Shown here one piece after another: positions 1 through 64,000 of a stretch of DNA of 64,000 nt (positions within the stretch are counted from its first letter, which is position 1; every line of letters begins with the position of its first letter). The notes beneath the pieces were generated by a model. That model worked only from the letters and a program-made list of their open reading frames with translations, searched no databases and was not told where the DNA came from. A program made the translations under genes and the position numbers. The DNA is taken from assembly GCF_021049265.1 (NCBI RefSeq), contig NZ_CP088018.1, positions 2,232,001 to 2,296,000 on the forward strand, given 5' to 3'. The DNA comes from Ruania suaedae. Its GTDB lineage: Bacteria > Actinomycetota > Actinomycetes > Actinomycetales > Beutenbergiaceae.

Positions 1-137
1 CCGAACAGGATGAGCCCGCCGTGCCGCAGGATGCTGTTACGCCGCCGGACCCGGCGCACGGACGGCAGCACCGTCCGCTCCGGCGTATCGCCCGGCGTGC
101 TCGAGGATCGGCGGGAGTCGAGTGTGGGAGCAGTCAT
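1..137 (-). CDS. Carbohydrate ABC transporter permease, N-terminal fragment (cut by window edge)
   Basis: Only the first 45 codons are in the window. They encode a basic, Ser/Thr/Pro-rich cytoplasmic N-terminus (MTAPTLDSRR...) that runs towards a first membrane segment at the edge. The ATG lies one base after the TGA of the upstream permease, the usual arrangement of a MalF-MalG type pair, so this is inferred to be the second (MalG-type) inner-membrane subunit of the sugar importer encoded at 139-2383. No domain can be seen in the fragment itself; the call depends on context. Confidence 0.7.
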   Translation of the reverse strand, partial: MTAPTLDSRRSSSTPGDTPERTVLPSVRRVRRRNSILRHGGLILF

Positions 138-138
138 G

Positions 139-1071
139 TCAGTCTCCGTAGAAGACCCAGCGCTTCGAGAGGGTGAAGTGCACGGCCGTGATGATCGCGA
201 TGACCACCATCAGCACCCACGCCAGGGCGGCGGCATATCCCATGTCGAAGTTCACGAAGGCCTGCTGGTAGATGTAGAGCGTGTAGAAGAGCGTGGAATC
301 GACGGGACCGCCGGTGCCACCACTGATCACGTGCGCCTGCGTGAACGCCTGGAACGACCCGATCGTCTGCAGGATGAGGTTGAAGAAGATGATCGGCGTC
401 AGCAGCGGGATCGTGATGCTAGCGAACTGACGCAGGATCGAGGCGCCGTCCACGCGGGAGGCCTCGTACAGCTCCTCCGGGATCTGACGCAGCCCGGCCA
501 GGAAGATCACCATCGGGGAGCCGAAGGTCCACGCGTTCAGCACGATCAAGGTGCCGAGCGCCGTATCCGGGTTCTGCAGCCAGTTCTGCCCCTCGATCCC
601 GATCAGGGCCAGCGCCTGGTTGACGAGGCCGTCGAAGCCGAAGATCTGCTTCCACAGCACCGCCACCGCCACGCTGGTTCCCAGCAGGGACGGCAGGTAG
701 TAGGCGCTGCGATAGATCGCCAGCCCGCGCAGGCCCTTGTCCAGGATCAGCGCGAGCGCCAGGGCGAACGCGAGCTGGAGCGGTACCGAGACCAGCACGT
801 AGGTCAGCGTGACCCAGGACGCGCTCCAGAACCGGTCATCGCCGATGAGCCGCTCGAAGTTCTCCGTGCCCACCCAGGTGGGGCTGGAGAGGATGTTGTA
901 GTCGGTGAAGGCCAGGTACAGCGAGGCGAGCATCGGCAGCGCGGTCACCGCCACCAGCCCGATCAGCCACGGCGCCATGAACAGGTGCGCGGCACCGTCC
1001 TGCCGGGTCAGCCTGCCCGCCTTCGGCCGCCGGGTGCCCGGCGGCCGCGCGGGGGTGAGAGTGTCTGCCAT
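139..1071 (-). CDS. Sugar ABC transporter permease (MalF/UgpA type)
   Basis: A 310-residue integral membrane protein with a basic cytoplasmic N-terminus and six hydrophobic segments. The binding-protein-dependent transport signature (EAA loop) is visible near residue 200 as YEASRVDGAS followed by a hydrophobic stretch; it docks on the ATPase. The start is four bases after the stop of the solute-binding protein gene, and the next permease follows after one base, so the three genes are one operon. No dedicated ATPase gene is seen here; CUT1-family importers in actinobacteria often use a shared MsiK-like ATPase encoded elsewhere. The substrate is probably an oligosaccharide or glycoside released by the neighbouring hydrolase-like proteins. 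Confidence 0.9.
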   Translation of the reverse strand: MADTLTPARPPGTRRPKAGRLTRQDGAAHLFMAPWLIGLVAVTALPMLASLYLAFTDYNILSSPTWVGTENFERLIGDDRFWSASWVTLTYVLVSVPLQLAFALALALILDKGLRGLAIYRSAYYLPSLLGTSVAVAVLWKQIFGFDGLVNQALALIGIEGQNWLQNPDTALGTLIVLNAWTFGSPMVIFLAGLRQIPEELYEASRVDGASILRQFASITIPLLTPIIFFNLILQTIGSFQAFTQAHVISGGTGGPVDSTLFYTLYIYQQAFVNFDMGYAAALAWVLMVVIAIITAVHFTLSKRWVFYGD

Positions 1072-1075
1072 CGGC

Positions 1076-2383
1076 TCAGTCCGCCGCTCGCTCGATGCCG
1101 CGGTTGATCTCGGCGATCAGGTCGGCCGCACCCTCGGAGACGCTGGCGTCACCCAGCGTGACCCGCTCGAGCATGCGCGTCATCTCGGTGCGCCAGGTGT
1201 TGGTGCCCGGAGGCGCCTCGTAGCGCGGGGTGCGCTCGATCTCGCGGTCCTCGGTGACCACATCGAGCATCTGCAGCTCGTAGTCGCTGGCGAACTCGCG
1301 GACCTCCTCGGCCACGCGGGGGTTGACCGGGGCGCCCATCGTCAGGCCGACGTGCTCGTGGATCTGCGAGTTCGAGGTGCAGAACGTGACGACCTCGCCG
1401 GCGAGCTCGGCCTGCTCGTCGCTGACGCCTTGGTAGATCGCCATCCGCGGGAAGTACAGGAACTGGTGCCCGGCCGGGGCATCGGCCGCCTCGGGCATGT
1501 GGTGGAGCATGAACTCCTGCTCCGGGAAGGTGGTGGCGTCGTCGACGATGTGGTTGGAGTTGCCCGTCCACATCAGCGTGCGGTCACCCACGTCCTCCCA
1601 GCTGGGCTCGACGCCGTCCTGCTCGCCGAGCTCGGGGGTCACGCCGTCCGCGCGCAGCTGCTCCCACCAGTCGACCCAGCTCGCCAGGCCGTCCTCACTG
1701 AAGCCGACCTGCCCGTCCTCGGTCCACAGCTGTTCGCCGTGCTGGCGCAGCCAGGCCTCGAAGGTGAGGTCGTGGGAGGCGTTGTAGGGCAGGGCGAACC
1801 GGCCCTCGGCGCTGTTGGCGGTGTAGTCGCGGGCGAACTCGGCCAGCTCGTCCCAGGTCCAGCTGTCCGGGATGGTGACGCCGTCCTCCTCGGCCAGGGT
1901 GAGGTTGCTGCGCAGCACCGGCACGAAGATCCCGTGCGGCATCGTGTTCAGCTCGCCGGCGAGCTCGAAGTCACGCAGGTCCTGCTCACTGAAGTCAGAC
2001 AGGTCGAGGCTGGAGATGCCGCTGAGCGGGCGATACAGGTCGTTGGCGTAGTAGCTCATCACCGAGGCCGAGGGGATCCAGAAGATGTCCGCGACGTTCC
2101 CGGCGGCCATCTGCGTGGTCATCCGCTCCTGGAAGGCGTTGTACTCGGCGAACTCGGTCTCCAGCGTGACGTCCGGGTTCTCCGACATCATCTGGTCGAA
2201 CGCCGACTGGTAGTTCTGCAGCCGCACGTTGTTGCCCCAGAAGGCGTACCGCACGGAGCCGGTGCCGTCATCGCCGCCACCTCCCCCGCTGCTACCGCCG
2301 ACACCGCTGCAGCCGGCCAGGGCGCCGCCGCCGGCCAGGCCTGCGGCTGCCATCAGAAGAGTGCGTCGATTGAGGTCTCGCAT
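1076..2383 (-). CDS. Extracellular sugar-binding lipoprotein of ABC importer
   Basis: A 435-residue family 1 solute-binding protein. The N-terminus carries a twin-arginine-like NRRTLL, a short hydrophobic stretch and a lipobox ending LAGC with Cys25, then a Gly/Ser-rich linker, so it is probably exported and lipid-anchored. An in-frame ATG 39 bases upstream (2422) exists, but the ATG at 2383 has GGGAG at good spacing and puts the signal peptide at the very N-terminus, so it is preferred. The body (RYAFWGNN near residue 50) is typical of the family. It delivers the sugar to the permeases at 139-1071 and 1-137. The gene follows an apparent promoter and a palindrome at 2437-2450. Confidence 0.9.
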   Translation of the reverse strand: MRDLNRRTLLMAAAGLAGGGALAGCSGVGGSSGGGGGDDGTGSVRYAFWGNNVRLQNYQSAFDQMMSENPDVTLETEFAEYNAFQERMTTQMAAGNVADIFWIPSASVMSYYANDLYRPLSGISSLDLSDFSEQDLRDFELAGELNTMPHGIFVPVLRSNLTLAEEDGVTIPDSWTWDELAEFARDYTANSAEGRFALPYNASHDLTFEAWLRQHGEQLWTEDGQVGFSEDGLASWVDWWEQLRADGVTPELGEQDGVEPSWEDVGDRTLMWTGNSNHIVDDATTFPEQEFMLHHMPEAADAPAGHQFLYFPRMAIYQGVSDEQAELAGEVVTFCTSNSQIHEHVGLTMGAPVNPRVAEEVREFASDYELQMLDVVTEDREIERTPRYEAPPGTNTWRTEMTRMLERVTLGDASVSEGAADLIAEINRGIERAAD

Positions 2384-2436
2384 CGTGGTGCTCCCGTCGT
2401 TGGAAGAGAAGGTGGGCTTCATCGGCCGTCATCACT

Positions 2437-2450
2437 CTGGCAACTGCCAG
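2437..2450. promoter_or_regulatory. Palindrome upstream of sugar-binding protein gene, probable operator
   Basis: CTGGCA-AC-TGCCAG is a perfect 6-bp inverted repeat with a 2-bp spacer. Directly upstream on the minus strand is TTGACATACAAT (2451-2462), which holds a consensus -35 hexamer and an AT-rich box. It lies in the 96-bp gap between the hydrolase-like gene ending at 2480 and the binding-protein start at 2383, so the transporter genes probably have their own regulated promoter. The regulator is unknown; LacI- or GntR-type proteins use such sites. Confidence 0.4.
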
Positions 2451-2479
2451 ATTGTATGTCAATAGTACACGTCTAGTTG

Positions 2480-4462
2480 TTATGCGCCTGTGAGGTGCAG
2501 GACGTCGAACGTCCCGATCTGCGGGGTGGAGATCACCACCTCCTCGCCCTCTCGGGTCCATTCCAGATCCACCCCGGCCACCAGGGCGCGCGCCGCGACC
2601 GGGTCGCGCTCGAGCTGCAGGCGCACCGTGCCCGCCGCGATCGGCAGCGGCTCGACGAACCGCTGCGGGGCGTCCCCGGAGCGGTTCAGCAGGTGGATCA
2701 CCGTGCCGCCGGAGCTGCGCCCGGGCACGATCTGCACCTGCTCGGGCAGATCGGTCCCGATCGCCGCGAGGTTCCCGGCGCGGGTCAGTTCCAGCACGGT
2801 GGCCACCCAGGCGTCGCGCACCCGGCTCAGCCCCACCTCGCGGTAGACCAGGCCGGGCCGCCACGGCAGCACCAGCAGTCGCCCGGCGCCTACCTCGGCG
2901 CTGACCCAGCCGGGGTGGCCGGTGCGCTCGTGCCCGTAGCACTTCTCCGGCGGGCCGTACAGCGCCCGCCCCCAGGCGTGCCAGCCCGAGCGGGCCTGCG
3001 GCCCCGGCGCGAGCACCGCGAACCCCCCGACGACGGGGGTGAGGTCTCCCTCCCGCTGCCCGAGCGGCAGGTGCAGCGAGCGCACCGACTCCTCGGTGGC
3101 GAAGACCGCCTTCTGCGTGGCGACGTCATCGCCGAGCTGGAGCGCACCCTCGGACCAGCCCGAGTCCCCCGTCAGGGTCACGGTGCCACCGGCAGCCAGC
3201 ACGCCCTCCAGGGCGGTGACCTCCTCGGGGAGGAGCGCTCCGCCGTCGGGAACCACCACGAGGTCGTAGCGATCGGGGGCCAGACCCGCCAGGCGGTCCT
3301 GGCGCACCACGTCGAAGGGCACGTGGCGTTCGACCAGGCTGAGGTAGCACCCCTGGAACTCCGAGGTGCGGCGCGCGGCTTCGTCGGTGGCGCGGGTGCG
3401 CACCAGCGCCACCCGGGCAGTGGAGGCCAGGCCGGCGTAGACCTCGGCGTTCTCGCGGTGGAAGCGGGTGATCTCGCGGGCCGCATCGACGGCCTCGAAA
3501 GGGCTGTCCTGCGGCGCGCCCATGATGTAGGTGGAGGGCTGGGCGCCGTGGGCGATGGCCTGCAGCAGGTACTGGCGCAGGTGGCGCGGGTCCTCCCCCG
3601 CCCACCGGTAGGGCATGTCGACGAAGGCGACCGCATTGACGAAGACCGGGCGCGCATCGGCTCCCGATCGGGCCGCGCTGACCGACTCGGCCGTGGCGTG
3701 GTGCCACAGCGGACGCCCGACGGCGTTGTTCGCCTCGTGGAAGGTGATATCGGCCCGGTCGCCGAGGATCAGGCCGGCCTCGGGGGCCAGGGCGCGCACG
3801 TGCGCCCGCATCCTGGCCGTCAGGTCATCGAGCACGCCGGCCGCAAACCGCTGCCAGGTCCGGTACCCGGGTGAGTCGGGTCCACGCGGGTGCTCCACCC
3901 CGGGTGCGAACGCGCGGAACCCGGCCAGGCAGGGTTCGCAGTGGCAGACGCCCCAGTAGCGGCGGCTGTAGTCGCGCTCGTTGAAGGACATCCAGTTGAA
4001 GAAGAACCCGGCCAGGTCGTAGCGCCCGAGCACCTCGCTGATCACGTCGAAGGACTTGCTCTGGTAGTACTCCCCGCTGGGGCAGACGCTGCGGTAGCCG
4101 TTGTAGAGCTGCGGCTCACCGTCGGGACTGACGAAGCACCACTGCGGGTTCGCCTCGGCGCGGCGGGCATCGATCTTGGAGAAGTCCATCCGGCCGAGGA
4201 CCCGGATACCGCGTGCCCGCGCCGCCGTCATTGCGTCACCGATCAGGTCACCGGAGGCCCGCTCGGCCAGCACCGGATTGACGCTCTGACAGTCCAGTCC
4301 GCTCGGGTAGTTGGCGATGATGCCACCGACGCTGAGCAGCCAGGTGTCGGCGCCGTGATCGGCGATGGCATCGAGCGTGGCCTCGACGTCCAGCCCGGCG
4401 TCGATCTCGCGCAGGTTGGTCTGGAAGGTGCGGAAGGGGGTGTGCCACCAGGGCTCGCTCAC
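2480..4462 (-). CDS. Glycoside hydrolase-like protein (hypothetical glycosyl hydrolase 6 / beta-galactosidase trimerisation type)
   Basis: A 660-residue protein without signal peptide, so probably cytoplasmic. The first ~350 residues look like a TIM-barrel glycosidase of the poorly characterised GHL6 type: GADTWLLSVGGIIANYPSG, RGIRVLGRMDFSKI and the strand AGFFFNWMSF followed by a Cys-containing CHCEPC. The middle part (VPDGGALLPEEV, AAGGTVTLTGDSG) resembles the class-I-amidotransferase-like trimerisation domain of GH42 beta-galactosidases. The C-terminus is beta-rich. The start overlaps the stop of the dehydrogenase gene by 4 bases (ATGA). It is a distant paralogue of the protein at 5397-7547. 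The substrate is unknown; an intracellular role on imported oligosaccharides is inferred from the operon. Confidence 0.65.
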   Translation of the reverse strand: MSEPWWHTPFRTFQTNLREIDAGLDVEATLDAIADHGADTWLLSVGGIIANYPSGLDCQSVNPVLAERASGDLIGDAMTAARARGIRVLGRMDFSKIDARRAEANPQWCFVSPDGEPQLYNGYRSVCPSGEYYQSKSFDVISEVLGRYDLAGFFFNWMSFNERDYSRRYWGVCHCEPCLAGFRAFAPGVEHPRGPDSPGYRTWQRFAAGVLDDLTARMRAHVRALAPEAGLILGDRADITFHEANNAVGRPLWHHATAESVSAARSGADARPVFVNAVAFVDMPYRWAGEDPRHLRQYLLQAIAHGAQPSTYIMGAPQDSPFEAVDAAREITRFHRENAEVYAGLASTARVALVRTRATDEAARRTSEFQGCYLSLVERHVPFDVVRQDRLAGLAPDRYDLVVVPDGGALLPEEVTALEGVLAAGGTVTLTGDSGWSEGALQLGDDVATQKAVFATEESVRSLHLPLGQREGDLTPVVGGFAVLAPGPQARSGWHAWGRALYGPPEKCYGHERTGHPGWVSAEVGAGRLLVLPWRPGLVYREVGLSRVRDAWVATVLELTRAGNLAAIGTDLPEQVQIVPGRSSGGTVIHLLNRSGDAPQRFVEPLPIAAGTVRLQLERDPVAARALVAGVDLEWTREGEEVVISTPQIGTFDVLHLTGA

Positions 4463-5328
4463 GAGGTGGGCTCCTCGGTGAGCAGGCGGAACAGCGCGGA
4501 GTGGTCCAGCTCGGCCCAGTCGCGCGCGATCGCAGCATCCATCTGCGCGGCCACGGCCTCCACGCCAGGCACCGAGGTGCCGTGGTGCTTAGCGGCTGCG
4601 AGCGCCAGCCCCAGGTCCTTGCGGTGCAGCCGCATCCGGAAGCCCGGATCGAAGGTGCGCTCGACCATCCGCTTGCCGTGCATCTCCAGGATGCGGGAGG
4701 AGGCGAATCCGCCCGAGAGGGCCTCGCGCACGGCGGCGGGGTCGATCCCGGAGGCCTCGGCCACGGCCAGCCCCTCGGCGACGGCCTCGATGGTGAGTCC
4801 GACGATGATCTGGTTGACCACCTTGGTGGCCTGGCCGGCGCCGGCCGGGCCGAGGTGGGTGATGGTCTTGCCCATCACCTCCAGCAACGGCATCGCCCGC
4901 TCGACGGGCTCCTGCGCGCCGCCGATGAAGATGGTCAGGGCACCGTCGCGGGCACCCACCTCCCCGCCGGAGACGGGCGCGTCGACCCAGGCGCCACCGG
5001 CGGCCTCGACCTGCTCGGCCAGGCTGCGCGTGGCGACCGGGGAGATCGAGCTCATGTCGATGACCAGGGCGCCGGGCGCGAGGCCGGCGAGCACGCCGTC
5101 GTCGGCGGTGAGCACGTGCTCCACGTCGGGAGTGTCGGGCAGCATCAGGATGACCACCTCGGCCGCCCGGGCGACGTCGGCGGCCGATCCGGCGGCGGTC
5201 GCGCCCGAGTCGATGAGCACCTGCGAGCGTTCCTTGACGCGATGCACGGTGAGCGAGTGGCCGGCGTTGATGAGGTTGAGCGCCATCGGCACGCCCATGA
5301 CTCCGAGTCCGATGAATCCGATTCGCAC
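4459..5328 (-). CDS. NAD(P)-dependent beta-hydroxyacid dehydrogenase (3-hydroxyisobutyrate/tartronate semialdehyde reductase family)
   Basis: A 289-residue enzyme with an N-terminal Rossmann motif (IGFIGLGVMGVPMA), the family substrate-binding signature DAPVSGG, and the catalytic lysine in GAGQATKVVNQI. The GTG at 5328 is chosen because it follows AAGGAGG at ideal spacing; the reading frame opens further upstream without such a site. These enzymes reduce 2- or 3-oxo acids such as tartronate semialdehyde. Together with the hydroxypyruvate-isomerase-like protein at 7589, this suggests handling of C3 acids or an analogous keto-sugar step. Translationally coupled to the hydrolase-like gene downstream. 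Confidence 0.85.
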   Translation of the reverse strand: MRIGFIGLGVMGVPMALNLINAGHSLTVHRVKERSQVLIDSGATAAGSAADVARAAEVVILMLPDTPDVEHVLTADDGVLAGLAPGALVIDMSSISPVATRSLAEQVEAAGGAWVDAPVSGGEVGARDGALTIFIGGAQEPVERAMPLLEVMGKTITHLGPAGAGQATKVVNQIIVGLTIEAVAEGLAVAEASGIDPAAVREALSGGFASSRILEMHGKRMVERTFDPGFRMRLHRKDLGLALAAAKHHGTSVPGVEAVAAQMDAAIARDWAELDHSALFRLLTEEPTS

Positions 5329-5396
5329 GGGATCCTCCTTTTGCGCGGACGACGTCCGCACGGTGGTGTCGAGCCCCGGTCGGGGCTTGCGGTCTG

Positions 5397-7547
5397 TTAC
5401 CAGGTCAGGTGGACGACTTCGAGGTGGTCGATGGCGGGCAGGCTCACCTCGGCGTGTCCGTCGCGCACGGTCACCGGGACGTCCTCGCCGGCGACGACGA
5501 GACGTGCGTGGACGTCTCCGGCCCCCTCGGGCAGGCGCACCCGCACGTGCTGGCCGGTGAGCGGGATCAGCTCGTGCGCCTGGCCGCGCATGGCCATCGG
5601 GTTGGTCAGGTTGACCACGCTGACGGCGAGCTCACGCTCGCCCTCCTGCACGGCGATGTCGACCAGGCCGCGCCCGTCGACCTGTACGCGCGGGGTCCCG
5701 CCGAGGGCCCAGCGGACGGCGTTGGCGATCAGCCGGCCGTGGTCGGACTGCAGGGCCTCCCAGTAGATCTCACCGACGTTGAAGGCCACATAGGCCGTGC
5801 GCCCGCCGGAGGCGTGCTCGCGGGCGATGACGGCGGGCTCCTGTGCCGCCCCGCGAGGGTAGACCTCCTCCATCGGCAGGTCGGGGTAGTCGGGCACGAA
5901 CCGGAAAGGGACCGTGACGCCGTCGGCGGTGGGGATCTGCTCGACCCCGAGCACCAGCGATCCGGCGACGATCCGCTGGGCACCCTCGTAGCCGGCGGCC
6001 AGCGGGTGATCGGCGGTGAGGGCCATGTACTTGTTCTTCAGCGGACCACGCACGTCCTCGCGCAGCCGGACTCCGAACAGCTCCCCCAAGGCGAGTTCCC
6101 GCGAGCCGGGCGTGCCGGTCGCGCTGGAGTCGTGGGCGGCCACGACGCTGCCGCCGGCGGCGACGAACTCCTCGATCACGCGCGTGTGCTGCGGCGTGAG
6201 CTCGGGGTTCGCCGGCAGCACCAGCACCCGGATGCCGGCCAGGCGGTCGGCGCTGAGCGCCTCGTCGGCCACGTACTCGAACGGGATCCGCGCCTCCACC
6301 AGGGCCTGGTAGACGCCGTCCTCGTGGGCCACCCGCCCGGGCGGCGGGGTCCACGGGGTGGGGCCGGCCGGCCCGCGGCTGTCCAGGATGGCCACCTCGG
6401 CCGTGTAGCGCAGCCGCCCGATCACGGGCTCACAGCGCTCGTGCAGCCGGTAGGCGTCCACGATCGGCTGCACCCAGCGATCGTCGAAGTTCTCGGCCTT
6501 GAACTTGGTGAACCAGGGCAGCGCGCCCTGGGCGAAACCGTCGACCACGAGGGCCTTGGTCTCCTCCGGGTCGGCTACGGAGTCCTTCCAGCGCAGCTCG
6601 TGGCTCTCCGGTCCGACCGAGGTGATCAGCGCGACCGGGCGGTCGGGATAGAGCCCACGCGTGCGCTTGCCGATCCGGCCGGGCGTCCAGGCCGGTTCCA
6701 GGTCGGAGCGGCCCTGCTTGTCCACGAAGAACATCGGGTAGCGGTCATCGACCAGCTCCGGCACGAGATCGCGGGTCAGGGCGGCACCACGGTTGGGGAT
6801 GAAGCGCACGTGCGGTTTGATCTCCCGCACCGCGTCGTCCCAGAGCACCACCAGTTCGCTGAGCCGGCGGCTGTGCCAGGCGGCATAGGCCGGCCAGGCC
6901 GGGTCATCCAGGTTCGCGACGCGCGGGAGGGCGAAGCCGGTGTCGGCGGTGAAGCGCTGCGCTGTCTCCTCGGTGTGGGAGACCACGCGGGGACCGTCCC
7001 AGCGGTTGGCGAAGACGGCGTCGACGTCGTACTCGCGCACGATCTCGCGCGCCACCTCGGTGGTGAAGTCGGTGTGGTAGCTGCTGAACGGGTCGGTCCA
7101 CCACAGGCCCGGCACGGAGCTGTGCGGGATCGGCCGGCCGTCCTCGTCCCGGGCCAGCCACTCGGGGTGGGCATCGGCGGCGTCCTGGTGGATGGCGTGC
7201 GGGTCCACCCTGGCCATCACGTGCATGCCCAGCGAGCGCGCTCCCTCCACCAGGGCTCCGAAGGGATCGGTGTCACCGAGGAAGGCGCTGCGGTGGTGCC
7301 ACGGGATCCGGGAGGGATAGAAGGCCATGTAGCCGCCGGCGCTCAGGCACAGCGCATTCGAGGCGGACCGGCGCATCACGTCGATCCAGAAGTCCACGTC
7401 CAGGGTGGCCGGATCGTCGTCGGTGAAGGTCAGCTGCGTCCACCGGGTGGCACCGCGGTACCACTCCGGGGTCCGCAGACCCATGACCTCGCCGGGTTGT
7501 GCGTGCGTGAGCGTCACCGCTGTTCTCCGATCGTCGCTGATTGTCAT
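5397..7547 (-). CDS. Glycoside hydrolase-like protein with C-terminal trimerisation-like domain
   Basis: A 716-residue protein, probably cytoplasmic. Residues ~30-350 resemble a (beta/alpha)8 glycosidase of the GHL6/alpha-amylase-like group: SNALCLSAGGYMAFYPS, LGMHVMARVDPHAIHQ, DVDAVFANRWDGPRVVSH. A Rossmann-like amidotransferase-type domain follows (GIRVLVLPANPELT, AAGGSVVAAHDSSA), then a beta-rich end. It shares this layout with the protein at 2480-4462. It is the first gene of the minus-strand operon; its ATG is only 41 bases from the divergent isomerase gene. No activity can be assigned. The pair of related hydrolases suggests sequential or alternative cleavage of a complex glycan fragment. 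Confidence 0.65.
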   Translation of the reverse strand: MTISDDRRTAVTLTHAQPGEVMGLRTPEWYRGATRWTQLTFTDDDPATLDVDFWIDVMRRSASNALCLSAGGYMAFYPSRIPWHHRSAFLGDTDPFGALVEGARSLGMHVMARVDPHAIHQDAADAHPEWLARDEDGRPIPHSSVPGLWWTDPFSSYHTDFTTEVAREIVREYDVDAVFANRWDGPRVVSHTEETAQRFTADTGFALPRVANLDDPAWPAYAAWHSRRLSELVVLWDDAVREIKPHVRFIPNRGAALTRDLVPELVDDRYPMFFVDKQGRSDLEPAWTPGRIGKRTRGLYPDRPVALITSVGPESHELRWKDSVADPEETKALVVDGFAQGALPWFTKFKAENFDDRWVQPIVDAYRLHERCEPVIGRLRYTAEVAILDSRGPAGPTPWTPPPGRVAHEDGVYQALVEARIPFEYVADEALSADRLAGIRVLVLPANPELTPQHTRVIEEFVAAGGSVVAAHDSSATGTPGSRELALGELFGVRLREDVRGPLKNKYMALTADHPLAAGYEGAQRIVAGSLVLGVEQIPTADGVTVPFRFVPDYPDLPMEEVYPRGAAQEPAVIAREHASGGRTAYVAFNVGEIYWEALQSDHGRLIANAVRWALGGTPRVQVDGRGLVDIAVQEGERELAVSVVNLTNPMAMRGQAHELIPLTGQHVRVRLPEGAGDVHARLVVAGEDVPVTVRDGHAEVSLPAIDHLEVVHLTW

Positions 7548-7588
7548 ACATGCTTACATGTCGAGCACAACTATGGCAAGGTGGACCC
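7548..7588. promoter_or_regulatory. Divergent promoter region of carbohydrate locus
   Basis: The 41 bp between the divergent hydrolase-like and isomerase genes holds TGTCATACATG and, 6 bases on, ACATGTCG. The TGTCAT core recurs upstream of the GntR gene (TGTCATGATGTCAG near 8413, and CATGACGGCATGACAGG near 8441), and its complement occurs near 2455. A shared operator for the GntR/FCD regulator at 8514 is inferred. Confidence 0.35.
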
Positions 7589-8398
7589 ATGCAGTTCAAC
7601 GACTACGACGTCAGCGCCAATGTGTCCCTCCTGTTCACCGAGGTCGACTACCTCGACCGCTTCCAGGCCGCGGCCGACGCCGGCTTCCACACCGTGGAGA
7701 GCTGGTGGCCGTTCGCCGAACCGCACCCGGGCGAGGACCGCGTGGATGAGGTGGCCGCGCGGATCGCCGACGCCGGCGTGCAGCTGATCGGCCTGAACTT
7801 CTACGCCGGCGACATGCCCGGCGGCGAGCGCGGCGTGACCTGCCGGCCCGAGCGCGCCGAGGAGCTCGATCGCTCCACGGACGCGCTCCTGCGCCTGGCC
7901 CGCGCCACCGGCGTGCGCAGGTTCAACCTGCTCTACGGACAGCCCGAGGAGGGCAAGGAGCAGGCGCAGCGAGCCCACGCCGTCGGGGCCTATCGACGGG
8001 CCGCCGAGGCGGTGGCCGAGATCGACGGCACCATCCTGGTGGAGCCGCTCGCGCGCGGGCTGAACGGCGCCTATCCGCTGTTCGACGACCAGGACGTGGC
8101 CGCGCTGATCGAGGAGGTCGGCTCCCCGCGGCTGGCGCTGCTGTTCGACTCCTTCCACCTGGGGATGAACGGCGCCGACGTGGCCGCCGTGGCCAGGCAG
8201 CGCGCCGCCGAGATCGGGCACGTCCAGCTCGCCGACTCCCCCGGCCGCGGCGAACCAGGATCCGGCGAGCTGGACTTCACGGCGATCGGATCCGCCCTGC
8301 GCGAGGGCGGCTACCGGGGCACGGTGGCGGCCGAGTACAAGCCCACCCGCGCCACCACCGACACCCTGGGCTGGCTGACGCCATCGGCGGGACGGTGA
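7589..8398 (+). CDS. Hydroxypyruvate isomerase family TIM-barrel protein
   Basis: A 269-residue xylose-isomerase-like TIM barrel. Features of the Hyi family are visible: N-terminal SANVSLLFTEVDYLDRF, FHTVESWWPF, LIGLNFYAGDMPGGERG, NLLYGQ, the metal-ligand region ILVEPL, DSFHLGMNG, HVQLADSPGRGEPGSGELDF and a terminal VAAEYKPT. The ATG at 7589 is chosen because it starts exactly at the family N-terminus. The family interconverts hydroxypyruvate and tartronate semialdehyde; the reductase at 4459-5328 could use the product. The gene is divergent from the main operon, so co-regulation is likely, but the true substrate may be another keto-sugar. Confidence 0.8.
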   Translation: MQFNDYDVSANVSLLFTEVDYLDRFQAAADAGFHTVESWWPFAEPHPGEDRVDEVAARIADAGVQLIGLNFYAGDMPGGERGVTCRPERAEELDRSTDALLRLARATGVRRFNLLYGQPEEGKEQAQRAHAVGAYRRAAEAVAEIDGTILVEPLARGLNGAYPLFDDQDVAALIEEVGSPRLALLFDSFHLGMNGADVAAVARQRAAEIGHVQLADSPGRGEPGSGELDFTAIGSALREGGYRGTVAAEYKPTRATTDTLGWLTPSAGR

Positions 8399-8513
8399 TC
8401 GCGATGAACTGTCATGATGTCAGTCGATATTGCGGCACCGACATGACGGCATGACAGGCAACAATCCGGGGGCGTCATCGCGATCGTTCCCGGTGCCGGA
8501 GGAAGGATGAGGA

Positions 8514-9185
8514 GTGTCGACGAGTAGCAGCCAGATCAAGCTCGGGCCTGCGTCCCTGACGGAGGCACTCTTCGAGTCCCTACGCGCCCGGATCATCAAC
8601 GGTGAGATCCCGCCGGGTGAACGGGTCACCGAACAGCGCGTGGCCGATGAGTACGGGGTGGCCCGCCCGACGGCGAAGTCCTGCCTGGAGCGCCTGACCG
8701 GTCTCGGTCTGCTGCGCCGGGTGGCCCACAAGTCCGCGGTGGTGCCTCAGCTCTCGGCTGCCGAGATCCAGGACCTGTTCTTCAGTCGCGAGACCTTCGA
8801 GGCGGCAGCCGCCTCCCACCTGGCCCGCCTCAGCCACCTGCCCGAGGAGATGGCCAAGGCCCAGGCCGTGATGCAGCAGGCCGCCGCTCGGGAGGACTTC
8901 GCCGAGCAGGTGCAGGCCGATATCGCCTTCCACTGGGGGATCGTGGAGGGCCTGAGCAGCGCCCGGCTCTCACGCATGTACGAGATGATCTCCGGCGAGA
9001 TCCACCTGACCATGGGCCAGTACGCCGCGCACCGGCGCACCACGCCCTCGACCGTGGTCAGCGAGCACGAGGAGATCATGGCCGCGATCCGCGAGGGTGA
9101 CGAGAACCGGGCCCGGATCGCCCTGGTCGAGCACCTCGCCCACGCGCGTGATCGCGTGCTCGCCCAGGTGGCCGGCAGCGGCTGA
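8514..9185 (+). CDS. GntR-family transcriptional regulator with FCD domain
   Basis: A 223-residue protein. Residues ~10-80 form the GntR winged helix (SLTEALFESLRARIINGEIPPGERVTEQRVADEYGVARPT), and the rest is the all-helical FCD ligand-binding domain (LFFSRETFEAAAASHLA, DIAFHWGI, SEHEEIMAAIREGDENRA). GTG is the start, preceded by GGAGGAAGG. FCD regulators sense organic acids or sugar acids; it is the likely local repressor of the carbohydrate genes on either side of 7548. One departure is ARPTAKSCLERL where most family members read VSRTPVREALRRL, so the recognition helix is atypical. Confidence 0.9.
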   Translation: MSTSSSQIKLGPASLTEALFESLRARIINGEIPPGERVTEQRVADEYGVARPTAKSCLERLTGLGLLRRVAHKSAVVPQLSAAEIQDLFFSRETFEAAAASHLARLSHLPEEMAKAQAVMQQAAAREDFAEQVQADIAFHWGIVEGLSSARLSRMYEMISGEIHLTMGQYAAHRRTTPSTVVSEHEEIMAAIREGDENRARIALVEHLAHARDRVLAQVAGSG

Positions 9186-9306
9186 GTCCCGCGGGCGCCG
9201 GCCTGGCGGGGTGGCCGTCCGCGGGGGGCGAACAGCGCGATCAGGTGCTGTCCAGGTCGAGCGGGTACCGTCGAGGGCTACGGCACCAACCCCGAGGAGT
9301 CTCCCC

Positions 9307-10065
9307 ATGCCGCGCAAGTCCACCCTGGCCGCCCTCACCCTGGCTGCGGCCGTGGCACTGACCGGCTGCACGTCCGAGGACGAACCGGACGCCGCTGAGA
9401 GCCCCACCGAGGCAGGGACCGAGGCTCCCGCCGACCCCGACGCCGGCGCTGAGGCCCCCGACCCCGAGGACTTCCCCGAGGTCGTGGCCGAGGTCAACGG
9501 CGAGGAGATCGATCGCGACGAGTTCTTCTCCAGCTACGAGGGCCAGCTCCAGCAGGCGGCCATGTCCCAGCAGCAGACCGGCCAGCAGGTCGACCAGGCC
9601 CAGATCCAGCAGCAGACCCTCGACCAGCTGGTCAACAACGTGCTGCTCACCCAGGCCGCCGACGAGGCCGGGATCGAGGCCACCGAGGACGACGTCACTG
9701 CCACGCTGGAGGAGGTCGCCGCTCAGAACGGCCTCGGCTCCGCCCAGGAGGTCATCGACGCCCTGGTGGAGCAGGGCCTGAGCGAGGAGGACATCCGCCA
9801 GGACGCCGCCGACCAGTACGCCGTCAACGCCTTCGTCGAGACCGAGGCCGAGGTCAGCGAGCCGAGCGAGGACGAGCTGCGGGCGCAGTACGACACGCTC
9901 GTGGAGCAGGCCGAGGCCCAGGGCGCGGGTGAGGACGAGATCCCGCCGTTCGAGGAGGCCCGCGACCAGATCGCCCAGCAGGCCGTGAGCGAGCAGCAGA
10001 ACGCCGCCATCGGCGAGATCGTCACCGAACTGCGCGAGTCCGGGGACGTCACCACCAACATCTGA
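9307..10065 (+). CDS. SurA-like lipoprotein (peptidyl-prolyl isomerase N-terminal domain)
   Basis: A 252-residue lipoprotein with signal peptide and lipobox ALTGC, then a ~35-residue acidic Ala/Pro/Glu linker. From about residue 58 comes the SurA N-terminal chaperone fold (EVVAEVNGEEIDRDEFFSSYE), followed by helical segments rich in Gln and Glu. No parvulin catalytic domain is seen, so it is probably a holdase chaperone outside the membrane rather than an isomerase. The ATG follows GAGGAG. It stands alone with its own terminator at 10091-10132. Confidence 0.8.
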   Translation: MPRKSTLAALTLAAAVALTGCTSEDEPDAAESPTEAGTEAPADPDAGAEAPDPEDFPEVVAEVNGEEIDRDEFFSSYEGQLQQAAMSQQQTGQQVDQAQIQQQTLDQLVNNVLLTQAADEAGIEATEDDVTATLEEVAAQNGLGSAQEVIDALVEQGLSEEDIRQDAADQYAVNAFVETEAEVSEPSEDELRAQYDTLVEQAEAQGAGEDEIPPFEEARDQIAQQAVSEQQNAAIGEIVTELRESGDVTTNI

Positions 10066-10090
10066 GCCGCCTCCCCACCATCGACTTATG

Positions 10091-10132
10091 CGCACGAATC
10101 CCGCTGCGGGCATCCGCAGCGGGATTCGTGCG
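10091..10132. terminator. Strong stem-loop terminator after SurA-like gene
   Basis: A perfect 19-bp stem (10091-10109 with 10114-10132) closes a 4-base loop GCAT. It sits between two genes that converge (SurA-like on plus, SDR on minus), so it can serve both. No clear T-run follows, as is common in high-GC actinobacteria. Confidence 0.85.
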
Positions 10133-10162
10133 TGTGCGTAGCGCCGACCCGAGCCGGACTGC

Positions 10163-10921
10163 TCAGGAGAAGTGCACGCCCCCGTTGAGGTCCAGCGAGG
10201 TGCCGGTGGTGAAACCGGAGTCCGCCCGTGCATAGAACTCGGCCGCGGCGGCAACGTCGTCGGGGTAGCCGGCCCGGCCCACCGGGATGGCGGCGATCTG
10301 CTGCTGCTGGGCCTCCACCGGGGTGAAGGTCTCGTGGAACGGGGTGTCCAGGATCAGGCCCGGCGCGATCGCGTTCACGGTGATCCCGGACGCGGCCACC
10401 TCCTTCGCCAGTGCCCGGGTGAAGCCGTCCAGCGCCGCCTTCGCGGTGGCATAGGCCGAGGCCCCGTTCCCGCCGCCGTTCTTGCCGGCCAGGGAGGTGA
10501 TCGTCAGGATCCGCCCGCCCTCGCCGAGGTGGCGCAGCGCCGCGCGGCTGGCGTAGAAGACCGAGGTGACGTTCAGCGTCATCACCGCCTCCCAGTGCTC
10601 GTCGGGCATCTGCGCCACGGGGTGGCGCGCCACCAGCCCGCCGGCGTTGTTGACGAGCACGTCCAGGCCGCCGAGCCGGCCGGTCAGGTCGTCGATCGCC
10701 CGGTCGACCTCGCCGCTGTCTCGGGCATCGAGCCGGGAGCCGATCACCTCGATACCCTCGTCCGCGAGCGCCTCGATCACACCCTCGGCGGGGCGGGAGT
10801 GCGTGGTGATGGCGACCTTCGCCCCGGCCTGGGCGAATCGCCGGGTGATTCCCAGGCCGATCCCGATGCCTCCCCCGGTGACGATGACGCGACGTCCGGT
10901 CAGAGTCTGCTGCTGGTGCAT
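10163..10921 (-). CDS. Short-chain dehydrogenase/reductase (SDR)
   Basis: A 252-residue classical SDR: NAD(P)-binding VIVTGGGIGIGLG, NNAG motif (VLVNNAGG), catalytic Tyr-Lys in YATAKAALDGF, and IAPGLILDTPF. The ATG at 10921 follows AAGGAGAACAG. It is the last gene of the minus-strand sulfated-sugar operon, after the ADP-dependent kinase. In such loci an SDR oxidises or reduces a sugar or sugar-derived alcohol; the exact substrate cannot be read from sequence. Confidence 0.9.
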   Translation of the reverse strand: MHQQQTLTGRRVIVTGGGIGIGLGITRRFAQAGAKVAITTHSRPAEGVIEALADEGIEVIGSRLDARDSGEVDRAIDDLTGRLGGLDVLVNNAGGLVARHPVAQMPDEHWEAVMTLNVTSVFYASRAALRHLGEGGRILTITSLAGKNGGGNGASAYATAKAALDGFTRALAKEVAASGITVNAIAPGLILDTPFHETFTPVEAQQQQIAAIPVGRAGYPDDVAAAAEFYARADSGFTTGTSLDLNGGVHFS

Positions 10922-10940
10922 CTGTTCTCCTTGTGTGGGG

Positions 10941-12194
10941 TCAGGTCTCGGTGCCGGCATGGACGAGCAGGTCGCCGCTCACGAACGTATCGCCCAGGCC
11001 GATGGTCGAGCGTGGCTGAGCGAGATACGGGGTGGCTACCGCGCTCACCCGGTAGCTCTCCGCCGCGGAGCCGGCCTCGGGGATCTCGACGGCGAAGCGT
11101 GCGGCATCCGGCACGCGCCACTGTCCGCGGGGTGAGCCATGCTCGGCGCGGTTGGCCGCTGCCAGGCTGCCGGCAGCAAGCGCACGTTCTTCCGTGCGAG
11201 GGTCGCCGCGGTGCACGCTCATCGCCCATCGGTCCGCGTGCACGACCACCCGGCGCAGCCCGAAAGCCGCGGCGAACTGGGCCGCGACGTGCGCGGGGTG
11301 ACCGGCGCCGAGCAATCTGGTCAGCTCGCCGGCATTCATGCCGACCGAGTCCACGTGCGGGCCCACCTGGGCCATCACCCGGCTGAGCTCGCCGGGCCGC
11401 GCATACTCCGCGAGCTCCAGGTGGACCAGACGCGCACCCGCCTCCCGCCACGCGGCGACCGCACCGGCCACGACGCCGAGGACCTCCTCGCTGGTGGCAC
11501 GCGCGAGGCCGTTCAGCCCGGAGACCAGCCCGACGCCGCCCGCCACGAAATCGGGCGAGCGGTGCAGGAAGTCCTCATCCAGCTGGAGGCGCTTGCGCGC
11601 CATCACCACGGTGATGCGGCTGGACCGGGTGACCTCGACCCCGCCCGCTCGCAGCCCACGCGCCAGCTCGAGCACGTGGTTGGAGGGCACCGGGGCGCCG
11701 GAGGTCGCCGTGACGGTGCGTGCGGGCGCCACGCCGTCCCCGACAGCGAGGCGGACGCCGTCGGGGGTGGCGCGCAGCTGGCGGGCGCTTCGGTTGCGCA
11801 GCGCCAGCAGTGGCTCGAGCCCGAGCTCGGACCAACTCCAGGCGGCCTGGATCGAGGTGCCACCGCACTGCACGCGCGTGGGCGGCCCGAGCAGCTCCTC
11901 CAGCAGGGGTTCCGCTGCGTGGTCGTCGATGAACAGCTCACCATCGCGGCCCGTTCGCAGCCACTCCTGCACGGTGGCCAGACCCTCCGCGACCTCGGGC
12001 GCGGATGCGGTCGCGGCCAGCAGCCGTCCCAGTCCCCCCGCCTCGACAGGGTGCAGGGCATCGGTGGTCGCCGAGAATCCGGCGACGATCGGCCCGCACC
12101 TGTCGAGGAGAGTCTGGCGTTGCTCGACGAGTTCCTGGTAACGATCTGGCCACCACGTTCCGGCAGGCGTCGTGGTGGGCTGGGCTGTCTGCAC
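10941..12194 (-). CDS. ADP-dependent sugar kinase (ADP-dependent phosphofructokinase/glucokinase family)
   Basis: A 417-residue ribokinase-fold protein. The C-terminal STIGLGDTFVSG holds the GxGD catalytic/anion-hole motif of this superfamily. The length, the FSATTDALHPVE opening, QCGGTSIQAAWSW and VGMNAGELTRLLG fit the archaeal-type ADP-dependent glucokinase/PFK family rather than the ~310-residue PfkB enzymes. The GTG start has GAGGGAGG upstream. It lies 14 bp after the aldolase gene, so it probably makes the ketose-bisphosphate substrate of that enzyme. Phosphoryl donor and sugar are inferred from the family. Confidence 0.75.
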   Translation of the reverse strand: MQTAQPTTTPAGTWWPDRYQELVEQRQTLLDRCGPIVAGFSATTDALHPVEAGGLGRLLAATASAPEVAEGLATVQEWLRTGRDGELFIDDHAAEPLLEELLGPPTRVQCGGTSIQAAWSWSELGLEPLLALRNRSARQLRATPDGVRLAVGDGVAPARTVTATSGAPVPSNHVLELARGLRAGGVEVTRSSRITVVMARKRLQLDEDFLHRSPDFVAGGVGLVSGLNGLARATSEEVLGVVAGAVAAWREAGARLVHLELAEYARPGELSRVMAQVGPHVDSVGMNAGELTRLLGAGHPAHVAAQFAAAFGLRRVVVHADRWAMSVHRGDPRTEERALAAGSLAAANRAEHGSPRGQWRVPDAARFAVEIPEAGSAAESYRVSAVATPYLAQPRSTIGLGDTFVSGDLLVHAGTET

Positions 12195-12207
12195 GCTCGC
12201 CTCCCTC

Positions 12208-13074
12208 TCAGTCGTAGTAGTGGATCGTGCCGGCTGACCCGAAGAGATCGATCTTGTGGCGGACCAGGTCCTTTGCGGCCTCCATCGCCCCGGGAACGAT
12301 CAGCCGGGGATCCAGCAGCGAGGTGTCGGCAAGCACCCCACGCATCGCGTCGTAGAAGGCACGCTTGACGTCGGAGGAGATATTGACCTTGTTGATGCCG
12401 CGCCGGCAGGCCTCCCGGATCTCCGCGTCGGGGTTGTCGGACCCACCGTGCAGGACCAGCGGGACGTCGACGACCTCGTCGATCTCGTCGAGCAGGCTCA
12501 GCCGCAGCTCGGGCTTCAGGGACTTGGGGTAGATGCCGTGCCTGGTCCCGATGGCGATGGCGAGCGAATCCACGCCAGTGCGCCGTGCGAACTCGACGGC
12601 CTCCGCGGGCTCGGTGTAGAGGATGTCATCGGTGCCGCCCTCGTCGGCTCCGACGGTCTTGCCGATGGTGCCGAGCTCCCCTTCGACCGACACCCCGGCG
12701 GCATGCGCCACCTCGACCACCCGGGAGGTGATCTCCACGTTGCGCTCGAACGGTTCGAGTGAGGCGTCGATCATGACCGAGCTGTATCCAAGCTTGATGG
12801 CGCGCACGGCCTCGTCCAGCGTGGCCCCGTGGTCCCAGTGCAGCACGGTCGGCACGGTGGAGCGTGCAGCACGCGAGAGCACGGCGGGGATGAAGTCCGG
12901 GCCGATCCAGTTGCCCTCCTTCGGACCCAGGGCGACCATCAGCGGAGACTTGAGCTCCTCACAGACTTCGAAGGCGGCCATCAGCATGCCGTAGTCGGAC
13001 AGGTTGAGCGCCGGCACGGCAAAGCCCTGCGCACTGGCGGGCGCAAGAATCTGCGCACCCGTGATGAGTGACAT
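12208..13074 (-). CDS. Class II ketose-bisphosphate aldolase (tagatose/fructose-bisphosphate type)
   Basis: A 288-residue zinc-dependent aldolase of the GatY/KbaY/FbaA family. Visible motifs are FAVPALNLSDYGM, the zinc-binding LHWDHG (Trp in place of the usual Leu), SVMIDASLEPFERNVEIT, VEGELGTIGK, IAIGTRHGIYP, PLVLHGGSDNPDAEIREA, and GINKVNISSDVKRAF. It cleaves a ketose 1,6-bisphosphate to dihydroxyacetone phosphate and an aldehyde. It sits between the kinase and the ABC importer, so it is probably the end step of the pathway. Tagatose- rather than fructose-bisphosphate is likely but unproven. Confidence 0.9.
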   Translation of the reverse strand: MSLITGAQILAPASAQGFAVPALNLSDYGMLMAAFEVCEELKSPLMVALGPKEGNWIGPDFIPAVLSRAARSTVPTVLHWDHGATLDEAVRAIKLGYSSVMIDASLEPFERNVEITSRVVEVAHAAGVSVEGELGTIGKTVGADEGGTDDILYTEPAEAVEFARRTGVDSLAIAIGTRHGIYPKSLKPELRLSLLDEIDEVVDVPLVLHGGSDNPDAEIREACRRGINKVNISSDVKRAFYDAMRGVLADTSLLDPRLIVPGAMEAAKDLVRHKIDLFGSAGTIHYYD

Positions 13075-13103
13075 CTGAGCGGTTCCTCTCGGTTGGGTGA
13101 AAT

Positions 13104-14012
13104 TCAGTTCTTGACAGATCCGGACGTCATTCCACCGATGAAGAATCGTTGGAAGAAGACGAACAGCACGATCACGGGCAACGAGCCGAGCACACTCATC
13201 GCCATCATCTGGTTCCAGTCGTAGGAGTGCTGCCCCATGAGCAACTGGATGCCGATGGGCACGGTGCGCATGTCATCGGTGCGGGTGAGCGTCAGCGCGA
13301 ACAGGTACTCGTTCCACGCGATCATGAAGGTGTACATCCCCACCGAGACCATCCCGGGCAACGAGATCGGGATGAGAATGCGCCACAGGGCACCGAAGGA
13401 GGAGGTGCCATCGACTCGCGCGGCCTCGTCCAGCTCACGCGGCAGAGTGTTGAAGTACCCGGTCATCATGATGATCGCGTAAGAGAGCGTGAAGACGATA
13501 TAGGTGAGGATCAGACCGGCGTAGCTGTTGTACAGGCCCAAGGCCACCATCAGCCCGAAGTACGGGATGAGGAGAGTGACGGGCGGAACTGCCTGGACCG
13601 AGATCACCACGACGTTCATCAGGTGCTTGCCGGGGAACTCATAGCGGCTGAAGGCATAGGCCGCGTGCACGGCCACCAGCAGGGTCAGTGCCACCACCGA
13701 GAGCGCCACGACGTAGGAGTTGAAGAAGAATCGCAGTTGCCGGGGATCTTGCAGGATGCTGAGGAACGGCTGGATCGAGGGGTTGTCAGAGAGCAACTGT
13801 GGCGGATAGGCGAAGATCTCCGCGTTGGACTTCAGCGCCGACAGCACCATCCATACGATCGGCGCCCCGGCGAACGTCGCGCCCAGAACCAGTCCGGTCA
13901 CGGTCAGCACCAGGGCGATGCGGCGCCGCTGCCGGGCGGTCATCCCCCGGGCAGGAGCGGGGGCGACGGCGGTGGAGCAGTGCTGCTGTCTGGGCAGAGT
14001 AGGGGCGGCCAC
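13104..14012 (-). CDS. Carbohydrate ABC transporter permease (MalG type)
   Basis: A 302-residue membrane protein with six hydrophobic segments and the EAA loop (LPRELDEAARVDGTSSFGALWRILIP shortened here to its core DEAARVDGTS). GTG at 14012 is chosen as start: it has GAGGGA upstream and lies 2 bases after the TGA of the partner permease. The open frame runs further upstream inside the partner gene, but that part has no membrane-protein character. Partner of 14015-14914 and of the binding protein at 15008. Confidence 0.9.
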   Translation of the reverse strand: MAAPTLPRQQHCSTAVAPAPARGMTARQRRRIALVLTVTGLVLGATFAGAPIVWMVLSALKSNAEIFAYPPQLLSDNPSIQPFLSILQDPRQLRFFFNSYVVALSVVALTLLVAVHAAYAFSRYEFPGKHLMNVVVISVQAVPPVTLLIPYFGLMVALGLYNSYAGLILTYIVFTLSYAIIMMTGYFNTLPRELDEAARVDGTSSFGALWRILIPISLPGMVSVGMYTFMIAWNEYLFALTLTRTDDMRTVPIGIQLLMGQHSYDWNQMMAMSVLGSLPVIVLFVFFQRFFIGGMTSGSVKN

Positions 14013-14014
14013 GA

Positions 14015-14914
14015 TCAGTCCCTCGCCTTCTGGTGGCGGACGTAGGCATAGGCGAGCAGCGCGGAGATGAGCAGGAAGAACACCGCGCTGGCGGACGCCG
14101 TCGAGAACATGTACTGCGAGAACGCGAGCTTGTAGGTGTAGGTGGACAGCAGCTCGGTGCGGTCCAGCGGTCCCCCGCCGGTGCTCATCCAGATCAGGGC
14201 GAACTGGTGGGAGGTCCAGATCAGGTCGAGCAAGGTCATCGAGATGATGATCGGTCGCAGCTGCGGCACCGTGATCGAGGTGAATCGCCGAATCGGGCCT
14301 GCCCCGTCGACCGAAGCAGCCTCGTAGAGGTCGGCGGAGATACCCTGCAGGCCGGCCAGCAGACTCACCATGAAGAACGGATAGCCGTACCAGATGTTCA
14401 TCAAGGTGACGGCGAACAGCGCCAGCGCCGGGTCCCCGAGCCATTCCTTCGGCCCGTCAATCACGCCGACGGTGGTCAGAACGTAGTTGAACACCCCGCT
14501 CGGGTTGAGGATCAACCGCCACAGAATGGCCACGATAGCCACGGTGAGCAGCCACGGAAGGACGAAGATCGTCCGGAAGATGGTCTTGATCCGGTTCGGC
14601 AACAGCGGCGTGTTCAACAGGGTGGCGAAGGCCAGGCCGAGCACGAGGTGCGCGGCCACCGAGGCAAGGACGAACACCGCGGTGTTCTTCAGCGCCGCAT
14701 GGAACTGGGAGTCGCCGAGGATATCGACGTAGTGCTGCAGGCCGACCAGCTCGGGGTTGGCATTGGTGATGACGTTGTTCTGCAGGGAGTACCAGATCAC
14801 CATCCCGATGGGGACAGCCATCAGCACGACGAGCAGGACGAGCGTCGGGGACAGATAGGCGTAGGCAGTCGCCGCGTGGCCGCGGGATTGTCGCCGCGAG
14901 GTCAGCGAGGTCAT
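14015..14914 (-). CDS. Carbohydrate ABC transporter permease (MalF type)
   Basis: A 299-residue inner-membrane protein, N-terminus basic and cytoplasmic, six hydrophobic segments, EAA loop DLYEAASVDGAGPIRRF near residue 200. Start at ATG 14914. It is separated from the binding-protein gene by 93 bp that contain a strong hairpin, so it is probably expressed at a lower level than that gene. Confidence 0.9.
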   Translation of the reverse strand: MTSLTSRRQSRGHAATAYAYLSPTLVLLVVLMAVPIGMVIWYSLQNNVITNANPELVGLQHYVDILGDSQFHAALKNTAVFVLASVAAHLVLGLAFATLLNTPLLPNRIKTIFRTIFVLPWLLTVAIVAILWRLILNPSGVFNYVLTTVGVIDGPKEWLGDPALALFAVTLMNIWYGYPFFMVSLLAGLQGISADLYEAASVDGAGPIRRFTSITVPQLRPIIISMTLLDLIWTSHQFALIWMSTGGGPLDRTELLSTYTYKLAFSQYMFSTASASAVFFLLISALLAYAYVRHQKARD

Positions 14915-14945
14915 GTCGAACCCCTTCGAAGCGAGGGTGGGTGAG

Positions 14946-14977
14946 GGCGGCGCGGGCGGGAACTGGCCCGCGCCGCC
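14946..14977. terminator. Intra-operon hairpin between binding-protein and permease genes
   Basis: A perfect 12-bp GC-only stem (14946-14957 with 14966-14977) and an 8-base loop, just past the stop of the binding-protein gene. It could act as a partial terminator or as a 3' stabiliser, giving the excess of binding protein over permease usual in such operons. Confidence 0.6.
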
Positions 14978-15007
14978 GGAGTCGGACGCATGGGCACTGC
15001 GGGTGGG

Positions 15008-16315
15008 CTAGAAGGTGCCCGACCACTCCTCCTGGACGGCGGCCATCGCCTCATCGATCGGCTTGTCCGCGGCGAGGACCTCTTGCAGCTCCTGGTCGAA
15101 GACGCGCATCAGCTCATCCGCGAGCGGGAGCCCGGTGAACTCACTGGCGGGGTAGCCGGCCTGCCAGATCTCGAAGGCGTCCCGGAACAGGGGGTCGGCA
15201 TCCTCCAGATCGGGCGTGACGTTGACGTTGCCGGGGAAACCATTGGCGAAGCTGCTCAACTCACCGTTGGCCTGCTCGCTCATGATGAACTCGATCAGCT
15301 TCCAGGACTCCTCCGGGTGCTCGGTTCCCGCCGACATCCCGATGCCCCACTCGGCGTACCGCACGCCGGATTCGCCGGTGTAGCCCTCCGTGACCGGCAT
15401 CGGCACCACCGAGAAGTCCAGGTCCGGGCTGCTCTCGCGGATGAGGTTGATGTGCGCGAGCGAGGACACCATCATCGCCACCCGCCCGTTGGTGAACTCC
15501 TCGACCTTGTCCTGCTCGGCCATGGTGAGGCCGCCAGGGGCCATGACGCCTGCGTCCCACAGCTCCTTGATGAAAGCGACGGTGTCGCGGACGTCCTCGT
15601 TGTCGGCTGCCGGGCCACCGTCCTCGGTGAGCATGGTGCCTCCGGAGGCCCAGTTCCAGGGCATGATGTCGATCTGGATGCCGTTGGGCTGCTCCAGCCC
15701 GAGCGCGGCCACGAAACCAGACGCCTCGGTGCTGTCGGTGATCTGTTGCGCGGCGTCAGCGAACTCGCTCCGCGTGGTCGGCACCTCGACGCCGGCCTCC
15801 TCGAGCAGCGTGTTGTTGACGAACATCGGATAGGCGAAGTTGACCACCGGGATCGAGTACGCCGAACCGTCCACACGAACCTGGGCACCCAGCTGGGAGT
15901 CGTCGTAGCCGTACTCGGCCATCGTGTCAGTGAGGTTGGCGATCGACCCCTGGGTAGCGAAGTCATGCACCCACGAACCGGCCAGACCGAGCACGTCCGG
16001 CATCGTGCCGGAGGCCGAGCCCGCGATCACCTGGTCCTTGATCGAGGCGTACGGACCGGAGAGCAGGTCGACGTTGATACCGGGATTCTCCGACTCGAAC
16101 TCGTCGATGAGTCCCGCCAGAGCGCCGTCGGGCAACTCCGGCTCCCACCACTGCATGAATTCGATGGTGACCTCATCGTCACTGTCGGCGTCGCCACCGT
16201 CGGCGGCATCACCGCCACCACACGCGGTGGCGAGTGCTGCGACAGCAAGGGCCGCCACGGCGGCCTGACTGCCCCGACGACGAGGCGTGCGGAGCGGGCG
16301 AACAGCGCTGTTCAT
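15008..16315 (-). CDS. Extracellular sugar-binding lipoprotein of ABC importer
   Basis: A 435-residue family 1 solute-binding protein with signal peptide and lipobox LATAC, then an Asp/Gly-rich linker. The mature part begins VTIEFMQWWEPELPDGA, typical of the family. The ATG at 16315 is preferred over the longer frame because GGAGG lies 4 bases upstream and the signal peptide then starts correctly. First gene of the minus-strand operon, divergent from the DeoR regulator. Confidence 0.9.
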   Translation of the reverse strand: MNSAVRPLRTPRRRGSQAAVAALAVAALATACGGGDAADGGDADSDDEVTIEFMQWWEPELPDGALAGLIDEFESENPGINVDLLSGPYASIKDQVIAGSASGTMPDVLGLAGSWVHDFATQGSIANLTDTMAEYGYDDSQLGAQVRVDGSAYSIPVVNFAYPMFVNNTLLEEAGVEVPTTRSEFADAAQQITDSTEASGFVAALGLEQPNGIQIDIMPWNWASGGTMLTEDGGPAADNEDVRDTVAFIKELWDAGVMAPGGLTMAEQDKVEEFTNGRVAMMVSSLAHINLIRESSPDLDFSVVPMPVTEGYTGESGVRYAEWGIGMSAGTEHPEESWKLIEFIMSEQANGELSSFANGFPGNVNVTPDLEDADPLFRDAFEIWQAGYPASEFTGLPLADELMRVFDQELQEVLAADKPIDEAMAAVQEEWSGTF

Positions 16316-16384
16316 GATTCCTCCAAGGATGTCATCCGGCCCGTGCGCGTCTGCTGTGACGGCTCCGGGTCTCTGGAAGGTGCA

Positions 16385-16443
16385 TGCTTCTGCGGAAGCA
16401 CCTTGGTGATAGTTGCACAACTACGCAACTCTCTGCAAGAGTT
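16385..16443. promoter_or_regulatory. Divergent regulatory region with inverted repeats, probable DeoR operators
   Basis: Three inverted repeats lie between the binding-protein gene and the DeoR gene: TGCTTC-N4-GAAGCA (16385-16400), GTTGC-N8-GCAAC (16412-16429) and AACTCT-N5-AGAGTT (16427-16443). The last two overlap. They are AT-rich relative to the surroundings and well placed to control both divergent promoters. Assignment to the adjacent DeoR protein is inference. Confidence 0.5.
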
Positions 16444-16558
16444 TGCTTTATCAGGCATGAGTGCGCAGAGCTTCTGAGCAGTGACAGGGTGTGCGCCGGG
16501 AGCGACCGGCGCGATACGTTGCGGGGCACGCGCAGGAACGAGCAAGGGAGCGAGCGGA

Positions 16559-17389
16559 GTGAGCGAGGAATCCGCAGAATCCGGCGGAGCGGAACTACCC
16601 GCCGTACGCCGGGGGCGCATCGTCGAGTTCATCGAGTCGATGCGGCAGGCCAGCGTGCACGAGATCGCTGAGCAGTTCGAGGTCTCTGCCGACACTGTGC
16701 GCCGAGATCTCATCGAGCTGCACAAAGACGGTCACGTCAGCCGCACCCGGGGAGGTGCGATCGCCAACTCGGTGATCACCAGCCCCGACCGCGAGCTGCG
16801 GATCCGCCAGCAACTGCAGGAACCGGAGAAGAAACACATCGGTGCGCTGACCGCGACACTGATCCCCCACGGGGCGGTGATCGCCTTCAACGGCGGGACC
16901 ACCACGCTGGCCGTCGCCCGCAGCCTCACCGACCACCGTGACCTGACGATCGCCACCAACAACCTGAGCATCCCCTTCGACGTGCCGACCCACGCCGTCC
17001 GCAACCTTTACATCTTCGGCGGGGACGTGCGCTTCTCCTCCCAGGTGACCGTGGGGCAGGCGTCGTTCCCCGATCTCGGCGACCCCGGTGCTGTGCACTT
17101 CGACATCGCCGTGATCGGCGTCGGGGGCATCACCCATGAGGGCTTCTCTGTCAGCAATCTCGGAGAAGCCTCGATGATGCGTCACCTCATCAAACGGTCC
17201 TCGCGCATCGTCGTCGTCGCGGACTCCACCAAGTTCAACCGGCCTCAGTTCGCCCTGGTGGCTCCGCTGAGCGCAGCCCACGACCTGGTGACCGACGGCG
17301 AACCGCCTGCCGCGCTGCGCTCCATCTTCGACGAGCTCGGGCTCACGGTGCACCAGGCGAGGCCGCCGGCTGCCAGGAACGTGCGGTGA
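16559..17389 (+). CDS. DeoR-family transcriptional regulator
   Basis: A 276-residue regulator. Residues ~20-75 are the DeoR helix-turn-helix (RGRIVEFIESMRQASVHEIAEQFEVSADTVRRDL in essence, with the family signature TVRRDLIELHKDGHVSRTRGG). The C-terminal sugar-phosphate isomerase-like domain carries AFNGGTTTLAVA, VIGVGGITHEGFSV and VVADSTKFNR. The GTG at 16559 follows AAGGGAGCGAGCGGA; a start at 16481 is also open, so the N-terminus is uncertain. Such regulators respond to phosphorylated sugar intermediates. It overlaps the sulfatase by GTGA and is divergent from the importer operon, so it probably controls both. Confidence 0.9.
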   Translation: MSEESAESGGAELPAVRRGRIVEFIESMRQASVHEIAEQFEVSADTVRRDLIELHKDGHVSRTRGGAIANSVITSPDRELRIRQQLQEPEKKHIGALTATLIPHGAVIAFNGGTTTLAVARSLTDHRDLTIATNNLSIPFDVPTHAVRNLYIFGGDVRFSSQVTVGQASFPDLGDPGAVHFDIAVIGVGGITHEGFSVSNLGEASMMRHLIKRSSRIVVVADSTKFNRPQFALVAPLSAAHDLVTDGEPPAALRSIFDELGLTVHQARPPAARNVR

Positions 17390-18825
17390 CGACGCGGCCC
17401 AATGTCGTGCTGGTGATGACCGATCAGCAGCGCTACGACACGATCGCCGCGCTCGGGTATCCGCACATGCTCACCCCGGCCTTGGACCGCCTGGTCGAGG
17501 ACGGAGTGGCGTTCGACCGTGCCTACGTCACCGCGCCCTCGTGCACACCCTCGCGGGCCTCCTTCTTCACCGGGCTGCACCCTGGTGCCAATGGGGTCCT
17601 GCGCAACGACGAGCCCTGGCCACGCACCTGGGTCGAAGACCTCGCCGCTTCCGGATACCGCTGCGTCAACGTGGGAAAGATGCACACCTTCCCCTACGAG
17701 GCGCCCACAGGCTTCCACGAGCGGCACGTCGTGGAGAACAAGGACCGCGGGACGTCGACCGTCCCGTTCTTCCTGGACAACTGGGACAAGGCGCTCCACG
17801 TCAGCGGCCACGTCAAACCCGACCGACGCACTCTGCGCGCGCGTTCCGACTACGACGAACGACTCGGCGCCTTCACGTGGGAACCCCCGGAGCACCTGCA
17901 TGCCGATGCCTTCGTCGGCTCCCTGGCATGTCGGTGGCTCGCCGACTACCCGGGCGAGGAGCCCTTTTTCCTGCAGGTCGGGTTTCCCGGGCCGCATCCA
18001 CCGTACGACGCACCGGAGCGGCTGCTGAACGCCTACGCCGATCGTGACCTACCACCGGCCAACCGCGACGAGCGTGAGTTCGGCGCTATGCCGGGGCCGA
18101 TCACCGCGGTACGGCGTGAGCATCTGACCCACGACCACGACTCGATCGTCCATCTCGAGCATCCCGATGCTCAGCAGGTACGCCGGCAGCGGCAGCACTA
18201 CTACGCGAACATCAGCCTCATCGACGAGCAGGTAGGTGCGCTGATCGAGGCGTTGACGGACCGTGGCGTGCTCAACCAGACGATCCTGATCTACACCTCC
18301 GACCACGGCGACGCCCTCAACGACCACGGCCTCTCCCAGAAGTGGACGATGTACGAGCCCTGCGTTCGCGTGCCGGCGATCGTCCACGCACCATGGCTGT
18401 TCGACCCACGCCCGCCAGTGCAGGATCTCGTCTCGCACATGGATCTCGGCGCGACCATCCTCGACCTCGCAGGTGTCGCACCACGCCCTGGCACGCAGGC
18501 GCGGTCCTTGCTGCCGGCCCTGCACGGCGAGGACGGGTGGAGCGGGCGCGAGTATGTCGTCTGCGAGCAGGCTCGCGACGGGATCCAGCAGGAATCCGAG
18601 CTGATGACGATGGTCGCCGACGGCCGCTGGAAGCTGGTCTGCTTCAGCGACAGCGATGATGGTCAACTCTTCGACACGGTCACCGACCCTGACGAGGTCC
18701 ACGACCGCTGGCACGACCCGGACGTCGCCGATGTGCGCCGCACGCTCCTGGCGCAGGTGGCACGGTGGCGCACCGAGGTGCTGCTGAGTTCACGGGAATG
18801 GTGGACCTCGCTGTCCACCGGCTGA
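17386..18825 (+). CDS. Sulfatase (type I, formylglycine-dependent)
   Basis: A 479-residue arylsulfatase-family enzyme without signal peptide. It opens with RPNVVLVMTDQQRYDT (metal-binding Asp) and has the activation signature C-T-P-S-R near residue 56, where the Cys becomes formylglycine. Also visible are GKMHTFPYEAP, the second metal site ILIYTSDHGDALNDHGL and KWTMYEPCVRVPAI. GTG overlaps the DeoR stop, so the two are co-translated. As it appears cytoplasmic, it should act on imported sulfated mono- or oligosaccharides. A formylglycine-generating enzyme is needed but is not in the window. Confidence 0.92.
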   Translation: MTTRPNVVLVMTDQQRYDTIAALGYPHMLTPALDRLVEDGVAFDRAYVTAPSCTPSRASFFTGLHPGANGVLRNDEPWPRTWVEDLAASGYRCVNVGKMHTFPYEAPTGFHERHVVENKDRGTSTVPFFLDNWDKALHVSGHVKPDRRTLRARSDYDERLGAFTWEPPEHLHADAFVGSLACRWLADYPGEEPFFLQVGFPGPHPPYDAPERLLNAYADRDLPPANRDEREFGAMPGPITAVRREHLTHDHDSIVHLEHPDAQQVRRQRQHYYANISLIDEQVGALIEALTDRGVLNQTILIYTSDHGDALNDHGLSQKWTMYEPCVRVPAIVHAPWLFDPRPPVQDLVSHMDLGATILDLAGVAPRPGTQARSLLPALHGEDGWSGREYVVCEQARDGIQQESELMTMVADGRWKLVCFSDSDDGQLFDTVTDPDEVHDRWHDPDVADVRRTLLAQVARWRTEVLLSSREWWTSLSTG

Positions 18826-18857
18826 GGCCAGTTCAGCAGCACCTCGGCACCGAGTGG

Positions 18858-19361
18858 CTACTTCTCCAGCGCGAGCGCCGCCAGGTTCTTCAGCGACTCC
18901 TCCAGCTGTTCGGCCGAGACGAGCGGGAAGCTGACCTTCTTGAGCAGCTCCTTGTCGGTGACGTGGCTCCAGTCGTAGGTGAGCGTGACCTCGGTGTGGC
19001 CGGGGTCGACCGGGTTGAGGTCCCACACCCACTGCCAGCCGGGAGGCTCGGTGCCGGCCGGAGCGGTCTTCCAGGCGACGAGCTTGTCCTTGTCGTAGCC
19101 GACCACGTGGTTGTCGGTCTGGTACTCACCACCCATGTGGTCGCCCTCCATGTTCATGGTGAACACCTGACCGACGGCGGTGATCCTGTCGCCGGTGTCG
19201 AGGGAGCGCACGAAGCCGGAGCCGTCGATGCGCTCGTGATTCTCCACCTTGGTCAGGGCCTCGAACACGTCCTCGTTGGGGGCGTCGATCGTGCGGGTGA
19301 CAGTGACGCTGTTCTGCTCAGAAATGGTGTGCTCCTTGGTTCGTGCGGATTCCGGGCGCAT
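18858..19361 (-). CDS. SRPBCC-family protein (START-like lipid/ligand-binding fold)
   Basis: The body is a single polyketide-cyclase/START-like domain: VTVTRTIDAPNEDVFEALTKVENHERIDGSGF shortened here to its core TIDAPNEDVFEAL, then HMGGEYQTDNHV, LVAWKTAP, WVWDLNPVDPG and a C-terminal helix. The nearest ATG is at 19361 and has no good ribosome site. A consensus AAGGAG lies 6 bases before an in-frame ATT at 19325-19323, which would give the natural N-terminus (M)SEQNSVTVTRT. Either a rare ATT start is used or the ATG at 19361 is. Divergent from the LLM/FAD-oxidase gene. Function unknown; such proteins bind hydrophobic ligands. Confidence 0.8.
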   Translation of the reverse strand: MRPESARTKEHTISEQNSVTVTRTIDAPNEDVFEALTKVENHERIDGSGFVRSLDTGDRITAVGQVFTMNMEGDHMGGEYQTDNHVVGYDKDKLVAWKTAPAGTEPPGWQWVWDLNPVDPGHTEVTLTYDWSHVTDKELLKKVSFPLVSAEQLEESLKNLAALALEK

Positions 19362-19461
19362 GGTGTGCGCCCACGGTTCCTACTGTGCACGGATTCATGC
19401 CACCCCGCCAGACGGTTGCCCGCCCGTCACGCACCGGCGGGAACAACGGGGACGAATCGCT

Positions 19462-19484
19462 GTTGCACTCGATAGCGATACAAC
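19462..19484. promoter_or_regulatory. Imperfect dyad in divergent region before LLM/FAD-oxidase gene
   Basis: GTTG...CAAC arms enclose a TCG-ATAG-CGA core between the SRPBCC gene and the oxidoreductase fusion. The site is 20 bp upstream of the ATG at 19505, a position suited to a repressor of either direction. No local regulator can be matched to it. Confidence 0.25.
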
Positions 19485-19504
19485 GTTCAATCTCTCGAGG
19501 ACCC

Positions 19505-21766
19505 ATGCCTGACTACGGCCACGACCTGACCTTCGGCGCCTTCCTGACACCCCAGGCGAGCGACCCGCAGCGCCCGGTCGCCCTGGCCCGGCTCACCGAA
19601 CAGGTCGGTCTGGACCTGGCCACCTTTCAGGACCACCCGTACCAGCCCAGCTTCCTGGACACCTGGACGCTGCTGACCTGGGCCGCCGCGCAGACCGAGC
19701 GCATCACCCTCGCCGGGAACGTGCTCAACCTGCCGCTGCGCCCGCCGGCGGTGCTGGGCAAGTCCCTCGCCTCCCTCGACCTGCTCTCCGGCGGACGAGC
19801 CGCGCTCGGTTTGGGCGCCGGGGCGTTCTGGGACGCCATCGAGGCGCTCGGCACCCCGCGTCGCACTCCGGGCGAGGCCGTCACCGCGCTGACCGAGGCG
19901 ATCGAGGTGATCCGCGAACTGTGGGACAGCGCCAATACGCGGTCGCTGCGCACCGATGGCGAGCACTACCGGCTCAGCGGTGCCAAGCGCGGTCCGGCCC
20001 CGCGCGGGGACGTGCCGATCTGGCTCGGCGCGTACAAGCCGCGGATGCTGCGCCTGGTGGGCACCCACGCCGACGGCTGGCTGCCCTCGCTGTCCTACCT
20101 GCAGGAGGGTGACCTGGCCCGCGGCAACGCCACCATCGATGCCGCTGCTGAGAAGGCCGGCCGCCACCCGGCCGAGATCCGCCGGCTGCTCAACATCGCC
20201 GGGTCCCTGTCCCCCACCTCCCAGGGCTACCTGAACGGCCCGCCCGAGCAGTGGGTCGAAGAGCTGACCGCCCTGGCACTGACCGAGGGCATCGGGACCT
20301 TCATCCTGGCCAGCGACGATCCGGAGCTGATCCAGGCGTTCGGCGAGCAGATCGCGCCGGCCGTGCGGGACGCCGTCGGGAAGGAACGGGCGAGCCTGGG
20401 CACCACGCCGGCTGCGGCGCAGCGCGGTTCGGCCGCGCTGGCGAAGCGACGCGAGGGGATCGACTACGACGGGCTGCCGGACGCCCTGGCCGCGAGCGCC
20501 GTCGAGCCGGGTGACCGGGCCTATCCCGGGATGCAGCACAACTACCTGCGCTCCGGCGCCCCGGGGTTGGTCCTGGTACCGCGCACCCCGGCCGAGGTGG
20601 CGCAGGCGCTGGCGTTCGCCCGCGAGCAGGAGGTCCCGCTCGGGGTGCGCTCGGGCGGGCACGGCATCAGCGGGCGCTCCACCAACGACGGCGGACTCGT
20701 ACTGGATCTGCGCGAGTTCCGTTCGGTGGAGGTACTCGGGCAGGATGCCCCGCTCGTGCGTGCCGGTGCCGGTGCCACCTGGGGTCAGGTGGCCGAGACG
20801 CTCACCCCGCACGGGCTGGCCATCAGCTCCGGCGACTACGGCGGCGTGGGTGTCGGCGGTCTGGCGACCACCGGCGGCGTGGGTCTGCTCGGGCGGGCGT
20901 TCGGGCTCACCATCGACAAGGTCCGGGCCGTGGAGGTGGTGACGGCGTCCGGGGAGATCCTGCACGCCTCACCGCAGGAGAACCCCGACCTGTTCTGGGG
21001 GCTGCGGGGGGCCGGCGGGAACCTGGGCGTGGTCACCTCGGTGGACATCGAACCGATGCGGATCGAGGACGTGGTGTTCTCCCAGATGACCCTCGATGCC
21101 TCCGACACCGCCGGGCTGCTGCAGCGCTGGGGCGCGAGCGTGGAGGCGGCGCCGCGCGAGATCACGAGCTTCCTGATCCTCTCCCCCGCCCGCCGCGGGC
21201 AACCGGCGGTGGCGCAGCTGATGACCGTGATCGCTACGCAGGACACCGAGCTGGCCGTGCGCCAGCTGGAGAGGCTCGCCGACGCCGGACCGCTGCTGGG
21301 CCACCAGGCCTACCAGTTGCCCTACGCGCAGGTGGTCCAGGCCGGGGACCGCAACCACTCCGGTGGCGGGTCACCGGCGGTGCGCTCGACCCTGGTGACT
21401 CATCTCGACGGTGCAGCTGACTCCTTCGCCCGGGTGGCGGGGTCGGGGAGCGCGTACTTCCTGCAGATCCGCGCGACCGGCGGCGCCTCGCACGACCTGA
21501 GCCCGACCGAGACCGCCTACCCGCACCGGAGCCAGAACTTCCTGCTCAGCGCGATGGGCGCGAACCAGCAGCGGCTCGACGAAGTGTGGGACACCGAGAT
21601 GGTCGGCCACGGCGAGGGGCTATACCTGTCTTTCGACACCGCCGACGTCGCCGCCCGCCCGGACCTGCTGGAGGCGGCGTTCGGGGTCAACCTGCCGCGG
21701 CTGCGGGACCTGAAGCGGCGCTGGGATCCGGACAACGTGTTCTCGGGGAACTTCCCGATCACCTGA
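19505..21766 (+). CDS. Fused flavoprotein: luciferase-like monooxygenase plus FAD-linked BBE-type oxidase
   Basis: A 753-residue fusion. Residues 1-~300 are a luciferase-like (LLM) flavin oxidoreductase: DLTFGAFLTPQASDPQ, LAGNVLNLPLRPPAVLGKSL, ALGLGAGAFWDAI, VPIWLGAYKPRML. Residues ~330-753 are an FAD-binding type 4 oxidase: VLVPRTPAEVAQAL, VRSGGHGISGRS (His for covalent FAD), VGVGGLATTGGVGLLGRAFG, and a BBE end NVFSGNFPIT. The usual Cys of bicovalent flavins is absent before VGVGG (GDYGGVGVGG). The ATG at 19505 matches the LLM N-terminus. The two flavin domains suggest coupled oxidations; the substrate is unknown. Confidence 0.85.
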   Translation: MPDYGHDLTFGAFLTPQASDPQRPVALARLTEQVGLDLATFQDHPYQPSFLDTWTLLTWAAAQTERITLAGNVLNLPLRPPAVLGKSLASLDLLSGGRAALGLGAGAFWDAIEALGTPRRTPGEAVTALTEAIEVIRELWDSANTRSLRTDGEHYRLSGAKRGPAPRGDVPIWLGAYKPRMLRLVGTHADGWLPSLSYLQEGDLARGNATIDAAAEKAGRHPAEIRRLLNIAGSLSPTSQGYLNGPPEQWVEELTALALTEGIGTFILASDDPELIQAFGEQIAPAVRDAVGKERASLGTTPAAAQRGSAALAKRREGIDYDGLPDALAASAVEPGDRAYPGMQHNYLRSGAPGLVLVPRTPAEVAQALAFAREQEVPLGVRSGGHGISGRSTNDGGLVLDLREFRSVEVLGQDAPLVRAGAGATWGQVAETLTPHGLAISSGDYGGVGVGGLATTGGVGLLGRAFGLTIDKVRAVEVVTASGEILHASPQENPDLFWGLRGAGGNLGVVTSVDIEPMRIEDVVFSQMTLDASDTAGLLQRWGASVEAAPREITSFLILSPARRGQPAVAQLMTVIATQDTELAVRQLERLADAGPLLGHQAYQLPYAQVVQAGDRNHSGGGSPAVRSTLVTHLDGAADSFARVAGSGSAYFLQIRATGGASHDLSPTETAYPHRSQNFLLSAMGANQQRLDEVWDTEMVGHGEGLYLSFDTADVAARPDLLEAAFGVNLPRLRDLKRRWDPDNVFSGNFPIT

Positions 21767-21794
21767 GGGCTGTCGGTGCGAGACCGGCGGTGCG

Positions 21795-22019
21795 TCAGTG
21801 CTGCCCGGAGGGTCCGTTCGGGTTGCGCCAGGACCGCCCGCGGGTGCTGATCACGATAAGCACCACGCCGACCACGAGCACGACGGCGCCGATCACCAGC
21901 CAGGTCGGGTCACCGGTCATCGAGCTGCCGGGCAGCAGGCCGACACCCTGTCCTGCCCACACCGCCCCGATCAGCACGGCGATGACACCGAGCACAGTCA
22001 ACGCCGGCTTCTTGATCAC
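21795..22019 (-). CDS. Small membrane protein, unknown function
   Basis: A 74-residue protein with two hydrophobic segments, residues ~7-27 and ~40-60, separated by a short hydrophilic turn (LPGSSMTGDPT). It ends in a basic, polar tail (RGRSWRNPNGPSGQH). It starts at ATG with GAGGTAGC upstream and is convergent with the fusion gene. No family is recognised. Confidence 0.7.
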   Translation of the reverse strand: MIKKPALTVLGVIAVLIGAVWAGQGVGLLPGSSMTGDPTWLVIGAVVLVVGVVLIVISTRGRSWRNPNGPSGQH

Positions 22020-22151
22020 GGTGCTACCTCTCGTCGGGACCTGAAACGCCAGCGTATCCGGTGCCTGGCGCCAGCAACGCCCCGGCAGAGCATCAAGGGC
22101 GTACTGTCAGCACATGGGCCACCTTCTGGCCCGGTGACGAGGGAGTTCGCC

Positions 22152-22286
22152 ATGAGCAACAAGTCCAACGCCAAGAAGGTCGGAAAGTCCCTCAAGGAGA
22201 AGCGCGCCGACAAGGCGGACAAGCGGACTCAGAACGCGGCGCACGCGAGCGCCATGGAGACCGTCGTCGCCAAGAAGAAGCGCTGA
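22152..22286 (+). CDS. Small basic protein, unknown function
   Basis: A 44-residue, very Lys/Ala-rich peptide: MSNKSNAKKVGKSLKEKRAD, then a helical middle and a KKKR end. The ATG has GAGGGAG 6 bases upstream. It lies 2 bases before the GTG of the next gene, so the two are one operon. Charge and length suggest a nucleic-acid-binding or ribosome-associated role, but this is only a guess. Confidence 0.7.
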   Translation: MSNKSNAKKVGKSLKEKRADKADKRTQNAAHASAMETVVAKKKR

Positions 22287-22288
22287 GG

Positions 22289-23464
22289 GTGCCTGCCGAC
22301 CTCCTCACACTCGGCGTCCTGGGAGCATCTGCCAAGTCGGACGAACGGCGTCTGGCGCTTCACCCCGCGCACCTGGAACGGATCGATCCTGACTTGCGCG
22401 CCCGGATCGTGCTCGAGTCCGGATACGGCGAGCGCTTCGGCTTCACCGACGCCGCGCTGGCAGAGCAGGTGGCGGCCATCCTGCCGCGCTCGGAAATGCT
22501 CACCGCGGCGGAGATACTCGTACTTCCCAAACCGCAGCTGAGCGACCTGGCCGCGGTCCGCGACGGGCAAGTGGTGTGGGGGTGGCCCCACTGCGTTCAG
22601 GATGTCGCGCTCACCCAGATCGCGGTGGACAAGCGCCTGACGCTCATCGCCTTCGAGGCGATGAACCACTGGAAGCACGACGGCGGCTTCGGCCTGCACG
22701 TGTTCCACAAGAACAACGAGCTCGCCGGCTACTCCTCCGTGCTGCACGCCCTGCAGCTGCGCGGGCTGACCGGCAACTACGGACGGTGGCTGCGCGCCGT
22801 CGTCATCGGTTTCGGCGCCACCGCGCGCGGAGCGGTGACGGCCCTGCACTCCCAGGGCATCCATGACGTGCGGGTGCTGACGAACCGTGAGGTGGCCGCC
22901 GTCGGCTCACCGATCCCGTCGGTGCGCATCCTCCAGCTCGACCACGACGACGATCCCGCCCAGCCGCGCTACGTCATCAGCGATCAGGGACGAGTGCCGC
23001 TGGCGCCGTACCTGGCCGAGAGCGACATCGTGGTCAACTGCACGCTGCAGGACCCGCTGGCCCCGCTCACCTACCTGCAGAGCGAGGATCTGGCCGCCTT
23101 CCGGCCCGGCAGCATCATCGTGGACGTCTCCTGCGACGAAGGCATGGGCTTCAGCTGGGCCCGCGCGACCTCGTTCGTGGATCCGATGTTCACCGTCGGC
23201 GACAACGTGCACTACTACGCCGTGGACCACTCCCCCTCGCACCTGTGGGAGTCCGCCACATGGGAGAACAGCGAAGCCCTGCTGCCGTTCCTGCGCACCG
23301 TGATGGAAGGCCCCCCGGGTTGGGCGGCCAGCGAGACCATCACGCGGGCGACCGAGATCGCCGGCGGCCACATCCGCAACCCGGACGTGCTCGCGTTCCA
23401 GGGGCGTGACGCCGACTATCCGCACGCGATGTCGGCCCGGGCCGGCCAGCACGCCGCACGCTGA
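22289..23464 (+). CDS. N5-(carboxyethyl)ornithine synthase-like / alanine dehydrogenase-PNT family oxidoreductase
   Basis: A 391-residue protein of the alanine-dehydrogenase/transhydrogenase fold. The N-terminal catalytic domain has LGVLGASAKSDERRLALHP, with the conserved Arg and Lys, and ILVLPKPQL. The C-terminal Rossmann domain has RAVVIGFGATARGAVTAL and later SIIVDVSCDEGMGFSWARAT. These features fit N5-carboxyethylornithine synthase, which condenses pyruvate and ornithine, better than alanine dehydrogenase, though the substrate is unproven. GTG start immediately after the small basic protein. Confidence 0.65.
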   Translation: MPADLLTLGVLGASAKSDERRLALHPAHLERIDPDLRARIVLESGYGERFGFTDAALAEQVAAILPRSEMLTAAEILVLPKPQLSDLAAVRDGQVVWGWPHCVQDVALTQIAVDKRLTLIAFEAMNHWKHDGGFGLHVFHKNNELAGYSSVLHALQLRGLTGNYGRWLRAVVIGFGATARGAVTALHSQGIHDVRVLTNREVAAVGSPIPSVRILQLDHDDDPAQPRYVISDQGRVPLAPYLAESDIVVNCTLQDPLAPLTYLQSEDLAAFRPGSIIVDVSCDEGMGFSWARATSFVDPMFTVGDNVHYYAVDHSPSHLWESATWENSEALLPFLRTVMEGPPGWAASETITRATEIAGGHIRNPDVLAFQGRDADYPHAMSARAGQHAAR

Positions 23465-23567
23465 CGCACGAGATTCGGCGCTCGAAACACTCGACCGCTC
23501 CCGGCCGCTACGCCATGCTGGACTCGCGTCGAGTCAACGAAGGACCCGCCACTACCCGGGAGTCACC

Positions 23568-25487
23568 GTGCGCCGAAAGCTCGCCCCGATCCTGCTCGCC
23601 CTCTCCGCCACCGCCGCGCTGGCAGCGCCTGCGGTGGCTGCACCCCCAGGCCCGCAATCCATGACCCCGCTGCCGTCCACGGGATCCTCCCCCGTGGAAC
23701 CCCAGCCCGGCTTCCGGGTGCTGCCCTACCTGCAGGCGCCGTCGTCGGAGTCCATGACCCTCGTGTGGGTGAGCGAACTGGACACGCCCGGCACGGTCAC
23801 AGTCAACGGCCCCGGCATCGGCCGGCAGACGCTGACGAGCGAACCGCGCTACCTCGACCTGATGCAGTACTCCGACGCCGAGCTGACTCAGGACATCGAA
23901 GGGTTGGAGCAGGGCTCGTGGTTGCACTCGGACAGCAACTACCAGCATGTCGTGCAGATCGACGGACTGCGCGCGGACAAGTCCTACCGCTACACGGTGA
24001 CCCAGGACGGCGTGGAGCACACCGCCCGGTTCACCACCGCGCCCGAGTCGGACAAGTGGAAGCACGTGCGGATGATGGCCTTCTCCGACACCGAGACCGA
24101 ACCGTTCGGGCGTATCGAGCACCGCGAGTGGGAGACCGCCTGGGCCGGTCTGGCCGAGGGGTCCGCCGAGCGGCCGGGCGTCGACTCGTTGTGGGCCGAA
24201 CGGTACGGCACAGCGGTGCGTTACGGCGAGGAGCTGGTGCGCTACCCGATGAACCAGGCCGACGCGTTGGACGCGAACATCGCCACCATGGCCGAGCAGG
24301 ACCCGGATCTGATGCTGATCGCCGGTGACCTCACGCAGGGTTCGGGCTACCAGCCGGCCTGGGACGAGTTCTGGCGGCACTTCGCCGGCGAGTCCAGCGA
24401 CTTCGCCTCGAACGTCCCGCTGGTGACGGCGCTCGGCAACTGGGAGACCTACGCGAGCATCAGCGGCGGGTACGGCACACCGGAGGACCGCACGCCGGTA
24501 GTCGTCTCGCGCAACCGCTACCTCGACTACATGGTCACCCCAGGCGATCCGGCCAACCCACAGGTCCGCGACTCCTACTACCGCCTCGACCACGGCCCGG
24601 TCACGATCCTCACCCTCGATTCCACGAACGGGCTGCCGGACGAGAACACCGAGACCGGCATGCTCTCCGGGGAGATCTTCTCCGGCGACGACACCAACCT
24701 CACCCCCGAGCGGATGCCGACCGACACGCAGGGCTCATTCACGGCCGAGGAATACGGCGAGGCGTTCGCCGCGGTCTACGGCACCGATGCCAGCGAGGCC
24801 GACCTGCCGGACCTGGGTGAAGGCAGCGCGCAGTGGGAGTGGGCGCAGGCCGAACTCGCCGACGCGCGAGCACAAGGGCAGGTGGTGATCGTGCAGTTCC
24901 ACCACGCCGCCTACTCCAGTGGGGTTCACGGCACCCCGCCGAACCACGAGTTCGCCGACAACCAGTCCGGTGTCGCCATGCGCGCCTACACCCCGATGTT
25001 CGAGGAGTACGGCGTGGCCGCCGTGATCAGCGGGCACGACGAGATGTTCGAGCGCTCGGTCGTCGACAGCGACGGAGACGGCGTCGGTGTTCAGATGTAC
25101 GACGTGGGCGTGGCGGCCGACGGGCTGCGCGGTGAGCAGCTGTACGAGACCGCCGACGGCAGCTACGAGCCGATCCGCTTCAACACGCACTCCGAGTGGA
25201 TGGCCTCGGTGGACGAGCCCGAGCTGTGGGAGACCGATGCCAACGGCAACCCCCAGCTGGTCGACGGCGGCCTGCACTACGGCCACCTGCAGATGGACCT
25301 CGAGCGCACCCGCTGCGGATCGGAACTCACCCTGACCCCGGTCTACCTGTTCCCGCTCATGGATGACGAGTACAACGTCACCGGGACCGAGCGCCGCGTC
25401 TACGACGACGTCGTCACCCTCGAGCTGACCGCCGACGGCGAGGTCGTGACCGACAACTCCTGCCGCGGCAACGCCCACCGCAACTGA
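23568..25487 (+). CDS. Secreted metallophosphoesterase (purple acid phosphatase-like)
   Basis: A 639-residue exported protein. GTG at 23568 (CGGGAG upstream) gives a signal peptide RRKLAPILLALSATAALAA ending AVAA. A fibronectin-like N-terminal domain follows (FRVLPYLQAPSSESMTLVWV, typical of purple acid phosphatases), then the catalytic domain: MMAFSDTETE, LIAGDLTQGSG, ALGNWE, VIVQFHHAAYS and ISGHDEMFER. The third motif has GNW where GNH is normal, so one metal ligand is replaced. The likely role is extracellular phosphate ester hydrolysis. A stem-loop follows at 25500. Confidence 0.85.
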   Translation: MRRKLAPILLALSATAALAAPAVAAPPGPQSMTPLPSTGSSPVEPQPGFRVLPYLQAPSSESMTLVWVSELDTPGTVTVNGPGIGRQTLTSEPRYLDLMQYSDAELTQDIEGLEQGSWLHSDSNYQHVVQIDGLRADKSYRYTVTQDGVEHTARFTTAPESDKWKHVRMMAFSDTETEPFGRIEHREWETAWAGLAEGSAERPGVDSLWAERYGTAVRYGEELVRYPMNQADALDANIATMAEQDPDLMLIAGDLTQGSGYQPAWDEFWRHFAGESSDFASNVPLVTALGNWETYASISGGYGTPEDRTPVVVSRNRYLDYMVTPGDPANPQVRDSYYRLDHGPVTILTLDSTNGLPDENTETGMLSGEIFSGDDTNLTPERMPTDTQGSFTAEEYGEAFAAVYGTDASEADLPDLGEGSAQWEWAQAELADARAQGQVVIVQFHHAAYSSGVHGTPPNHEFADNQSGVAMRAYTPMFEEYGVAAVISGHDEMFERSVVDSDGDGVGVQMYDVGVAADGLRGEQLYETADGSYEPIRFNTHSEWMASVDEPELWETDANGNPQLVDGGLHYGHLQMDLERTRCGSELTLTPVYLFPLMDDEYNVTGTERRVYDDVVTLELTADGEVVTDNSCRGNAHRN

Positions 25488-25499
25488 GGTAGGCGGCGA

Positions 25500-25544
25500 C
25501 TGACATATCTCCGGCGGTGTGAACCACCGCCGGAGGTATGTCAG
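25500..25544. terminator. Stem-loop terminator between convergent genes
   Basis: A 20-bp stem (25500-25519 with 25525-25544) with a single T/G wobble and a 5-base loop. It lies between the phosphatase and the convergent gene ending at 25582. The 14-base GGTATGTCAGTTCG of its right side recurs at 25555-25568. Confidence 0.8.
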
Positions 25545-25581
25545 TTCGCCGCTGGTATGTCAGTTCGAGCGGGCAGCACCC

Positions 25582-26364
25582 TCACCGCATCCACGGCGGA
25601 GCCTGGCGCCCATGGAACTTCTCATACGCCTGGGCCTGCTGGGCCCGCGCCGGGCTGGGGCTCGTCACCCAGAACCCGTCATCGAGCGGGAACGGGCCGG
25701 GATCGCGGCCCGGGTCGGACATGATGGCGGCGACCGCGTCGTAGACCGCGCGGCCCTCCTCGGCCAATCCGTGTTCCTGGCACGGGCGCGCATAGACCAG
25801 GTGGTGGGCGTCGGCCACACCCGGTCCGGCCGAGGCACGTTCCTTGGGGGTGAGCATCATCAGCATCGCGGCCGAGTCCCCCGGGAAACCGGATTCGATC
25901 TCCGCCCAGGTGTACACGCCGGCGGTCACCAGGGAGGGTTTGGCGCCATCGGAGCAGACCTGGAGGAAATGCCGCGCGGTCAGGGCCGCCGTCCGGATGC
26001 GCGTGGTCCACGGCGCGACGCCGAAGGCGTTCGGAGCGTGCGCCGTCAGAGCGCTGATCGCCGACTGGGTCTCGTTCAGGCGTGCCTTGACCACCCGCTC
26101 CCCCGCGCGCACCGCGGCCCCACGCTCGATCAGCTCATCCATCCGCTGCGTGAACAGCTCGCGCTTGGGCGCGTCCACGCCGGTCTGCTCGGCGTAGCGC
26201 GCGTACGCCGCGTGCCAGATCGGCAGGTACCTCGCCACCCAGCGGGAGTAGAAGGCGAACCGTTCGGCCTCGGTCCACTCCTGCACAACAGCGTCGATGT
26301 CCGGTCTGCTCAGAGCAGGGCGACCGCGTGAGTCCCGTGGGCGACGGGTGGAGGGCCAGCGCAT
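25582..26364 (-). CDS. Hypothetical protein, unknown function
   Basis: A 260-residue soluble protein that I do not recognise. It begins MRWPSTRRPRDSRGRPA with a basic tail, then WTEAERFAFYSRWVARYLP, a long helical middle (RMDELIERGAAVRAGERVV) and a C-terminal half with LFAL-free, mixed character (MLMMLTPKERASA, YEKFHGRQAPPWMR). ATG at 26364 is the first start that does not run into the regulator gene upstream. Third gene after the membrane protein and the winged-helix regulator. Confidence 0.6.
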   Translation of the reverse strand: MRWPSTRRPRDSRGRPALSRPDIDAVVQEWTEAERFAFYSRWVARYLPIWHAAYARYAEQTGVDAPKRELFTQRMDELIERGAAVRAGERVVKARLNETQSAISALTAHAPNAFGVAPWTTRIRTAALTARHFLQVCSDGAKPSLVTAGVYTWAEIESGFPGDSAAMLMMLTPKERASAGPGVADAHHLVYARPCQEHGLAEEGRAVYDAVAAIMSDPGRDPGPFPLDDGFWVTSPSPARAQQAQAYEKFHGRQAPPWMR

Positions 26365-26392
26365 GGAGGCATTCTTGCCTACTCCGGTGTGC

Positions 26393-26701
26393 TCAGGGAC
26401 CGGACGGCGAGGGCTCGTCGGCGAGCATCGCGTAGAGCGCCGCCCGGTGAGCGCGGTAGGCGCGCCCACCCTGGCGGGTCATGGCGTAGCTGGTGGTCGA
26501 TCCAGGGCCGCGCCCGTGCTTGGTGGCCTTGACGTACCCGGCCGACTCCAAGGTCGACATCTGCTTGGACAGGTCGGAGTCGGTGAGGCCGATGTGATCC
26601 TTGAGGAACTGGAAGGTGGCGTACTCGGCGTTCGCGAGCATCGCCATCGCCGCCAGCCGCTTCGGCGTGTGGATGATCGGGTCGAGATCGCCGAGGCTCA
26701 T
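26393..26701 (-). CDS. Winged-helix transcriptional regulator (HTH_34-like)
   Basis: A 102-residue single-domain regulator: LDPIIHTPKRLAAMAML, FQFLKDHIGLTDSDLSKQM, LESAGYVKATKHG and TSYAMTRQGG correspond to helix 1, the helix-turn-helix, the recognition helix and the wing of this small MarR-related family. The start overlaps the stop of the membrane protein gene (ATGA). Such regulators often pair with a membrane protein and repress their own operon; the dyad at 27182-27206 is a good target. Confidence 0.85.
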   Translation of the reverse strand: MSLGDLDPIIHTPKRLAAMAMLANAEYATFQFLKDHIGLTDSDLSKQMSTLESAGYVKATKHGRGPGSTTSYAMTRQGGRAYRAHRAALYAMLADEPSPSGP

Positions 26702-27177
26702 GCCAGCCGCTCGCGCACCGTGGCAGCGGCGCGCTCGTAGCGCACCTGGTAGAGCGAGAGCCCGGCGGTCACGAGCACGAAGGCGGCGAGGCAGGCGACG
26801 AGGAGCCCGGCCCACCACCACACGGCAGCCACCGCGCCGACGATCACGAGCACGCCGACGGCGTAGCGCCGGTACTCACCCCGGATCTCGGGAGGCGGAT
26901 TCCCGCGCCCCGGCACCGGCAACGCTCCGTGCCGCCGGCTGTACCACCCGAGGAATGCCCCGACCCCACCGGTGAGCACGACCATCGCGAGGATGAAGAG
27001 GATCTCGCTCTCACGCCAGAACGCGAACGAGCCGAGGTAGGCGGCGAACCACCCGCCGAAGGCCGGCGGCACCCACCACGGCGACGGCGGCATCCCGACA
27101 TAGGGCGCCGCTTCCGCGACCTCCAGCGTGCGCCTGTGCTCGGACGGATCCAGAGAACTTTCCATATCGGGAACCAT
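26698..27177 (-). CDS. Membrane protein partner of winged-helix regulator
   Basis: About 159 residues with four hydrophobic segments: WWVPPAFGGWFAAYLGSFAF, ILFILAMVVLTGGVGAFLGW, YAVGVLVIVGAVAAVWWW and LLVACLAAFVLVTAGLSLYQV. Start is uncertain: ATG 27177 or 27165; a TTG at 27201 would lie inside the operator and is rejected. Transcribed with the regulator and the protein of unknown function. Role unknown. Confidence 0.7.
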   Translation of the reverse strand: MVPDMESSLDPSEHRRTLEVAEAAPYVGMPPSPWWVPPAFGGWFAAYLGSFAFWRESEILFILAMVVLTGGVGAFLGWYSRRHGALPVPGRGNPPPEIRGEYRRYAVGVLVIVGAVAAVWWWAGLLVACLAAFVLVTAGLSLYQVRYERAAATVRERLA

Positions 27178-27181
27178 AGGT

Positions 27182-27206
27182 GACACTTTCCACTTGTGCA
27201 AGTGTC
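27182..27206. promoter_or_regulatory. Nested inverted repeats, probable operator of the winged-helix regulator
   Basis: GACACTT-N11-AAGTGTC (27182-27206) encloses a second dyad CACTTG-TG-CAAGTG (27191-27204). It lies immediately upstream of the membrane-protein start, the position expected for autoregulation. Confidence 0.6.
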
Positions 27207-27230
27207 AAGCGCTGCCTGACCCGGGCACGC

Positions 27231-27983
27231 TCACGTCATCCCGAAGAACAGCTGCGGCACACCCTCGATGTCGATGCGTCGCACCGAGATCTCGTACACC
27301 GGCTCCAGCACCTCCGGCACGAGCACCTCCGCCGGTGGCCCCGCCGCCACGATCTGCCCGCGCTGCAGCAGCGCCAGCTCGTCGCAGTACCGGGCCGCCA
27401 GGTTCAGATCGTGCAGCACCGTGATCGTGGTCAGCGCCAGCCCGTGCACGAGCGAGAGGATCTCGTGCTGGAAGCGCACGTCCAGGTGGTTGGTGGGCTC
27501 ATCCAGCAGCAGGTGACTCGACCCCTGCGCGAGCGCCCGCGCGATGAGCACCCGCTGACGCTCCCCGCCGGAGAGATCGTCCACGTGCCGGTGGGCCAGG
27601 TGGCTCACCCCGGCGCGCGCCATCGCCTCCTGCGCCGCCTCCTCGTCGGCCGGCCGGTAGCGGCTCCAGCCGGACAGCCGCGCCGAACGCCCCAGCAGCA
27701 CCGAGTCCCACGCCGTCAGCGGCAGCCCGCTCGGCTCCTCCTGCGCCACGACGGCGATGCGCTCGGACCGCTGCCGGGGGTTGAGGTCCCGGACCAGATC
27801 CTCGTCCACGGTCACCGTGCCCTCGCCGCTGATGGCGCCGAGGATGGCGCGCAGCATCGTCGACTTCCCGGACCCGTTCGGCCCGATCAGCCCGAGCGTG
27901 CGCCCGTCCGCAGCCACCAGATCAGCGGCCGCGACGGCGACCGTCCGGCCGTACCGGACGGTCAGCCGTTGCGTCCCGATCAC
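27231..27983 (-). CDS. ABC transporter ATP-binding protein, metal-chelate/heme type (FecE-like)
   Basis: A 250-residue ATPase. Walker A GPNGSGKST, signature LSGGERQ, Walker B HLLLDEPTNHLD and the switch His (VLHDLNLAARYCDEL) are intact. Length and sequence fit the FepC/BtuD/HmuV group that powers uptake of iron-siderophores, heme or cobalamin. Overlaps the binding-protein gene by 4 bases; last gene of the importer operon. Confidence 0.92.
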   Translation of the reverse strand: MIGTQRLTVRYGRTVAVAAADLVAADGRTLGLIGPNGSGKSTMLRAILGAISGEGTVTVDEDLVRDLNPRQRSERIAVVAQEEPSGLPLTAWDSVLLGRSARLSGWSRYRPADEEAAQEAMARAGVSHLAHRHVDDLSGGERQRVLIARALAQGSSHLLLDEPTNHLDVRFQHEILSLVHGLALTTITVLHDLNLAARYCDELALLQRGQIVAAGPPAEVLVPEVLEPVYEISVRRIDIEGVPQLFFGMT

Positions 27984-29014
27984 TGGTTCAGCGCACCCGT
28001 GCCCTCGAGCACGGCCTCCAGGCCGCGGACGGCGCCCGGGTCCGGGGCCAGGTCCGCCGCGGGCACGCCGATGATGCGGTCGGCCTGCACCGCAGCCATG
28101 TCCTCGACGCCGGGTTCGGTCATGAAGGTGGCCAGCGCCTCCTCGTAGCTCTCCCCGTACAGCCCGTAGGCGAGCACGAGGGTGTGCGGGTCGGCGTCGA
28201 GCAGCGTCTCGATGTTGGCCTCGAGGTAGACCGAGGGCTCCTCGCCGTAGACGTTGTCGAAACCGGCGCGAGTGAGCACGTCGTCGGCGATCCCCTGCCC
28301 GCCACGGGCGGACATCGTGGCGTCGGCGGAGAAGTAGTACACGACGGCGGCGTTGCGCCCCTCCTGCGTCTCACCCGCCGCCGCGGTCAGCTCCTCGAGG
28401 CTGCTGCGCAGCCCGTCGAGGTTCTCCTCGGCCTGCTCCTGGGTGTCGAAGACCTGCGCCAGGCGGGAGACGTCGTCGAAGATCGCCTCGAAGTCGGTCT
28501 TCTCGGTCAGCGCGGCGTCATGGCTGCACTCGCCGTCGATGACCACATTTGCCAGGCCCGCGGATTCGACGTCCTCGACGGCGGCGTTGAAGAGGCCGTA
28601 GCCGACGATGATGTCGGCCCCGGCGCCCACGATGACCTCGATGCTGGGGTCATAGGGGTCGAGGATCTCGGCATCGGTGGGCGGGGCGGTCAGCCCTGCG
28701 GGCAGCTCCGCGCCGAACTCCCCCGCCCTCGCCACGATCCGGTCCGAGGCACCGGCCGCATCGAGCAGCGCGACGGCGGAGGTTCCGATGGTCAGTACGC
28801 TCTCCGGCTCCTGCTCGACCTCGAGCTCCTCACCGCAGTTGTCGATCGTCAGCGGGTACTGCGTCGCACCGATGGAGGTAGCGCCTTCGGCGCTCGTCGA
28901 CTCACCACCCTCGGTGGAATCGGCCGACCCCGGCGAACAGGCGGCGAGCAGGGCGGCGGCGCCGACCACCCCGAGAGCGGTGACGCCGCGGCGGCGGAAC
29001 AGGGCATGGGACAT
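27980..29014 (-). CDS. Metal-chelate ABC transporter substrate-binding lipoprotein (FecB-like)
   Basis: A 344-residue class III binding protein. A basic start and hydrophobic stretch end in lipobox LLAAC; an acidic Ser/Glu linker follows. The periplasmic-binding fold shows ESVLTIGTSAVALLDAAGASDRIVAR, EVIVGAGADIIVGYGLF and the long connecting helix. It captures a metal chelate outside the cell. It lies 33 bp after the permease. Possible ligands are siderophore, heme, B12, or the modified peptide of the neighbouring cluster (inference). Confidence 0.9.
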   Translation of the reverse strand: MSHALFRRRGVTALGVVGAAALLAACSPGSADSTEGGESTSAEGATSIGATQYPLTIDNCGEELEVEQEPESVLTIGTSAVALLDAAGASDRIVARAGEFGAELPAGLTAPPTDAEILDPYDPSIEVIVGAGADIIVGYGLFNAAVEDVESAGLANVVIDGECSHDAALTEKTDFEAIFDDVSRLAQVFDTQEQAEENLDGLRSSLEELTAAAGETQEGRNAAVVYYFSADATMSARGGQGIADDVLTRAGFDNVYGEEPSVYLEANIETLLDADPHTLVLAYGLYGESYEEALATFMTEPGVEDMAAVQADRIIGVPAADLAPDPGAVRGLEAVLEGTGALNQ

Positions 29015-29047
29015 GGCGAATCTCCAGATTCTTCTTCGAGCGGACCC

Positions 29048-30139
29048 TCAGCGGGCGAGGGACCGGCGGACGAGCGCGATCAACAACGGTGTGCCGATCA
29101 ACGCGGTGAGGATGCCGAGCGGCAGCTCACGGGGGGCAAAGGCGATACGGGCGATCGCATCGGCGCTGACCAGCAGCAACGCGCCGAGGAGCGCAGAGAC
29201 GGGCAGCACGATGCGATGGCTGCCACCGACGAGCCGGCGAGCGATGTGCGGGACCACGAGCCCGACGAAGCCGATCAAGCCGGAGACCGACACGGCCACC
29301 GCCACCACCAGGCTGACCACGATCACCGCGAGCGCCCGGAACCGTGCGGGATCGGTGCCCAGCGCCAGCGCGGTGTCGTCGCCGATCGCGAGGGCGTCCA
29401 GCCGGCGGGCCCAGGCGATGAAGATCGCGGCCGCGACCACCACGGCGACCACCGCCAGGGGGACCGAGGCCCAGCGCGACTGCGCCAGGGAACCCAGCAT
29501 CCAGAACATCACCGCGCGGGCGCCGTCCCGGGACTCGCTCGCGAAGACCAGGAAGTTCGTCAGCGCCGTCAGCGCGAACCCGACCGCGATCCCGGCGAAC
29601 ACCAGCCGGGAGGTGATGAGCCTGCCCCCGATCCGGGCCACCGAGAGCACCAGCGCGATGGCACCGACCGCTCCGACGAAGGCGCTGCCGGTCAGGGCGA
29701 GCACTCCGCCACCGATCCCGAACAGGATGCTCGCCGCGGCGCCGACCGAGGCGCCGGATGAGATGCCCAGCAGGTAGGGGTCGGCCAGCGGGTTGCGCAC
29801 GAGGGCTTGGATGACCACCCCGGCCAGCGCGAGCGAGGCTCCGACGACTGCGCCGAGGATCACTCGGGGCAGGCGGATCAGCCAGACGATCGAGTCGTCG
29901 GTGGCGGCCACGGATCCCGGATCTGCCAGCCCGAGGTGCCCGAGTACGACCTCGGCCACCACCGAGGGTGCGATGGGAACCGGGCCGATCCCGACCGCGA
30001 GGATGCAGACGAGAGCGACCCCCGTCAGCAGCGCGAGGATCAGCAGCCCGCGGCGGCGGCGTGTCGCGCCTGCTGCCGCCACCAACGGGGCGTCGGTGGC
30101 GGTGCGGGGGTGGCCATGACCGCGATCCGTCGTGTACAA
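29048..30139 (-). CDS. Metal-chelate ABC transporter permease (FecCD/BtuC type)
   Basis: A 363-residue membrane protein with about ten hydrophobic segments. Family marks are WLIRLPRVILGAVVGASLALAG (core RLPRVILGAVVG), NPLADPYLLGISSGASVGA and GFVGLVVPHIARRLVG. TTG at 30139 is taken as start, with AGGGAT upstream; a GTG at codon 20 is the alternative. It is divergent from the RiPP exporter genes, only 53 bp apart. Confidence 0.88.
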   Translation of the reverse strand: MYTTDRGHGHPRTATDAPLVAAAGATRRRRGLLILALLTGVALVCILAVGIGPVPIAPSVVAEVVLGHLGLADPGSVAATDDSIVWLIRLPRVILGAVVGASLALAGVVIQALVRNPLADPYLLGISSGASVGAAASILFGIGGGVLALTGSAFVGAVGAIALVLSVARIGGRLITSRLVFAGIAVGFALTALTNFLVFASESRDGARAVMFWMLGSLAQSRWASVPLAVVAVVVAAAIFIAWARRLDALAIGDDTALALGTDPARFRALAVIVVSLVVAVAVSVSGLIGFVGLVVPHIARRLVGGSHRIVLPVSALLGALLLVSADAIARIAFAPRELPLGILTALIGTPLLIALVRRSLAR

Positions 30140-30156
30140 CTGTGCCCATCCCTACT

Positions 30157-30171
30157 TGCGAACGATTCTCA
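30157..30171. promoter_or_regulatory. Fur/Zur-like box in divergent promoter of importer and RiPP operons
   Basis: TGCGAACGATTCTCA (its complement is TGAGAATCGTTCGCA) is a 7-1-7 arrangement close to the Fur-family consensus; 5 of 7 arm positions pair. It lies in the 53-bp region shared by the metal-chelate importer and the exporter/RiPP operon, so one metal-sensing regulator could control both. Confidence 0.4.
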
Positions 30172-30192
30172 CTCTCACGATAGCAGGCACCC

Positions 30193-31908
30193 GTGATCCA
30201 CCTCCGCCTCCTCCGCCTGACGCGTTCGGTCCGCGGCGTCCAGGCCGGTCAGGCGCTGTGCGCCGCGGTCGGGCTGGTGCTCAGCGCGCTGGCGATCACG
30301 CAGGCGATCGCGATGTCGCGTCTGTTCGCCGGGATCCTGGAGGGGCAGGGCCTGGTCGACCTGGCCGCACCCTTCACCCTGCTCGCCGCCGCCCTGGTGC
30401 TGCGCCCGGCGGCGACCGCGATCCGTGAGCTCAGTGCGCATGCGGTGGCCGGTCGGATGAAGCGGGGCCTGCGCACCACCATGCTCGACGCGGACGCGGC
30501 GCTCGGCCCGTTCGCCCGGCCGGCCGAGAGCACGGGCAGCCGGCACTCCCTGCTCATCGACGGCGTCGAGAACCTCGAGGCCTACGTCACCCGCTACGTC
30601 CCGCAGGTGATCGTGACCGCCGTGACGGCCGCCGTCACCGTGGGCATCCTGATCGCGATCGATCCGGTGGTCGGGCTGGCGGCGGGCGTGGCGGCGGCGA
30701 TCGTGCCGCTGCTGCCGCGGCTGTGGGACCGCGCCCTGCGCTCACGCGGGGAGGACCACTGGAGCTCCTACGCCGGCATGCACGCCGACGTCGTGGATGC
30801 AATGCGTGGGATGGAGACCCTCAAGCTGCTGGGGGCCGCCGGTCGCCGCAGGGACCAGCTGATCGCTGCCAGTGCCGGGTTGCTGCGCTCCACCCTGCGC
30901 CAGCTGCGCCTGTCCTTGGTGGAGTCCGGGCTGACCGGCTTCCTGCTGGTGGCCGGTCCGGCCCTCGTGCTGGCGGTGGGGGTGCTGCGCGTCTCGGCCG
31001 GTGATCTCGCCGCCCCGGCCCTGTTCACTCTCACCCTCATCGGCTTCGAGGTGTTCCGCCCGTTCAAGGACCTCGCGAACCACTGGCATGCCGGATACCT
31101 GGGCGTCTCCGCCGGCTCACAGCTGCTCGCCCGGCTCGCCGAGTCCGAGAGCGCCGGCCCTGCCCCTCACGACGGGCACGCCGGGCGTGCTGGTGCGGGC
31201 ATGGCGGTGGTGCTGGAGCGCGTGAGCGCCGGATACCCCGGCGCCGACCGCCCGGCCGTGACCGACCTCAGCCTCGCCCTGCCGCATGGCTCGGTGACGG
31301 CGATCGTGGGCCCGTCCGGGGCTGGCAAGTCGACCGTAGCCAACCTCGTGCTCGGACTGCTCACGCCGCAGGCGGGCTCGGTGCACCTCGCACCGTCGCA
31401 GGACGCTCCCCCGGTCACCCTCGTCTCCCAGGATCCGGTGCTCTTCGCCGGCACGATCCGCGAGAACCTCACCATCGTGGCTCCCGCGGCCACCGATCCG
31501 GAGCTGATCGAGGCCCTCACCCGCGCCGAGGCTCCCGAGCTGGCCGAAGGCGCAGGGCTCGGTGCGCAGGTGGGTGAGGGCGGCTCGCTGCTCTCCGGCG
31601 GCCAGCGCGCCCGCGTCGCGATCGCCCGGGCGCTCCTGCGCCGCTCGCCCGTGCTGGTGCTCGACGAGGCCTCTGCGGCCCTGGACGCCGAGCGCGAACG
31701 GGCACTGCTGACCACATTGCGCGCGGGACCGGACCGGCCGACGCTGGTGATCATCGCCCACCGCCTCGCGGCGATCGCCGCCGTCGACCGGATCCTGGTG
31801 CTGGAGGAGGGGCGGGTGGTCGAGCAGGGCCGCTACGACGAGCTCGTCGCCGCCGGGGGGCCGTTCGCGCGCCTGCACGCGGCCCAGGCGGAGAGGATCC
31901 CCGCATGA
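30193..31908 (+). CDS. ABC half-exporter (CydD-like), first subunit
   Basis: A 571-residue fusion of a six-helix membrane domain (residues ~1-310) and an ATPase domain: Walker A VGPSGAGKST, signature LLSGGQRARVAIARALL, Walker B VLVLDEASAALD. It resembles CydD. Start is GTG at 30193. Overlaps the second subunit by 4 bases (ATGA), so a heterodimer is expected. No C39 peptidase domain is attached. In this context its likely cargo is the modified peptide at 33722, but thiol export as in CydDC cannot be excluded. Confidence 0.85.
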   Translation: MIHLRLLRLTRSVRGVQAGQALCAAVGLVLSALAITQAIAMSRLFAGILEGQGLVDLAAPFTLLAAALVLRPAATAIRELSAHAVAGRMKRGLRTTMLDADAALGPFARPAESTGSRHSLLIDGVENLEAYVTRYVPQVIVTAVTAAVTVGILIAIDPVVGLAAGVAAAIVPLLPRLWDRALRSRGEDHWSSYAGMHADVVDAMRGMETLKLLGAAGRRRDQLIAASAGLLRSTLRQLRLSLVESGLTGFLLVAGPALVLAVGVLRVSAGDLAAPALFTLTLIGFEVFRPFKDLANHWHAGYLGVSAGSQLLARLAESESAGPAPHDGHAGRAGAGMAVVLERVSAGYPGADRPAVTDLSLALPHGSVTAIVGPSGAGKSTVANLVLGLLTPQAGSVHLAPSQDAPPVTLVSQDPVLFAGTIRENLTIVAPAATDPELIEALTRAEAPELAEGAGLGAQVGEGGSLLSGGQRARVAIARALLRRSPVLVLDEASAALDAERERALLTTLRAGPDRPTLVIIAHRLAAIAAVDRILVLEEGRVVEQGRYDELVAAGGPFARLHAAQAERIPA

Positions 31909-33716
31909 GCGCCCGCGGGCTGCTCGGCCCGGTCGTGCGGTTGCTCGGCGAGGTCGGGGCGCAGCGGTCGCTGTTCTGGCGCTCGACCGCCGCGATGACC
32001 GGGTTCCAGGCCGCCACGGCCGCCGCCGCGGGCCTGAGCACCGCCGTCGCCTCGCTGGTGACGTCCGGCTCGACCTCGATGGTCGCTCTGCTGCTGACCG
32101 CGCTGGCGGCTGCGGTGGTGGCCGTCGCCGTGCTGACCTGGGTGGAGTCCTGGCTCAGCCACGTCCTCGCCTACCGGGTGATCGACGGGTTGCGGGTGCG
32201 CGTCTACGACGCCGTCGAGCAGATCGTGCCCGCCCGCTCGGGCCGCCGGCGCGCCGGTGAGGTCGCCGGTACCGCGATGAACGACGTGGAGGTGCTCGAG
32301 TGGTTCTACGCCCACACCCTCGGTGCCGGCCTGAACGCGCTGCTCTCACCCACCCTCGTCTCGATCGCACTGGTGGCGATGGTCGGGCCGCGCGCACTGA
32401 TCGTCCCGGCCGGGGTGGCCCTCCTCCTCGCGATCCCCTGGCTGCTCGCCGGTCTGCAACAGCGCCAGGGCATCGCCATCCGCAGCGAGCTCGGCCGACT
32501 GCAGGCGCTCTCGTTCGAGGGCGCGCAGGCCCGGCGGGAGCTCGCGGCACTCGACCTGACCGGCCACCACCGTGCCCAGGTGCTGCGCGGCACCGATGCC
32601 GTGCAGCGGGCCAGGCGCCGCTTCGCGCTCCGGGCAGCGGGTGAGTCCGCGCTCGCCGATCTGGTGGTGGCGGCCACGAGCCTGCTGTTCCTGGTCTCCC
32701 TCGTGCAGGCCGCTGTGGCCGGATCACTGGACCCGGTGCTGATTCCGCCGGCGATGGTCCTGGTCGCCGCCGCGATCGCGCCGGCCGCAGGAGCCTTCGC
32801 GATGGTGCAGCGGCTGGGCGAGATGTCCGCGGCTGCCCGGCGGGTGCTGGAGCTGATCGACGAGGGCGAGCGCGTGCGCACCTCCGCCCCCGCCGCCAGC
32901 ACCGCGACCGCCGCCCCGGCGCGATCCTCTACCGCGGGCCCCCGCGGCCACGTGCGACTCGAGGCGGTGCGCTTCGCCTACGGCGAGGGCCCGCCCGTGC
33001 TGGACGGGCTCGACCTGGATCTCCCGCCGGGCGGGACGCTTGCCCTGGTGGGGGCCTCCGGTGCGGGCAAGTCGACCCTCGCCCGGCTGCTGACCCGGCT
33101 GTGGGATCCCCAGCAGGGCACCATCACCCTCGACGGCGTCCGGATCGACGCGCTGGAGCCGGATGAGCTGCGCCGACGGGTGGCGCTCGTGGCCCAGCAC
33201 CCCTTCGTCTTCCGCGGCACGGTCCGCAGCAACCTGCTGCTGGCTGCCCCGGAGGCCACCGAGGAGGACCTGTGGGCGGCCCTGACCACCGCGGGCCTGG
33301 CCGAGACGGTGACCGCCTGGCCCGGCGGGCTGGACACCGGCGTCGGCGATCGCGGGACCACGATGTCCGGGGGCCAGCGGCAGCGGCTGTCGATCGCCCA
33401 GGCGATGCTGCGCGACCCCTGCGTACTCGTGCTCGACGAGGCCTCCGCCCACCTGGACGCCGTCGGTGAGCAGGACCTGGCCGACGCCGTCGCACAGCTC
33501 GGCCTGACCACGCTGGTGATCGCCCACCGGATCTCGACGATCCGCCGCGCCGACCGGGTGGCGCTGCTGGCAGGCGGGCGCATCGCCGCCGCGGGCAGCC
33601 ACCGGGGGCTGCTGCAGACCTGCCCCGAGTACCGGCGCCTGCTCGCCCAGGCAGGCGCCCCTGAACCCGAACCGGCCGGCCCGGCCGGTTCGTCCCGAGA
33701 AACAGCAAGGAGGTGA
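31905..33716 (+). CDS. ABC half-exporter (CydC-like), second subunit
   Basis: A 603-residue protein with an N-terminal six-helix domain and a C-terminal ATPase: GASGAGKST, TMSGGQRQRLSIAQAMLRD, VLVLDEASAHLD, LVIAHRISTIRRAD. Pairs with 30193-31908. The Shine-Dalgarno AAGGAGG of the precursor gene lies inside its last codons, and its stop is 5 bases from the precursor ATG. This tight coupling ties the exporter to the peptide. Confidence 0.88.
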   Translation: MSARGLLGPVVRLLGEVGAQRSLFWRSTAAMTGFQAATAAAAGLSTAVASLVTSGSTSMVALLLTALAAAVVAVAVLTWVESWLSHVLAYRVIDGLRVRVYDAVEQIVPARSGRRRAGEVAGTAMNDVEVLEWFYAHTLGAGLNALLSPTLVSIALVAMVGPRALIVPAGVALLLAIPWLLAGLQQRQGIAIRSELGRLQALSFEGAQARRELAALDLTGHHRAQVLRGTDAVQRARRRFALRAAGESALADLVVAATSLLFLVSLVQAAVAGSLDPVLIPPAMVLVAAAIAPAAGAFAMVQRLGEMSAAARRVLELIDEGERVRTSAPAASTATAAPARSSTAGPRGHVRLEAVRFAYGEGPPVLDGLDLDLPPGGTLALVGASGAGKSTLARLLTRLWDPQQGTITLDGVRIDALEPDELRRRVALVAQHPFVFRGTVRSNLLLAAPEATEEDLWAALTTAGLAETVTAWPGGLDTGVGDRGTTMSGGQRQRLSIAQAMLRDPCVLVLDEASAHLDAVGEQDLADAVAQLGLTTLVIAHRISTIRRADRVALLAGGRIAAAGSHRGLLQTCPEYRRLLAQAGAPEPEPAGPAGSSRETARR

Positions 33717-33721
33717 AACCC

Positions 33722-33832
33722 ATGGAGAGCATCACCCTCGTCGAGGTCGCCACGGAGCGTTCGGAGGACCAGATCCTGGCCCCCAACGCGAACAACCACG
33801 GCCACGTCTCGACCGCGTTCGCCTGGTCCTGA
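33722..33832 (+). CDS. Putative RiPP precursor peptide (azol(in)e-type, YcaO-associated)
   Basis: A 36-residue peptide, too short for most gene callers. The ATG is preceded by the consensus AAGGAGG. The N-terminal half (MESITLVEVATERSEDQ) is acidic and reads as a leader; the C-terminal half (ILAPNANNHGHVSTAFAWS) as the core, with Ser30, Thr31 and Ser36 as possible cyclisation sites and an N-H-G-H segment (25-28). There is no Cys, so only oxazoline- or methyloxazoline-type rings would be possible. It sits between the exporter pair and the fused cyclodehydratase, the classic place of a precursor gene, and a hairpin follows. Product structure and activity are unknown. Confidence 0.8.
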   Translation: MESITLVEVATERSEDQILAPNANNHGHVSTAFAWS

Positions 33833-33841
33833 TCGCCGTAC

Positions 33842-33874
33842 GCGGTTGCCCCCGGCCCAGCCGGGGGCAACCGC
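33842..33874. terminator. Hairpin between precursor and modification genes, partial terminator
   Basis: A perfect 15-bp stem (33842-33856 with 33860-33874) with a 3-base loop CCA, starting 10 bases after the precursor stop. In RiPP operons such hairpins let most transcripts end after the precursor, so that peptide exceeds enzyme. No T-run follows. Confidence 0.75.
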
Positions 33875-33911
33875 CCCACCCCCGCCACCCCTGTCGAAAG
33901 GCCCGCTCCCC

Positions 33912-36146
33912 GTGTCGACCCCCTCGCTCACCCTCGCTCCGCGCGTGGAGGTCCGCCCACTGACGGCGAACCGCACCCTGGTCACCACCCCCACCAGCGC
34001 CTCGTTCACGCTGGACGTCCCCGCCGCCCGCGTGTTGCAGATCCTCGATGCCTGGGCCACCGGACAGGCCAGCCCCGCTCTTCCCGAGGGCTGGCAGCAG
34101 GCCACCAGCGTGCTGCGCGAGGTGCTGGAGCGCGACGGCGCCCTCACCGCGGCCACTCCGCCCGGAGCCGACCTGGGCGAGGCGGCGCCGACCCTCGACG
34201 ACGGCGACGGCTCCCAGGCGCGCCCGGGAGACCTGATGGTGACCGGCGATCCGGAGATCGTCGCCGCCCTGCAGACCCTCGCCGGCTCCGTGTGGCAGGG
34301 GCCCGCCGCGCCGCGGATCCGCGCCGTCCCCGCCGACGACTGGCAGCGAGTGGTCCACCGCGCCTTCCGCACCGGCGAGCTGCTCGTGTACGCGATCCGC
34401 GGCGGCGACGACGCCACGCTGGTGGCGCTGGACCGCCTCTGCGCCGACGCCCGCACCCCCTGGGTCGCCCTCGAGGTGACCCGCTCCGTGGTCTGGGTGG
34501 GCCCGTTCGTCACTCCGGGCGTGGGCGCAAGCTACGAGGACCTCGCCGACCGGCGCACGGCCGCCGCCTACGACGCCCAGGCCCACCGGGCCCTGCGCAC
34601 CCCCGCCGTCGGGGGCGACGCCGGCCACCCGCCCCGCCACCTGGCCGAGGCGCTAAGCCAGGCGCTCGAGATCCTGACCACGCATCAGGGCGAGGGCGAC
34701 GCCGTCTGGGAGATCGCCACCGACGCCACCACCCGCAGCCACCCGGTGCTCCCGCTACCGGGGCGAGTGCTCAGCGCCTCACGCGAGCACACGATCGCGG
34801 ACCTGATCGACCCCCTCACCGGGCTGGTCCAGCGCACCCGGGACGTCACCCACCACCCGAGCATCCCCCCGGCCCTGGCGACCGCCCAGAGCGACGTGTG
34901 CACCATGCGCCGGGTCTCGCGCTGGGCCAACAACACCTCCTGCCAGGGCGCGGCCTTCGGTGACCCGGACCAGGCGCGGGCGAGCGCCGTGGGCGAGGCG
35001 GCCGAACGGTACTGCGGCAACCTCCTCGACACCCTGCCGGTGACCGTCGGCAGCTATGCCGGACTGCGCCGTCGTGGGATGCGCGTGCTCGACCCGGCCG
35101 CCCTGGTGCTGTACTCACCCGAGCAGTACGCCACCCCCGGCTTCCCGTTCGCGGAACTGACGCCCGACCTGGAGGTGCACTGGGTCCCCGGCCGGTCGCT
35201 GACCACCGGCGAGGAGCTGCTGGTGCCGGCCAGTATGGTCTACGTCAACTGGTTCACCGCCGGCTACTCGGCCGCCCCGGTGACCAACTTCTGCCCGTTC
35301 GCCGGCATCGCCGCGGGCCCGACCATGGACTACGCGATCACCTCCGCGCTGGAGGAGATCATCGAGCGGCACGTGACGATGGTGTGGTGGCTGAACGGGC
35401 ACCCCTTCGACGCCACCGAGCCCGGCGAGCTGGCGCGGGTGTGGGACGAGGTCGGCCCCGAGCACGGCCAGCGGCCCAGTCTGATCATGCTCGACAACGA
35501 GTTCGGGGTGCCGGTGGCCGCCGGGGTGCTGCACAACGACCTCGAGACCCTCGTCAACGTCGGGTTCGCCTGTCGCGACACCCCCGAGGCCGCCGCCGCG
35601 AAGGCCTGGACCGAGGCGTGCACCCTGCAGGAGGGCAGCCGCGATCTGCTGCGCGCCGATGGCGCCCACTGGGATGCGATGAGCCGCGGGGAGCTGAACA
35701 GCCGCTCGTTCAAGCCCTGGCGCGCGGACCGGCGCTACCTCGACTCCTACCGGGCCGACATGCGCGACTGCGACGACCTGATGGTCCAGCAACAGGTGCA
35801 CCTGGATCCGCGTGCCGTGGCACGCGTGGCGCCGCTGCTCGAACGGCCGGTGACCCGCACCCTCGCCGACACCCCGTCCCTGCCCGGGCGCACCCCCGCC
35901 GCCTACCGGTCCGCGCTCGAGCAGGCCGGGCACGAGGTGATCGTGGTGGACATCACCTCCCCAGACGTCGCCTCCACCGGCATGCGGGTGGTGCGGGCCA
36001 TCGTGCCGGGCACTGTGGGCAACGCACCCGCCGCGTTCCCGTTCCTGGGCGGGCGGCGAGTGCAGGACCTGGCGGTCGAGCTCGGGTGGCGCCGCCACCG
36101 GCTGGCCGAGTCGGACCTGAACCACTTCCCGATCCCGCACGCATGA
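33912..36146 (+). CDS. Fused RiPP cyclodehydratase: leader-binding/ThiF-like domain plus YcaO domain
   Basis: A 744-residue protein, the size of fused cyclodehydratases such as TruD/PatD. Residues ~1-85 resemble a leader-recognition region, and ~100-240 an E1/ThiF-like domain (DLMVTGDPEIVAALQTL, VVWVGPFVTPGVGASYEDL). The YcaO half (~330-744) has the ATP/Mg motifs: SAVGEAAER (Sx3ExxER, residues ~358-366), ALEEIIERH (~478-486) and AKAWTEAC (~562). It ends FPIPHA, reminiscent of the Pro-rich YcaO C-terminus. The zinc cysteines usual after GPF..P are replaced by Ser and Glu/Asp. GTG at 33912 is the start. It should activate Ser/Thr of the peptide for ring formation using ATP. Confidence 0.85.
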   Translation: MSTPSLTLAPRVEVRPLTANRTLVTTPTSASFTLDVPAARVLQILDAWATGQASPALPEGWQQATSVLREVLERDGALTAATPPGADLGEAAPTLDDGDGSQARPGDLMVTGDPEIVAALQTLAGSVWQGPAAPRIRAVPADDWQRVVHRAFRTGELLVYAIRGGDDATLVALDRLCADARTPWVALEVTRSVVWVGPFVTPGVGASYEDLADRRTAAAYDAQAHRALRTPAVGGDAGHPPRHLAEALSQALEILTTHQGEGDAVWEIATDATTRSHPVLPLPGRVLSASREHTIADLIDPLTGLVQRTRDVTHHPSIPPALATAQSDVCTMRRVSRWANNTSCQGAAFGDPDQARASAVGEAAERYCGNLLDTLPVTVGSYAGLRRRGMRVLDPAALVLYSPEQYATPGFPFAELTPDLEVHWVPGRSLTTGEELLVPASMVYVNWFTAGYSAAPVTNFCPFAGIAAGPTMDYAITSALEEIIERHVTMVWWLNGHPFDATEPGELARVWDEVGPEHGQRPSLIMLDNEFGVPVAAGVLHNDLETLVNVGFACRDTPEAAAAKAWTEACTLQEGSRDLLRADGAHWDAMSRGELNSRSFKPWRADRRYLDSYRADMRDCDDLMVQQQVHLDPRAVARVAPLLERPVTRTLADTPSLPGRTPAAYRSALEQAGHEVIVVDITSPDVASTGMRVVRAIVPGTVGNAPAAFPFLGGRRVQDLAVELGWRRHRLAESDLNHFPIPHA

Positions 36147-37921
36147 GGCTGGCGGTCCATGCCCTCGGTGAGGACCGCGTCCTCGCCTGCCGTGACGACG
36201 GCCGCCGGTGGGTGCTGGGGGTCGGCGCCGGCGAGCTCGGCCAGGCGGCCGCCCGCACGGCGCTGACCACACTGGCCGAGGAGGGGCCGGCCCTGCCCGC
36301 TCCGCCGCTGCACCGCGACCATGCGGTCGCCAGCCTGACCGAGCTCGAGCACTGGGCCGCCGCACTGGACGGCCCGGGTGGGGCCGGCGCCGGTGACCAG
36401 GTGGTCCGGTGGCCCTTCGCCGGATCGACCTACCGGATGTGCCTGCGCCCGGGCCGGGCCGGGGAGCTCGTCCGCGCCGCGTCACAGGCGCTGCGCGCGC
36501 GCATCCCCGAGCCCGAGCACGCGCGGGCGCTGGCCGGCCGCGCCGTCCTGGTCCTCACCGCCCCGGAACCGGCGCCGGGGAGCCCCGGCCCGGCTCCCGC
36601 ACCCGGCATGCTCGAGCGGTGGACGGGCCAGGAGTGGCAGCCGCACGCGCTGGTGCCCCCGGCCGTCGTCGATCCGGTCACCGGGCTGGTGCACCGGGTG
36701 GTGCGCCGCCGCGACCCCCACGCCCCCGGTGCGTTCGTGCACCTGCACGCCGAGCTGCCGCATCTGAGCAGCGTGGACCCGCGCTGGCAGCCCGATCCGC
36801 TCGCACCGGCCGGCACCCTCGAGGCCGCCGACGGCGAACGCGTGGCCGTCCTGTCCGGGCTCGCCCACCTGTGCGGGGCCTATCAAGGTCAGGGCGAGCG
36901 GCGGCAGGCGAGTACCCGCGAGCTGATCAATGGCGGTGCGCGGGTGCTCACCGTGGGCCAGTGGCGCCCGCACGACCCGGCACTGCACACGCAGCCCGGC
37001 TTCCCGTTCCGCCCCCATGAGCAGGACCTGAGCACCTGGTGGCTGCGCGGGCGGGAGCACCCCCGCGACGGCGCCCCCTCCTCCCCGTGCTGGGTGCCGC
37101 TCAGCCTGGTGCACGCGGGCTACCTGGCCAGCGCGCTGGCGGGCCTGCCCGCCACCAACTCCCACAACCTGGTCGGGCTCCAGGCCGGCCGAAACGCACG
37201 CGAGGCGCTGGACCGGGCCGCCGCCGAGCTGCTGGCCCAGGACGCGGTGGCACGGTGGTGGTACGACGGTGGACCATCGCTGCCGGAGGTGCCACTACCC
37301 GCGCCGGTGGCCGCACGGGACAGCATGATCGCGCTGCGGATGCTGGCCGTGCCCTCGGCGACCGGTCTCCCGGTGCGGCTGGCGGTCGCCGACGACGGGG
37401 ATGTGCTCGCCCTGGGATATGCCGGCGCAGCCGGAGCCGAGGAGGCGGCAAGCGGGGCGGTGTGCGCAGCCTTGATCCAGCACGCCTCAGCGCGCGATCT
37501 GACCCGGCGGGACAGCCTGATCCGGCGCGGACCCGAACTCGGCAACGGTGGGGTGGCCGGGTTGGCTCCCTACGATTCGGGGCGCCGGTACGCGAGCGCG
37601 TTCGCCGGCCGGCACCTGATGGTCGATCCCATGTGCCACCTGCAGCGCGGGCTCGACCCGGTGGTGGCGGACCGGGTGCGGGTCCGGACCCGGCCGGCAC
37701 CTGGCGCCGGGCCGGAACCCGAGGCCGCGGCGCCGCCCGCCCCGATGCCGGCGCTGCTGTCCCTCTCGCCCCGGGTGGTGAGCGTGGACGTGACCACCGA
37801 CCGGGTGCGCGCCGCCGGATTCTGCGCCCACCGGCTGCTGGCCACCGGGCTGCGACGGCTCACCGTGGCGGCCTTCCCCCAGCACGTGACCGACGCCCGG
37901 GAGCCCTATCCCGGCTGGTGA
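36143..37921 (+). CDS. Second, degenerate YcaO-family protein of the RiPP operon
   Basis: A 592-residue protein that aligns by eye with the YcaO half of its neighbour: QPGFPF with TPGFPF, VPLSLVHAGY with VPASMVYVNW, WWYDGG with WWLNGH, and VDVTTDRVRAAGFCAHRLLA with VDITSPDVASTGMRVVRAIV. The ATP motifs are lost or weakened: QASTRELINGG (residues ~255-265) stands where Sx3ExxER is expected, and AAAELLAQD where ALEEIIERH is expected. It is therefore a likely pseudo-enzyme or scaffolding partner. ATGA overlap with the cyclodehydratase gene means coupled translation. The N-terminal ~150 residues are not recognised. Confidence 0.75.
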   Translation: MRLAVHALGEDRVLACRDDGRRWVLGVGAGELGQAAARTALTTLAEEGPALPAPPLHRDHAVASLTELEHWAAALDGPGGAGAGDQVVRWPFAGSTYRMCLRPGRAGELVRAASQALRARIPEPEHARALAGRAVLVLTAPEPAPGSPGPAPAPGMLERWTGQEWQPHALVPPAVVDPVTGLVHRVVRRRDPHAPGAFVHLHAELPHLSSVDPRWQPDPLAPAGTLEAADGERVAVLSGLAHLCGAYQGQGERRQASTRELINGGARVLTVGQWRPHDPALHTQPGFPFRPHEQDLSTWWLRGREHPRDGAPSSPCWVPLSLVHAGYLASALAGLPATNSHNLVGLQAGRNAREALDRAAAELLAQDAVARWWYDGGPSLPEVPLPAPVAARDSMIALRMLAVPSATGLPVRLAVADDGDVLALGYAGAAGAEEAASGAVCAALIQHASARDLTRRDSLIRRGPELGNGGVAGLAPYDSGRRYASAFAGRHLMVDPMCHLQRGLDPVVADRVRVRTRPAPGAGPEPEAAAPPAPMPALLSLSPRVVSVDVTTDRVRAAGFCAHRLLATGLRRLTVAAFPQHVTDAREPYPGW

Positions 37922-38082
37922 GCACCGCATACTGGACGGACGGGCCACCGATCACGCAAGATGGTGCTCCGGACCAACGAGAGGCAAGCTTCCCCGATGG
38001 AGTACGACAGTCCCTCGGCCGATACGGCCGACCCCTGTCATAGACCGACCCTGAACGACGCGCTCCCCACCGGAGCGACGTC

Positions 38083-39459
38083 ATGACCATCCTGACGCTC
38101 TTGCTGGGCGTCCTGGTGATCCTCGCGATCATCGCCGCGAACGGCTACTTCGTGGCGCAGGAGTTCGCGTACATGTCCGTGGACCGGTCCCGCCTCGGGG
38201 CACGCGCCGAGGCCGGCGACACCGCTGCGAGCCGGGCCCTGAGCATCACCCGGCGCACCTCGTTCATGCTCTCTGGCGCCCAGCTGGGGATCACCGTCAC
38301 CGGTCTGCTGATCGGCTACGTGGCCGAGCCGCTGGTGGGTAACTCCCTCGGCGAGTTGCTCGGCGGGGTCGGAATCCCGGACGCCGTCGGGATCTCCATC
38401 GGCACCATCGGTGCGCTGGCGATCTCCACGGTGGTGCAGATGATCTTCGGTGAGCTGTTCCCGAAGAACCTGGCGATCGCCAACCCCGAGCCGCTGGCGC
38501 TCGGCCTGGCCCGGTCCACGACGATCTATCTGGCCGTCTTCGGCTGGCTGATCACCGTTTTCGACCACGCCGCCAACGGCCTGCTGCGAATCTTCCGGAT
38601 CGAGCCGGTGCACGATCTGGACTCCTCGGCCACCCCCGATGACCTGGAGCACATCGTGGCCGACTCCCGCGAGAGCGGCCACCTCCCGGAGGAGCTGTCG
38701 ATGCTGCTGGACCGCATCCTCGACTTCCCCGATCAGGACGTCGAGCACGCGATGATCCCGCGCTCACGGGTAGCTGCGGTCCCCCACCACTTCACCCTCG
38801 CCGACGTGCGCGAGCGGATGGCCACCGAGCACACCCGCTATCCGGTGGTCGACGATCACGACCAGGCGATCGGCGTGGTCCAGCTCGGCGACCTGCTCGC
38901 GACCGACCTGGCCGAGGACGCTCCCGTGACCGACCTGATGCGCCCGCCGGTGGTGGTCCCCACCGCGATGGCCCTGCCCGACGCGCTCACCGAGCTCACC
39001 GGCTCCAAGAACGAGCTCGCCTGCGTGATCGACGAGTACGGCGGTTTCACCGGGATCCTGACGGTGGAGGACATGGCCGAGGAGCTCATCGGCGAGGTCA
39101 CCGACGAGCACGATCACGAGCAGCCCGCCACGATCCGCACCGAGGGTGAGGACTGCTGGGTGCTGGACGGGGACGTGCACGTGGACGAGGTCGAGCGCAC
39201 GATCGGTCACGATCTGCCGCGCGGGGACTACGAGACGATCGCCGGCCTGCTGCTGGACGTGCACGGCCAGTTGATCGAGACCGGTGAGTCCGTGGAGGTG
39301 CTGCTGCCCATCGATCCCGCCGACCTCGCCGAGGACGAACCCGTCCGCAACGCCCTGACCGCGGAGGTGCTCGAGGTGGAACGCCACGTGCCGGCCACGG
39401 TGCGCCTGCGACTGCACGAGTGCGAACCCGCCGAGGTCGAGGAAGAGGCCGGCTCATGA
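38083..39459 (+). CDS. CNNM/CorC-family membrane protein with CBS pair and CorC domain (HlyC/CorC)
   Basis: A 458-residue membrane protein: DUF21/CNNM domain with helices at the N-terminus (TLLLGVLVILAIIAANGYFVAQEF), LSGAQLGITVTGLLIGY, FGELFPKNLAIANPE; two CBS domains (MIPRSRVAAVP, CVIDEYGGFTGILTVEDMAEELIGE); and a C-terminal CorC/HlyC transporter-associated domain (CWVLDGDVHVDEVERTIG). Such proteins transport or control Mg2+/Co2+. Translationally coupled to the next, related gene (ATGA). It begins 162 bp after the RiPP operon and is probably separate. Confidence 0.92.
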   Translation: MTILTLLLGVLVILAIIAANGYFVAQEFAYMSVDRSRLGARAEAGDTAASRALSITRRTSFMLSGAQLGITVTGLLIGYVAEPLVGNSLGELLGGVGIPDAVGISIGTIGALAISTVVQMIFGELFPKNLAIANPEPLALGLARSTTIYLAVFGWLITVFDHAANGLLRIFRIEPVHDLDSSATPDDLEHIVADSRESGHLPEELSMLLDRILDFPDQDVEHAMIPRSRVAAVPHHFTLADVRERMATEHTRYPVVDDHDQAIGVVQLGDLLATDLAEDAPVTDLMRPPVVVPTAMALPDALTELTGSKNELACVIDEYGGFTGILTVEDMAEELIGEVTDEHDHEQPATIRTEGEDCWVLDGDVHVDEVERTIGHDLPRGDYETIAGLLLDVHGQLIETGESVEVLLPIDPADLAEDEPVRNALTAEVLEVERHVPATVRLRLHECEPAEVEEEAGS

Positions 39460-40502
39460 CCGAGAACCCCGTATTCGTCACCGTGGCGACGATCGCGATC
39501 ATCGCCCTGAGTGCGCTGTTCGTGATCGTGGAGTTCTCGCTGCTCGGTGCCCGCCGCCACCGGCTGGAGGAGTCCGCCGCCACCAGCCGCTCGGCCCGGG
39601 CCGCGCTGCGTTCGGTGAACGAGCTGACGATGATGCTCGCCGGCGCCCAGCTGGGCATCACCGCCTGCACCTTCGCCCTCGGTGCCATCAGCAAGCCGGC
39701 GGTCCACTACTGGTTGTTGCCGCTGTTCGAGGCCTCGGGCATGCCGCTGTGGACGGCCGACGCCATCGCCTTCGTGCTCTCGCTGCTGGTGGTGACCTTC
39801 CTGCACCTCGTGGTCGGGGAGATGGCTCCGAAGTCGTGGGCGATCGCGCACCCCGAGCGCTCCGCCTCGATCATCGCGATCCCGGCGCGGGCTTTCATCT
39901 GGGTCTTCCGCCCGCTGCTGGTGTGGATCAACGGCATCGCGAACAAGCTGGTGGCCGCCACCGGCGTCGAACCGGTGGAGCAGGCGGCCGTCGGCGGGCA
40001 GGACGCCGCCACCATCCGCCACCTGGTCGAGCACTCGGCCGCGGTGGGCTCGCTCGAGCCCTCCTTCCGCAGTCAGATCGCCCGGGCGATCGACCTGGAG
40101 TCACTCGAGGTCATCGCGCTGATCAAGCCCGGCGCGATCCCGACGGCCGTGCCGCCCGAGGCGACCGTGGGTGATGTCCGGGAGGCCTCGGTACGTACCG
40201 GGCACCTGCGGATCCTGGTCTACACCGAGCACGCGGGTACCCCGCGCGTGGTGCACGTGCGGGACACCCTGATGGAGTCCCAGGACCGCCCCGCAGCCGA
40301 GCTGGCGCGTGAGCCCCTGACGCTGGCCACCACCACCCCGGTGCACGAGGCGCTCGCGCGGATGCGCAGCACCAGCGAGCAGTTGGCCGTGGTGATGGAC
40401 GGCGACCGGTTCGCCGGCGTGGTCACGATCACCGACATCCTGCGCCGGGTGCTGCCCGGCGGCGCCGAGCCGACCTCGACGCCGGCCCCGGCTCCGGCGT
40501 GA
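39456..40502 (+). CDS. CNNM-family membrane protein with CBS pair, no CorC domain
   Basis: A 348-residue paralogue of the preceding protein: AIIALSALFVIVEFSLLGARRH, LAGAQLGITACTFALGAISKPA, GEMAPKSWAIAHPERSA, then two CBS domains ending FAGVVTITDILRRVLPG. The C-terminal CorC domain present in its partner is missing. The ATG at 39456 overlaps the upstream stop. The pair may form a heteromeric transporter. Confidence 0.9.
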   Translation: MTENPVFVTVATIAIIALSALFVIVEFSLLGARRHRLEESAATSRSARAALRSVNELTMMLAGAQLGITACTFALGAISKPAVHYWLLPLFEASGMPLWTADAIAFVLSLLVVTFLHLVVGEMAPKSWAIAHPERSASIIAIPARAFIWVFRPLLVWINGIANKLVAATGVEPVEQAAVGGQDAATIRHLVEHSAAVGSLEPSFRSQIARAIDLESLEVIALIKPGAIPTAVPPEATVGDVREASVRTGHLRILVYTEHAGTPRVVHVRDTLMESQDRPAAELAREPLTLATTTPVHEALARMRSTSEQLAVVMDGDRFAGVVTITDILRRVLPGGAEPTSTPAPAPA

Positions 40503-40506
40503 TCGC

Positions 40507-41523
40507 CTAGCGCTGCGGGTTCACCAGGATCTTCATGACCTCCGGGTCCCCGTTGCGGCGCATCGCCTCGGTCAGCCCGGCCAGTCCGGTCCGGTCGGAG
40601 ATCAGCGGGTCCACGTCCACCACCCCGCGCGCGATCAGGTCGATCGCGGTGGGCCACGTGCGGGTGTAGCGGAAGAGCCCGTGCAGGTGCAGCTCATGGG
40701 ACTGCACCCGGAACAGGTCCAGGTCGATCCGGTCGTGACCCATGCCGAGCAGGACGGCGTCTCCTCCCGGCCGCAGGGCGCGCAGGCCCGCCTCGATCGC
40801 CGGCGGGGCACCGGAGGTGTCGATGAACACCTCGAAGCCTCGCCCCACGTGGTCGGCCAGCTCCTCCGGGGCGACGGCGCAGCTCGCCCCGAGCGCGAGC
40901 GCCAGCTCCCGCCGGCCACCGATCGGATCGGTGAGCACCACCTCGCGCGCGCCGTGCGCGCGGGCTGCGGCCGCCGTCAGGACCCCGATCGGGCCGCCTC
41001 CGGCGATCAGGACCCGGTTCTCGGTGGCGGGCACCTTCCGTACCGCGGCCAGGCCCACCGACAGCGGCTCGGCCAGCGCGCCCTGCTCGAAGGTCATCGC
41101 CTCCGGGATCGGGTGGGCGAACATCGACGGCAGCGCCATGTACTCGGCGAATGCGCCGTGCACGGGCGGGGCGGAGGCGAACTCCATCTGCTCGCACAGG
41201 TTGTAGCGACCGTCCAGGCAGTAGGAGCACTCCCGGCAGTGGCGTTGCGGTTCGATCGCCACCCGCTCCCCCACCCGTTCGGGCGCCACACCCTGCCCGA
41301 CGGCGGTGATCACCCCGGCGGCCTCGTGGCCGAGGATCAGGGGCTCGGCCACCACGAGATCGCCGACCCGCCCGTGGTGGAAGAAGTGCACATCGGAACC
41401 GCACAGTCCCACCTGCTCGATCCGTACGAGCACATCCCCCGGCCGGGGCTCGGGGCGGGGGACGTCACGGATCTGCAGGTCTTCGGGGGCCACGAGCAGG
41501 CTGGCTCGCATCGTCGCGCTCAT
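40507..41523 (-). CDS. Zinc-dependent alcohol/polyol dehydrogenase (MDR family)
   Basis: A 338-residue medium-chain dehydrogenase. Catalytic zinc site GLCGSDVHFFHHGRVGD and GHEAAGVI; structural zinc Cys quartet in HCRECSYCLDGRYNLC; Rossmann motif NRVLIAGGGPIGVLTAAAA. It resembles sorbitol/L-idonate/threonine dehydrogenases. ATG at 41523 is chosen; another ATG lies 4 codons inside. It converges with the CNNM genes and stands alone. Confidence 0.9.
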   Translation of the reverse strand: MSATMRASLLVAPEDLQIRDVPRPEPRPGDVLVRIEQVGLCGSDVHFFHHGRVGDLVVAEPLILGHEAAGVITAVGQGVAPERVGERVAIEPQRHCRECSYCLDGRYNLCEQMEFASAPPVHGAFAEYMALPSMFAHPIPEAMTFEQGALAEPLSVGLAAVRKVPATENRVLIAGGGPIGVLTAAAARAHGAREVVLTDPIGGRRELALALGASCAVAPEELADHVGRGFEVFIDTSGAPPAIEAGLRALRPGGDAVLLGMGHDRIDLDLFRVQSHELHLHGLFRYTRTWPTAIDLIARGVVDVDPLISDRTGLAGLTEAMRRNGDPEVMKILVNPQR

Positions 41524-41549
41524 GCCCGCCAGCCTATCGAGGCGGGGAC

Positions 41550-43124
41550 TCAGTGCTCGCGGGGAGGGACCACCTGGTCGGCGAGCGCCACACCCGCGCC
41601 GGCGTAGACGTTGAAGACGGCTTCGACGCCCTCCTCGCGCAGGTGCTCGACCTGCTCCGGATACTGGGCCACGGCCGCGAGCCGGCCGGTGAAGCCCGCC
41701 GCACGGACCTGCTCCAGGGCGAAGGTGTTCGAGTCGTGGATCGGCATGGCCAGCACCACGGTCTCGACGAAGCCTCCCGCGCAGATGCGCTGCCAGAACT
41801 CCAGATCGGTGGCATCGCCTTCGACGATGTCGTAGCCCTGGTCGCGCAGCCGGGAGACGACGCCGTGATCGTTGTCCACGCCGAGGACCCGCAGGTCGGC
41901 GTTCTCCTGCAGGCGAGCGTAGGTGGAGCGTCCGACCCGTCCCATGCCCAGCACCACCGCGTGGTAGCCGTCGGTGTCGATGGGCCGGTCGGCCGGCCGG
42001 AGCCGGGAGAGATCCTGCGCGGGCATCCGGGCCGCGATCGCGCTCGCAAGATGGGCTCCGCGGCCGTTCAGCACCGAGGAGACGACCATACTCACGGCCA
42101 CCGCGATCGCCACGATCGTCAGCCAGCGCTCGGTGAGGATCCCGCTGGTCACCCCCACGGCCGTGACGATGATGGAGAACTCGGAGAAGTTGCCCAGCAC
42201 CAGCCCGATCCGCATCGAGGTCCGGTTGCGCAGCCCGAACGCGCGGGTGAGCACCGCGAAGCCCGCGATGGTGATCGGCACCAGCACGACCACGAGCACG
42301 ACGGCGACCAGCAGATCCGACCACCCGGGCCGCGCCCCCATCCCGATGGTGAGGAAGAAGCCGACGAGGAAGAGTTCCTTGACGCTGAACAGCGCCTTGG
42401 ACAGGTCCAGGGCACGGGGGTGTCCGGCGATGAGCAGACCGATCACCAGCGCCCCGAGGTCGCCCTTGATGCCGACGGCCTCGAACAGGTAATAGCCCGG
42501 CCCGAGTGCGAGCACGATGCCGTAGAGGATGAGCAGCTCACCGCGGCCGACGTACTCCAGGACCCGGCGCAGGGCCCAGGCGGCCGGGATCAGCAGCACC
42601 AGCGCCAACGCCCACGGGCTCGGCGGCTCGTCGCCGGTGGCCGTGATGAAGATGACGGCGGCGAGGTCCTGGATCACCAGGATGGCGATCGCGGTCTGGC
42701 CGTAGAAGGACCCGTCGTCGGAGCGTTCCTCGAGGACCTTCACGCACAGCACCGTGGAGGAGAAGGACAGGGCGAAACCGATCAGCGCCAGCGTCTGCCA
42801 GTCCCCCACCTGCGCGGCCCCGACGACGCCCAGCAGACCGAGCGTGCCCGCTCCGATCAGCACGCTGACGACCATGTGGATCAGGCCGGCACCGTAGGCC
42901 TCCGGCCGCAGGATGCTGCGGATGTCGAACTTGAGCCCGATGGTGAACAGCAGCAGCGTGACACCGAGGTCGGCCAGCTCCGGCAGGCCGGAGAACGGTG
43001 CCACCTGCAGGCCCCCGAGCAGGAAACCCGCCGCGAGGAAGCCCACCAGCGGCGGCACCCGCACCAGGTGCGCGGCCACACCGAGGGCGATCGCTGCCAC
43101 CAGCGTCAGCACGAGGTCCGGCAT
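41550..43124 (-). CDS. CPA2-family cation:proton antiporter with TrkA-N domain (Kef/YbaL type)
   Basis: A 524-residue protein: twelve or so hydrophobic segments from LVLTLVAAIALGVAAHLVRVPP on, with GVTLLLFTIGLKFD typical of Kef-like antiporters, then a cytosolic TrkA-N (RCK) domain starting AVVLGMGRVGRSTYARLQE and binding NAD(H). It exchanges K+ or Na+ for H+. The start at 43124 is preferred because the family N-terminus begins there; the open frame runs further upstream over the VanY-like gene. Stand-alone gene. Confidence 0.9.
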   Translation of the reverse strand: MPDLVLTLVAAIALGVAAHLVRVPPLVGFLAAGFLLGGLQVAPFSGLPELADLGVTLLLFTIGLKFDIRSILRPEAYGAGLIHMVVSVLIGAGTLGLLGVVGAAQVGDWQTLALIGFALSFSSTVLCVKVLEERSDDGSFYGQTAIAILVIQDLAAVIFITATGDEPPSPWALALVLLIPAAWALRRVLEYVGRGELLILYGIVLALGPGYYLFEAVGIKGDLGALVIGLLIAGHPRALDLSKALFSVKELFLVGFFLTIGMGARPGWSDLLVAVVLVVVLVPITIAGFAVLTRAFGLRNRTSMRIGLVLGNFSEFSIIVTAVGVTSGILTERWLTIVAIAVAVSMVVSSVLNGRGAHLASAIAARMPAQDLSRLRPADRPIDTDGYHAVVLGMGRVGRSTYARLQENADLRVLGVDNDHGVVSRLRDQGYDIVEGDATDLEFWQRICAGGFVETVVLAMPIHDSNTFALEQVRAAGFTGRLAAVAQYPEQVEHLREEGVEAVFNVYAGAGVALADQVVPPREH

Positions 43125-43218
43125 GGGACAGTCCTTCGCTCGCTCGTCCGGCCCGCTGCTGCGGGGAAGGTCCCAGCGATCGTACCGGTCCGGCGACGGA
43201 CGAGAACGTCCGCTGCTC

Positions 43219-43818
43219 TCACCCTCCCATGCGCGGATCGTCGGTCGGGTCCTCGAACGGTGGCGGACACCCCTCCTGTGCGGCAGCCGGGCGCAACTCG
43301 TAGTGCCACGACTCGTTGGCGTAGGTCTGGCACAGCCCGAAGGCGGCGCCGAACCGCACCAGCCAGTCGATCGCGTCATAGGGCCCGATGTCGATGCCCT
43401 CCCCGAGGACATGGGCGGAGGTCTCCGCCGTCGCCACCCATCGCAGTGCCTCCTGTCTCGAGCCGTACTCGGCGATGGCCTCTTCCAGGAGCTGGTCCTG
43501 GAAGTCGGCGGAGCGCCAGCCACTGGTGATGGTGATGACCACGCCGTCCGAGCGGGCCTTGACGGTGGCGCGCTCGAGCGCGCCACGCAGCGCCGGATCG
43601 AGGTTCGCGATACCCGGCAGATGGTCGTCGAAGACGGTCGCATCCGCCGGGAGGTCGCCGCCGTCCGTGCCGATCTCCTCGGTGGCCGGACTCTCCGGTA
43701 GCGCCAGGTCGGCAGCCGAGCAGGCGCAGGTGCAGGCGAGCAGGGCGGCGGCCACGAGGGCGGCAAGCGCACCCGGGTGCCGGCGTGCGGTGCTGAGCGA
43801 CGTATGAGCGGTGGTCAT
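43219..43818 (-). CDS. Lipoprotein D-alanyl-D-alanine carboxypeptidase (M15, VanY-like)
   Basis: A 199-residue exported peptidase. Signal peptide ALAALVAAALLACTCACSA contains a lipobox-like LLAC. The M15/VanY zinc motifs are visible: SAHVLGEGIDI (SxHxxGxxxD) and ESWHYEL (the Glu base and second His), with SGWRSADFQ before. It removes the terminal D-Ala from peptidoglycan stem peptides. It is divergent from an OmpR-type two-component system, as in VanRS-VanY loci. No VanH/A/X genes follow, so it is not a full vancomycin-resistance cluster. Confidence 0.85.
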   Translation of the reverse strand: MTTAHTSLSTARRHPGALAALVAAALLACTCACSAADLALPESPATEEIGTDGGDLPADATVFDDHLPGIANLDPALRGALERATVKARSDGVVITITSGWRSADFQDQLLEEAIAEYGSRQEALRWVATAETSAHVLGEGIDIGPYDAIDWLVRFGAAFGLCQTYANESWHYELRPAAAQEGCPPPFEDPTDDPRMGG

Positions 43819-43904
43819 GCCACGACCTCAGCAGCCGCGATGTTGCCGGAGCGTATGCCGTTCCCGATACACCCGCGATAGGCCGCGCTCCCTACGCTTG
43901 GCCC

Positions 43905-44564
43905 ATGCGCGTACTGATCGTCGAGGATGAGCCCCTCATGGCCGAGGCCATCCGGGACGGTCTGCGAGGGGAGGCCATCGCTGCCGACGTGGCGCCCGAT
44001 GGCGTGACGGCGCTGGGGCTGCTCGGCACCCACCAGTACGACATCGCGGTCCTCGATCGTGACGTGCCGGGGCCCTCCGGCGACGAGATCGCCCGCCACA
44101 TCGTCGACTCCTGCAGCGGCACGCCGATCCTCATGCTCACCGCCGCCGACCGCCTCGACGACAAGGCCTCGGGCTTCGCGCTCGGTGCCGACGACTACCT
44201 GACGAAGCCGTTCCAGCTGCGCGAGCTGGTCCTGCGGCTGCGCGCCCTGGACAGGCGCCGCGCGCACCATCGCCCGCCGGTGCGGGAGATCGGCGGACTC
44301 CGAGTGGACCCGTTCCGGCGCGAGGTCCATCGCGATGGCCGGTTCATCGCCCTGACCCGCAAGCAGTTCGCCGTGCTGGAGGTGCTGGTCGCCGCCGAAG
44401 GTGGCGTCGTCAGCGCCGAGGAGCTGCTGGAGAAGGCCTGGGACGAGAACGCCGATCCGTTCACCAACGCGGTGCGGATCACCGTCTCGGCGCTGCGCAA
44501 ACGCCTCGGGGAGCCCTGGCTGATCGTGACGGTGCCGGGCGTGGGCTACCGGGTGTCGGGATGA
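43905..44564 (+). CDS. OmpR-family response regulator (VanR-like)
   Basis: A 219-residue regulator. Receiver domain: LIVEDEPLMAEAIRDGL, phosphorylated Asp in DIAVLDRDVPGPSG, conserved LTKPF Lys. C-terminal OmpR winged helix: RKQFAVLEVLVAAEGGVVSAEELLE, AVRITVSALRKRL, VPGVGYRV. Overlaps the kinase gene by ATGA. It probably controls the divergent VanY-like gene. Confidence 0.92.
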   Translation: MRVLIVEDEPLMAEAIRDGLRGEAIAADVAPDGVTALGLLGTHQYDIAVLDRDVPGPSGDEIARHIVDSCSGTPILMLTAADRLDDKASGFALGADDYLTKPFQLRELVLRLRALDRRRAHHRPPVREIGGLRVDPFRREVHRDGRFIALTRKQFAVLEVLVAAEGGVVSAEELLEKAWDENADPFTNAVRITVSALRKRLGEPWLIVTVPGVGYRVSG

Positions 44565-45640
44565 GCGCGCGCTGGCGGCTGACGCTCAGCTACGCCGGCT
44601 TCCTGACGCTGGCGGGCGTGCTCCTGCTCGCCGTCGTCTGGGTGTTCCTGTTGCGGTACGTACCCGACGGCCGGATAGACACCCGCGGCGGTTTCGTCCC
44701 CAACCGCTCGGACCTGCTGCAGGCGTTCGCCCCGGCGGCGGTGGCGGCGTTGTGCTTCCTGCTCGGGCTCGGCCTGATCGGCGGGTGGGTGCTGGCCGGC
44801 CGGATGCTGGCACCGTTGCAGCGCCTCACCCGGGCCACGCGCATCGCCGCCGGGGGGACGCTCTCGCACCGGATCCGGCTCGAGGGCAGGCGCGACGAGT
44901 TCGGGGAGCTCGCGGACGCCTTCGACGCCATGCTCGCCCAGCTCGAGGAGCACGTCGCCGCGCAGCAGCGGTTCGCCGCCAACGCCTCGCACGAGTTGCG
45001 CACCCCGCTGGCGATCACCCAGGCGGTCCTCGACGTGGCCCGGCGCGATCCCACGCGCGATCGCGCGGCGGACCTGGATCGCCTCGACCGGCTCAACTCC
45101 CGGGCGATCGCCCTCACCGAGGCGCTGTTGCTGCTCAGTCGCATCGGGAAGGCGCCCCTGCACACCCGCGCGGTGGACCTGTCGCTGTTCGCAGAGGAGG
45201 CCACCGAGACGGTGCTGCCGCTTGCCGAGCAGGGCCGGGTGGGGATCGAGGTCGACGGCACCAGCGCCGTGGCTCACGGTGAGCCCACGCTGCTGCTGCA
45301 GGCGGTGACCAACCTGGTGCACAACGCCGTCGTGCACAACCACGCCGACGGCGGGGTCACGGTGAGCACGGGCCGGCGCGGCCGGACCGCCTGGCTCGTG
45401 GTGGAGAACAGCGGTCCGGTTCTCGACCCGGGCCTCGTCGCCACGCTCACCGAGCCCTTTCAACGCGGCAGTGAGCGCCGGCGAACAGGAGCGCACGACG
45501 GCGCTGGGCTGGGCCTGGCGATCGTCTCCCGGATCGTGGAGGTGCACCACGGGCGCCTGACCTTGACCGCGCGCGAGGCGGGCGGACTGCATGTCCGCGT
45601 CGATCTGCCGCTGGAGGCGGGAGCGGGAGCGGGAGGCTGA
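44561..45640 (+). CDS. Sensor histidine kinase (VanS-like, OmpR/EnvZ class)
   Basis: A 359-residue membrane kinase: first membrane helix (SYAGFLTLAGVLLLAVVWVF), a short outer loop, second helix (LCFLLGLGLIGGWVLAGRM), HAMP, HisKA with phospho-His in ASHELRTPLAI, and HATPase with NLVHNAVVHN and GAGLGLAIVSRI. The small external loop is typical of VanS-type sensors that detect membrane or wall stress. Pairs with 43905-44564. Confidence 0.92.
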   Translation: MSARWRLTLSYAGFLTLAGVLLLAVVWVFLLRYVPDGRIDTRGGFVPNRSDLLQAFAPAAVAALCFLLGLGLIGGWVLAGRMLAPLQRLTRATRIAAGGTLSHRIRLEGRRDEFGELADAFDAMLAQLEEHVAAQQRFAANASHELRTPLAITQAVLDVARRDPTRDRAADLDRLDRLNSRAIALTEALLLLSRIGKAPLHTRAVDLSLFAEEATETVLPLAEQGRVGIEVDGTSAVAHGEPTLLLQAVTNLVHNAVVHNHADGGVTVSTGRRGRTAWLVVENSGPVLDPGLVATLTEPFQRGSERRRTGAHDGAGLGLAIVSRIVEVHHGRLTLTAREAGGLHVRVDLPLEAGAGAGG

Positions 45641-45658
45641 GGCGCACCGCCGTGCGCC
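45641..45658. terminator. Short stem-loop after two-component genes
   Basis: A 7-bp GC-rich stem (GGCGCAC and GTGCGCC) with a CGCC loop, right after the kinase stop. The stem is short, so the terminator call is tentative. Confidence 0.4.
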
Positions 45659-45753
45659 GAGTTCCCGCGAGGGCCTTGACCTTGACCCTGGGGCCGACGG
45701 TCTGCTGTGGGTCAGCCCATCCGAACGCCGGATGGTGACCAGAAGGGATGATC

Positions 45754-46242
45754 ATGACCGCTTTCGCCGTGGAGCAGCGCGCCGCCCGCCCCTGGGTGGG
45801 GGTGTCGATGACAGCCGAGCTGGCGCACTGGGATCGGGTCAACGCCCAGGTGCCGGCGATCTACGGCGCCCTGGCCGAGGCGGGCCACGCGCCGCTCGGC
45901 GGGCCGATCTACCAGTACCGGCGGCTGCGGACCGCATCCGACCCGATGGACCTGACCGTGGCCGTGCCGGTGGCCGGGACGGTCGAGATCGAAGGGTTCA
46001 CCGCGGGCGCGCTCCCGGCCGGGACCTACCTGGTGGCGCGCCCGTCCGGCGGCCCGGATGCGCTGGCCCGCACCCACCGGCAGATGTGGGACTGGGCGCA
46101 GGTGCAGGGCCTGGACCTCGCCGTCGATGAGCGCTCCGACGGCATCCACTGGCAGGCGCGCACCGAGCAGTTCCTCACCGACCCCGAGACCGCACCCGAT
46201 CGCAGCACCTGGGAGATCGAGGTCGCATACTTGGTGAGGTGA
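45754..46242 (+). CDS. GyrI-like small-molecule-binding domain protein
   Basis: A 162-residue single-domain protein of the GyrI/effector-binding (SHS2) fold: WVGVSMTAELAHWDRV, APLGGPIYQYRRL, LTVAVPVAGTVEIEGFTAG, LPAGTYLVARPSGG. ATG at 45754 has AGAAGG at better spacing than the ATG two codons upstream. It overlaps the MerR regulator by GTGA, so the two probably work together: this domain may share or buffer the ligand of the regulator. Confidence 0.8.
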   Translation: MTAFAVEQRAARPWVGVSMTAELAHWDRVNAQVPAIYGALAEAGHAPLGGPIYQYRRLRTASDPMDLTVAVPVAGTVEIEGFTAGALPAGTYLVARPSGGPDALARTHRQMWDWAQVQGLDLAVDERSDGIHWQARTEQFLTDPETAPDRSTWEIEVAYLVR

Positions 46243-47039
46243 CCGAGGCGCGGCTGTCGATCGGGGAGTTCAGTCGCCTGACGTGGCTCTCCCCGAAGGC
46301 GCTGCGGTTGTACGAGCGACGCGGGCTGCTGCAGCCCGACGCGGTCGATGAGTACACGGGTTACCGCTACTACGTCCGGTCCCAGGCCGGGCGTGCGCGC
46401 ACGATCACGCTGCTGCGCCGTGCAGGAATGCCGTTGGAACGGATCGGCGCCGTGCTGGAAGCCACGGACGAGCAGCGCCAGGACATCCTCGCTGCCTACC
46501 GTCTCGAGGCGGTGCAGGCCCACGATCGTGCCCTCGCTCTGCTCGACGGCCTCGCGCATTCCCTGGACGCCGAGCGCGACGGTGCCGGTCAGGTCTCCTG
46601 CGCCACCGTGTCGACCCGTCGGGTCCCGGAGCAGCCCTTCGTCTCGACGACGGTACGCACCACGGCGGCCGATCTGCCCACGCACATCGAGCGCTGTGCC
46701 GCGGCGCTCTCGCAGCGGGCTGGGTCGGCCGTGGCCACCCACCGGCCGCTCGTGGTCGTCTATCACGGGGAGGTCAGCTGGGAGTCCGACGGTCCGATCG
46801 AGGTGCGCATCCCGGTGGGGACGACCCAGGACGCGGACGAGGTGGAGCCGGCCGGATCGGAGGTGTTCGTCGAGGTGCCCTACGCCGAGGTGCAGTTCCC
46901 CACGATCCTTCGCTCCTTCGACGCGGTGCGGGCTGCGGCAGGCCGTGTGCCGCGTCGCCCGGAGGGCTCGCCCCGGGAGATCTACCTCGACGGCGACCCC
47001 TTCCGTTGCCAGGTGGCGCAGCGATACGTCGTCCGATAG
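46239..47039 (+). CDS. MerR-family regulator with C-terminal GyrI-like domain
   Basis: A 266-residue regulator. MerR helix-turn-helix: LSIGEFSRLTWLSPKALRLY, ERRGLLQPDAVDEYTGYRYY, then a coiled-coil dimerisation helix and a GyrI-like effector domain (FVSTTVRTTAADLP, VEVPYAEVQFPTI). It resembles BltR/TipA-type drug-sensing activators. Start is GTG overlapping the partner gene. Confidence 0.9.
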   Translation: MTEARLSIGEFSRLTWLSPKALRLYERRGLLQPDAVDEYTGYRYYVRSQAGRARTITLLRRAGMPLERIGAVLEATDEQRQDILAAYRLEAVQAHDRALALLDGLAHSLDAERDGAGQVSCATVSTRRVPEQPFVSTTVRTTAADLPTHIERCAAALSQRAGSAVATHRPLVVVYHGEVSWESDGPIEVRIPVGTTQDADEVEPAGSEVFVEVPYAEVQFPTILRSFDAVRAAAGRVPRRPEGSPREIYLDGDPFRCQVAQRYVVR

Positions 47040-47083
47040 GGCCCATTCACGAGGCGCGTCAGGCGGCGGTGGGCAGGGCGCCC

Positions 47084-47791
47084 TCAGATCCCGCCTTCGA
47101 CGGGTTGCTCGCTCCCTACTTCTCCTGAGCATGCGGTGTGGACCAGGATCGCCAGCTGAACGCGGTTCGAGAGCGCGAGCTTGGCGAGGGCAGCCGAGAG
47201 GTGCACCTTCACGCTCGAAGGTGACAGGTAGAGCTCCTGCCCGATCTCTGCGTTCGAGAGTCCCCGGGCAACCGCGGCCCCCACCTCGCGCTCACGAGCG
47301 GTCAGGGTCTCGAGACGGGCGAGGGCGGCCTGACGCTCCGTCGGCTCGGGAGGGGTCCGGCCGTCCGTGCCGCGGGTGGCCAAGGTGATCAACGACCGGG
47401 TGACCGCCGGGGAGAAGGCCGGTTCGCCGGCTGCCACGCGGCGCACGGCCTCGAGGATCTCGGCCGGCGGAGTGTCCTTGAGCAGGTACCCGCACGCACC
47501 GGCGCGCAGGGCCGAGACCACCGTGGCGTCCGCTCCGAAGGTCGTCAGCATCAACACCGACGGCGCCGCCTCGCCCATGCTCGACAGGGCTGCCGTCGCG
47601 GCCACCCCGTCCAGGCTCGGCATCCGGATGTCCATCAGGACCACCTGGGGTTGCAGGCGTGCCACGGCGCCGGCCACGTCCGCGCCGTCACCCACCTCGC
47701 CGACGACCTCGATCGAGGGGTCGGCGCCGAGCATCAGGCGCAGACCGGAGCGCACCAGCGGGTCGTCGTCGACGAGGAGCACGGTGACCAT
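47084..47791 (-). CDS. NarL/LuxR-type response regulator
   Basis: A 235-residue regulator. Receiver with VTVLLVDDDPLVRSGLRLML, phosphorylated Asp in VVLMDIRMPSLDG, LLKDTPPAEIL; LuxR helix-turn-helix LTAREREVGAAVARGLSNAEI, SSVKVHLSAALAKL. It pairs with the kinase 9 bp upstream. The divergent ABC exporter at 49249 is the likely target, via the palindrome at 49181-49209. Confidence 0.92.
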   Translation of the reverse strand: MVTVLLVDDDPLVRSGLRLMLGADPSIEVVGEVGDGADVAGAVARLQPQVVLMDIRMPSLDGVAATAALSSMGEAAPSVLMLTTFGADATVVSALRAGACGYLLKDTPPAEILEAVRRVAAGEPAFSPAVTRSLITLATRGTDGRTPPEPTERQAALARLETLTAREREVGAAVARGLSNAEIGQELYLSPSSVKVHLSAALAKLALSNRVQLAILVHTACSGEVGSEQPVEGGI

Positions 47792-47800
47792 CGCCCCAAC

Positions 47801-49141
47801 CTATGACGCCGGTTCGCCGCGCAGCGGGATCTGCGCCTCCAGCACGTGTTCGCCCTCGCGCACGGTGCGTTCGAAGGTCCCCGCGTGCACCTGCACCCGC
47901 TCGGCGAGTCCGAGCAGGCCCGAGCCTGTGCTCGCCAGCTCGGCGGCGCTGACCCCGGGCAGCACCCGGTTGCCGACCCGCACGGTCAGGCAGGGCGCCA
48001 CACCCCGGGCGTGGGCGTCGAGACGGACCCTCACCCGGCTACCCGGAGCGTGCTTGCGCGCATTGGTCAGACCTTCCTGCACGATCCGGTACGCCGTGCG
48101 CTGCACCGATTCCGGTACCGGGACGCCGGAGATCCCGGTGGTCTCGAGTTCGACCTGCTGGCCACTCCCGCGCGCCTCGGCCACCAGCGCCGCCAGCGCG
48201 CTCAGGGTCGGGGCCGGCGGTGCGGTACCGCCCTCGTCGGTTCCCGGGCCGCCGGCCGGCCCCCGCATCAGCTGCAGGACCTCTCGCAGCTCGTCCAGGG
48301 ACTGGTGGGCGCTACGGCGCACGACGGCCACCGACTCGGCCAGCGCCTCCACCGGCACCTGCGCACCGGACGCCTGCCCGAGGCGCAGCTCCAGCGCCCC
48401 GGCGTGCACGGCCAGCAGGGAGAGCCGGTGCGCGAGCACATCATGCATCTCGCGCGCGATCCGTTCACGCTCGGCGGTGCGCGCCGCCGCCACGGTGCGC
48501 TCCTGCTCCTGCCTGGCCTCCTCCACCCGCGCCACCAGCACCCGCACCAGCTGCCGGCGTGCCCGCACCATCAGGCCGGCCGTAGCGGCGAGCAGCACCC
48601 ACAGGGTCACGATCACCGTCCATGCGACCGGGTTGCCGATCTCGGCCGGCACGAACATCAGCAAGTGCGGGACGGCCAGCAGCTGGGCCAGGATCGCCAC
48701 GCCGTAGCCCCACCGCCACCCCCGGTGCAGTGCCAGCGAGAAGAACGCCACGATGAGAGCGAGGCCGCCGCTGTTGGAGACGGTGCCGATGACCGCCGCC
48801 ATGACCCCCACGACGAGCGGGAACTCCCGCCGCCACCACAGCGCCAGGCACATGAGCGCGCCACTGACCAGGTCGACCCGCCACAGCCACACCGGCACCG
48901 GGGCCGTGGACGAGAGGCCGAACGCCTCCGCCGCCCAGCCGGCCAGGCACACCGCGAAGACCAGCGCATCGACGCCCCAGTCACGGGCCGTGCGAGGGCC
49001 GGCCCCCTCCCCCGGCGCGGAACGGGGGACCCCGGTGCGGCGTGACCGTCGCCGCACCGTCCGGGCGAGCTCGCCCGGCAGCAACCAGGTGTCGATACCG
49101 CGCGCGGGGTCGCCGGTGCCGTCGCGGTCGCTGCTGCTCAT
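47801..49141 (-). CDS. Sensor histidine kinase, NarL class (HisKA_3)
   Basis: A 446-residue kinase with several hydrophobic segments in residues ~50-190, a HisKA_3 box with phospho-His (RERIAREMHDVLAHRLSLLA) and an HATPase (NARKHAPGSRVRV, STGSGLLGLAERVQVHAG). Such multi-helix, loop-poor kinases sense membrane-active compounds. Start ATG 49141. Confidence 0.92.
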   Translation of the reverse strand: MSSSDRDGTGDPARGIDTWLLPGELARTVRRRSRRTGVPRSAPGEGAGPRTARDWGVDALVFAVCLAGWAAEAFGLSSTAPVPVWLWRVDLVSGALMCLALWWRREFPLVVGVMAAVIGTVSNSGGLALIVAFFSLALHRGWRWGYGVAILAQLLAVPHLLMFVPAEIGNPVAWTVIVTLWVLLAATAGLMVRARRQLVRVLVARVEEARQEQERTVAAARTAERERIAREMHDVLAHRLSLLAVHAGALELRLGQASGAQVPVEALAESVAVVRRSAHQSLDELREVLQLMRGPAGGPGTDEGGTAPPAPTLSALAALVAEARGSGQQVELETTGISGVPVPESVQRTAYRIVQEGLTNARKHAPGSRVRVRLDAHARGVAPCLTVRVGNRVLPGVSAAELASTGSGLLGLAERVQVHAGTFERTVREGEHVLEAQIPLRGEPAS

Positions 49142-49180
49142 GGCCTCAGCGTAGGAGCGGGACGACCGGGATGGTCCTAC

Positions 49181-49209
49181 CCGATCGGTCAGCAGGTGTG
49201 ACCGATCGG
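49181..49209. promoter_or_regulatory. Perfect inverted repeat between two-component system and ABC exporter
   Basis: Perfect 11-bp arms (CCGATCGGTCA / TGACCGATCGG) with a 7-bp spacer GCAGGTG, 40 bp upstream of the exporter ATG. A second short dyad GACC-N5-GGTC lies at about 49164-49176. The spacing fits a dimeric LuxR-type regulator. Confidence 0.65.
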
Positions 49210-49248
49210 CCGATCCCGGCGCGCCCGCCGGCCGTCAGGGTGGGGACC

Positions 49249-50013
49249 ATGACTGAACCAGCACTCGCCCTGGACTCCCTGACGAAGGACTTCTCGGGCA
49301 ACCTCGCCGCCGACCGGGTCTGCTTGGACATTCCTCGAGGCTCGCTGACCGGCCTCGTCGGCCCGAACGGCGCCGGGAAGACCACCTCGCTGTCGATGGC
49401 CGTCGGGCTGTTGCGCCCCGATACCGGCACGGCCCGTGTGGCCGGCATCGACGTGTGGCGGGACCCGACCCGGGCCAAGGCCCTGCTCGGTGTCCTCCCC
49501 GACGGTCTCGCCCTGCCGGAACGACTGACCGCGAGCGAGCTGCTGCGCTATTGGGGCCTGCTGCGCGGGATGGAGCCCGCCGTCGTGACCGCCCGGACCG
49601 CTGAGCTGCTGCGCATCCTCGAGCTCGACGAGGCCGACGCCGCCGGGGTGCTGGTGATGGAGTACTCCACCGGCATGCGCAAGAAGGTCGGGCTGGCGAC
49701 GGCACTGCTGCACTCCCCGCGGGTGCTCGTGCTGGATGAGCCCTTCGAAGCGGTCGATCCCGTCAGCGCCCGGGTGCTGCGGGCCATCATGCGCCGGTTC
49801 GTCGCCGCCGGTGGATCCATCGTCATCTCCAGCCACGTGATGGCACTGGTGGAGGAGATGTGCGACCGGGTCGCGATCATCGCTCGGGGCCAGGTGCTCG
49901 CCGACGGCACCCTGACCGAGGTCCGCGGCTCCGGGAGCCTGGAGGACCGTTTCGTCGCCCTGGTCGGCGAGCGCACCATCACCGAGGAGGAGCTGTCATG
50001 GCTGGGACAGTGA
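49249..50013 (+). CDS. ABC transporter ATP-binding protein
   Basis: A 254-residue ATPase: Walker A GPNGAGKTTS, signature in variant form EYSTGMRKKVGLATALL, Walker B VLVLDEPFEAVDP and switch His in VISSHVMALVEE. This CcmA/DrrA-like type drives drug or lipid exporters with separate permeases. ATG at 49249. Its end overlaps the permease gene. Likely controlled by the adjacent NarL system. Confidence 0.92.
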   Translation: MTEPALALDSLTKDFSGNLAADRVCLDIPRGSLTGLVGPNGAGKTTSLSMAVGLLRPDTGTARVAGIDVWRDPTRAKALLGVLPDGLALPERLTASELLRYWGLLRGMEPAVVTARTAELLRILELDEADAAGVLVMEYSTGMRKKVGLATALLHSPRVLVLDEPFEAVDPVSARVLRAIMRRFVAAGGSIVISSHVMALVEEMCDRVAIIARGQVLADGTLTEVRGSGSLEDRFVALVGERTITEEELSWLGQ

Positions 50014-51791
50014 CGGTCGTGCGGCTGCTGGTCGGGCTGCGCCGCACCATCCAGGCACACAACGAGTCATGGAAACGCCCGACAGGCATCGCCCTCGGAG
50101 TCGTGGCCGCCGCCGCGACCTGGGCAGCGACGCTGCTCGCCGAGCCCGAGGCTCGTGGTGACGTCCTCGCCGTCGTGCTCGGGCTGTGGTCCCTCGGGTG
50201 GGTGATCGGACCGATCCTCGCCTCCGGGGCCTCGGTGCTGCGGCCCGAGTACTTCACCCTGCTGCCGCTCGAGCGACGCCACCTCGGCCTGGGCCTGCTG
50301 GCCTCGGTGTACGCGGGTCCGGGGGCGATCCTGACGTGCGCGGCCATGCTGGCCCTGGTGGCCCACGGCGCGCTGCTGCGCTGGTGGCTGGCGCCCGTCG
50401 GCCTGCTCGTCGCCCTGGTGTACACCCTGGGGCTGGTGGCCCTCTCCCGCGCCGTCTACGCCATCTTCGGAGCGGCCATGCGCACGCAGGTCGGCGTCGA
50501 GATCGCTGCCATGCAATACGGCCTGATGATCTCGTCGATGATGGCCGGCTGGCTCGTGCTCTTCCCCGCGGGCATCGCCGTGCCCGCGCTGCTTGCCGGC
50601 GGCGTCGGCGAGAGCACGGCCGCCACCGTCCTGCATGCGCTGCCGTTCGGCTGGCCGGGCGGAACCCTCGCCGCCGCCGCCGGGGAGCCGGCAGGGGTGC
50701 TCTGGCGCCTCGCCGCACTGATCGTGGGCGCCGCTCTGACGGTCACCGCCGCGGTGACGCTGCTGACACCGCACGTCGGCAACCGGACCGCGCGGCGCCG
50801 CCGGCAGCCGTGGGGCTCACGACGGGTGGCCCAGGGGCGAGCGGTCCGTGACCCCTGGCTGGCGCTCACCCCCACCCCGCTGGGTGCCGTGGTCGGCAAG
50901 GAGCTACGCAGCTGGCTGCGCGATCCGTGGCGCAGCCTCGAGGTACGCACCGCCGTCTGGCTCGCCGCGTTCCTCGCGCTCTTCCTCTGGATCGGCAGTC
51001 TCGGACAGGTCCCGGAGATGTTCGTCTTCGCACCGGCTGCGGCGCTGGCCACCGCGATGATGGTGGGCCTGTCGGGAGCCAACCTGTACGGGCAGGACGG
51101 CACCGCCCTGTGGATGCTCGCCGTCGCCGACTCGCCCGAGGCGGTGCGCGCGGACGTGCGCGGGAGGCAGATCGCGATCGTGCTGGTGGTGGGCCTGCCC
51201 GCCCTGGTGCTCGCCGTCGTGCTCGCCTGGCTCAGCGGTGGCTGGTTCCTGCTCGTCCCGGTGGGCGCTGCGCTGGCGGCGCTGCTCGGCGGCGGCGCCG
51301 GGATCTCCGCCCTGTTCTCCGTGGTCGGGGTGAGCGCGGGCGTGGATCCGGCCAAGCGGCGCAACGCCACCGACGCGGGTGAGAACCCGCTGCTGCTGCA
51401 GATCGGGTTCTGGGCCTCGACCCTGGTCAGCGCACCGACCTTGGCCCTCGCGGTGCTGACCGTCACCGGCGCGACGTTCACCACGCCACCCTGGTGGCCC
51501 CTCGCGCTGGTGGCCCTCGGCCTTGCCAACGGTGGGCTGGCCGCCTGGGGGCTCGGCCGCGTGGCCATGGCGGTTCTCGGGGCGCGGATGCCGGAGACCT
51601 TCGCACGACTGCGCTACCCCGGGCTGAGGCTGACACCCGGGGGGACCGGCGCCGCCGGCGATGCGGGCCCACAGTGGGCGCACACCCTCTCGGACGCGGC
51701 CCAGAAGTCCTATCTCGAGGCCCGCAAGCAGAAGGAGAAGGCGACCGGAAGGGTCACAGCCCGCGACGACGAGACGAGCGGGGCTCGCTGA
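49998..51791 (+). CDS. ABC transporter permease, multi-spanning
   Basis: A 597-residue membrane protein with about 12 hydrophobic segments, such as GIALGVVAAAATWAATLLAE, VLGLWSLGWVIGPILASGAS and LVVGLPALVLAVVLAWLSGG. A cytosolic middle part (RTARRRRQPWGSRRVAQGR) separates two halves. ATG at 49998 lies inside the end of the ATPase gene. Pairs with 49249-50013 to form an exporter of unknown cargo. Confidence 0.85.
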   Translation: MAGTVTVVRLLVGLRRTIQAHNESWKRPTGIALGVVAAAATWAATLLAEPEARGDVLAVVLGLWSLGWVIGPILASGASVLRPEYFTLLPLERRHLGLGLLASVYAGPGAILTCAAMLALVAHGALLRWWLAPVGLLVALVYTLGLVALSRAVYAIFGAAMRTQVGVEIAAMQYGLMISSMMAGWLVLFPAGIAVPALLAGGVGESTAATVLHALPFGWPGGTLAAAAGEPAGVLWRLAALIVGAALTVTAAVTLLTPHVGNRTARRRRQPWGSRRVAQGRAVRDPWLALTPTPLGAVVGKELRSWLRDPWRSLEVRTAVWLAAFLALFLWIGSLGQVPEMFVFAPAAALATAMMVGLSGANLYGQDGTALWMLAVADSPEAVRADVRGRQIAIVLVVGLPALVLAVVLAWLSGGWFLLVPVGAALAALLGGGAGISALFSVVGVSAGVDPAKRRNATDAGENPLLLQIGFWASTLVSAPTLALAVLTVTGATFTTPPWWPLALVALGLANGGLAAWGLGRVAMAVLGARMPETFARLRYPGLRLTPGGTGAAGDAGPQWAHTLSDAAQKSYLEARKQKEKATGRVTARDDETSGAR

Positions 51792-51810
51792 CCTCCCGTG
51801 CTACTCATCT

Positions 51811-51836
51811 TCATACGGTATCGTCATACGGTATGA
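51811..51836. promoter_or_regulatory. Tandem TetR-type operators overlapping the start codon
   Basis: The palindrome TCATAC-G-GTATGA (51824-51836) is preceded by a near copy TCATACGGTAT (51811-51821), 13 bp apart. The downstream copy contains the ATG of the TetR gene at 51833, so binding would block its own expression. Confidence 0.65.
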
Positions 51837-52450
51837 GGAAGAGCAGCATGGGGGCGACGAGATCGCGACGCGCCGGCGGGGCCAGGCGAGCGCAGGTACT
51901 GGAGCACGTCGTGGAGGTGCTGTCCGAGCGGGGATATGCCGCGACCCGGTTCACCGATGTCGCCCAGGCGTCGGGTGTCGCGGTGTCGACGCTCCAGGGC
52001 TACTTCGGGTCACGTGAGGACATGCTGATCGAAGCACTCCAAGGTGCCACCACCGGCGAGGTCGAGGTACTCGCCCGCCTGGCCGACGGGTTCACGGACC
52101 CCTGGCAGCAACTGGTCGCGTTGGTCGACCGGGGCCTGTCCACACCCGTGCCGACCTGGCGGATGCTGATGGAGTTCTGGACCGCTGCGGCGCATGATCC
52201 CGAACTGCGCGACCATGCCGCCGTGCTGGCTGAGCAGTACCGGCAGCCATTCCGCGAGACCGTGCAGCGCGGCGTGGATGCGGGGGTGTTCTCGCCGCGA
52301 TCCGAAGTCACCGCCATCGTGGACGTGGTGGTCGCGACCATGGACGGCTTCCTCTACCCCCTCGTTCTGGGACACCTGACTGCGCTCCATCCGGACCACC
52401 GCGCCGTGGTGCTGGACCAGCTCGCTTTCATGCTCGGGACCGACTCATGA
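51833..52450 (+). CDS. TetR-family transcriptional regulator
   Basis: A 205-residue regulator. Helix-turn-helix near residues 15-60: RRAQVLEHVVEVLSERGYAA, TRFTDVAQASGVAVSTLQGY, FGSREDMLIEAL. The rest is the helical ligand-binding domain. A GTATGA palindrome overlaps the start, so it should be autoregulated. It overlaps the NmrA-like gene by ATGA, the likely target. Confidence 0.9.
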   Translation: MRKSSMGATRSRRAGGARRAQVLEHVVEVLSERGYAATRFTDVAQASGVAVSTLQGYFGSREDMLIEALQGATTGEVEVLARLADGFTDPWQQLVALVDRGLSTPVPTWRMLMEFWTAAAHDPELRDHAAVLAEQYRQPFRETVQRGVDAGVFSPRSEVTAIVDVVVATMDGFLYPLVLGHLTALHPDHRAVVLDQLAFMLGTDS

Positions 52451-53271
52451 CGACGCTGGTCACCGCAGCGACCGGAAAGGTCGGCCGCCAGGTCACCGCG
52501 CAGCTTCGTGCCTGCGGCGTGGAGCTGAGGGCAGGGTCTCGCCGCGGCTCGCCGCCGCTGGACTGGACCGCACCAGCGACCTGGCCGGCCGTCCTGGACG
52601 GCGTGGACCGGATCTTCCTGCTCGTGCCCGGTGGTGACGACGGGCAACGGTCCGTTGCCGGCCTCGGCGAGGCGGTGGTCGAGTTCCTCGATCTCGCCGA
52701 GCACCGGGGCGTCCGGCGAGTCGTGCTGATGACCGCCCTGGGCATGGATGCGGCCCCGGCCGAGGTCGAGCAACGCGCCGTTGAGCTGCACCTGCAGCGC
52801 AGCGCCCTCGACTGGACGATCCTGCGGCCGAACTGGTTCTTCCAGAACCTCACCCACGGACCGCTGTGCGCGCTTGCCGAAGCGAACCACACCGTGCTGG
52901 CCCTGCCGGCCGGTGACGCGGCGGTCAGCTTCATCGACACGCAGGACATCGCCGCCGTCGCCGTCGAGGCGCTGGTGGGCGAGCATCACGGCCGCGAGTA
53001 CGCGCTGACGGGGTCACGCAGCCTGACCTTCGCCGACGTCGCCACTGCGTGCCGCGACTCGGCCGTGCCCGTGAGCGCGTACCGGGCGGTCTCCGACCAC
53101 GAGTTCCGCCGCGCTGCACTCGGCCTGGGCTGGCATCGCGACTATGTCGACACGCTCAGCGGGCTGTTCGCCGCGATCGCCGCCGGATATGCCGCACCAG
53201 TGCTGCGCGACACCGCCGAGATCCTGGGTCGGGCACCGCGATCACTCACGGCCTTTCTCGCGCAGGTGTGA
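52447..53271 (+). CDS. NmrA-like NAD(P)-binding reductase
   Basis: A 274-residue atypical SDR: MTTLVTAATGKVGRQVTAQL (GxxGxxG-like), IFLLVPGGDDG, VVLMTALGMDA, LHLQRSALDWTILRPNWFFQNL, FIDTQDIAAVAVEALV. It belongs to the NmrA/quinone-reductase-2-like group, which reduces quinones or acts as a redox sensor. Coupled to the TetR regulator. Confidence 0.88.
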   Translation: MTTLVTAATGKVGRQVTAQLRACGVELRAGSRRGSPPLDWTAPATWPAVLDGVDRIFLLVPGGDDGQRSVAGLGEAVVEFLDLAEHRGVRRVVLMTALGMDAAPAEVEQRAVELHLQRSALDWTILRPNWFFQNLTHGPLCALAEANHTVLALPAGDAAVSFIDTQDIAAVAVEALVGEHHGREYALTGSRSLTFADVATACRDSAVPVSAYRAVSDHEFRRAALGLGWHRDYVDTLSGLFAAIAAGYAAPVLRDTAEILGRAPRSLTAFLAQV

Positions 53272-53358
53272 TGCCCCGGCCGGACGGTACGAGCGCCGTT
53301 CGAGTTGCCGAGTGCGCACCGACGTCTCACGCTCAGGTGAGTCGAAGGAGGCCAGACC

Positions 53359-54444
53359 ATGGACCAGCAGCCGGACCACCGCTCATCCGCCCCGGAGGCG
53401 AAGCGCTCGCGGCACCACCACGACAAGCACGCGCACAAGCCTGACTCACCGACCGACCTTCACCGGGCGTCGTGGACGTACACCGCGCGCAAGGCGGTGC
53501 GCGAGTTCCTCGGCGACGGGTGCACGGACCTCGCCGCGGGGCTGACCTACTACGCCGTGCTGTCGATCTTCCCGGCTGCCATCGCGCTGGTCTCGCTGCT
53601 GAGCCTGGTCGGACAGGGAGGCACCACCACCACGCTCATCTCCATGGCGGAGGACCTCGTGCCGGCCGACGCGATGAGCACGCTGGAGCCAGTGCTCCGA
53701 TCCCTGACCGAGGCACCCGCGCCCGGCCTCGGGCTGATCCTCGGTCTGGCGGCCGCGCTGTGGACGGCGTCGAACTACGTCAACGCGTTCTCCCGGGCGA
53801 TGAACCGCATCTACGAGACGACCGAGGGGCGCCCGGTGTGGAAGCTGCGCCCCGCGATGTACCTGCTGACCCTCGTCCTGCTGGTGCTCGTCGCCCTCAG
53901 TGTGGTCCTGCTCGCGATCTCGGGCCCGGTGGCCGAGGCCATCGGCTCGGCGATCGGGCTGGGCGGGGTCGCGGTGACGATCTGGAGCATCGCCCGCTGG
54001 CCGGTCCTGCTCGCCGTCGTGGTGCTCGTGGTGGCCCTGCTCTACTACTTCACACCGAACGTGAAGCAGCCGAAGATGAGGTGGATCTCCCCGGGTGCGA
54101 TCATCGCCATCGTCGTGGCGATCCTCGCGTCGGTGGGGGTCGGCTTCTATCTGGCCAACTTCGGCAGCTACAACCAGACCTACGGATCGCTGGCCGGGGT
54201 GATCATCGCGCTGCTGTGGATCTACGTGATGAACCTTGCGCTGCTCTTCGGTGCCGAGGTCGACGCCGAGGCCGAGCGCTCGCGCCAGCTGCAGGCCGGC
54301 ATCGAGGCCGAGGAGGACATCCAGCTGCCCCCGCGCGACACCAGGGCGAGCGAGAAGAAGGAGGGGCAGGAACGCGAGGACGTCGCCCGCGGCAGGAGGC
54401 TGCGGCTCTCACGCGGCCGGTCGCAGAAGTCGGACGACTCCTGA
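53359..54444 (+). CDS. YihY/virulence factor BrkB family membrane protein
   Basis: A 361-residue protein with a charged N-terminus, then the family core: GLTYYAVLSIFPAAIALVSL, LGLILGLAAALWTASNYVNA, FSRAMNRIYETTEGRPVWKL, six helices, YYFTPNVKQPKMRWISPGAI, GSYNQTYGSLAGVIIALLWIYV, FGAEVDAEAERSRQL; the C-terminal tail is long and charged. Function in the envelope is not established. A stem-loop follows. Confidence 0.9.
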   Translation: MDQQPDHRSSAPEAKRSRHHHDKHAHKPDSPTDLHRASWTYTARKAVREFLGDGCTDLAAGLTYYAVLSIFPAAIALVSLLSLVGQGGTTTTLISMAEDLVPADAMSTLEPVLRSLTEAPAPGLGLILGLAAALWTASNYVNAFSRAMNRIYETTEGRPVWKLRPAMYLLTLVLLVLVALSVVLLAISGPVAEAIGSAIGLGGVAVTIWSIARWPVLLAVVVLVVALLYYFTPNVKQPKMRWISPGAIIAIVVAILASVGVGFYLANFGSYNQTYGSLAGVIIALLWIYVMNLALLFGAEVDAEAERSRQLQAGIEAEEDIQLPPRDTRASEKKEGQEREDVARGRRLRLSRGRSQKSDDS

Positions 54445-54475
54445 GCCGATCACACGCGGCCACCGGGCACGAAAG

Positions 54476-54508
54476 AAGCCCGGATCCACCATCGGCGGAT
54501 CCGGGCTT
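54476..54508. terminator. Rho-independent-like terminator after yihY-type gene
   Basis: A 12-bp stem (AAGCCCGGATCC and GGATCCGGGCTT, 54476-54487 with 54497-54508), 9-base loop, ending in CTTTC. Located 30 bp after the stop. Confidence 0.85.
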
Positions 54509-54532
54509 TCGGCGATCTCCTGCGACATCACC

Positions 54533-54548
54533 TCGGTGGAGCTAGGGG
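54533..54548. repeat. Left copy of 16-bp target-site duplication of the IS481-type element
   Basis: TCGGTGGAGCTAGGGG, identical to 55911-55926. It is the 3' end of tRNA-Ala plus flank and contains CTAG, the preferred target of IS481-family elements. Confidence 0.8.
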
Positions 54549-54645
54549 TGTGCTGGTGCAGGACATCGGAATAGGGTGTCGCGGGTCATGGGAATAGGGG
54601 TGTCGCACGAGATCGGTATAGCCGCTGTGGCCAGGCTCGTGGTCT

Positions 54646-55857
54646 ATGGACAACAAGCGACGCCTGGTGGTGACCGCGGTGAACTCGGGCCAGTCTCAGT
54701 CCGCCATCGCTCGCCGCTACGGCGTATCCCAGAGTTGGATCTCCAAGCTGATGGCCCGCTATCGGCTCGAGGGCGAGGCCGCATTCGTCCCACGCTCGCG
54801 GCGCCCCCACACCACGCCGAGGGCCACCGATGCCGAGGTCGTGGAGCTGATCGTGGCCATCCGCGCCCGCCTGTCGCGTGCTGGCCTGGACTGCGGCGCC
54901 GAAACGATCGCCTGGCACCTGGGCCACACCCACCACATCGAGGTCCACCGGGCCACGATCCACCGGATCCTGACCCGCGCCGGGCTCATCACCGCCGAGC
55001 CGAAGAAGCGACCGAAGTCCTCCTACGTGCGTTTCGAAGCCGCGCAGCCGAACGAGTGCTGGCAATCGGACTTCACCCACTACCGCCTCACCCGCCCCAG
55101 CGGACGCGCCGGCGCCGACACCGAGATCATCACCTGGCTCGATGACCACTCCCGCGCCGTGCTGCACCTGAGCGCCCACAAAGCGATCACCTCCACCATC
55201 GTGGCCGCCACCTTCGCCCAGACCGCCCGCGAACACGGCTACCCCGCCTCCACCCTGACCGACAACGGCCTGGTCTACACCGTGCGCCTGGCCAGCAAGA
55301 AGCGCCGCGGTGGACGCACCGCACTGGAGACCGAACTGCACCGCCGCGGCATCATCCAGAAGAACGGCAAGCCTGGCCACCCCACCACCCAGGGCAAAGT
55401 CGAGCGCTTCCAGCAGACCCTCAAGAAGTGGCTACGCGCCCGCCCCGACCAGCCCACCACCATCACCGCCCTGCAAGCGCTGCTCGATGAGTTCACCACC
55501 GAGTACAACCACCGACGCCCCCACCGGTCTCTACCCCACCGGGCAACCCCGGCCACCGCCTACACCACCCGCCCCAAGGCCACCCCCGCCACCACACCCG
55601 GCGAACCTCACCACCGCGTGCGCCACGACCGCGTCGATACCGCCGGCAAAGTCACCCTCCGCCACGGCGGCACCCTCCACCACATCGGCATCGGACGAAC
55701 CCACGCCCGAACCCCCGTGATCCTCCTCATCGCCGACCTCGACATCACCATCATCAATGCCGCCACCGGCGAGATCCTGCGCGAGCTCACCCTCGACCCC
55801 ACCAAGCGCTACCAACCCACCGGACGCCCCCCAGGACCAGCCCCCACAAAGAACTAG
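54646..55857 (+). CDS. IS481-family transposase
   Basis: A 403-residue DDE transposase. N-terminal helix-turn-helix: SQSAIARRYGVSQSWISKLM, then RHSRRPHTTPR-like basic region, and the catalytic triad Asp (WQSDFTHY), Asp (LTDNGLVY) and Glu (TQGKVERFQQ). The C-terminus has TTEYNHRRPHRSLPHRATPA. Frame is intact, so it could be active. Confidence 0.95.
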   Translation: MDNKRRLVVTAVNSGQSQSAIARRYGVSQSWISKLMARYRLEGEAAFVPRSRRPHTTPRATDAEVVELIVAIRARLSRAGLDCGAETIAWHLGHTHHIEVHRATIHRILTRAGLITAEPKKRPKSSYVRFEAAQPNECWQSDFTHYRLTRPSGRAGADTEIITWLDDHSRAVLHLSAHKAITSTIVAATFAQTAREHGYPASTLTDNGLVYTVRLASKKRRGGRTALETELHRRGIIQKNGKPGHPTTQGKVERFQQTLKKWLRARPDQPTTITALQALLDEFTTEYNHRRPHRSLPHRATPATAYTTRPKATPATTPGEPHHRVRHDRVDTAGKVTLRHGGTLHHIGIGRTHARTPVILLIADLDITIINAATGEILRELTLDPTKRYQPTGRPPGPAPTKN

Positions 55858-55859
55858 CC

Positions 55860-55886
55860 CGAACCCACAATCCGTGGGTTCGGGCT
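55860..55886. terminator. Stem-loop at 3' end of transposase gene
   Basis: AGCCCGAACCCAC and GTGGGTTCGGGCT form a 13-bp stem around the loop of a few bases (about 55857-55887), 3 bases after the stop and inside the insertion sequence. It ends transposase transcripts before the tRNA, which is on the other strand. Confidence 0.6.
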
Positions 55887-55910
55887 ATTCCGATGTCCTG
55901 CGACATCACA

Positions 55911-55926
55911 TCGGTGGAGCTAGGGG
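55911..55926. repeat. Right copy of 16-bp target-site duplication
   Basis: TCGGTGGAGCTAGGGG, the partner of 54533-54548. Its 3' part is the acceptor-stem end of tRNA-Ala, which therefore remains complete. Confidence 0.8.
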
Positions 55927-55987
55927 GATTCGAACCCCCGACCTCTTCCATGCCATGGAAGCGCGCTACCAACTGCGCCATAGCCCC
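55915..55987 (-). tRNA. tRNA-Ala (anticodon GGC)
   Basis: 73 nt. On the minus strand: acceptor GGGGCTA / TAGCTCC (one G-T pair), D-arm GCGCAGTTGGTAGCGC, anticodon arm CTTCC-ATGGCAT-GGAAG with anticodon GGC, T-arm GGGGG-TTCGAAT-CCCCC, discriminator A. No CCA is encoded; the flanking sequence reads ACCG. It follows the histidine-phosphatase gene on the same strand and may be read with that operon. Confidence 0.96.
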
Positions 55988-56013
55988 GGGTGCCCTTGCG
56001 AGCGGACTCGAGT

Positions 56014-56664
56014 CTAGACGATCCGTGCCGCTGGTGCGAAATCGAGGTCCGGTACGCCGACGTTGTGCGCGGCGAGCCGCCAGCCCGGGTGACCGTCGCC
56101 GGCGTGGTGCAACACCGACCAGTGGCAGTTGCCCACCCCCGTGATGCCGCGCCACTGCTCGGCGTCCTGCCCCAGCAGGGCGGAGATCCCGCACGAGATC
56201 GCCGCTCCGTGGGAGGTCACCACGAGCACGTCCGAGGCGCTCAGGGCCTGGGCCGCGTCCGCCACGGCCTGCGCCACCCTGTGACCAACCTCACGGCGGG
56301 TCTCGGCGCCGACACCCTGCGGGTGACCCCCGCTCTGCCACACCTGGAACTGCTCCGGCCAGCCTGCCTCGACCTCCGGGTGAGTCAGCCCCTCCCACTG
56401 CCCGAAACTGCGCTCGCGCACCCCTGCCTCGGAGCGCACCGGCAGCCCGGTCTGTTCCCCGAGCGCCTGGGCGGTCACCACGGCGCGCCCCAGGTCCGAG
56501 GTGAGGATCGCCGTCGGGCCGGCCTGGGCGAGCGCCGTGGCAGCGACCTTGGCCTGCTGCCGGCCGGTCTCGTTGAGGGGCGTGTCGACCTGCCCCTGCA
56601 AGCGTCCCTCGAGGTTGTAGTCCGTTTGCCCGTGGCGCCAGAAGATGACCGTGCCGGCGGTCAC
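56014..56664 (-). CDS. Histidine phosphatase family protein
   Basis: A 216-residue phosphoglycerate-mutase-like phosphatase: catalytic IFWRHGQTDYN (RHG), GRLQGQVDTPLNETGRQQA, SDLGRAVVTAQAL, RERSFGQWEGL with the acid Glu, and VTSHGAAISC. Start is GTG overlapping rsfS (GTGA). This neighbour of rsfS/nadD in actinobacteria is usually annotated as a phosphatase acting on a small phosphate ester. Substrate not known. Confidence 0.9.
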   Translation of the reverse strand: MTAGTVIFWRHGQTDYNLEGRLQGQVDTPLNETGRQQAKVAATALAQAGPTAILTSDLGRAVVTAQALGEQTGLPVRSEAGVRERSFGQWEGLTHPEVEAGWPEQFQVWQSGGHPQGVGAETRREVGHRVAQAVADAAQALSASDVLVVTSHGAAISCGISALLGQDAEQWRGITGVGNCHWSVLHHAGDGHPGWRLAAHNVGVPDLDFAPAARIV

Positions 56665-57053
56665 GGAGCCTGGTCCGGGCCGGTCTCGCCGCGGGCGTCA
56701 TCGGGCAGCTCGACGATCGGGCAGTCCTTCCAGAGCCGCTCCAGGGCGTAGAACACCCGGTCCTCCTCGTGCTGGACGTGGACGATGATGTCGGTGAAGT
56801 CCAGCAGCACCCAGCGGCCCTCCGAGGCACCCTCCTTACGGACGGCCTTGACGCCCTCGGCCCGCATCGCCTCCTCCACGGCCTCCACGATCGAGCGGAC
56901 CTGGCGCTCGGTCGAGCCCGAGGCCACCACGAAGACGTCCGTGAGCACCAGCTGTTCGGAGACGTCGAGGGCGATGATCTCGCGGGCCTTGATGCCCGTG
57001 GCGGCGCGGGCCGCGACGGCGGCGAGATGGCGGGAACGATCGTCAGCGGGCAC
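56661..57053 (-). CDS. rsfS: Ribosome silencing factor RsfS (Iojap)
   Basis: A 130-residue protein with the family core ALDVSEQLVLTDVFVVASG, STERQVRSIVEAVEEAMRAEG, EGRWVLLDFTDIIVHVQ and REFYALERLW-like end. It binds ribosomal protein uL14 and blocks subunit joining in starvation. GTG start follows GAGGAG. Typical location after nadD. Confidence 0.93.
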   Translation of the reverse strand: MPADDRSRHLAAVAARAATGIKAREIIALDVSEQLVLTDVFVVASGSTERQVRSIVEAVEEAMRAEGVKAVRKEGASEGRWVLLDFTDIIVHVQHEEDRVFYALERLWKDCPIVELPDDARGETGPDQAP

Positions 57054-57061
57054 GTGTCTCC

Positions 57062-58212
<1,151 letters not shown>

Positions 58213-58216
<4 letters not shown>

Positions 58217-58854
58217 GGGCGTTCCTCCGGTGATTGGTAGGTGGTGGGATCGACGTAGAGCCCGTGCTTGCCGATGTATTGCACCACGCCGTCCGGCACC
58301 AGATACCAGACGGCCTTGCCGGCCTGCACCCGCTCGCGGCAGTCGGTCGAGGAGATCGCCATCGCCGGGATCTCCTGCACCGAGTACTCCCCCGAGGGCA
58401 GGTTCTCGGTCTCGAACTGGTGGCCGGGCCGTGTCACGCCCACGAAGTGCGCGAGGTCCCAGAGCGCGTCGGAGTCCTTCCACTTCAGGATCTGCCCCAG
58501 GGCGTCGGCCCCGGTGATGAAGAACAACTCGGCGTCCGGGTAGACCGCGTGCAGATCGCGCAGGGTGTCGATCGTGAACGTCGTGCCAGGGCGGTCGATA
58601 TCGACCCGCGAGACCGAGAAGCGCGGGTTGGACGCGGTGGCGATCACCGACATCAGGTACCGGTGCTCGGCGCGGGTGACCTCGCGGTCGAGCTTGAACG
58701 GCTGCGCCCCGGTGGGGACGAAGACGACCTCGTCGAGGTGGTACTCGTCCGCCACCTCGCTGGCAGCGACGAGGTGGCCGTGATGGATGGGGTCGAACGT
58801 GCCGCCCATGATGCCCACGCGAGCGGGGCCGCGGGTGGCGGCGATCATCGCCAC
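58213..58854 (-). CDS. nadD: Nicotinate-nucleotide adenylyltransferase
   Basis: A 213-residue NMN/NaMN adenylyltransferase: [41 protein letters not shown], and [10 protein letters not shown] (ISSTxxR). Makes deamido-NAD in NAD synthesis. The first codon is GTG at 58854; an ATG two codons on (58848) could also be the start. Confidence 0.95.
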
Positions 58855-58884
58855 GTCCGGTCAGCGTTGCGGACCGTGCCCATG

Positions 58885-59046
58885 TCAGCGCGGACGGTTG
58901 CGGGTTCCCAGGCTCCGGAAAGCGAGAGTCACCAGGAGCAGGAACAGCAGCAGACCACCGGCGATCAGCCCGAAACCGATCGGATGCAGGCCTTCGGCGG
59001 CATGCTCGGTGCTCTCGGCGGCGATGATCAGCAGCGAGCTGCGCAT
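58885..59046 (-). CDS. Small membrane protein between proA and nadD
   Basis: A 53-residue peptide with one membrane helix (GLIAGGLLLFLLLVTLAF), a short polar N-terminal part (SLLIIAAESTEHAAEG) and a basic tail (RSLGTRNRPR). ATG at 59046 has AAGGAG upstream. Too short for most callers but well supported by its ribosome site. Unknown function. Confidence 0.75.
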   Translation of the reverse strand: MRSSLLIIAAESTEHAAEGLHPIGFGLIAGGLLLFLLLVTLAFRSLGTRNRPR

Positions 59047-59118
59047 CTACGTTCTCCTTCGTCTGCGTGTCACGACCCGAGCCCATAGTCTGTCATGCCC
59101 GGTCGGCCGAACTGCGCT

Positions 59119-60417
59119 TCAGGGGCGTACGTGTCCCTCGCCCTGCACGATCCACGTGGTGGTGGTCAGCTCGGCGAGGCCCATCGGGCCGCGCGCGTGG
59201 AGCTTCTGGGTGGAGATCCCGATCTCGGCCCCCAGTCCGAGCTGGCCGCCGTCGGTGAAGCGCGTGGAGGCGTTGACCAGCAGCGCCGCCGAGTCCAGCT
59301 CGGAGGTGAAGCGCTGCACGGCGCCGACGTCGTTGCTGAGGATCGCTTCGGTGTGGCCGGAGGACCAGGTGCGGATGTGCTCCAGCGCCTCGTCCAGCCC
59401 GGGCACCACCCGCACCGCGAGGTCCATGCTGAGGTACTCCCTCGCCCAGTCCTCCTCGGTGGCGGGGCTGACCTGCGCCGTCGGGCCGGCGTGGCCCAGG
59501 GCGATCTCGTCGCCGTGCACGTGCACCCCGGCCTGGGACAGCGCCGACATCGCCGCGGGAAGGAAGGTCTCGGCGGCGTCGGCGTGCACGAGCAACGTCT
59601 CGACGGCGTTGCAGACCCCCACCCGCTGCGTCTTGGCATTGAGGAGGATCGCGACCGCCTGGCCGACATCGGCGGTGGCGTCCACATACAGGTGGCAGTT
59701 GCCCACCCCGGTCTCGATCACCGGCACCTGCGACTCGGTCACCACCGTCTGGATGAGTCCCGCGCCACCGCGCGGGATGAGCACGTCGACCAGTCCGCGG
59801 GCGCGCATCAGCGCCCGGGCCCCGGCGCGGCCGTAGGCGTCCACGGACTGGATCAGCTCGCGCGGCAGGCCGACCTGCTCCAGCGCGTCCCCGAGGACCG
59901 CCACGATCGTCTCGTTGCTGCTCGCCGCGGCCGACCCACCGCGCAGCAGCACGGCATTACCGCTCTTGAGGGCGAGACCGGCAGCGTCGACCGTGACATT
60001 GGGCCGGGCCTCGTAGATCATCCCGACGACGCCCATCGGCACCCGCACCTGGCGGACCGTGAGTCCGTTCGGCAGCGTCTGGCCGCGCACCACCTCGCCT
60101 ACCGGGTCGGGTAGTGCGGCGAGCTCACGCAGCGCGTCCGCGATGGCCTCGATCCGCTCCCCCGTCAGCCGGAGCCGGTCGACGAGTCCCGGGCTCATCC
60201 CGGCGGCGCTCTCGCGCTCGACGTCGACCGCGTTGGCGGTCAGGATCTGCTCGGTCTCGGCCACGAGGGCGTCGGCGAGGGTGTGCAGAGCCTGGTTCTT
60301 CGTGGCGGTGGTGGCGCTGCGCAGGGCGCGGGAGGCGACCTTCGCCGCCTCGGCGAGGTGGCGGACACCCTCGCTCGCCTGCTCGTCGGTGACCTGGGCC
60401 GCAGTCTCCACGCTCAT
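59119..60417 (-). CDS. proA: Glutamate-5-semialdehyde dehydrogenase (gamma-glutamyl phosphate reductase)
   Basis: A 432-residue enzyme of proline synthesis: [23 protein letters not shown] contains the family signature [44 protein letters not shown], and the catalytic Cys in [17 protein letters not shown] at 60417 is chosen; an open frame upstream lacks a ribosome site. Confidence 0.95.
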
Positions 60418-60448
60418 CGCCCCAGGATACGGCGTGCCCGGCTCGTGG

Positions 60449-60877
60449 TCAGCGCTGTCGCCGGCCGGGGAGCCGGTCCAAGACGTCATTCCACCCCTGT
60501 TCGGCGCCGCCGTCGGCGACGTGCGTGGTGGAGGTGTGCAGCACGGTGACCACCGTTCCGCCCTCGGTCGGGACGAAGCTCACCTCCACGGTGTCCGTGG
60601 CGCCCTCGCCGGGGGCCTCGTCGTCGGAGATCCAGAGCCATGTCATGGCGAGACGGAGCGGAGGGTCGACCACGGTGAACCGGCCGGTGACGCCCACACC
60701 GGCGGCAGCGCTCACGATCCGGTACTCCCCACCCGGCCGGGCGTCGAGCTCGTACTCGGTGTCGGGCCACTGCGGCCACCACCACTGTGCCATCTGCGCA
60801 GGCTCGACCCAGGCGGCGAACGCCTGCTCGGGGTCAGCACTCACGAGGCGCGAGACCGTGATCGTCGTCGGTGTCAT
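60449..60877 (-). CDS. SRPBCC (AHSA1-type) domain protein
   Basis: A 142-residue protein: [60 protein letters not shown], then [20 protein letters not shown]. Follows the ArsR-type regulator with ATGA overlap; such pairs are common. Ligand unknown. Confidence 0.88.
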
Positions 60878-61215
60878 GACCGGTCCTTCCCGGACGTCGT
60901 CGAGTTCATGTGTGCCGCGAACCGGTCGAGATGGTTGCTCCAGAACAAGCGGGTCGAGGTGGCCCACATCACGAGTGCGTCGAGGCTGCCCGGGACGATC
61001 TCCACGGTGACGCTGCGGCCGGACTTGGTCCGGGTGACGAGCCCACCCTCGGTCAGCCGGTCCAGGTGACGCAGCACGGCGGGGCCGCTGATGCCGAGAA
61101 TCTCGGCGAGCTCGGTGACGGTGGCGGGGCCGGCGGCGAGTCGGTCGAGCATCCGCCGGCGGGCCTCGTTCGCGATCGCGGTCGCCGCCGGGTCGAGGAG
61201 CGCCGTGGATGTCAT
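60874..61215 (-). CDS. ArsR-family transcriptional regulator
   Basis: A 113-residue winged-helix protein: ATAIANEARRRMLDRLAAGP, ATVTELAEILGISGPAVLRH, LDRLTEGGLVTRTKSG. No metal-binding Cys motif is seen, so it is the non-metal type that partners with an AHSA1 protein. ATG at 61215; the perfect dyad at 61233-61256 lies just upstream. Confidence 0.9.
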   Translation of the reverse strand: MTSTALLDPAATAIANEARRRMLDRLAAGPATVTELAEILGISGPAVLRHLDRLTEGGLVTRTKSGRSVTVEIVPGSLDALVMWATSTRLFWSNHLDRFAAHMNSTTSGKDRS

Positions 61216-61232
61216 GTCGCGCAGCCTAGCCG

Positions 61233-61256
61233 ACACTTAACACATCTGTTAAGTGT
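61233..61256. promoter_or_regulatory. Perfect inverted repeat, probable ArsR operator
   Basis: ACACTTAACA-CATC-TGTTAAGTGT, 10-bp arms, 18 bp upstream of the ArsR-family start. It also covers the stop codon of the MFS gene (61249-61251). Confidence 0.75.
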
Positions 61257-62496
61257 TCTCGTCGACGTCGACGGACTGCGCCCGTCGCGCACCCTGGGCC
61301 CGGCGCAGCCCGCGTGCCCCCACCAGCGAGATGATGGCGGCCAGCGAGGCCCCCACGATCGTCACCGCGAACGCCGGCGTGTAGCCGCCCCAGTCGGCCA
61401 GGCGGCCGGCCGTGCTCGACCCGAGGGCGTAGCCCAGGCCCGTGGCCGCGGCCAGCAGTGTCATCGCCCCGCCCAGGCGGCTGGGTGGGTTGATCCGCTC
61501 GGCCAGCGTGAAGGTGGTGATCATCGAGGGGGCGATCGCCAGCCCGAGCACCACCAGCACCGGCACCAGCGTGGCGATCGAGCCCACGAGCAGCAGCGGC
61601 ATGCTCAGCAGCGCCAGCGCCACCGTGAACACCCGCAGCCGGTTCTCGTACCGGAACACATCCGGCACGGCCACCACCGCCAGGCCGGCCGTCACCGAGC
61701 CGATCCCGAGCAGCGCGTGCAGCAGCCCGGTCAGCCCCGGCTCCCCCGCCTGCGTGGCCAGCACCGAGGCGCCTGCCTGAACTGAGCCGAAGATCATCCC
61801 GATGGTCAGCTGGGCGAGTACGAGCACCACGAGCACGGCCGGCAGCGGCTCCCGGCTCACCGTGGCATCGCGCCGGGGCACAACGGCGGCCGTGGGGTGC
61901 ACGGCGAACCAGGTGCCGAACAGTCCCAGCAGCACACCGGCGGCGATCAGAGCGGCCGACGGGTTGAGCATCGCCGCCACCAGGCCGACCACCGCCGGGC
62001 CGAGCACGAAGCTCGCCTCGTCGGCCGCCCCCTCGTAGGAGAACGCGGCATCGACCAGCGGTTGCTCGGACCGGCCGGACCGGCGCGCGATCGGGCGCCA
62101 GCGCACCCGGGCCAGGGTGCCCACCTGCGGCAGGAATGCCCCGCTCGCCCCGGCGATGAGCACCAGCGGCCACCAGGGGTCGCCGGAGGTGTAGGAGGAG
62201 GCGGCCAGCACGAGCCAGACCAGCCCGGCGGTCCCGACCAGCGACTGCACCAGCAGGACCGGCCGCTGCCCGATCCGGTCGGTCAGCGCCCCCGCGACCG
62301 GGGAGGCGACGGCGTTGACCACCGCGGTCGCGCCCGCGGCCGCGCCGCCGGCGCCGTAGGAGCCGGTGGCGGCCGAGACCAGCAGCAGCGCGCCGATCTG
62401 GGACATCGCCACCGGCAGCCGGGCGAGGAATGCCACGAGGATGTAGACCACGCCGGTCAGCGAGAAGAGGTTCCGGTAGGAACGCAGGGGGGACAT
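61249..62496 (-). CDS. MFS transporter
   Basis: A 415-residue membrane protein with about 12 helices; typical MFS loop A GALTDRIGQRPVLLVQSL, and a long basic loop in the middle (RWRPIARRSGRSEQ). Start ATG 62496 with GGAG upstream. The gene ends inside the ArsR operator. Likely a drug or metabolite exporter of unknown specificity. Confidence 0.88.
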   Translation of the reverse strand: MSPLRSYRNLFSLTGVVYILVAFLARLPVAMSQIGALLLVSAATGSYGAGGAAAGATAVVNAVASPVAGALTDRIGQRPVLLVQSLVGTAGLVWLVLAASSYTSGDPWWPLVLIAGASGAFLPQVGTLARVRWRPIARRSGRSEQPLVDAAFSYEGAADEASFVLGPAVVGLVAAMLNPSAALIAAGVLLGLFGTWFAVHPTAAVVPRRDATVSREPLPAVLVVLVLAQLTIGMIFGSVQAGASVLATQAGEPGLTGLLHALLGIGSVTAGLAVVAVPDVFRYENRLRVFTVALALLSMPLLLVGSIATLVPVLVVLGLAIAPSMITTFTLAERINPPSRLGGAMTLLAAATGLGYALGSSTAGRLADWGGYTPAFAVTIVGASLAAIISLVGARGLRRAQGARRAQSVDVDENT

Positions 62497-62614
62497 TCAC
62501 GGCTCCAGGGTGCGCGGACGCGCGCACCACCCCACCGCTGGTGCGCAGAAGCCCTGATCGCAGTCGCGAGTTTACCTCCGCGACACGCCGGGTCGCCAGC
62601 GCTGGTGACGCAGC

Positions 62615-62672
62615 CGACACGGATGCGCCGGTCTGCAGCACCATCGCGCCGCAGACCGGCGCATCCGTGTCG
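62615..62672. terminator. Long stem-loop terminator
   Basis: A perfect 22-bp stem (62615-62636 with 62651-62672) and a 14-base loop, 35 bp past the luciferase-like gene on the minus strand. It ends that gene and separates it from the MFS gene. Confidence 0.88.
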
Positions 62673-62706
62673 ACCCGGTCAGACGAGCCGGGTCAGACGG
62701 GCCGGG

Positions 62707-63687
62707 TCAGGCGGTGACCCGAGCGCGCGCGGCGCTCACGCGGCGGCGTCCGGCGGCAGCGGTCTCCACCGCCGCCGCGCGCGGGCCCCGCAGTCCGCGT
62801 GCCTGCAGCAGCGGCACCACGTCCTGCACCAGGGCGACGACGTCGGTGGGCACCGAGGCGGGGATGACGGTGAACCCGTCGGCCGCACCGGCGTGGACCC
62901 ACTGCGCCCACAGGTCGGCCAGGTCGGTGGCGGTCCCGATCGAGCGCAGCGGCACCGGGCGCGGCTGCTCCTCGAGCGAGGTGAGGAGGTCCCAGCGGGC
63001 GCGCGCGCTGGGCGCATCCGCCGAGATCAGGGTGTGCACATCCACCAGTACCTGCACGTCATCGGCGTCGCGGCCCCACTCCACCGCCGCCTCCCGGATG
63101 GCGGTACGTGCTGCACGGGCCTCCTCCAGCGTGGCCACGCTCAGGCGGGCGACGTCGGCACGGGCGGCGGCGAGCTCGCCGTCGACCGAGGTGCGCACGG
63201 GGACGACCACCTGCGGGCGGGCCGCCACGGCGGACCCCCGCTGCGCCGTCGGCCATCCGGTGATGACGGACTCGACGGCCCGCAGGCTCCGGGCGCCGGA
63301 GGCGGCCACCTCGAGCTGCCAGCCGGCCCGGCCGGCGGAGGCGCGGTGCACGCTGGCCACGGCGCCGGCGACGTGCTCGGGTCGGTGGCTGCCGAGCGGG
63401 ACGGTGGCGACCAGGGTCGCGCGGGAGGTGTGGCGGGACAGCCGGGAGGCGGCCACGGCACCGTCGAGCCAGTCGTCGCGGCGGCGCACACCGGCGTGGT
63501 GGAAGGTCTCGTCCAGGGTGAGCAGGTCGACGCCGCCCTTGTCGGCCAGCGAGGCCAGGCCGGCGAGGCGGCCCATGATGAAGGACTCGGCGTCGGAGTC
63601 CTCGGCACGGCGCCACTCACGGGGTGCGCCGGCGCCGGACAGGTCGAGGGAGATCAGCGAGGTGGGCAGGGTGGCCGTAGCAGGCAT
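62707..63687 (-). CDS. Luciferase-like (LLM) flavin-dependent oxidoreductase
   Basis: A 326-residue protein of the LLM superfamily: TLPTSLISLDLSGAGAP, LADKGGVDLLTLDETFHHAG, SRHTSRATLVATVPLGSHRP, HVAGAVASVHRASAGRAGWQ. ATG at 63687 follows AAGGACAC. Upstream is a Cys-rich leader peptide, so the enzyme is probably part of sulfur scavenging, as are FMN-dependent sulfonate or sulfone monooxygenases; this is inference. Confidence 0.8.
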   Translation of the reverse strand: MPATATLPTSLISLDLSGAGAPREWRRAEDSDAESFIMGRLAGLASLADKGGVDLLTLDETFHHAGVRRRDDWLDGAVAASRLSRHTSRATLVATVPLGSHRPEHVAGAVASVHRASAGRAGWQLEVAASGARSLRAVESVITGWPTAQRGSAVAARPQVVVPVRTSVDGELAAARADVARLSVATLEEARAARTAIREAAVEWGRDADDVQVLVDVHTLISADAPSARARWDLLTSLEEQPRPVPLRSIGTATDLADLWAQWVHAGAADGFTVIPASVPTDVVALVQDVVPLLQARGLRGPRAAAVETAAAGRRRVSAARARVTA

Positions 63688-63828
63688 GAGAGTGTCCTTG
63701 TTCTGCGAGAGCGGGGAGCTCGATCGCCGGTGCACGCCGGCGTTGTCACGCCACCGGCAGGTGTGCAGCCGCGAACCGAGGGTGGTTCCGAAGGGGCCAG
63801 GCGCCCGAGGGACCGGTCGAGGTTCGGC
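63688..63828 (-). promoter_or_regulatory. Leader region between Cys-rich peptide and luciferase-like gene
   Basis: Non-coding 141 bases. On the minus strand GCCGAACC, right at the end of the leader peptide, can pair imperfectly with GGTTCGCGGC about 50 bases later, which could form an attenuation structure. Other GC-rich pairings are possible. No T-run is present. Confidence 0.35.
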
Positions 63829-63924
63829 TCAGGCCGACATGGAACAGCGACACATCATGCAGGCGGCGAAGCGCAGTGCGGGCCGTGCGGGCCGTGTGAA
63901 CACTGGGGTCCGGTCCTGGATCAT
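63829..63924 (-). CDS. Cys-rich leader peptide (putative cysteine-responsive attenuator ORF)
   Basis: A 31-residue peptide, MIQDRTPVFTRPARPALRFA then ACMMCRCSMSA. Three Cys (22, 25, 27) are close to the stop. AAGGACACAG lies upstream of its ATG. It is 141 bases before the luciferase-like gene on the same strand. Cys-rich leader peptides upstream of sulfur genes are known in actinobacteria; ribosome stalling on Cys codons when charged tRNA-Cys is low would control the next gene. The function is inferred from form and position. Confidence 0.7.
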   Translation of the reverse strand: MIQDRTPVFTRPARPALRFAACMMCRCSMSA

Positions 63925-63948
63925 CTGTTGCTGTGTCCTTCTCTCGTC

Positions 63949-63964
63949 CACCGCGCTCGCGGTG
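63949..63964. promoter_or_regulatory. Short hairpin upstream of the Cys-rich leader peptide
   Basis: CACCGC-GCTC-GCGGTG, a 6-bp stem with a 4-base loop, about 25 bp upstream of the leader ATG. The rest of the edge region to 64000 shows no gene. Confidence 0.3.
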
Positions 63965-64000
63965 TTGCGCTTGCCCTGCACCAGGTGGCCAGGGCCAGGT

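What the first reader, a model, noticed from the sequence alone, without database searches (positions are those of the whole stretch)
30193..37921. Putative new RiPP biosynthetic operon with a 36-residue, Cys-free precursor
Seen: an ABC exporter pair, a 36-residue ORF with a consensus Shine-Dalgarno, a hairpin, a 744-residue fused leader-binding/YcaO protein and a second YcaO-like protein, all overlapping or closely spaced. Known: YcaO enzymes with fused N-terminal domains make azoline rings on precursor peptides. Inferred: the core ILAPNANNHGHVSTAFAWS is modified at Ser30, Thr31 or Ser36. The core does not match any azole-peptide family I know (microcin B17, plantazolicin, cyanobactin, goadsporin, thiopeptide).
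Basis: partly seen in the sequence, partly recalled or inferred. Interest (0 to 1): 0.92.

Follow-up and report, generated by a model that had tools for sequence, protein, structure and literature searches.

The report
Zinc-starvation-controlled modified-peptide gene cassette
A conserved bacterial gene cassette makes, exports and probably takes back a small His/Asn-rich modified peptide, and its control switch is of the kind that responds to zinc starvation, so it is most likely a ribosomally made zinc scavenger rather than the azole antibiotic first suggested.

Summary
Window 30193-37921 holds an ABC exporter pair, a 36-residue ORF, a hairpin, a 744-residue YcaO fusion and a second YcaO-like protein. 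The ORF is a real RiPP precursor: it lies in the same place in 15 of 15 related loci that hold sequence upstream, with mostly synonymous change between close pairs. The cassette is larger than reported: a divergent siderophore-type importer (27231-30139) is conserved in the same 15 loci. The proposed chemistry is weak: no Ser/Thr/Cys of the core is invariant; Pro21, His26, Phe33 and Trp35 are. The second YcaO has lost most catalytic glutamates. The main new result is control: a Zur-type box (30157-30171) sits in the divergent promoter. In this genome the same box also lies at zinc-transporter, AztD and cysteine-free ribosomal-protein genes. A motif trained only on this family marks the promoter of streptamidine-type precursors in 14 of 19 loci. 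Best reading: a Zur-repressed RiPP zincophore family, related to or parallel with streptamidine and perhaps overlapping the uncharacterised 'mobilisins'. Against it: no metal binding was detected for streptamidine, and two distant members carry an iron-type (DtxR-like) box instead.

The parts
27231..27983 (-). ATPase of FecBCD-type metal-chelate importer
   Evidence: Pfam ABC_tran 100.8 bits; conserved at the same place in 15 of 15 related loci
27980..29014 (-). Substrate-binding lipoprotein (Peripla_BP_2) with lipobox LLAAC
   Evidence: PF01497 66.5 bits; N-terminus printed; best PDB match by sequence is a protein deposited as Fe3+-hydroxamate periplasmic component; 15 of 15 loci
29048..30139 (-). 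FecCD-type permease; exact start uncertain
   Evidence: PF01032 296 bits; 15 of 15 loci
30157..30171 (.). Zur-type operator TGCGAACGATTCTCA in the divergent promoter
   Evidence: Best PWM hit in the whole 64 kb window with its own box not in the training set, 21.4 bits, next 13.2; same kind of box at three zinc loci of the genome
30193..31908 (+). ABC exporter half A (CydD-like, below equivalog cut-off)
31905..33716 (+). ABC exporter half B (CydC/MsbA-like, below cut-off)
33707..33716 (+). Shine-Dalgarno AAGGAGGTGA of the precursor gene
   Evidence: sequence
33722..33832 (+). RiPP precursor, 36 residues; leader about 1-18 or 1-20, core contains PNANNHGHVSTAFAWS (cut site not known)
   Evidence: 15 of 15 loci; alignment A3, invariant P21 H26 F33 W35 in 18 rows; synonymous change
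33842..33874 (+). Intercistronic GC-rich hairpin between precursor and fusion gene
   Evidence: a stem after the precursor stop in the 18 sequences folded; energy z-scores only -0.5 to -3.3
33912..36146 (+). YcaO fusion (CD): N-terminal domain that looks like an RRE by secondary structure only, E1-like domain, YcaO domain, C-terminal FPxPHA
36143..37921 (+). Second YcaO homologue, predicted catalytically dead, C-terminus PYPGW

Best explanation
It is a Zur-repressed RiPP metallophore (zincophore) system. SHOWN by sequence: a 36-residue precursor, a YcaO fusion, a degenerate YcaO partner, a heterodimeric ABC exporter and a divergent siderophore-type importer recur as one unit with a Zur-type operator between the two operons. 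INFERRED: when zinc is scarce, Zur leaves the box at 30157-30171 and the operon is transcribed. The N-terminal RRE-like domain of the fusion binds the ITLVEV leader strand, and the YcaO domain uses ATP to modify the backbone of the core (azoline, or amidine as in streptamidine; not decided). The dead YcaO acts as scaffold. The leader is removed by a protease outside the cassette. The peptide leaves through the exporter, binds Zn2+ through His26, His28 and neighbouring Asn/His, and the complex is taken up by the importer. Two distant members seem to be switched to iron control.
For: Importer, exporter pair, precursor and CD together in 15 of 15 loci; a homologue of the second YcaO after CD in 18 of 18 loci. 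Box, leave-one-out PWM: the best hit of the whole window and of 12 of 15 whole loci is the one in the divergent promoter; it is second in L001, third in L014, not found in L009. It fits the published 15-bp Zur motif tGaNNatSatNNtCa of Streptomyces coelicolor apart from single positions (PMC5472717 passages). Own genome: a strict pattern, written after seeing the boxes, gives 2 matches, control 0: this cassette, and the 5' end of AztA/AztB-like genes (below cut-off) followed by a FUR-family gene. Relaxed matches lie before aztD-aztC-like (AztD 470 bits, cut-off 400) and between an MRF-like gene and rpmB-rpmG-rpsN-rpmJ, the last three without cysteine. Six simulated genomes hold on average 0.33 hits of 20 bits or more, against 6 among the 29 places scored here. 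Cross-test: 14 of 19 streptamidine-type loci have the box within 200 bp of the precursor, shuffles 1 of 5700; C-minus rpsN loci 10 of 21, C-plus rpsN 0 of 9; other YcaO loci 0 of 17. The last 20 residues hold 2-4 His in 18 of 18.
Against: [quoted passage not shown] L080 and L081 carry a DtxR-like box (consensus recalled), not a Zur box, before the precursor. The window core has only two His. The importer is of an iron-siderophore/B12 type; no zinc-chelate uptake by it is shown. Two slightly higher-scoring boxes of the genome (1945345, 2705395) are not by known zinc genes. Five of 19 streptamidine-type loci lack the box at the precursor, and 11 of 21 C-minus rpsN loci lack a hit of 18 bits in the 3.3 kb held. 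No binding or expression data.
Confidence: 0.6

Rival explanations
1. A linear azole peptide antibiotic: the fusion makes oxazolines at Ser30/Thr31/Ser36, the exporter secretes it, the importer is immunity or coincidence.
For: Fusion protein resembles LynD/TruD/MusD; Thr31 is S/T in 16 of 18; PxP C-terminus.
Against: No S/T/C position invariant; no FMN dehydrogenase among the cassette ORFs; siderophore-type importer in 15 of 15 and Zur-type operator are unexpected for an antibiotic; the core is nearly constant across genera, unlike what I would expect of warfare peptides (inference).
Confidence: 0.1
2. A metallophore, but mainly for iron or copper; the Fur-family box is read by another metal sensor.
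For: DtxR-like box in L080 and L081; importer binding protein nearest to a Fe3+-hydroxamate-type entry; two FUR-family genes in the genome.
Against: The same kind of box lies at aztD-aztC-like, AztAB-like and cysteine-free ribosomal genes in the same genome; G099 has Zur-type boxes at its C-minus rpsN locus (L160) but a DtxR-like box at its RiPP cluster (L081), so the two signals look distinct.
Confidence: 0.14
3. A Zur-controlled signal or antibacterial peptide made under zinc starvation; the importer recycles or senses the peptide rather than a metal chelate.
For: No metal binding was detected for streptamidine and its role is unknown; its authors mention signalling or development (PMC8442711).
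Against: Invariant His26 and near-invariant His28 and Asn22; importer type; precursors of related clusters also carry His or Cys.
Confidence: 0.12

Closest known systems
Streptamidine-type RiPP clusters (ami; Russell et al. 2021, PMC8442711)
   Same: By the paper: YcaO protein, a partner predicted RRE/E1-like, FecBCDE-type importer, two ABC exporters, short His-bearing core. New here: the same Zur-type box before the precursor in 14 of 19 loci. Precursors fall in the same register LAPNANNH / LAHLSATH.
   Different: CD fused instead of separate AmiB and AmiD; no AmiC hydrolase or AmiE dehydrogenase in the cassette; no ALV motif; YcaO domains form a separate clade (SH-aLRT 99, quick tree without bootstrap); precursor similarity itself is not significant (hhalign probability 0.2%). 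That study mined stand-alone YcaOs only.
'Mobilisin' TOMM group (Cox et al. 2015, PMC4603692, section 21)
   Same: Actinobacteria, fused cyclodehydratase, a nearby short peptide with few Cys/Ser/Thr, no known product
   Different: Described with B, C and D proteins, no B protein among the cassette ORFs here; its sequences are in supplements that could not be read, so identity is open
Cyanobactin and related fused heterocyclases LynD, TruD, MusD
   Different: Unrelated precursor and gene context (recalled)
Coelibactin and other Zur-controlled metallophores (PMC5472717 and PMC6103462, passages)
   Same: Zur-repressed biosynthesis of a chelator in actinobacteria
   Different: Those named there (coelibactin, ethylenediamine-disuccinate) are not RiPPs (recalled)
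Methanobactin (recalled)
   Same: Ribosomally made metallophore
   Different: Copper, made by MbnBC, no YcaO

Membership tests
YcaO-modified RiPP (TOMM/LAP in the wide sense) | YcaO enzyme with intact ATP/Mg glutamate motifs (motifs recalled) | tested here: met
   E362/E365, E482/E485, E568 and Q573 invariant in 18 of 18; TIGR03604 over cut-off
YcaO-modified RiPP (TOMM/LAP in the wide sense) | E1-like partner domain fused or adjacent | tested here: met
YcaO-modified RiPP (TOMM/LAP in the wide sense) | RRE (leader-binding) domain | tested here: inconclusive
   Residues 13-74 model as three strands and helices, but this part is not covered by the VIA rows
YcaO-modified RiPP (TOMM/LAP in the wide sense) | Conserved short precursor beside the enzyme | tested here: met
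   15 of 15 loci with upstream sequence
Azoline-forming LAP | Conserved Cys/Ser/Thr modification sites | tested here: inconclusive
   No invariant S/T/C; position 31 S/T in 16 of 18, position 23 S/C in 14 of 18
Streptamidine-type | Precursor motif A or B with ALV | tested here: not met
   No ALV in the window precursor or in any of the 18 rows of A3
Streptamidine-type | AmiC hydrolase and AmiE dehydrogenase (the paper says many of its own clusters lack amiE) | tested here: not met
   No such family in the cassette ORFs tested from 27231 to 37921; an S9 peptidase gene does lie beside the distant cluster L081
Streptamidine-type | FecBCD importer and two ABC exporters with a YcaO | tested here: met
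   15 of 15 loci
Mobilisin | D protein in the Mobiluncus/Rhodococcus similarity group | not testable with these tools
   No named Mobiluncus sequence at hand; supplements closed
Mobilisin | B protein in cluster | tested here: not met
   None among the cassette ORFs
Zur regulon | Zur box in the promoter, shared with zinc genes of the same genome | tested here: met
Zur regulon | Binding by Zur and zinc-dependent repression | not testable with these tools
   needs protein and RNA work
Zincophore | Secreted product binds zinc and feeds zinc uptake | not testable with these tools
   needs chemistry and growth tests

The most novel reading that the evidence does not exclude
This fused-CD family and the widespread streptamidine-type clusters (reported in over 230 species) are one functional class: ribosomal zincophores made by YcaO enzymes under Zur, with one branch re-tuned to iron by exchanging the Zur box for a DtxR box and the core LAPNxNHHGH for VPHCHHA.
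Probability: 0.45. Interest if true: 0.9.

Novelty: new variant of a known kind. Interest (0 to 1): 0.76.

Why it matters
Streptamidine-type peptides were the most abundant precursor family in a survey of stand-alone actinobacterial YcaO genes, and their role is stated to be unknown (PMC8442711). A shared zinc-starvation operator, learned from a separate family and then found on theirs, gives a specific, cheap test: grow without zinc and look. If right, it adds a ribosomal route to zinc acquisition beside opine and non-ribosomal zincophores. It would also fit the report that no antibacterial activity was found.

Tried and rejected
Precursor core strings (6 terms) were searched in the paper library: no paper. 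YcaO with Brachybacterium: none. YcaO, zincophore and RiPP, two of three: 20 shown of 112, none of those shown holds zincophore. YcaO with Zur: 4 papers, titles on E. coli promoters (2), ribosomal-protein modification and modelling, not opened. RiPP, Zur, zincophore, Zur box, two of four: 25 shown of 160, none of those shown holds RiPP. YcaO, Zur, zinc, metallophore, three of four: 20 shown of 75, none with YcaO. 'Streptamidine': 12 papers, of which I opened only PMC8442711. 'Mobilisin' and kin as whole words: 5 papers, by title only Cox 2015 uses it for this group. A first 'mobilisin' search by word start was wasted on 'mobilising'. So the absence of a YcaO-Zur link in print rests on listings only.

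I tested whether our precursors and streptamidine precursors are homologous by profile: same register but probability 0.2%, so not claimed. The intercistronic hairpin is present in all 18 folded, but its energy is not strongly beyond shuffles, so I claim only its presence. No PWM hit of 12 bits or more was found in L099 or L100. Of 19 streptamidine-type loci 5 lack a hit of 18 bits at the precursor: L101 13.7, L135 15.0, L132 and L136 have a strong one elsewhere, L140 none. L139 was dropped from that count because no precursor was found there, and L105 because it repeats L140. Importers of the streptamidine-type loci were examined only in L101-L105, not in L125-L140. L009 was left out of the PWM because its box was unclear. 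A2 leaves out L009, L010, L014 and L017, whose second-YcaO starts or contigs were uncertain. The box at 2011246 overlaps the longest reading of the ABC gene; I take its start to be 8-17 bases further on.
Full report
Observation. The ORFs from 30193 to 37921 overlap or lie close together.

Relatives. One scan of genome contigs with the fusion protein found 18 loci. They come from Brachybacterium, Isoptericola, Salinibacterium, Glycomyces, Oerskovia, Aeromicrobium, Cellulomonas (2), Pseudoclavibacter, Mobilicoccus (2 loci), Actinomyces, Microbacterium (3), Cellulosimicrobium, Sediminivirga and Micropruina. Three of the 18 (L010, L017, L018) begin inside the fusion gene. All 15 others hold the precursor and, in the same order and strands, the importer trio and both exporters. 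A second-YcaO homologue follows the fusion in 18 of 18. The cassette is rare: 12 of 396 genomes of the order match the fusion profile at E <= 1e-60, the window's own included; only 5 of the 12 match over its full length. In the phylum sample it is 3 of 396 at E <= 1e-90, again with the window's own. None of the 7 other same-genus genomes listed matches. This patchiness suggests horizontal transfer (inference).

Precursor. Position 22 is 16 N and 2 H; position 28 is H in 16 of 18; position 25 is N or H in all. S/T/C is found at position 23 in 14, 30 in 10, 31 in 16 and 36 in 9 of 18. Between close pairs most codon changes are synonymous (window/L002 8 synonymous, 0 other; window/L001 8 and 3).

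Control. Between the divergent operons 14 of 15 loci and the window show a 15-bp palindrome like TGATAAYSATTMTCA; L009 is unclear. In leave-one-out scoring it is the best hit of the entire 64-kb window and of 12 of 15 whole loci, second in L001, third in L014, not found in L009. The published S. coelicolor Zur motif is tGaNNatSatNNtCa (PMC5472717, passages). In the window's genome a strict pattern, written after seeing the boxes, occurs twice (control 0). One match is this promoter; the other lies at the 5' end of AztA/AztB-like ABC genes (below cut-off) followed by a FUR-family gene. Relaxed matches flank a zinc locus: one before aztD (470 bits, cut-off 400) and an aztC-like gene, one between an MRF-like GTPase gene (below cut-off) and rpmB, rpmG, rpsN and type B rpmJ, the last three without cysteine. 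By PWM, among the 29 places scored, two sites that I cannot explain rank first (23.0, 22.9). The cassette (21.7) and the three zinc sites (20.6, 20.6, 20.4) follow, then nothing above 15.7. Six simulated genomes give 0.33 hits of 20 or more on average.

Independent test. More distant hits proved to be streptamidine-type clusters: L101-L105 have ...LAHLSATHSNALVENPFD-like precursors, stand-alone YcaO and exporters; FecBCD-type importer homologues are complete in L101, L102 and L104 and partial in L103 and L105. With a streptamidine-type YcaO as query, 17 of 394 genomes of the class matched. The PWM, trained only on the fused-CD family, has a hit of 18 bits or more within 200 bp upstream of the precursor in 14 of 19 loci, at -80 to -103. 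The same loci hold 6 other hits in 218,554 bp, and shuffled upstream windows give 1 of 5700. As yardsticks, 10 of 21 C-minus rpsN loci have a hit in the 3.3 kb held, C-plus rpsN 0 of 9, and other YcaO loci 0 of 17. The streptamidine paper, of which I saw section 5 in two of three parts, section 12 and found passages, does not contain the word Zur in its main text and calls the role unknown. I found no paper in the library's listings that joins YcaO RiPPs and Zur control (limits in Tried and rejected).

Against. The same paper detected no metal binding by streptamidine and no phenotype under metal starvation. L080 and L081 have DtxR-like palindromes (consensus recalled) before the precursor instead, while G099, the source of L081, has Zur-type boxes at its C-minus rpsN locus. 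I read this as a switch of metal, with the core changing to VPHCHHAxxTxTFAWA-like forms, but two genomes are few. Joint zinc and iron control of one metallophore-like promoter region is described in Corynebacterium diphtheriae (PMC6711530, passages), so such a switch is not far-fetched. Precursor homology to streptamidine is not significant, and the fused YcaO domains form their own clade with L098 as sister, apart from the streptamidine clade (quick tree, long branches flagged).

Conclusion. RiPP: near certain. Zur control: likely (about 0.85). Zincophore: best single explanation (0.6). Chemistry: open, azoline or amidine. Kind: new variant of YcaO RiPPs, possibly the unexamined mobilisins.

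Noticed in passing
   Followed up: partly
L001 16450 / L097 1134: The Brachybacterium contig has a second FecBCD-type importer with its own Zur-like box of 27 bits.
   Followed up: no
L082, L023, L046 (G112): Decayed copy of the cassette: fusion gene matched in two frames and a short precursor-like ORF with a LAPNGNHH stretch but no F.W end.
   Followed up: partly
L010 and L013: Mobilicoccus massiliensis carries two copies of the fusion gene on one contig, one cut by the contig start.
   Followed up: no
L098, L099, L100: Bridging clusters: precursor-like ORFs ending ALAPNSNHHSH..FTWKF, VALHSSNHNSPIALSAWK and VALCSNNHAVVRASAFAWDD near YcaO genes; L100 has two YcaO matches.
   Followed up: partly
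window 38083-40502: Two CNNM/CBS (CorC-like) genes follow the cassette; no match in the 18 loci.
   Followed up: yes
L014 12114 and 14605: Two further Zur-like boxes of 19-21 bits near the cassette.
   Followed up: no
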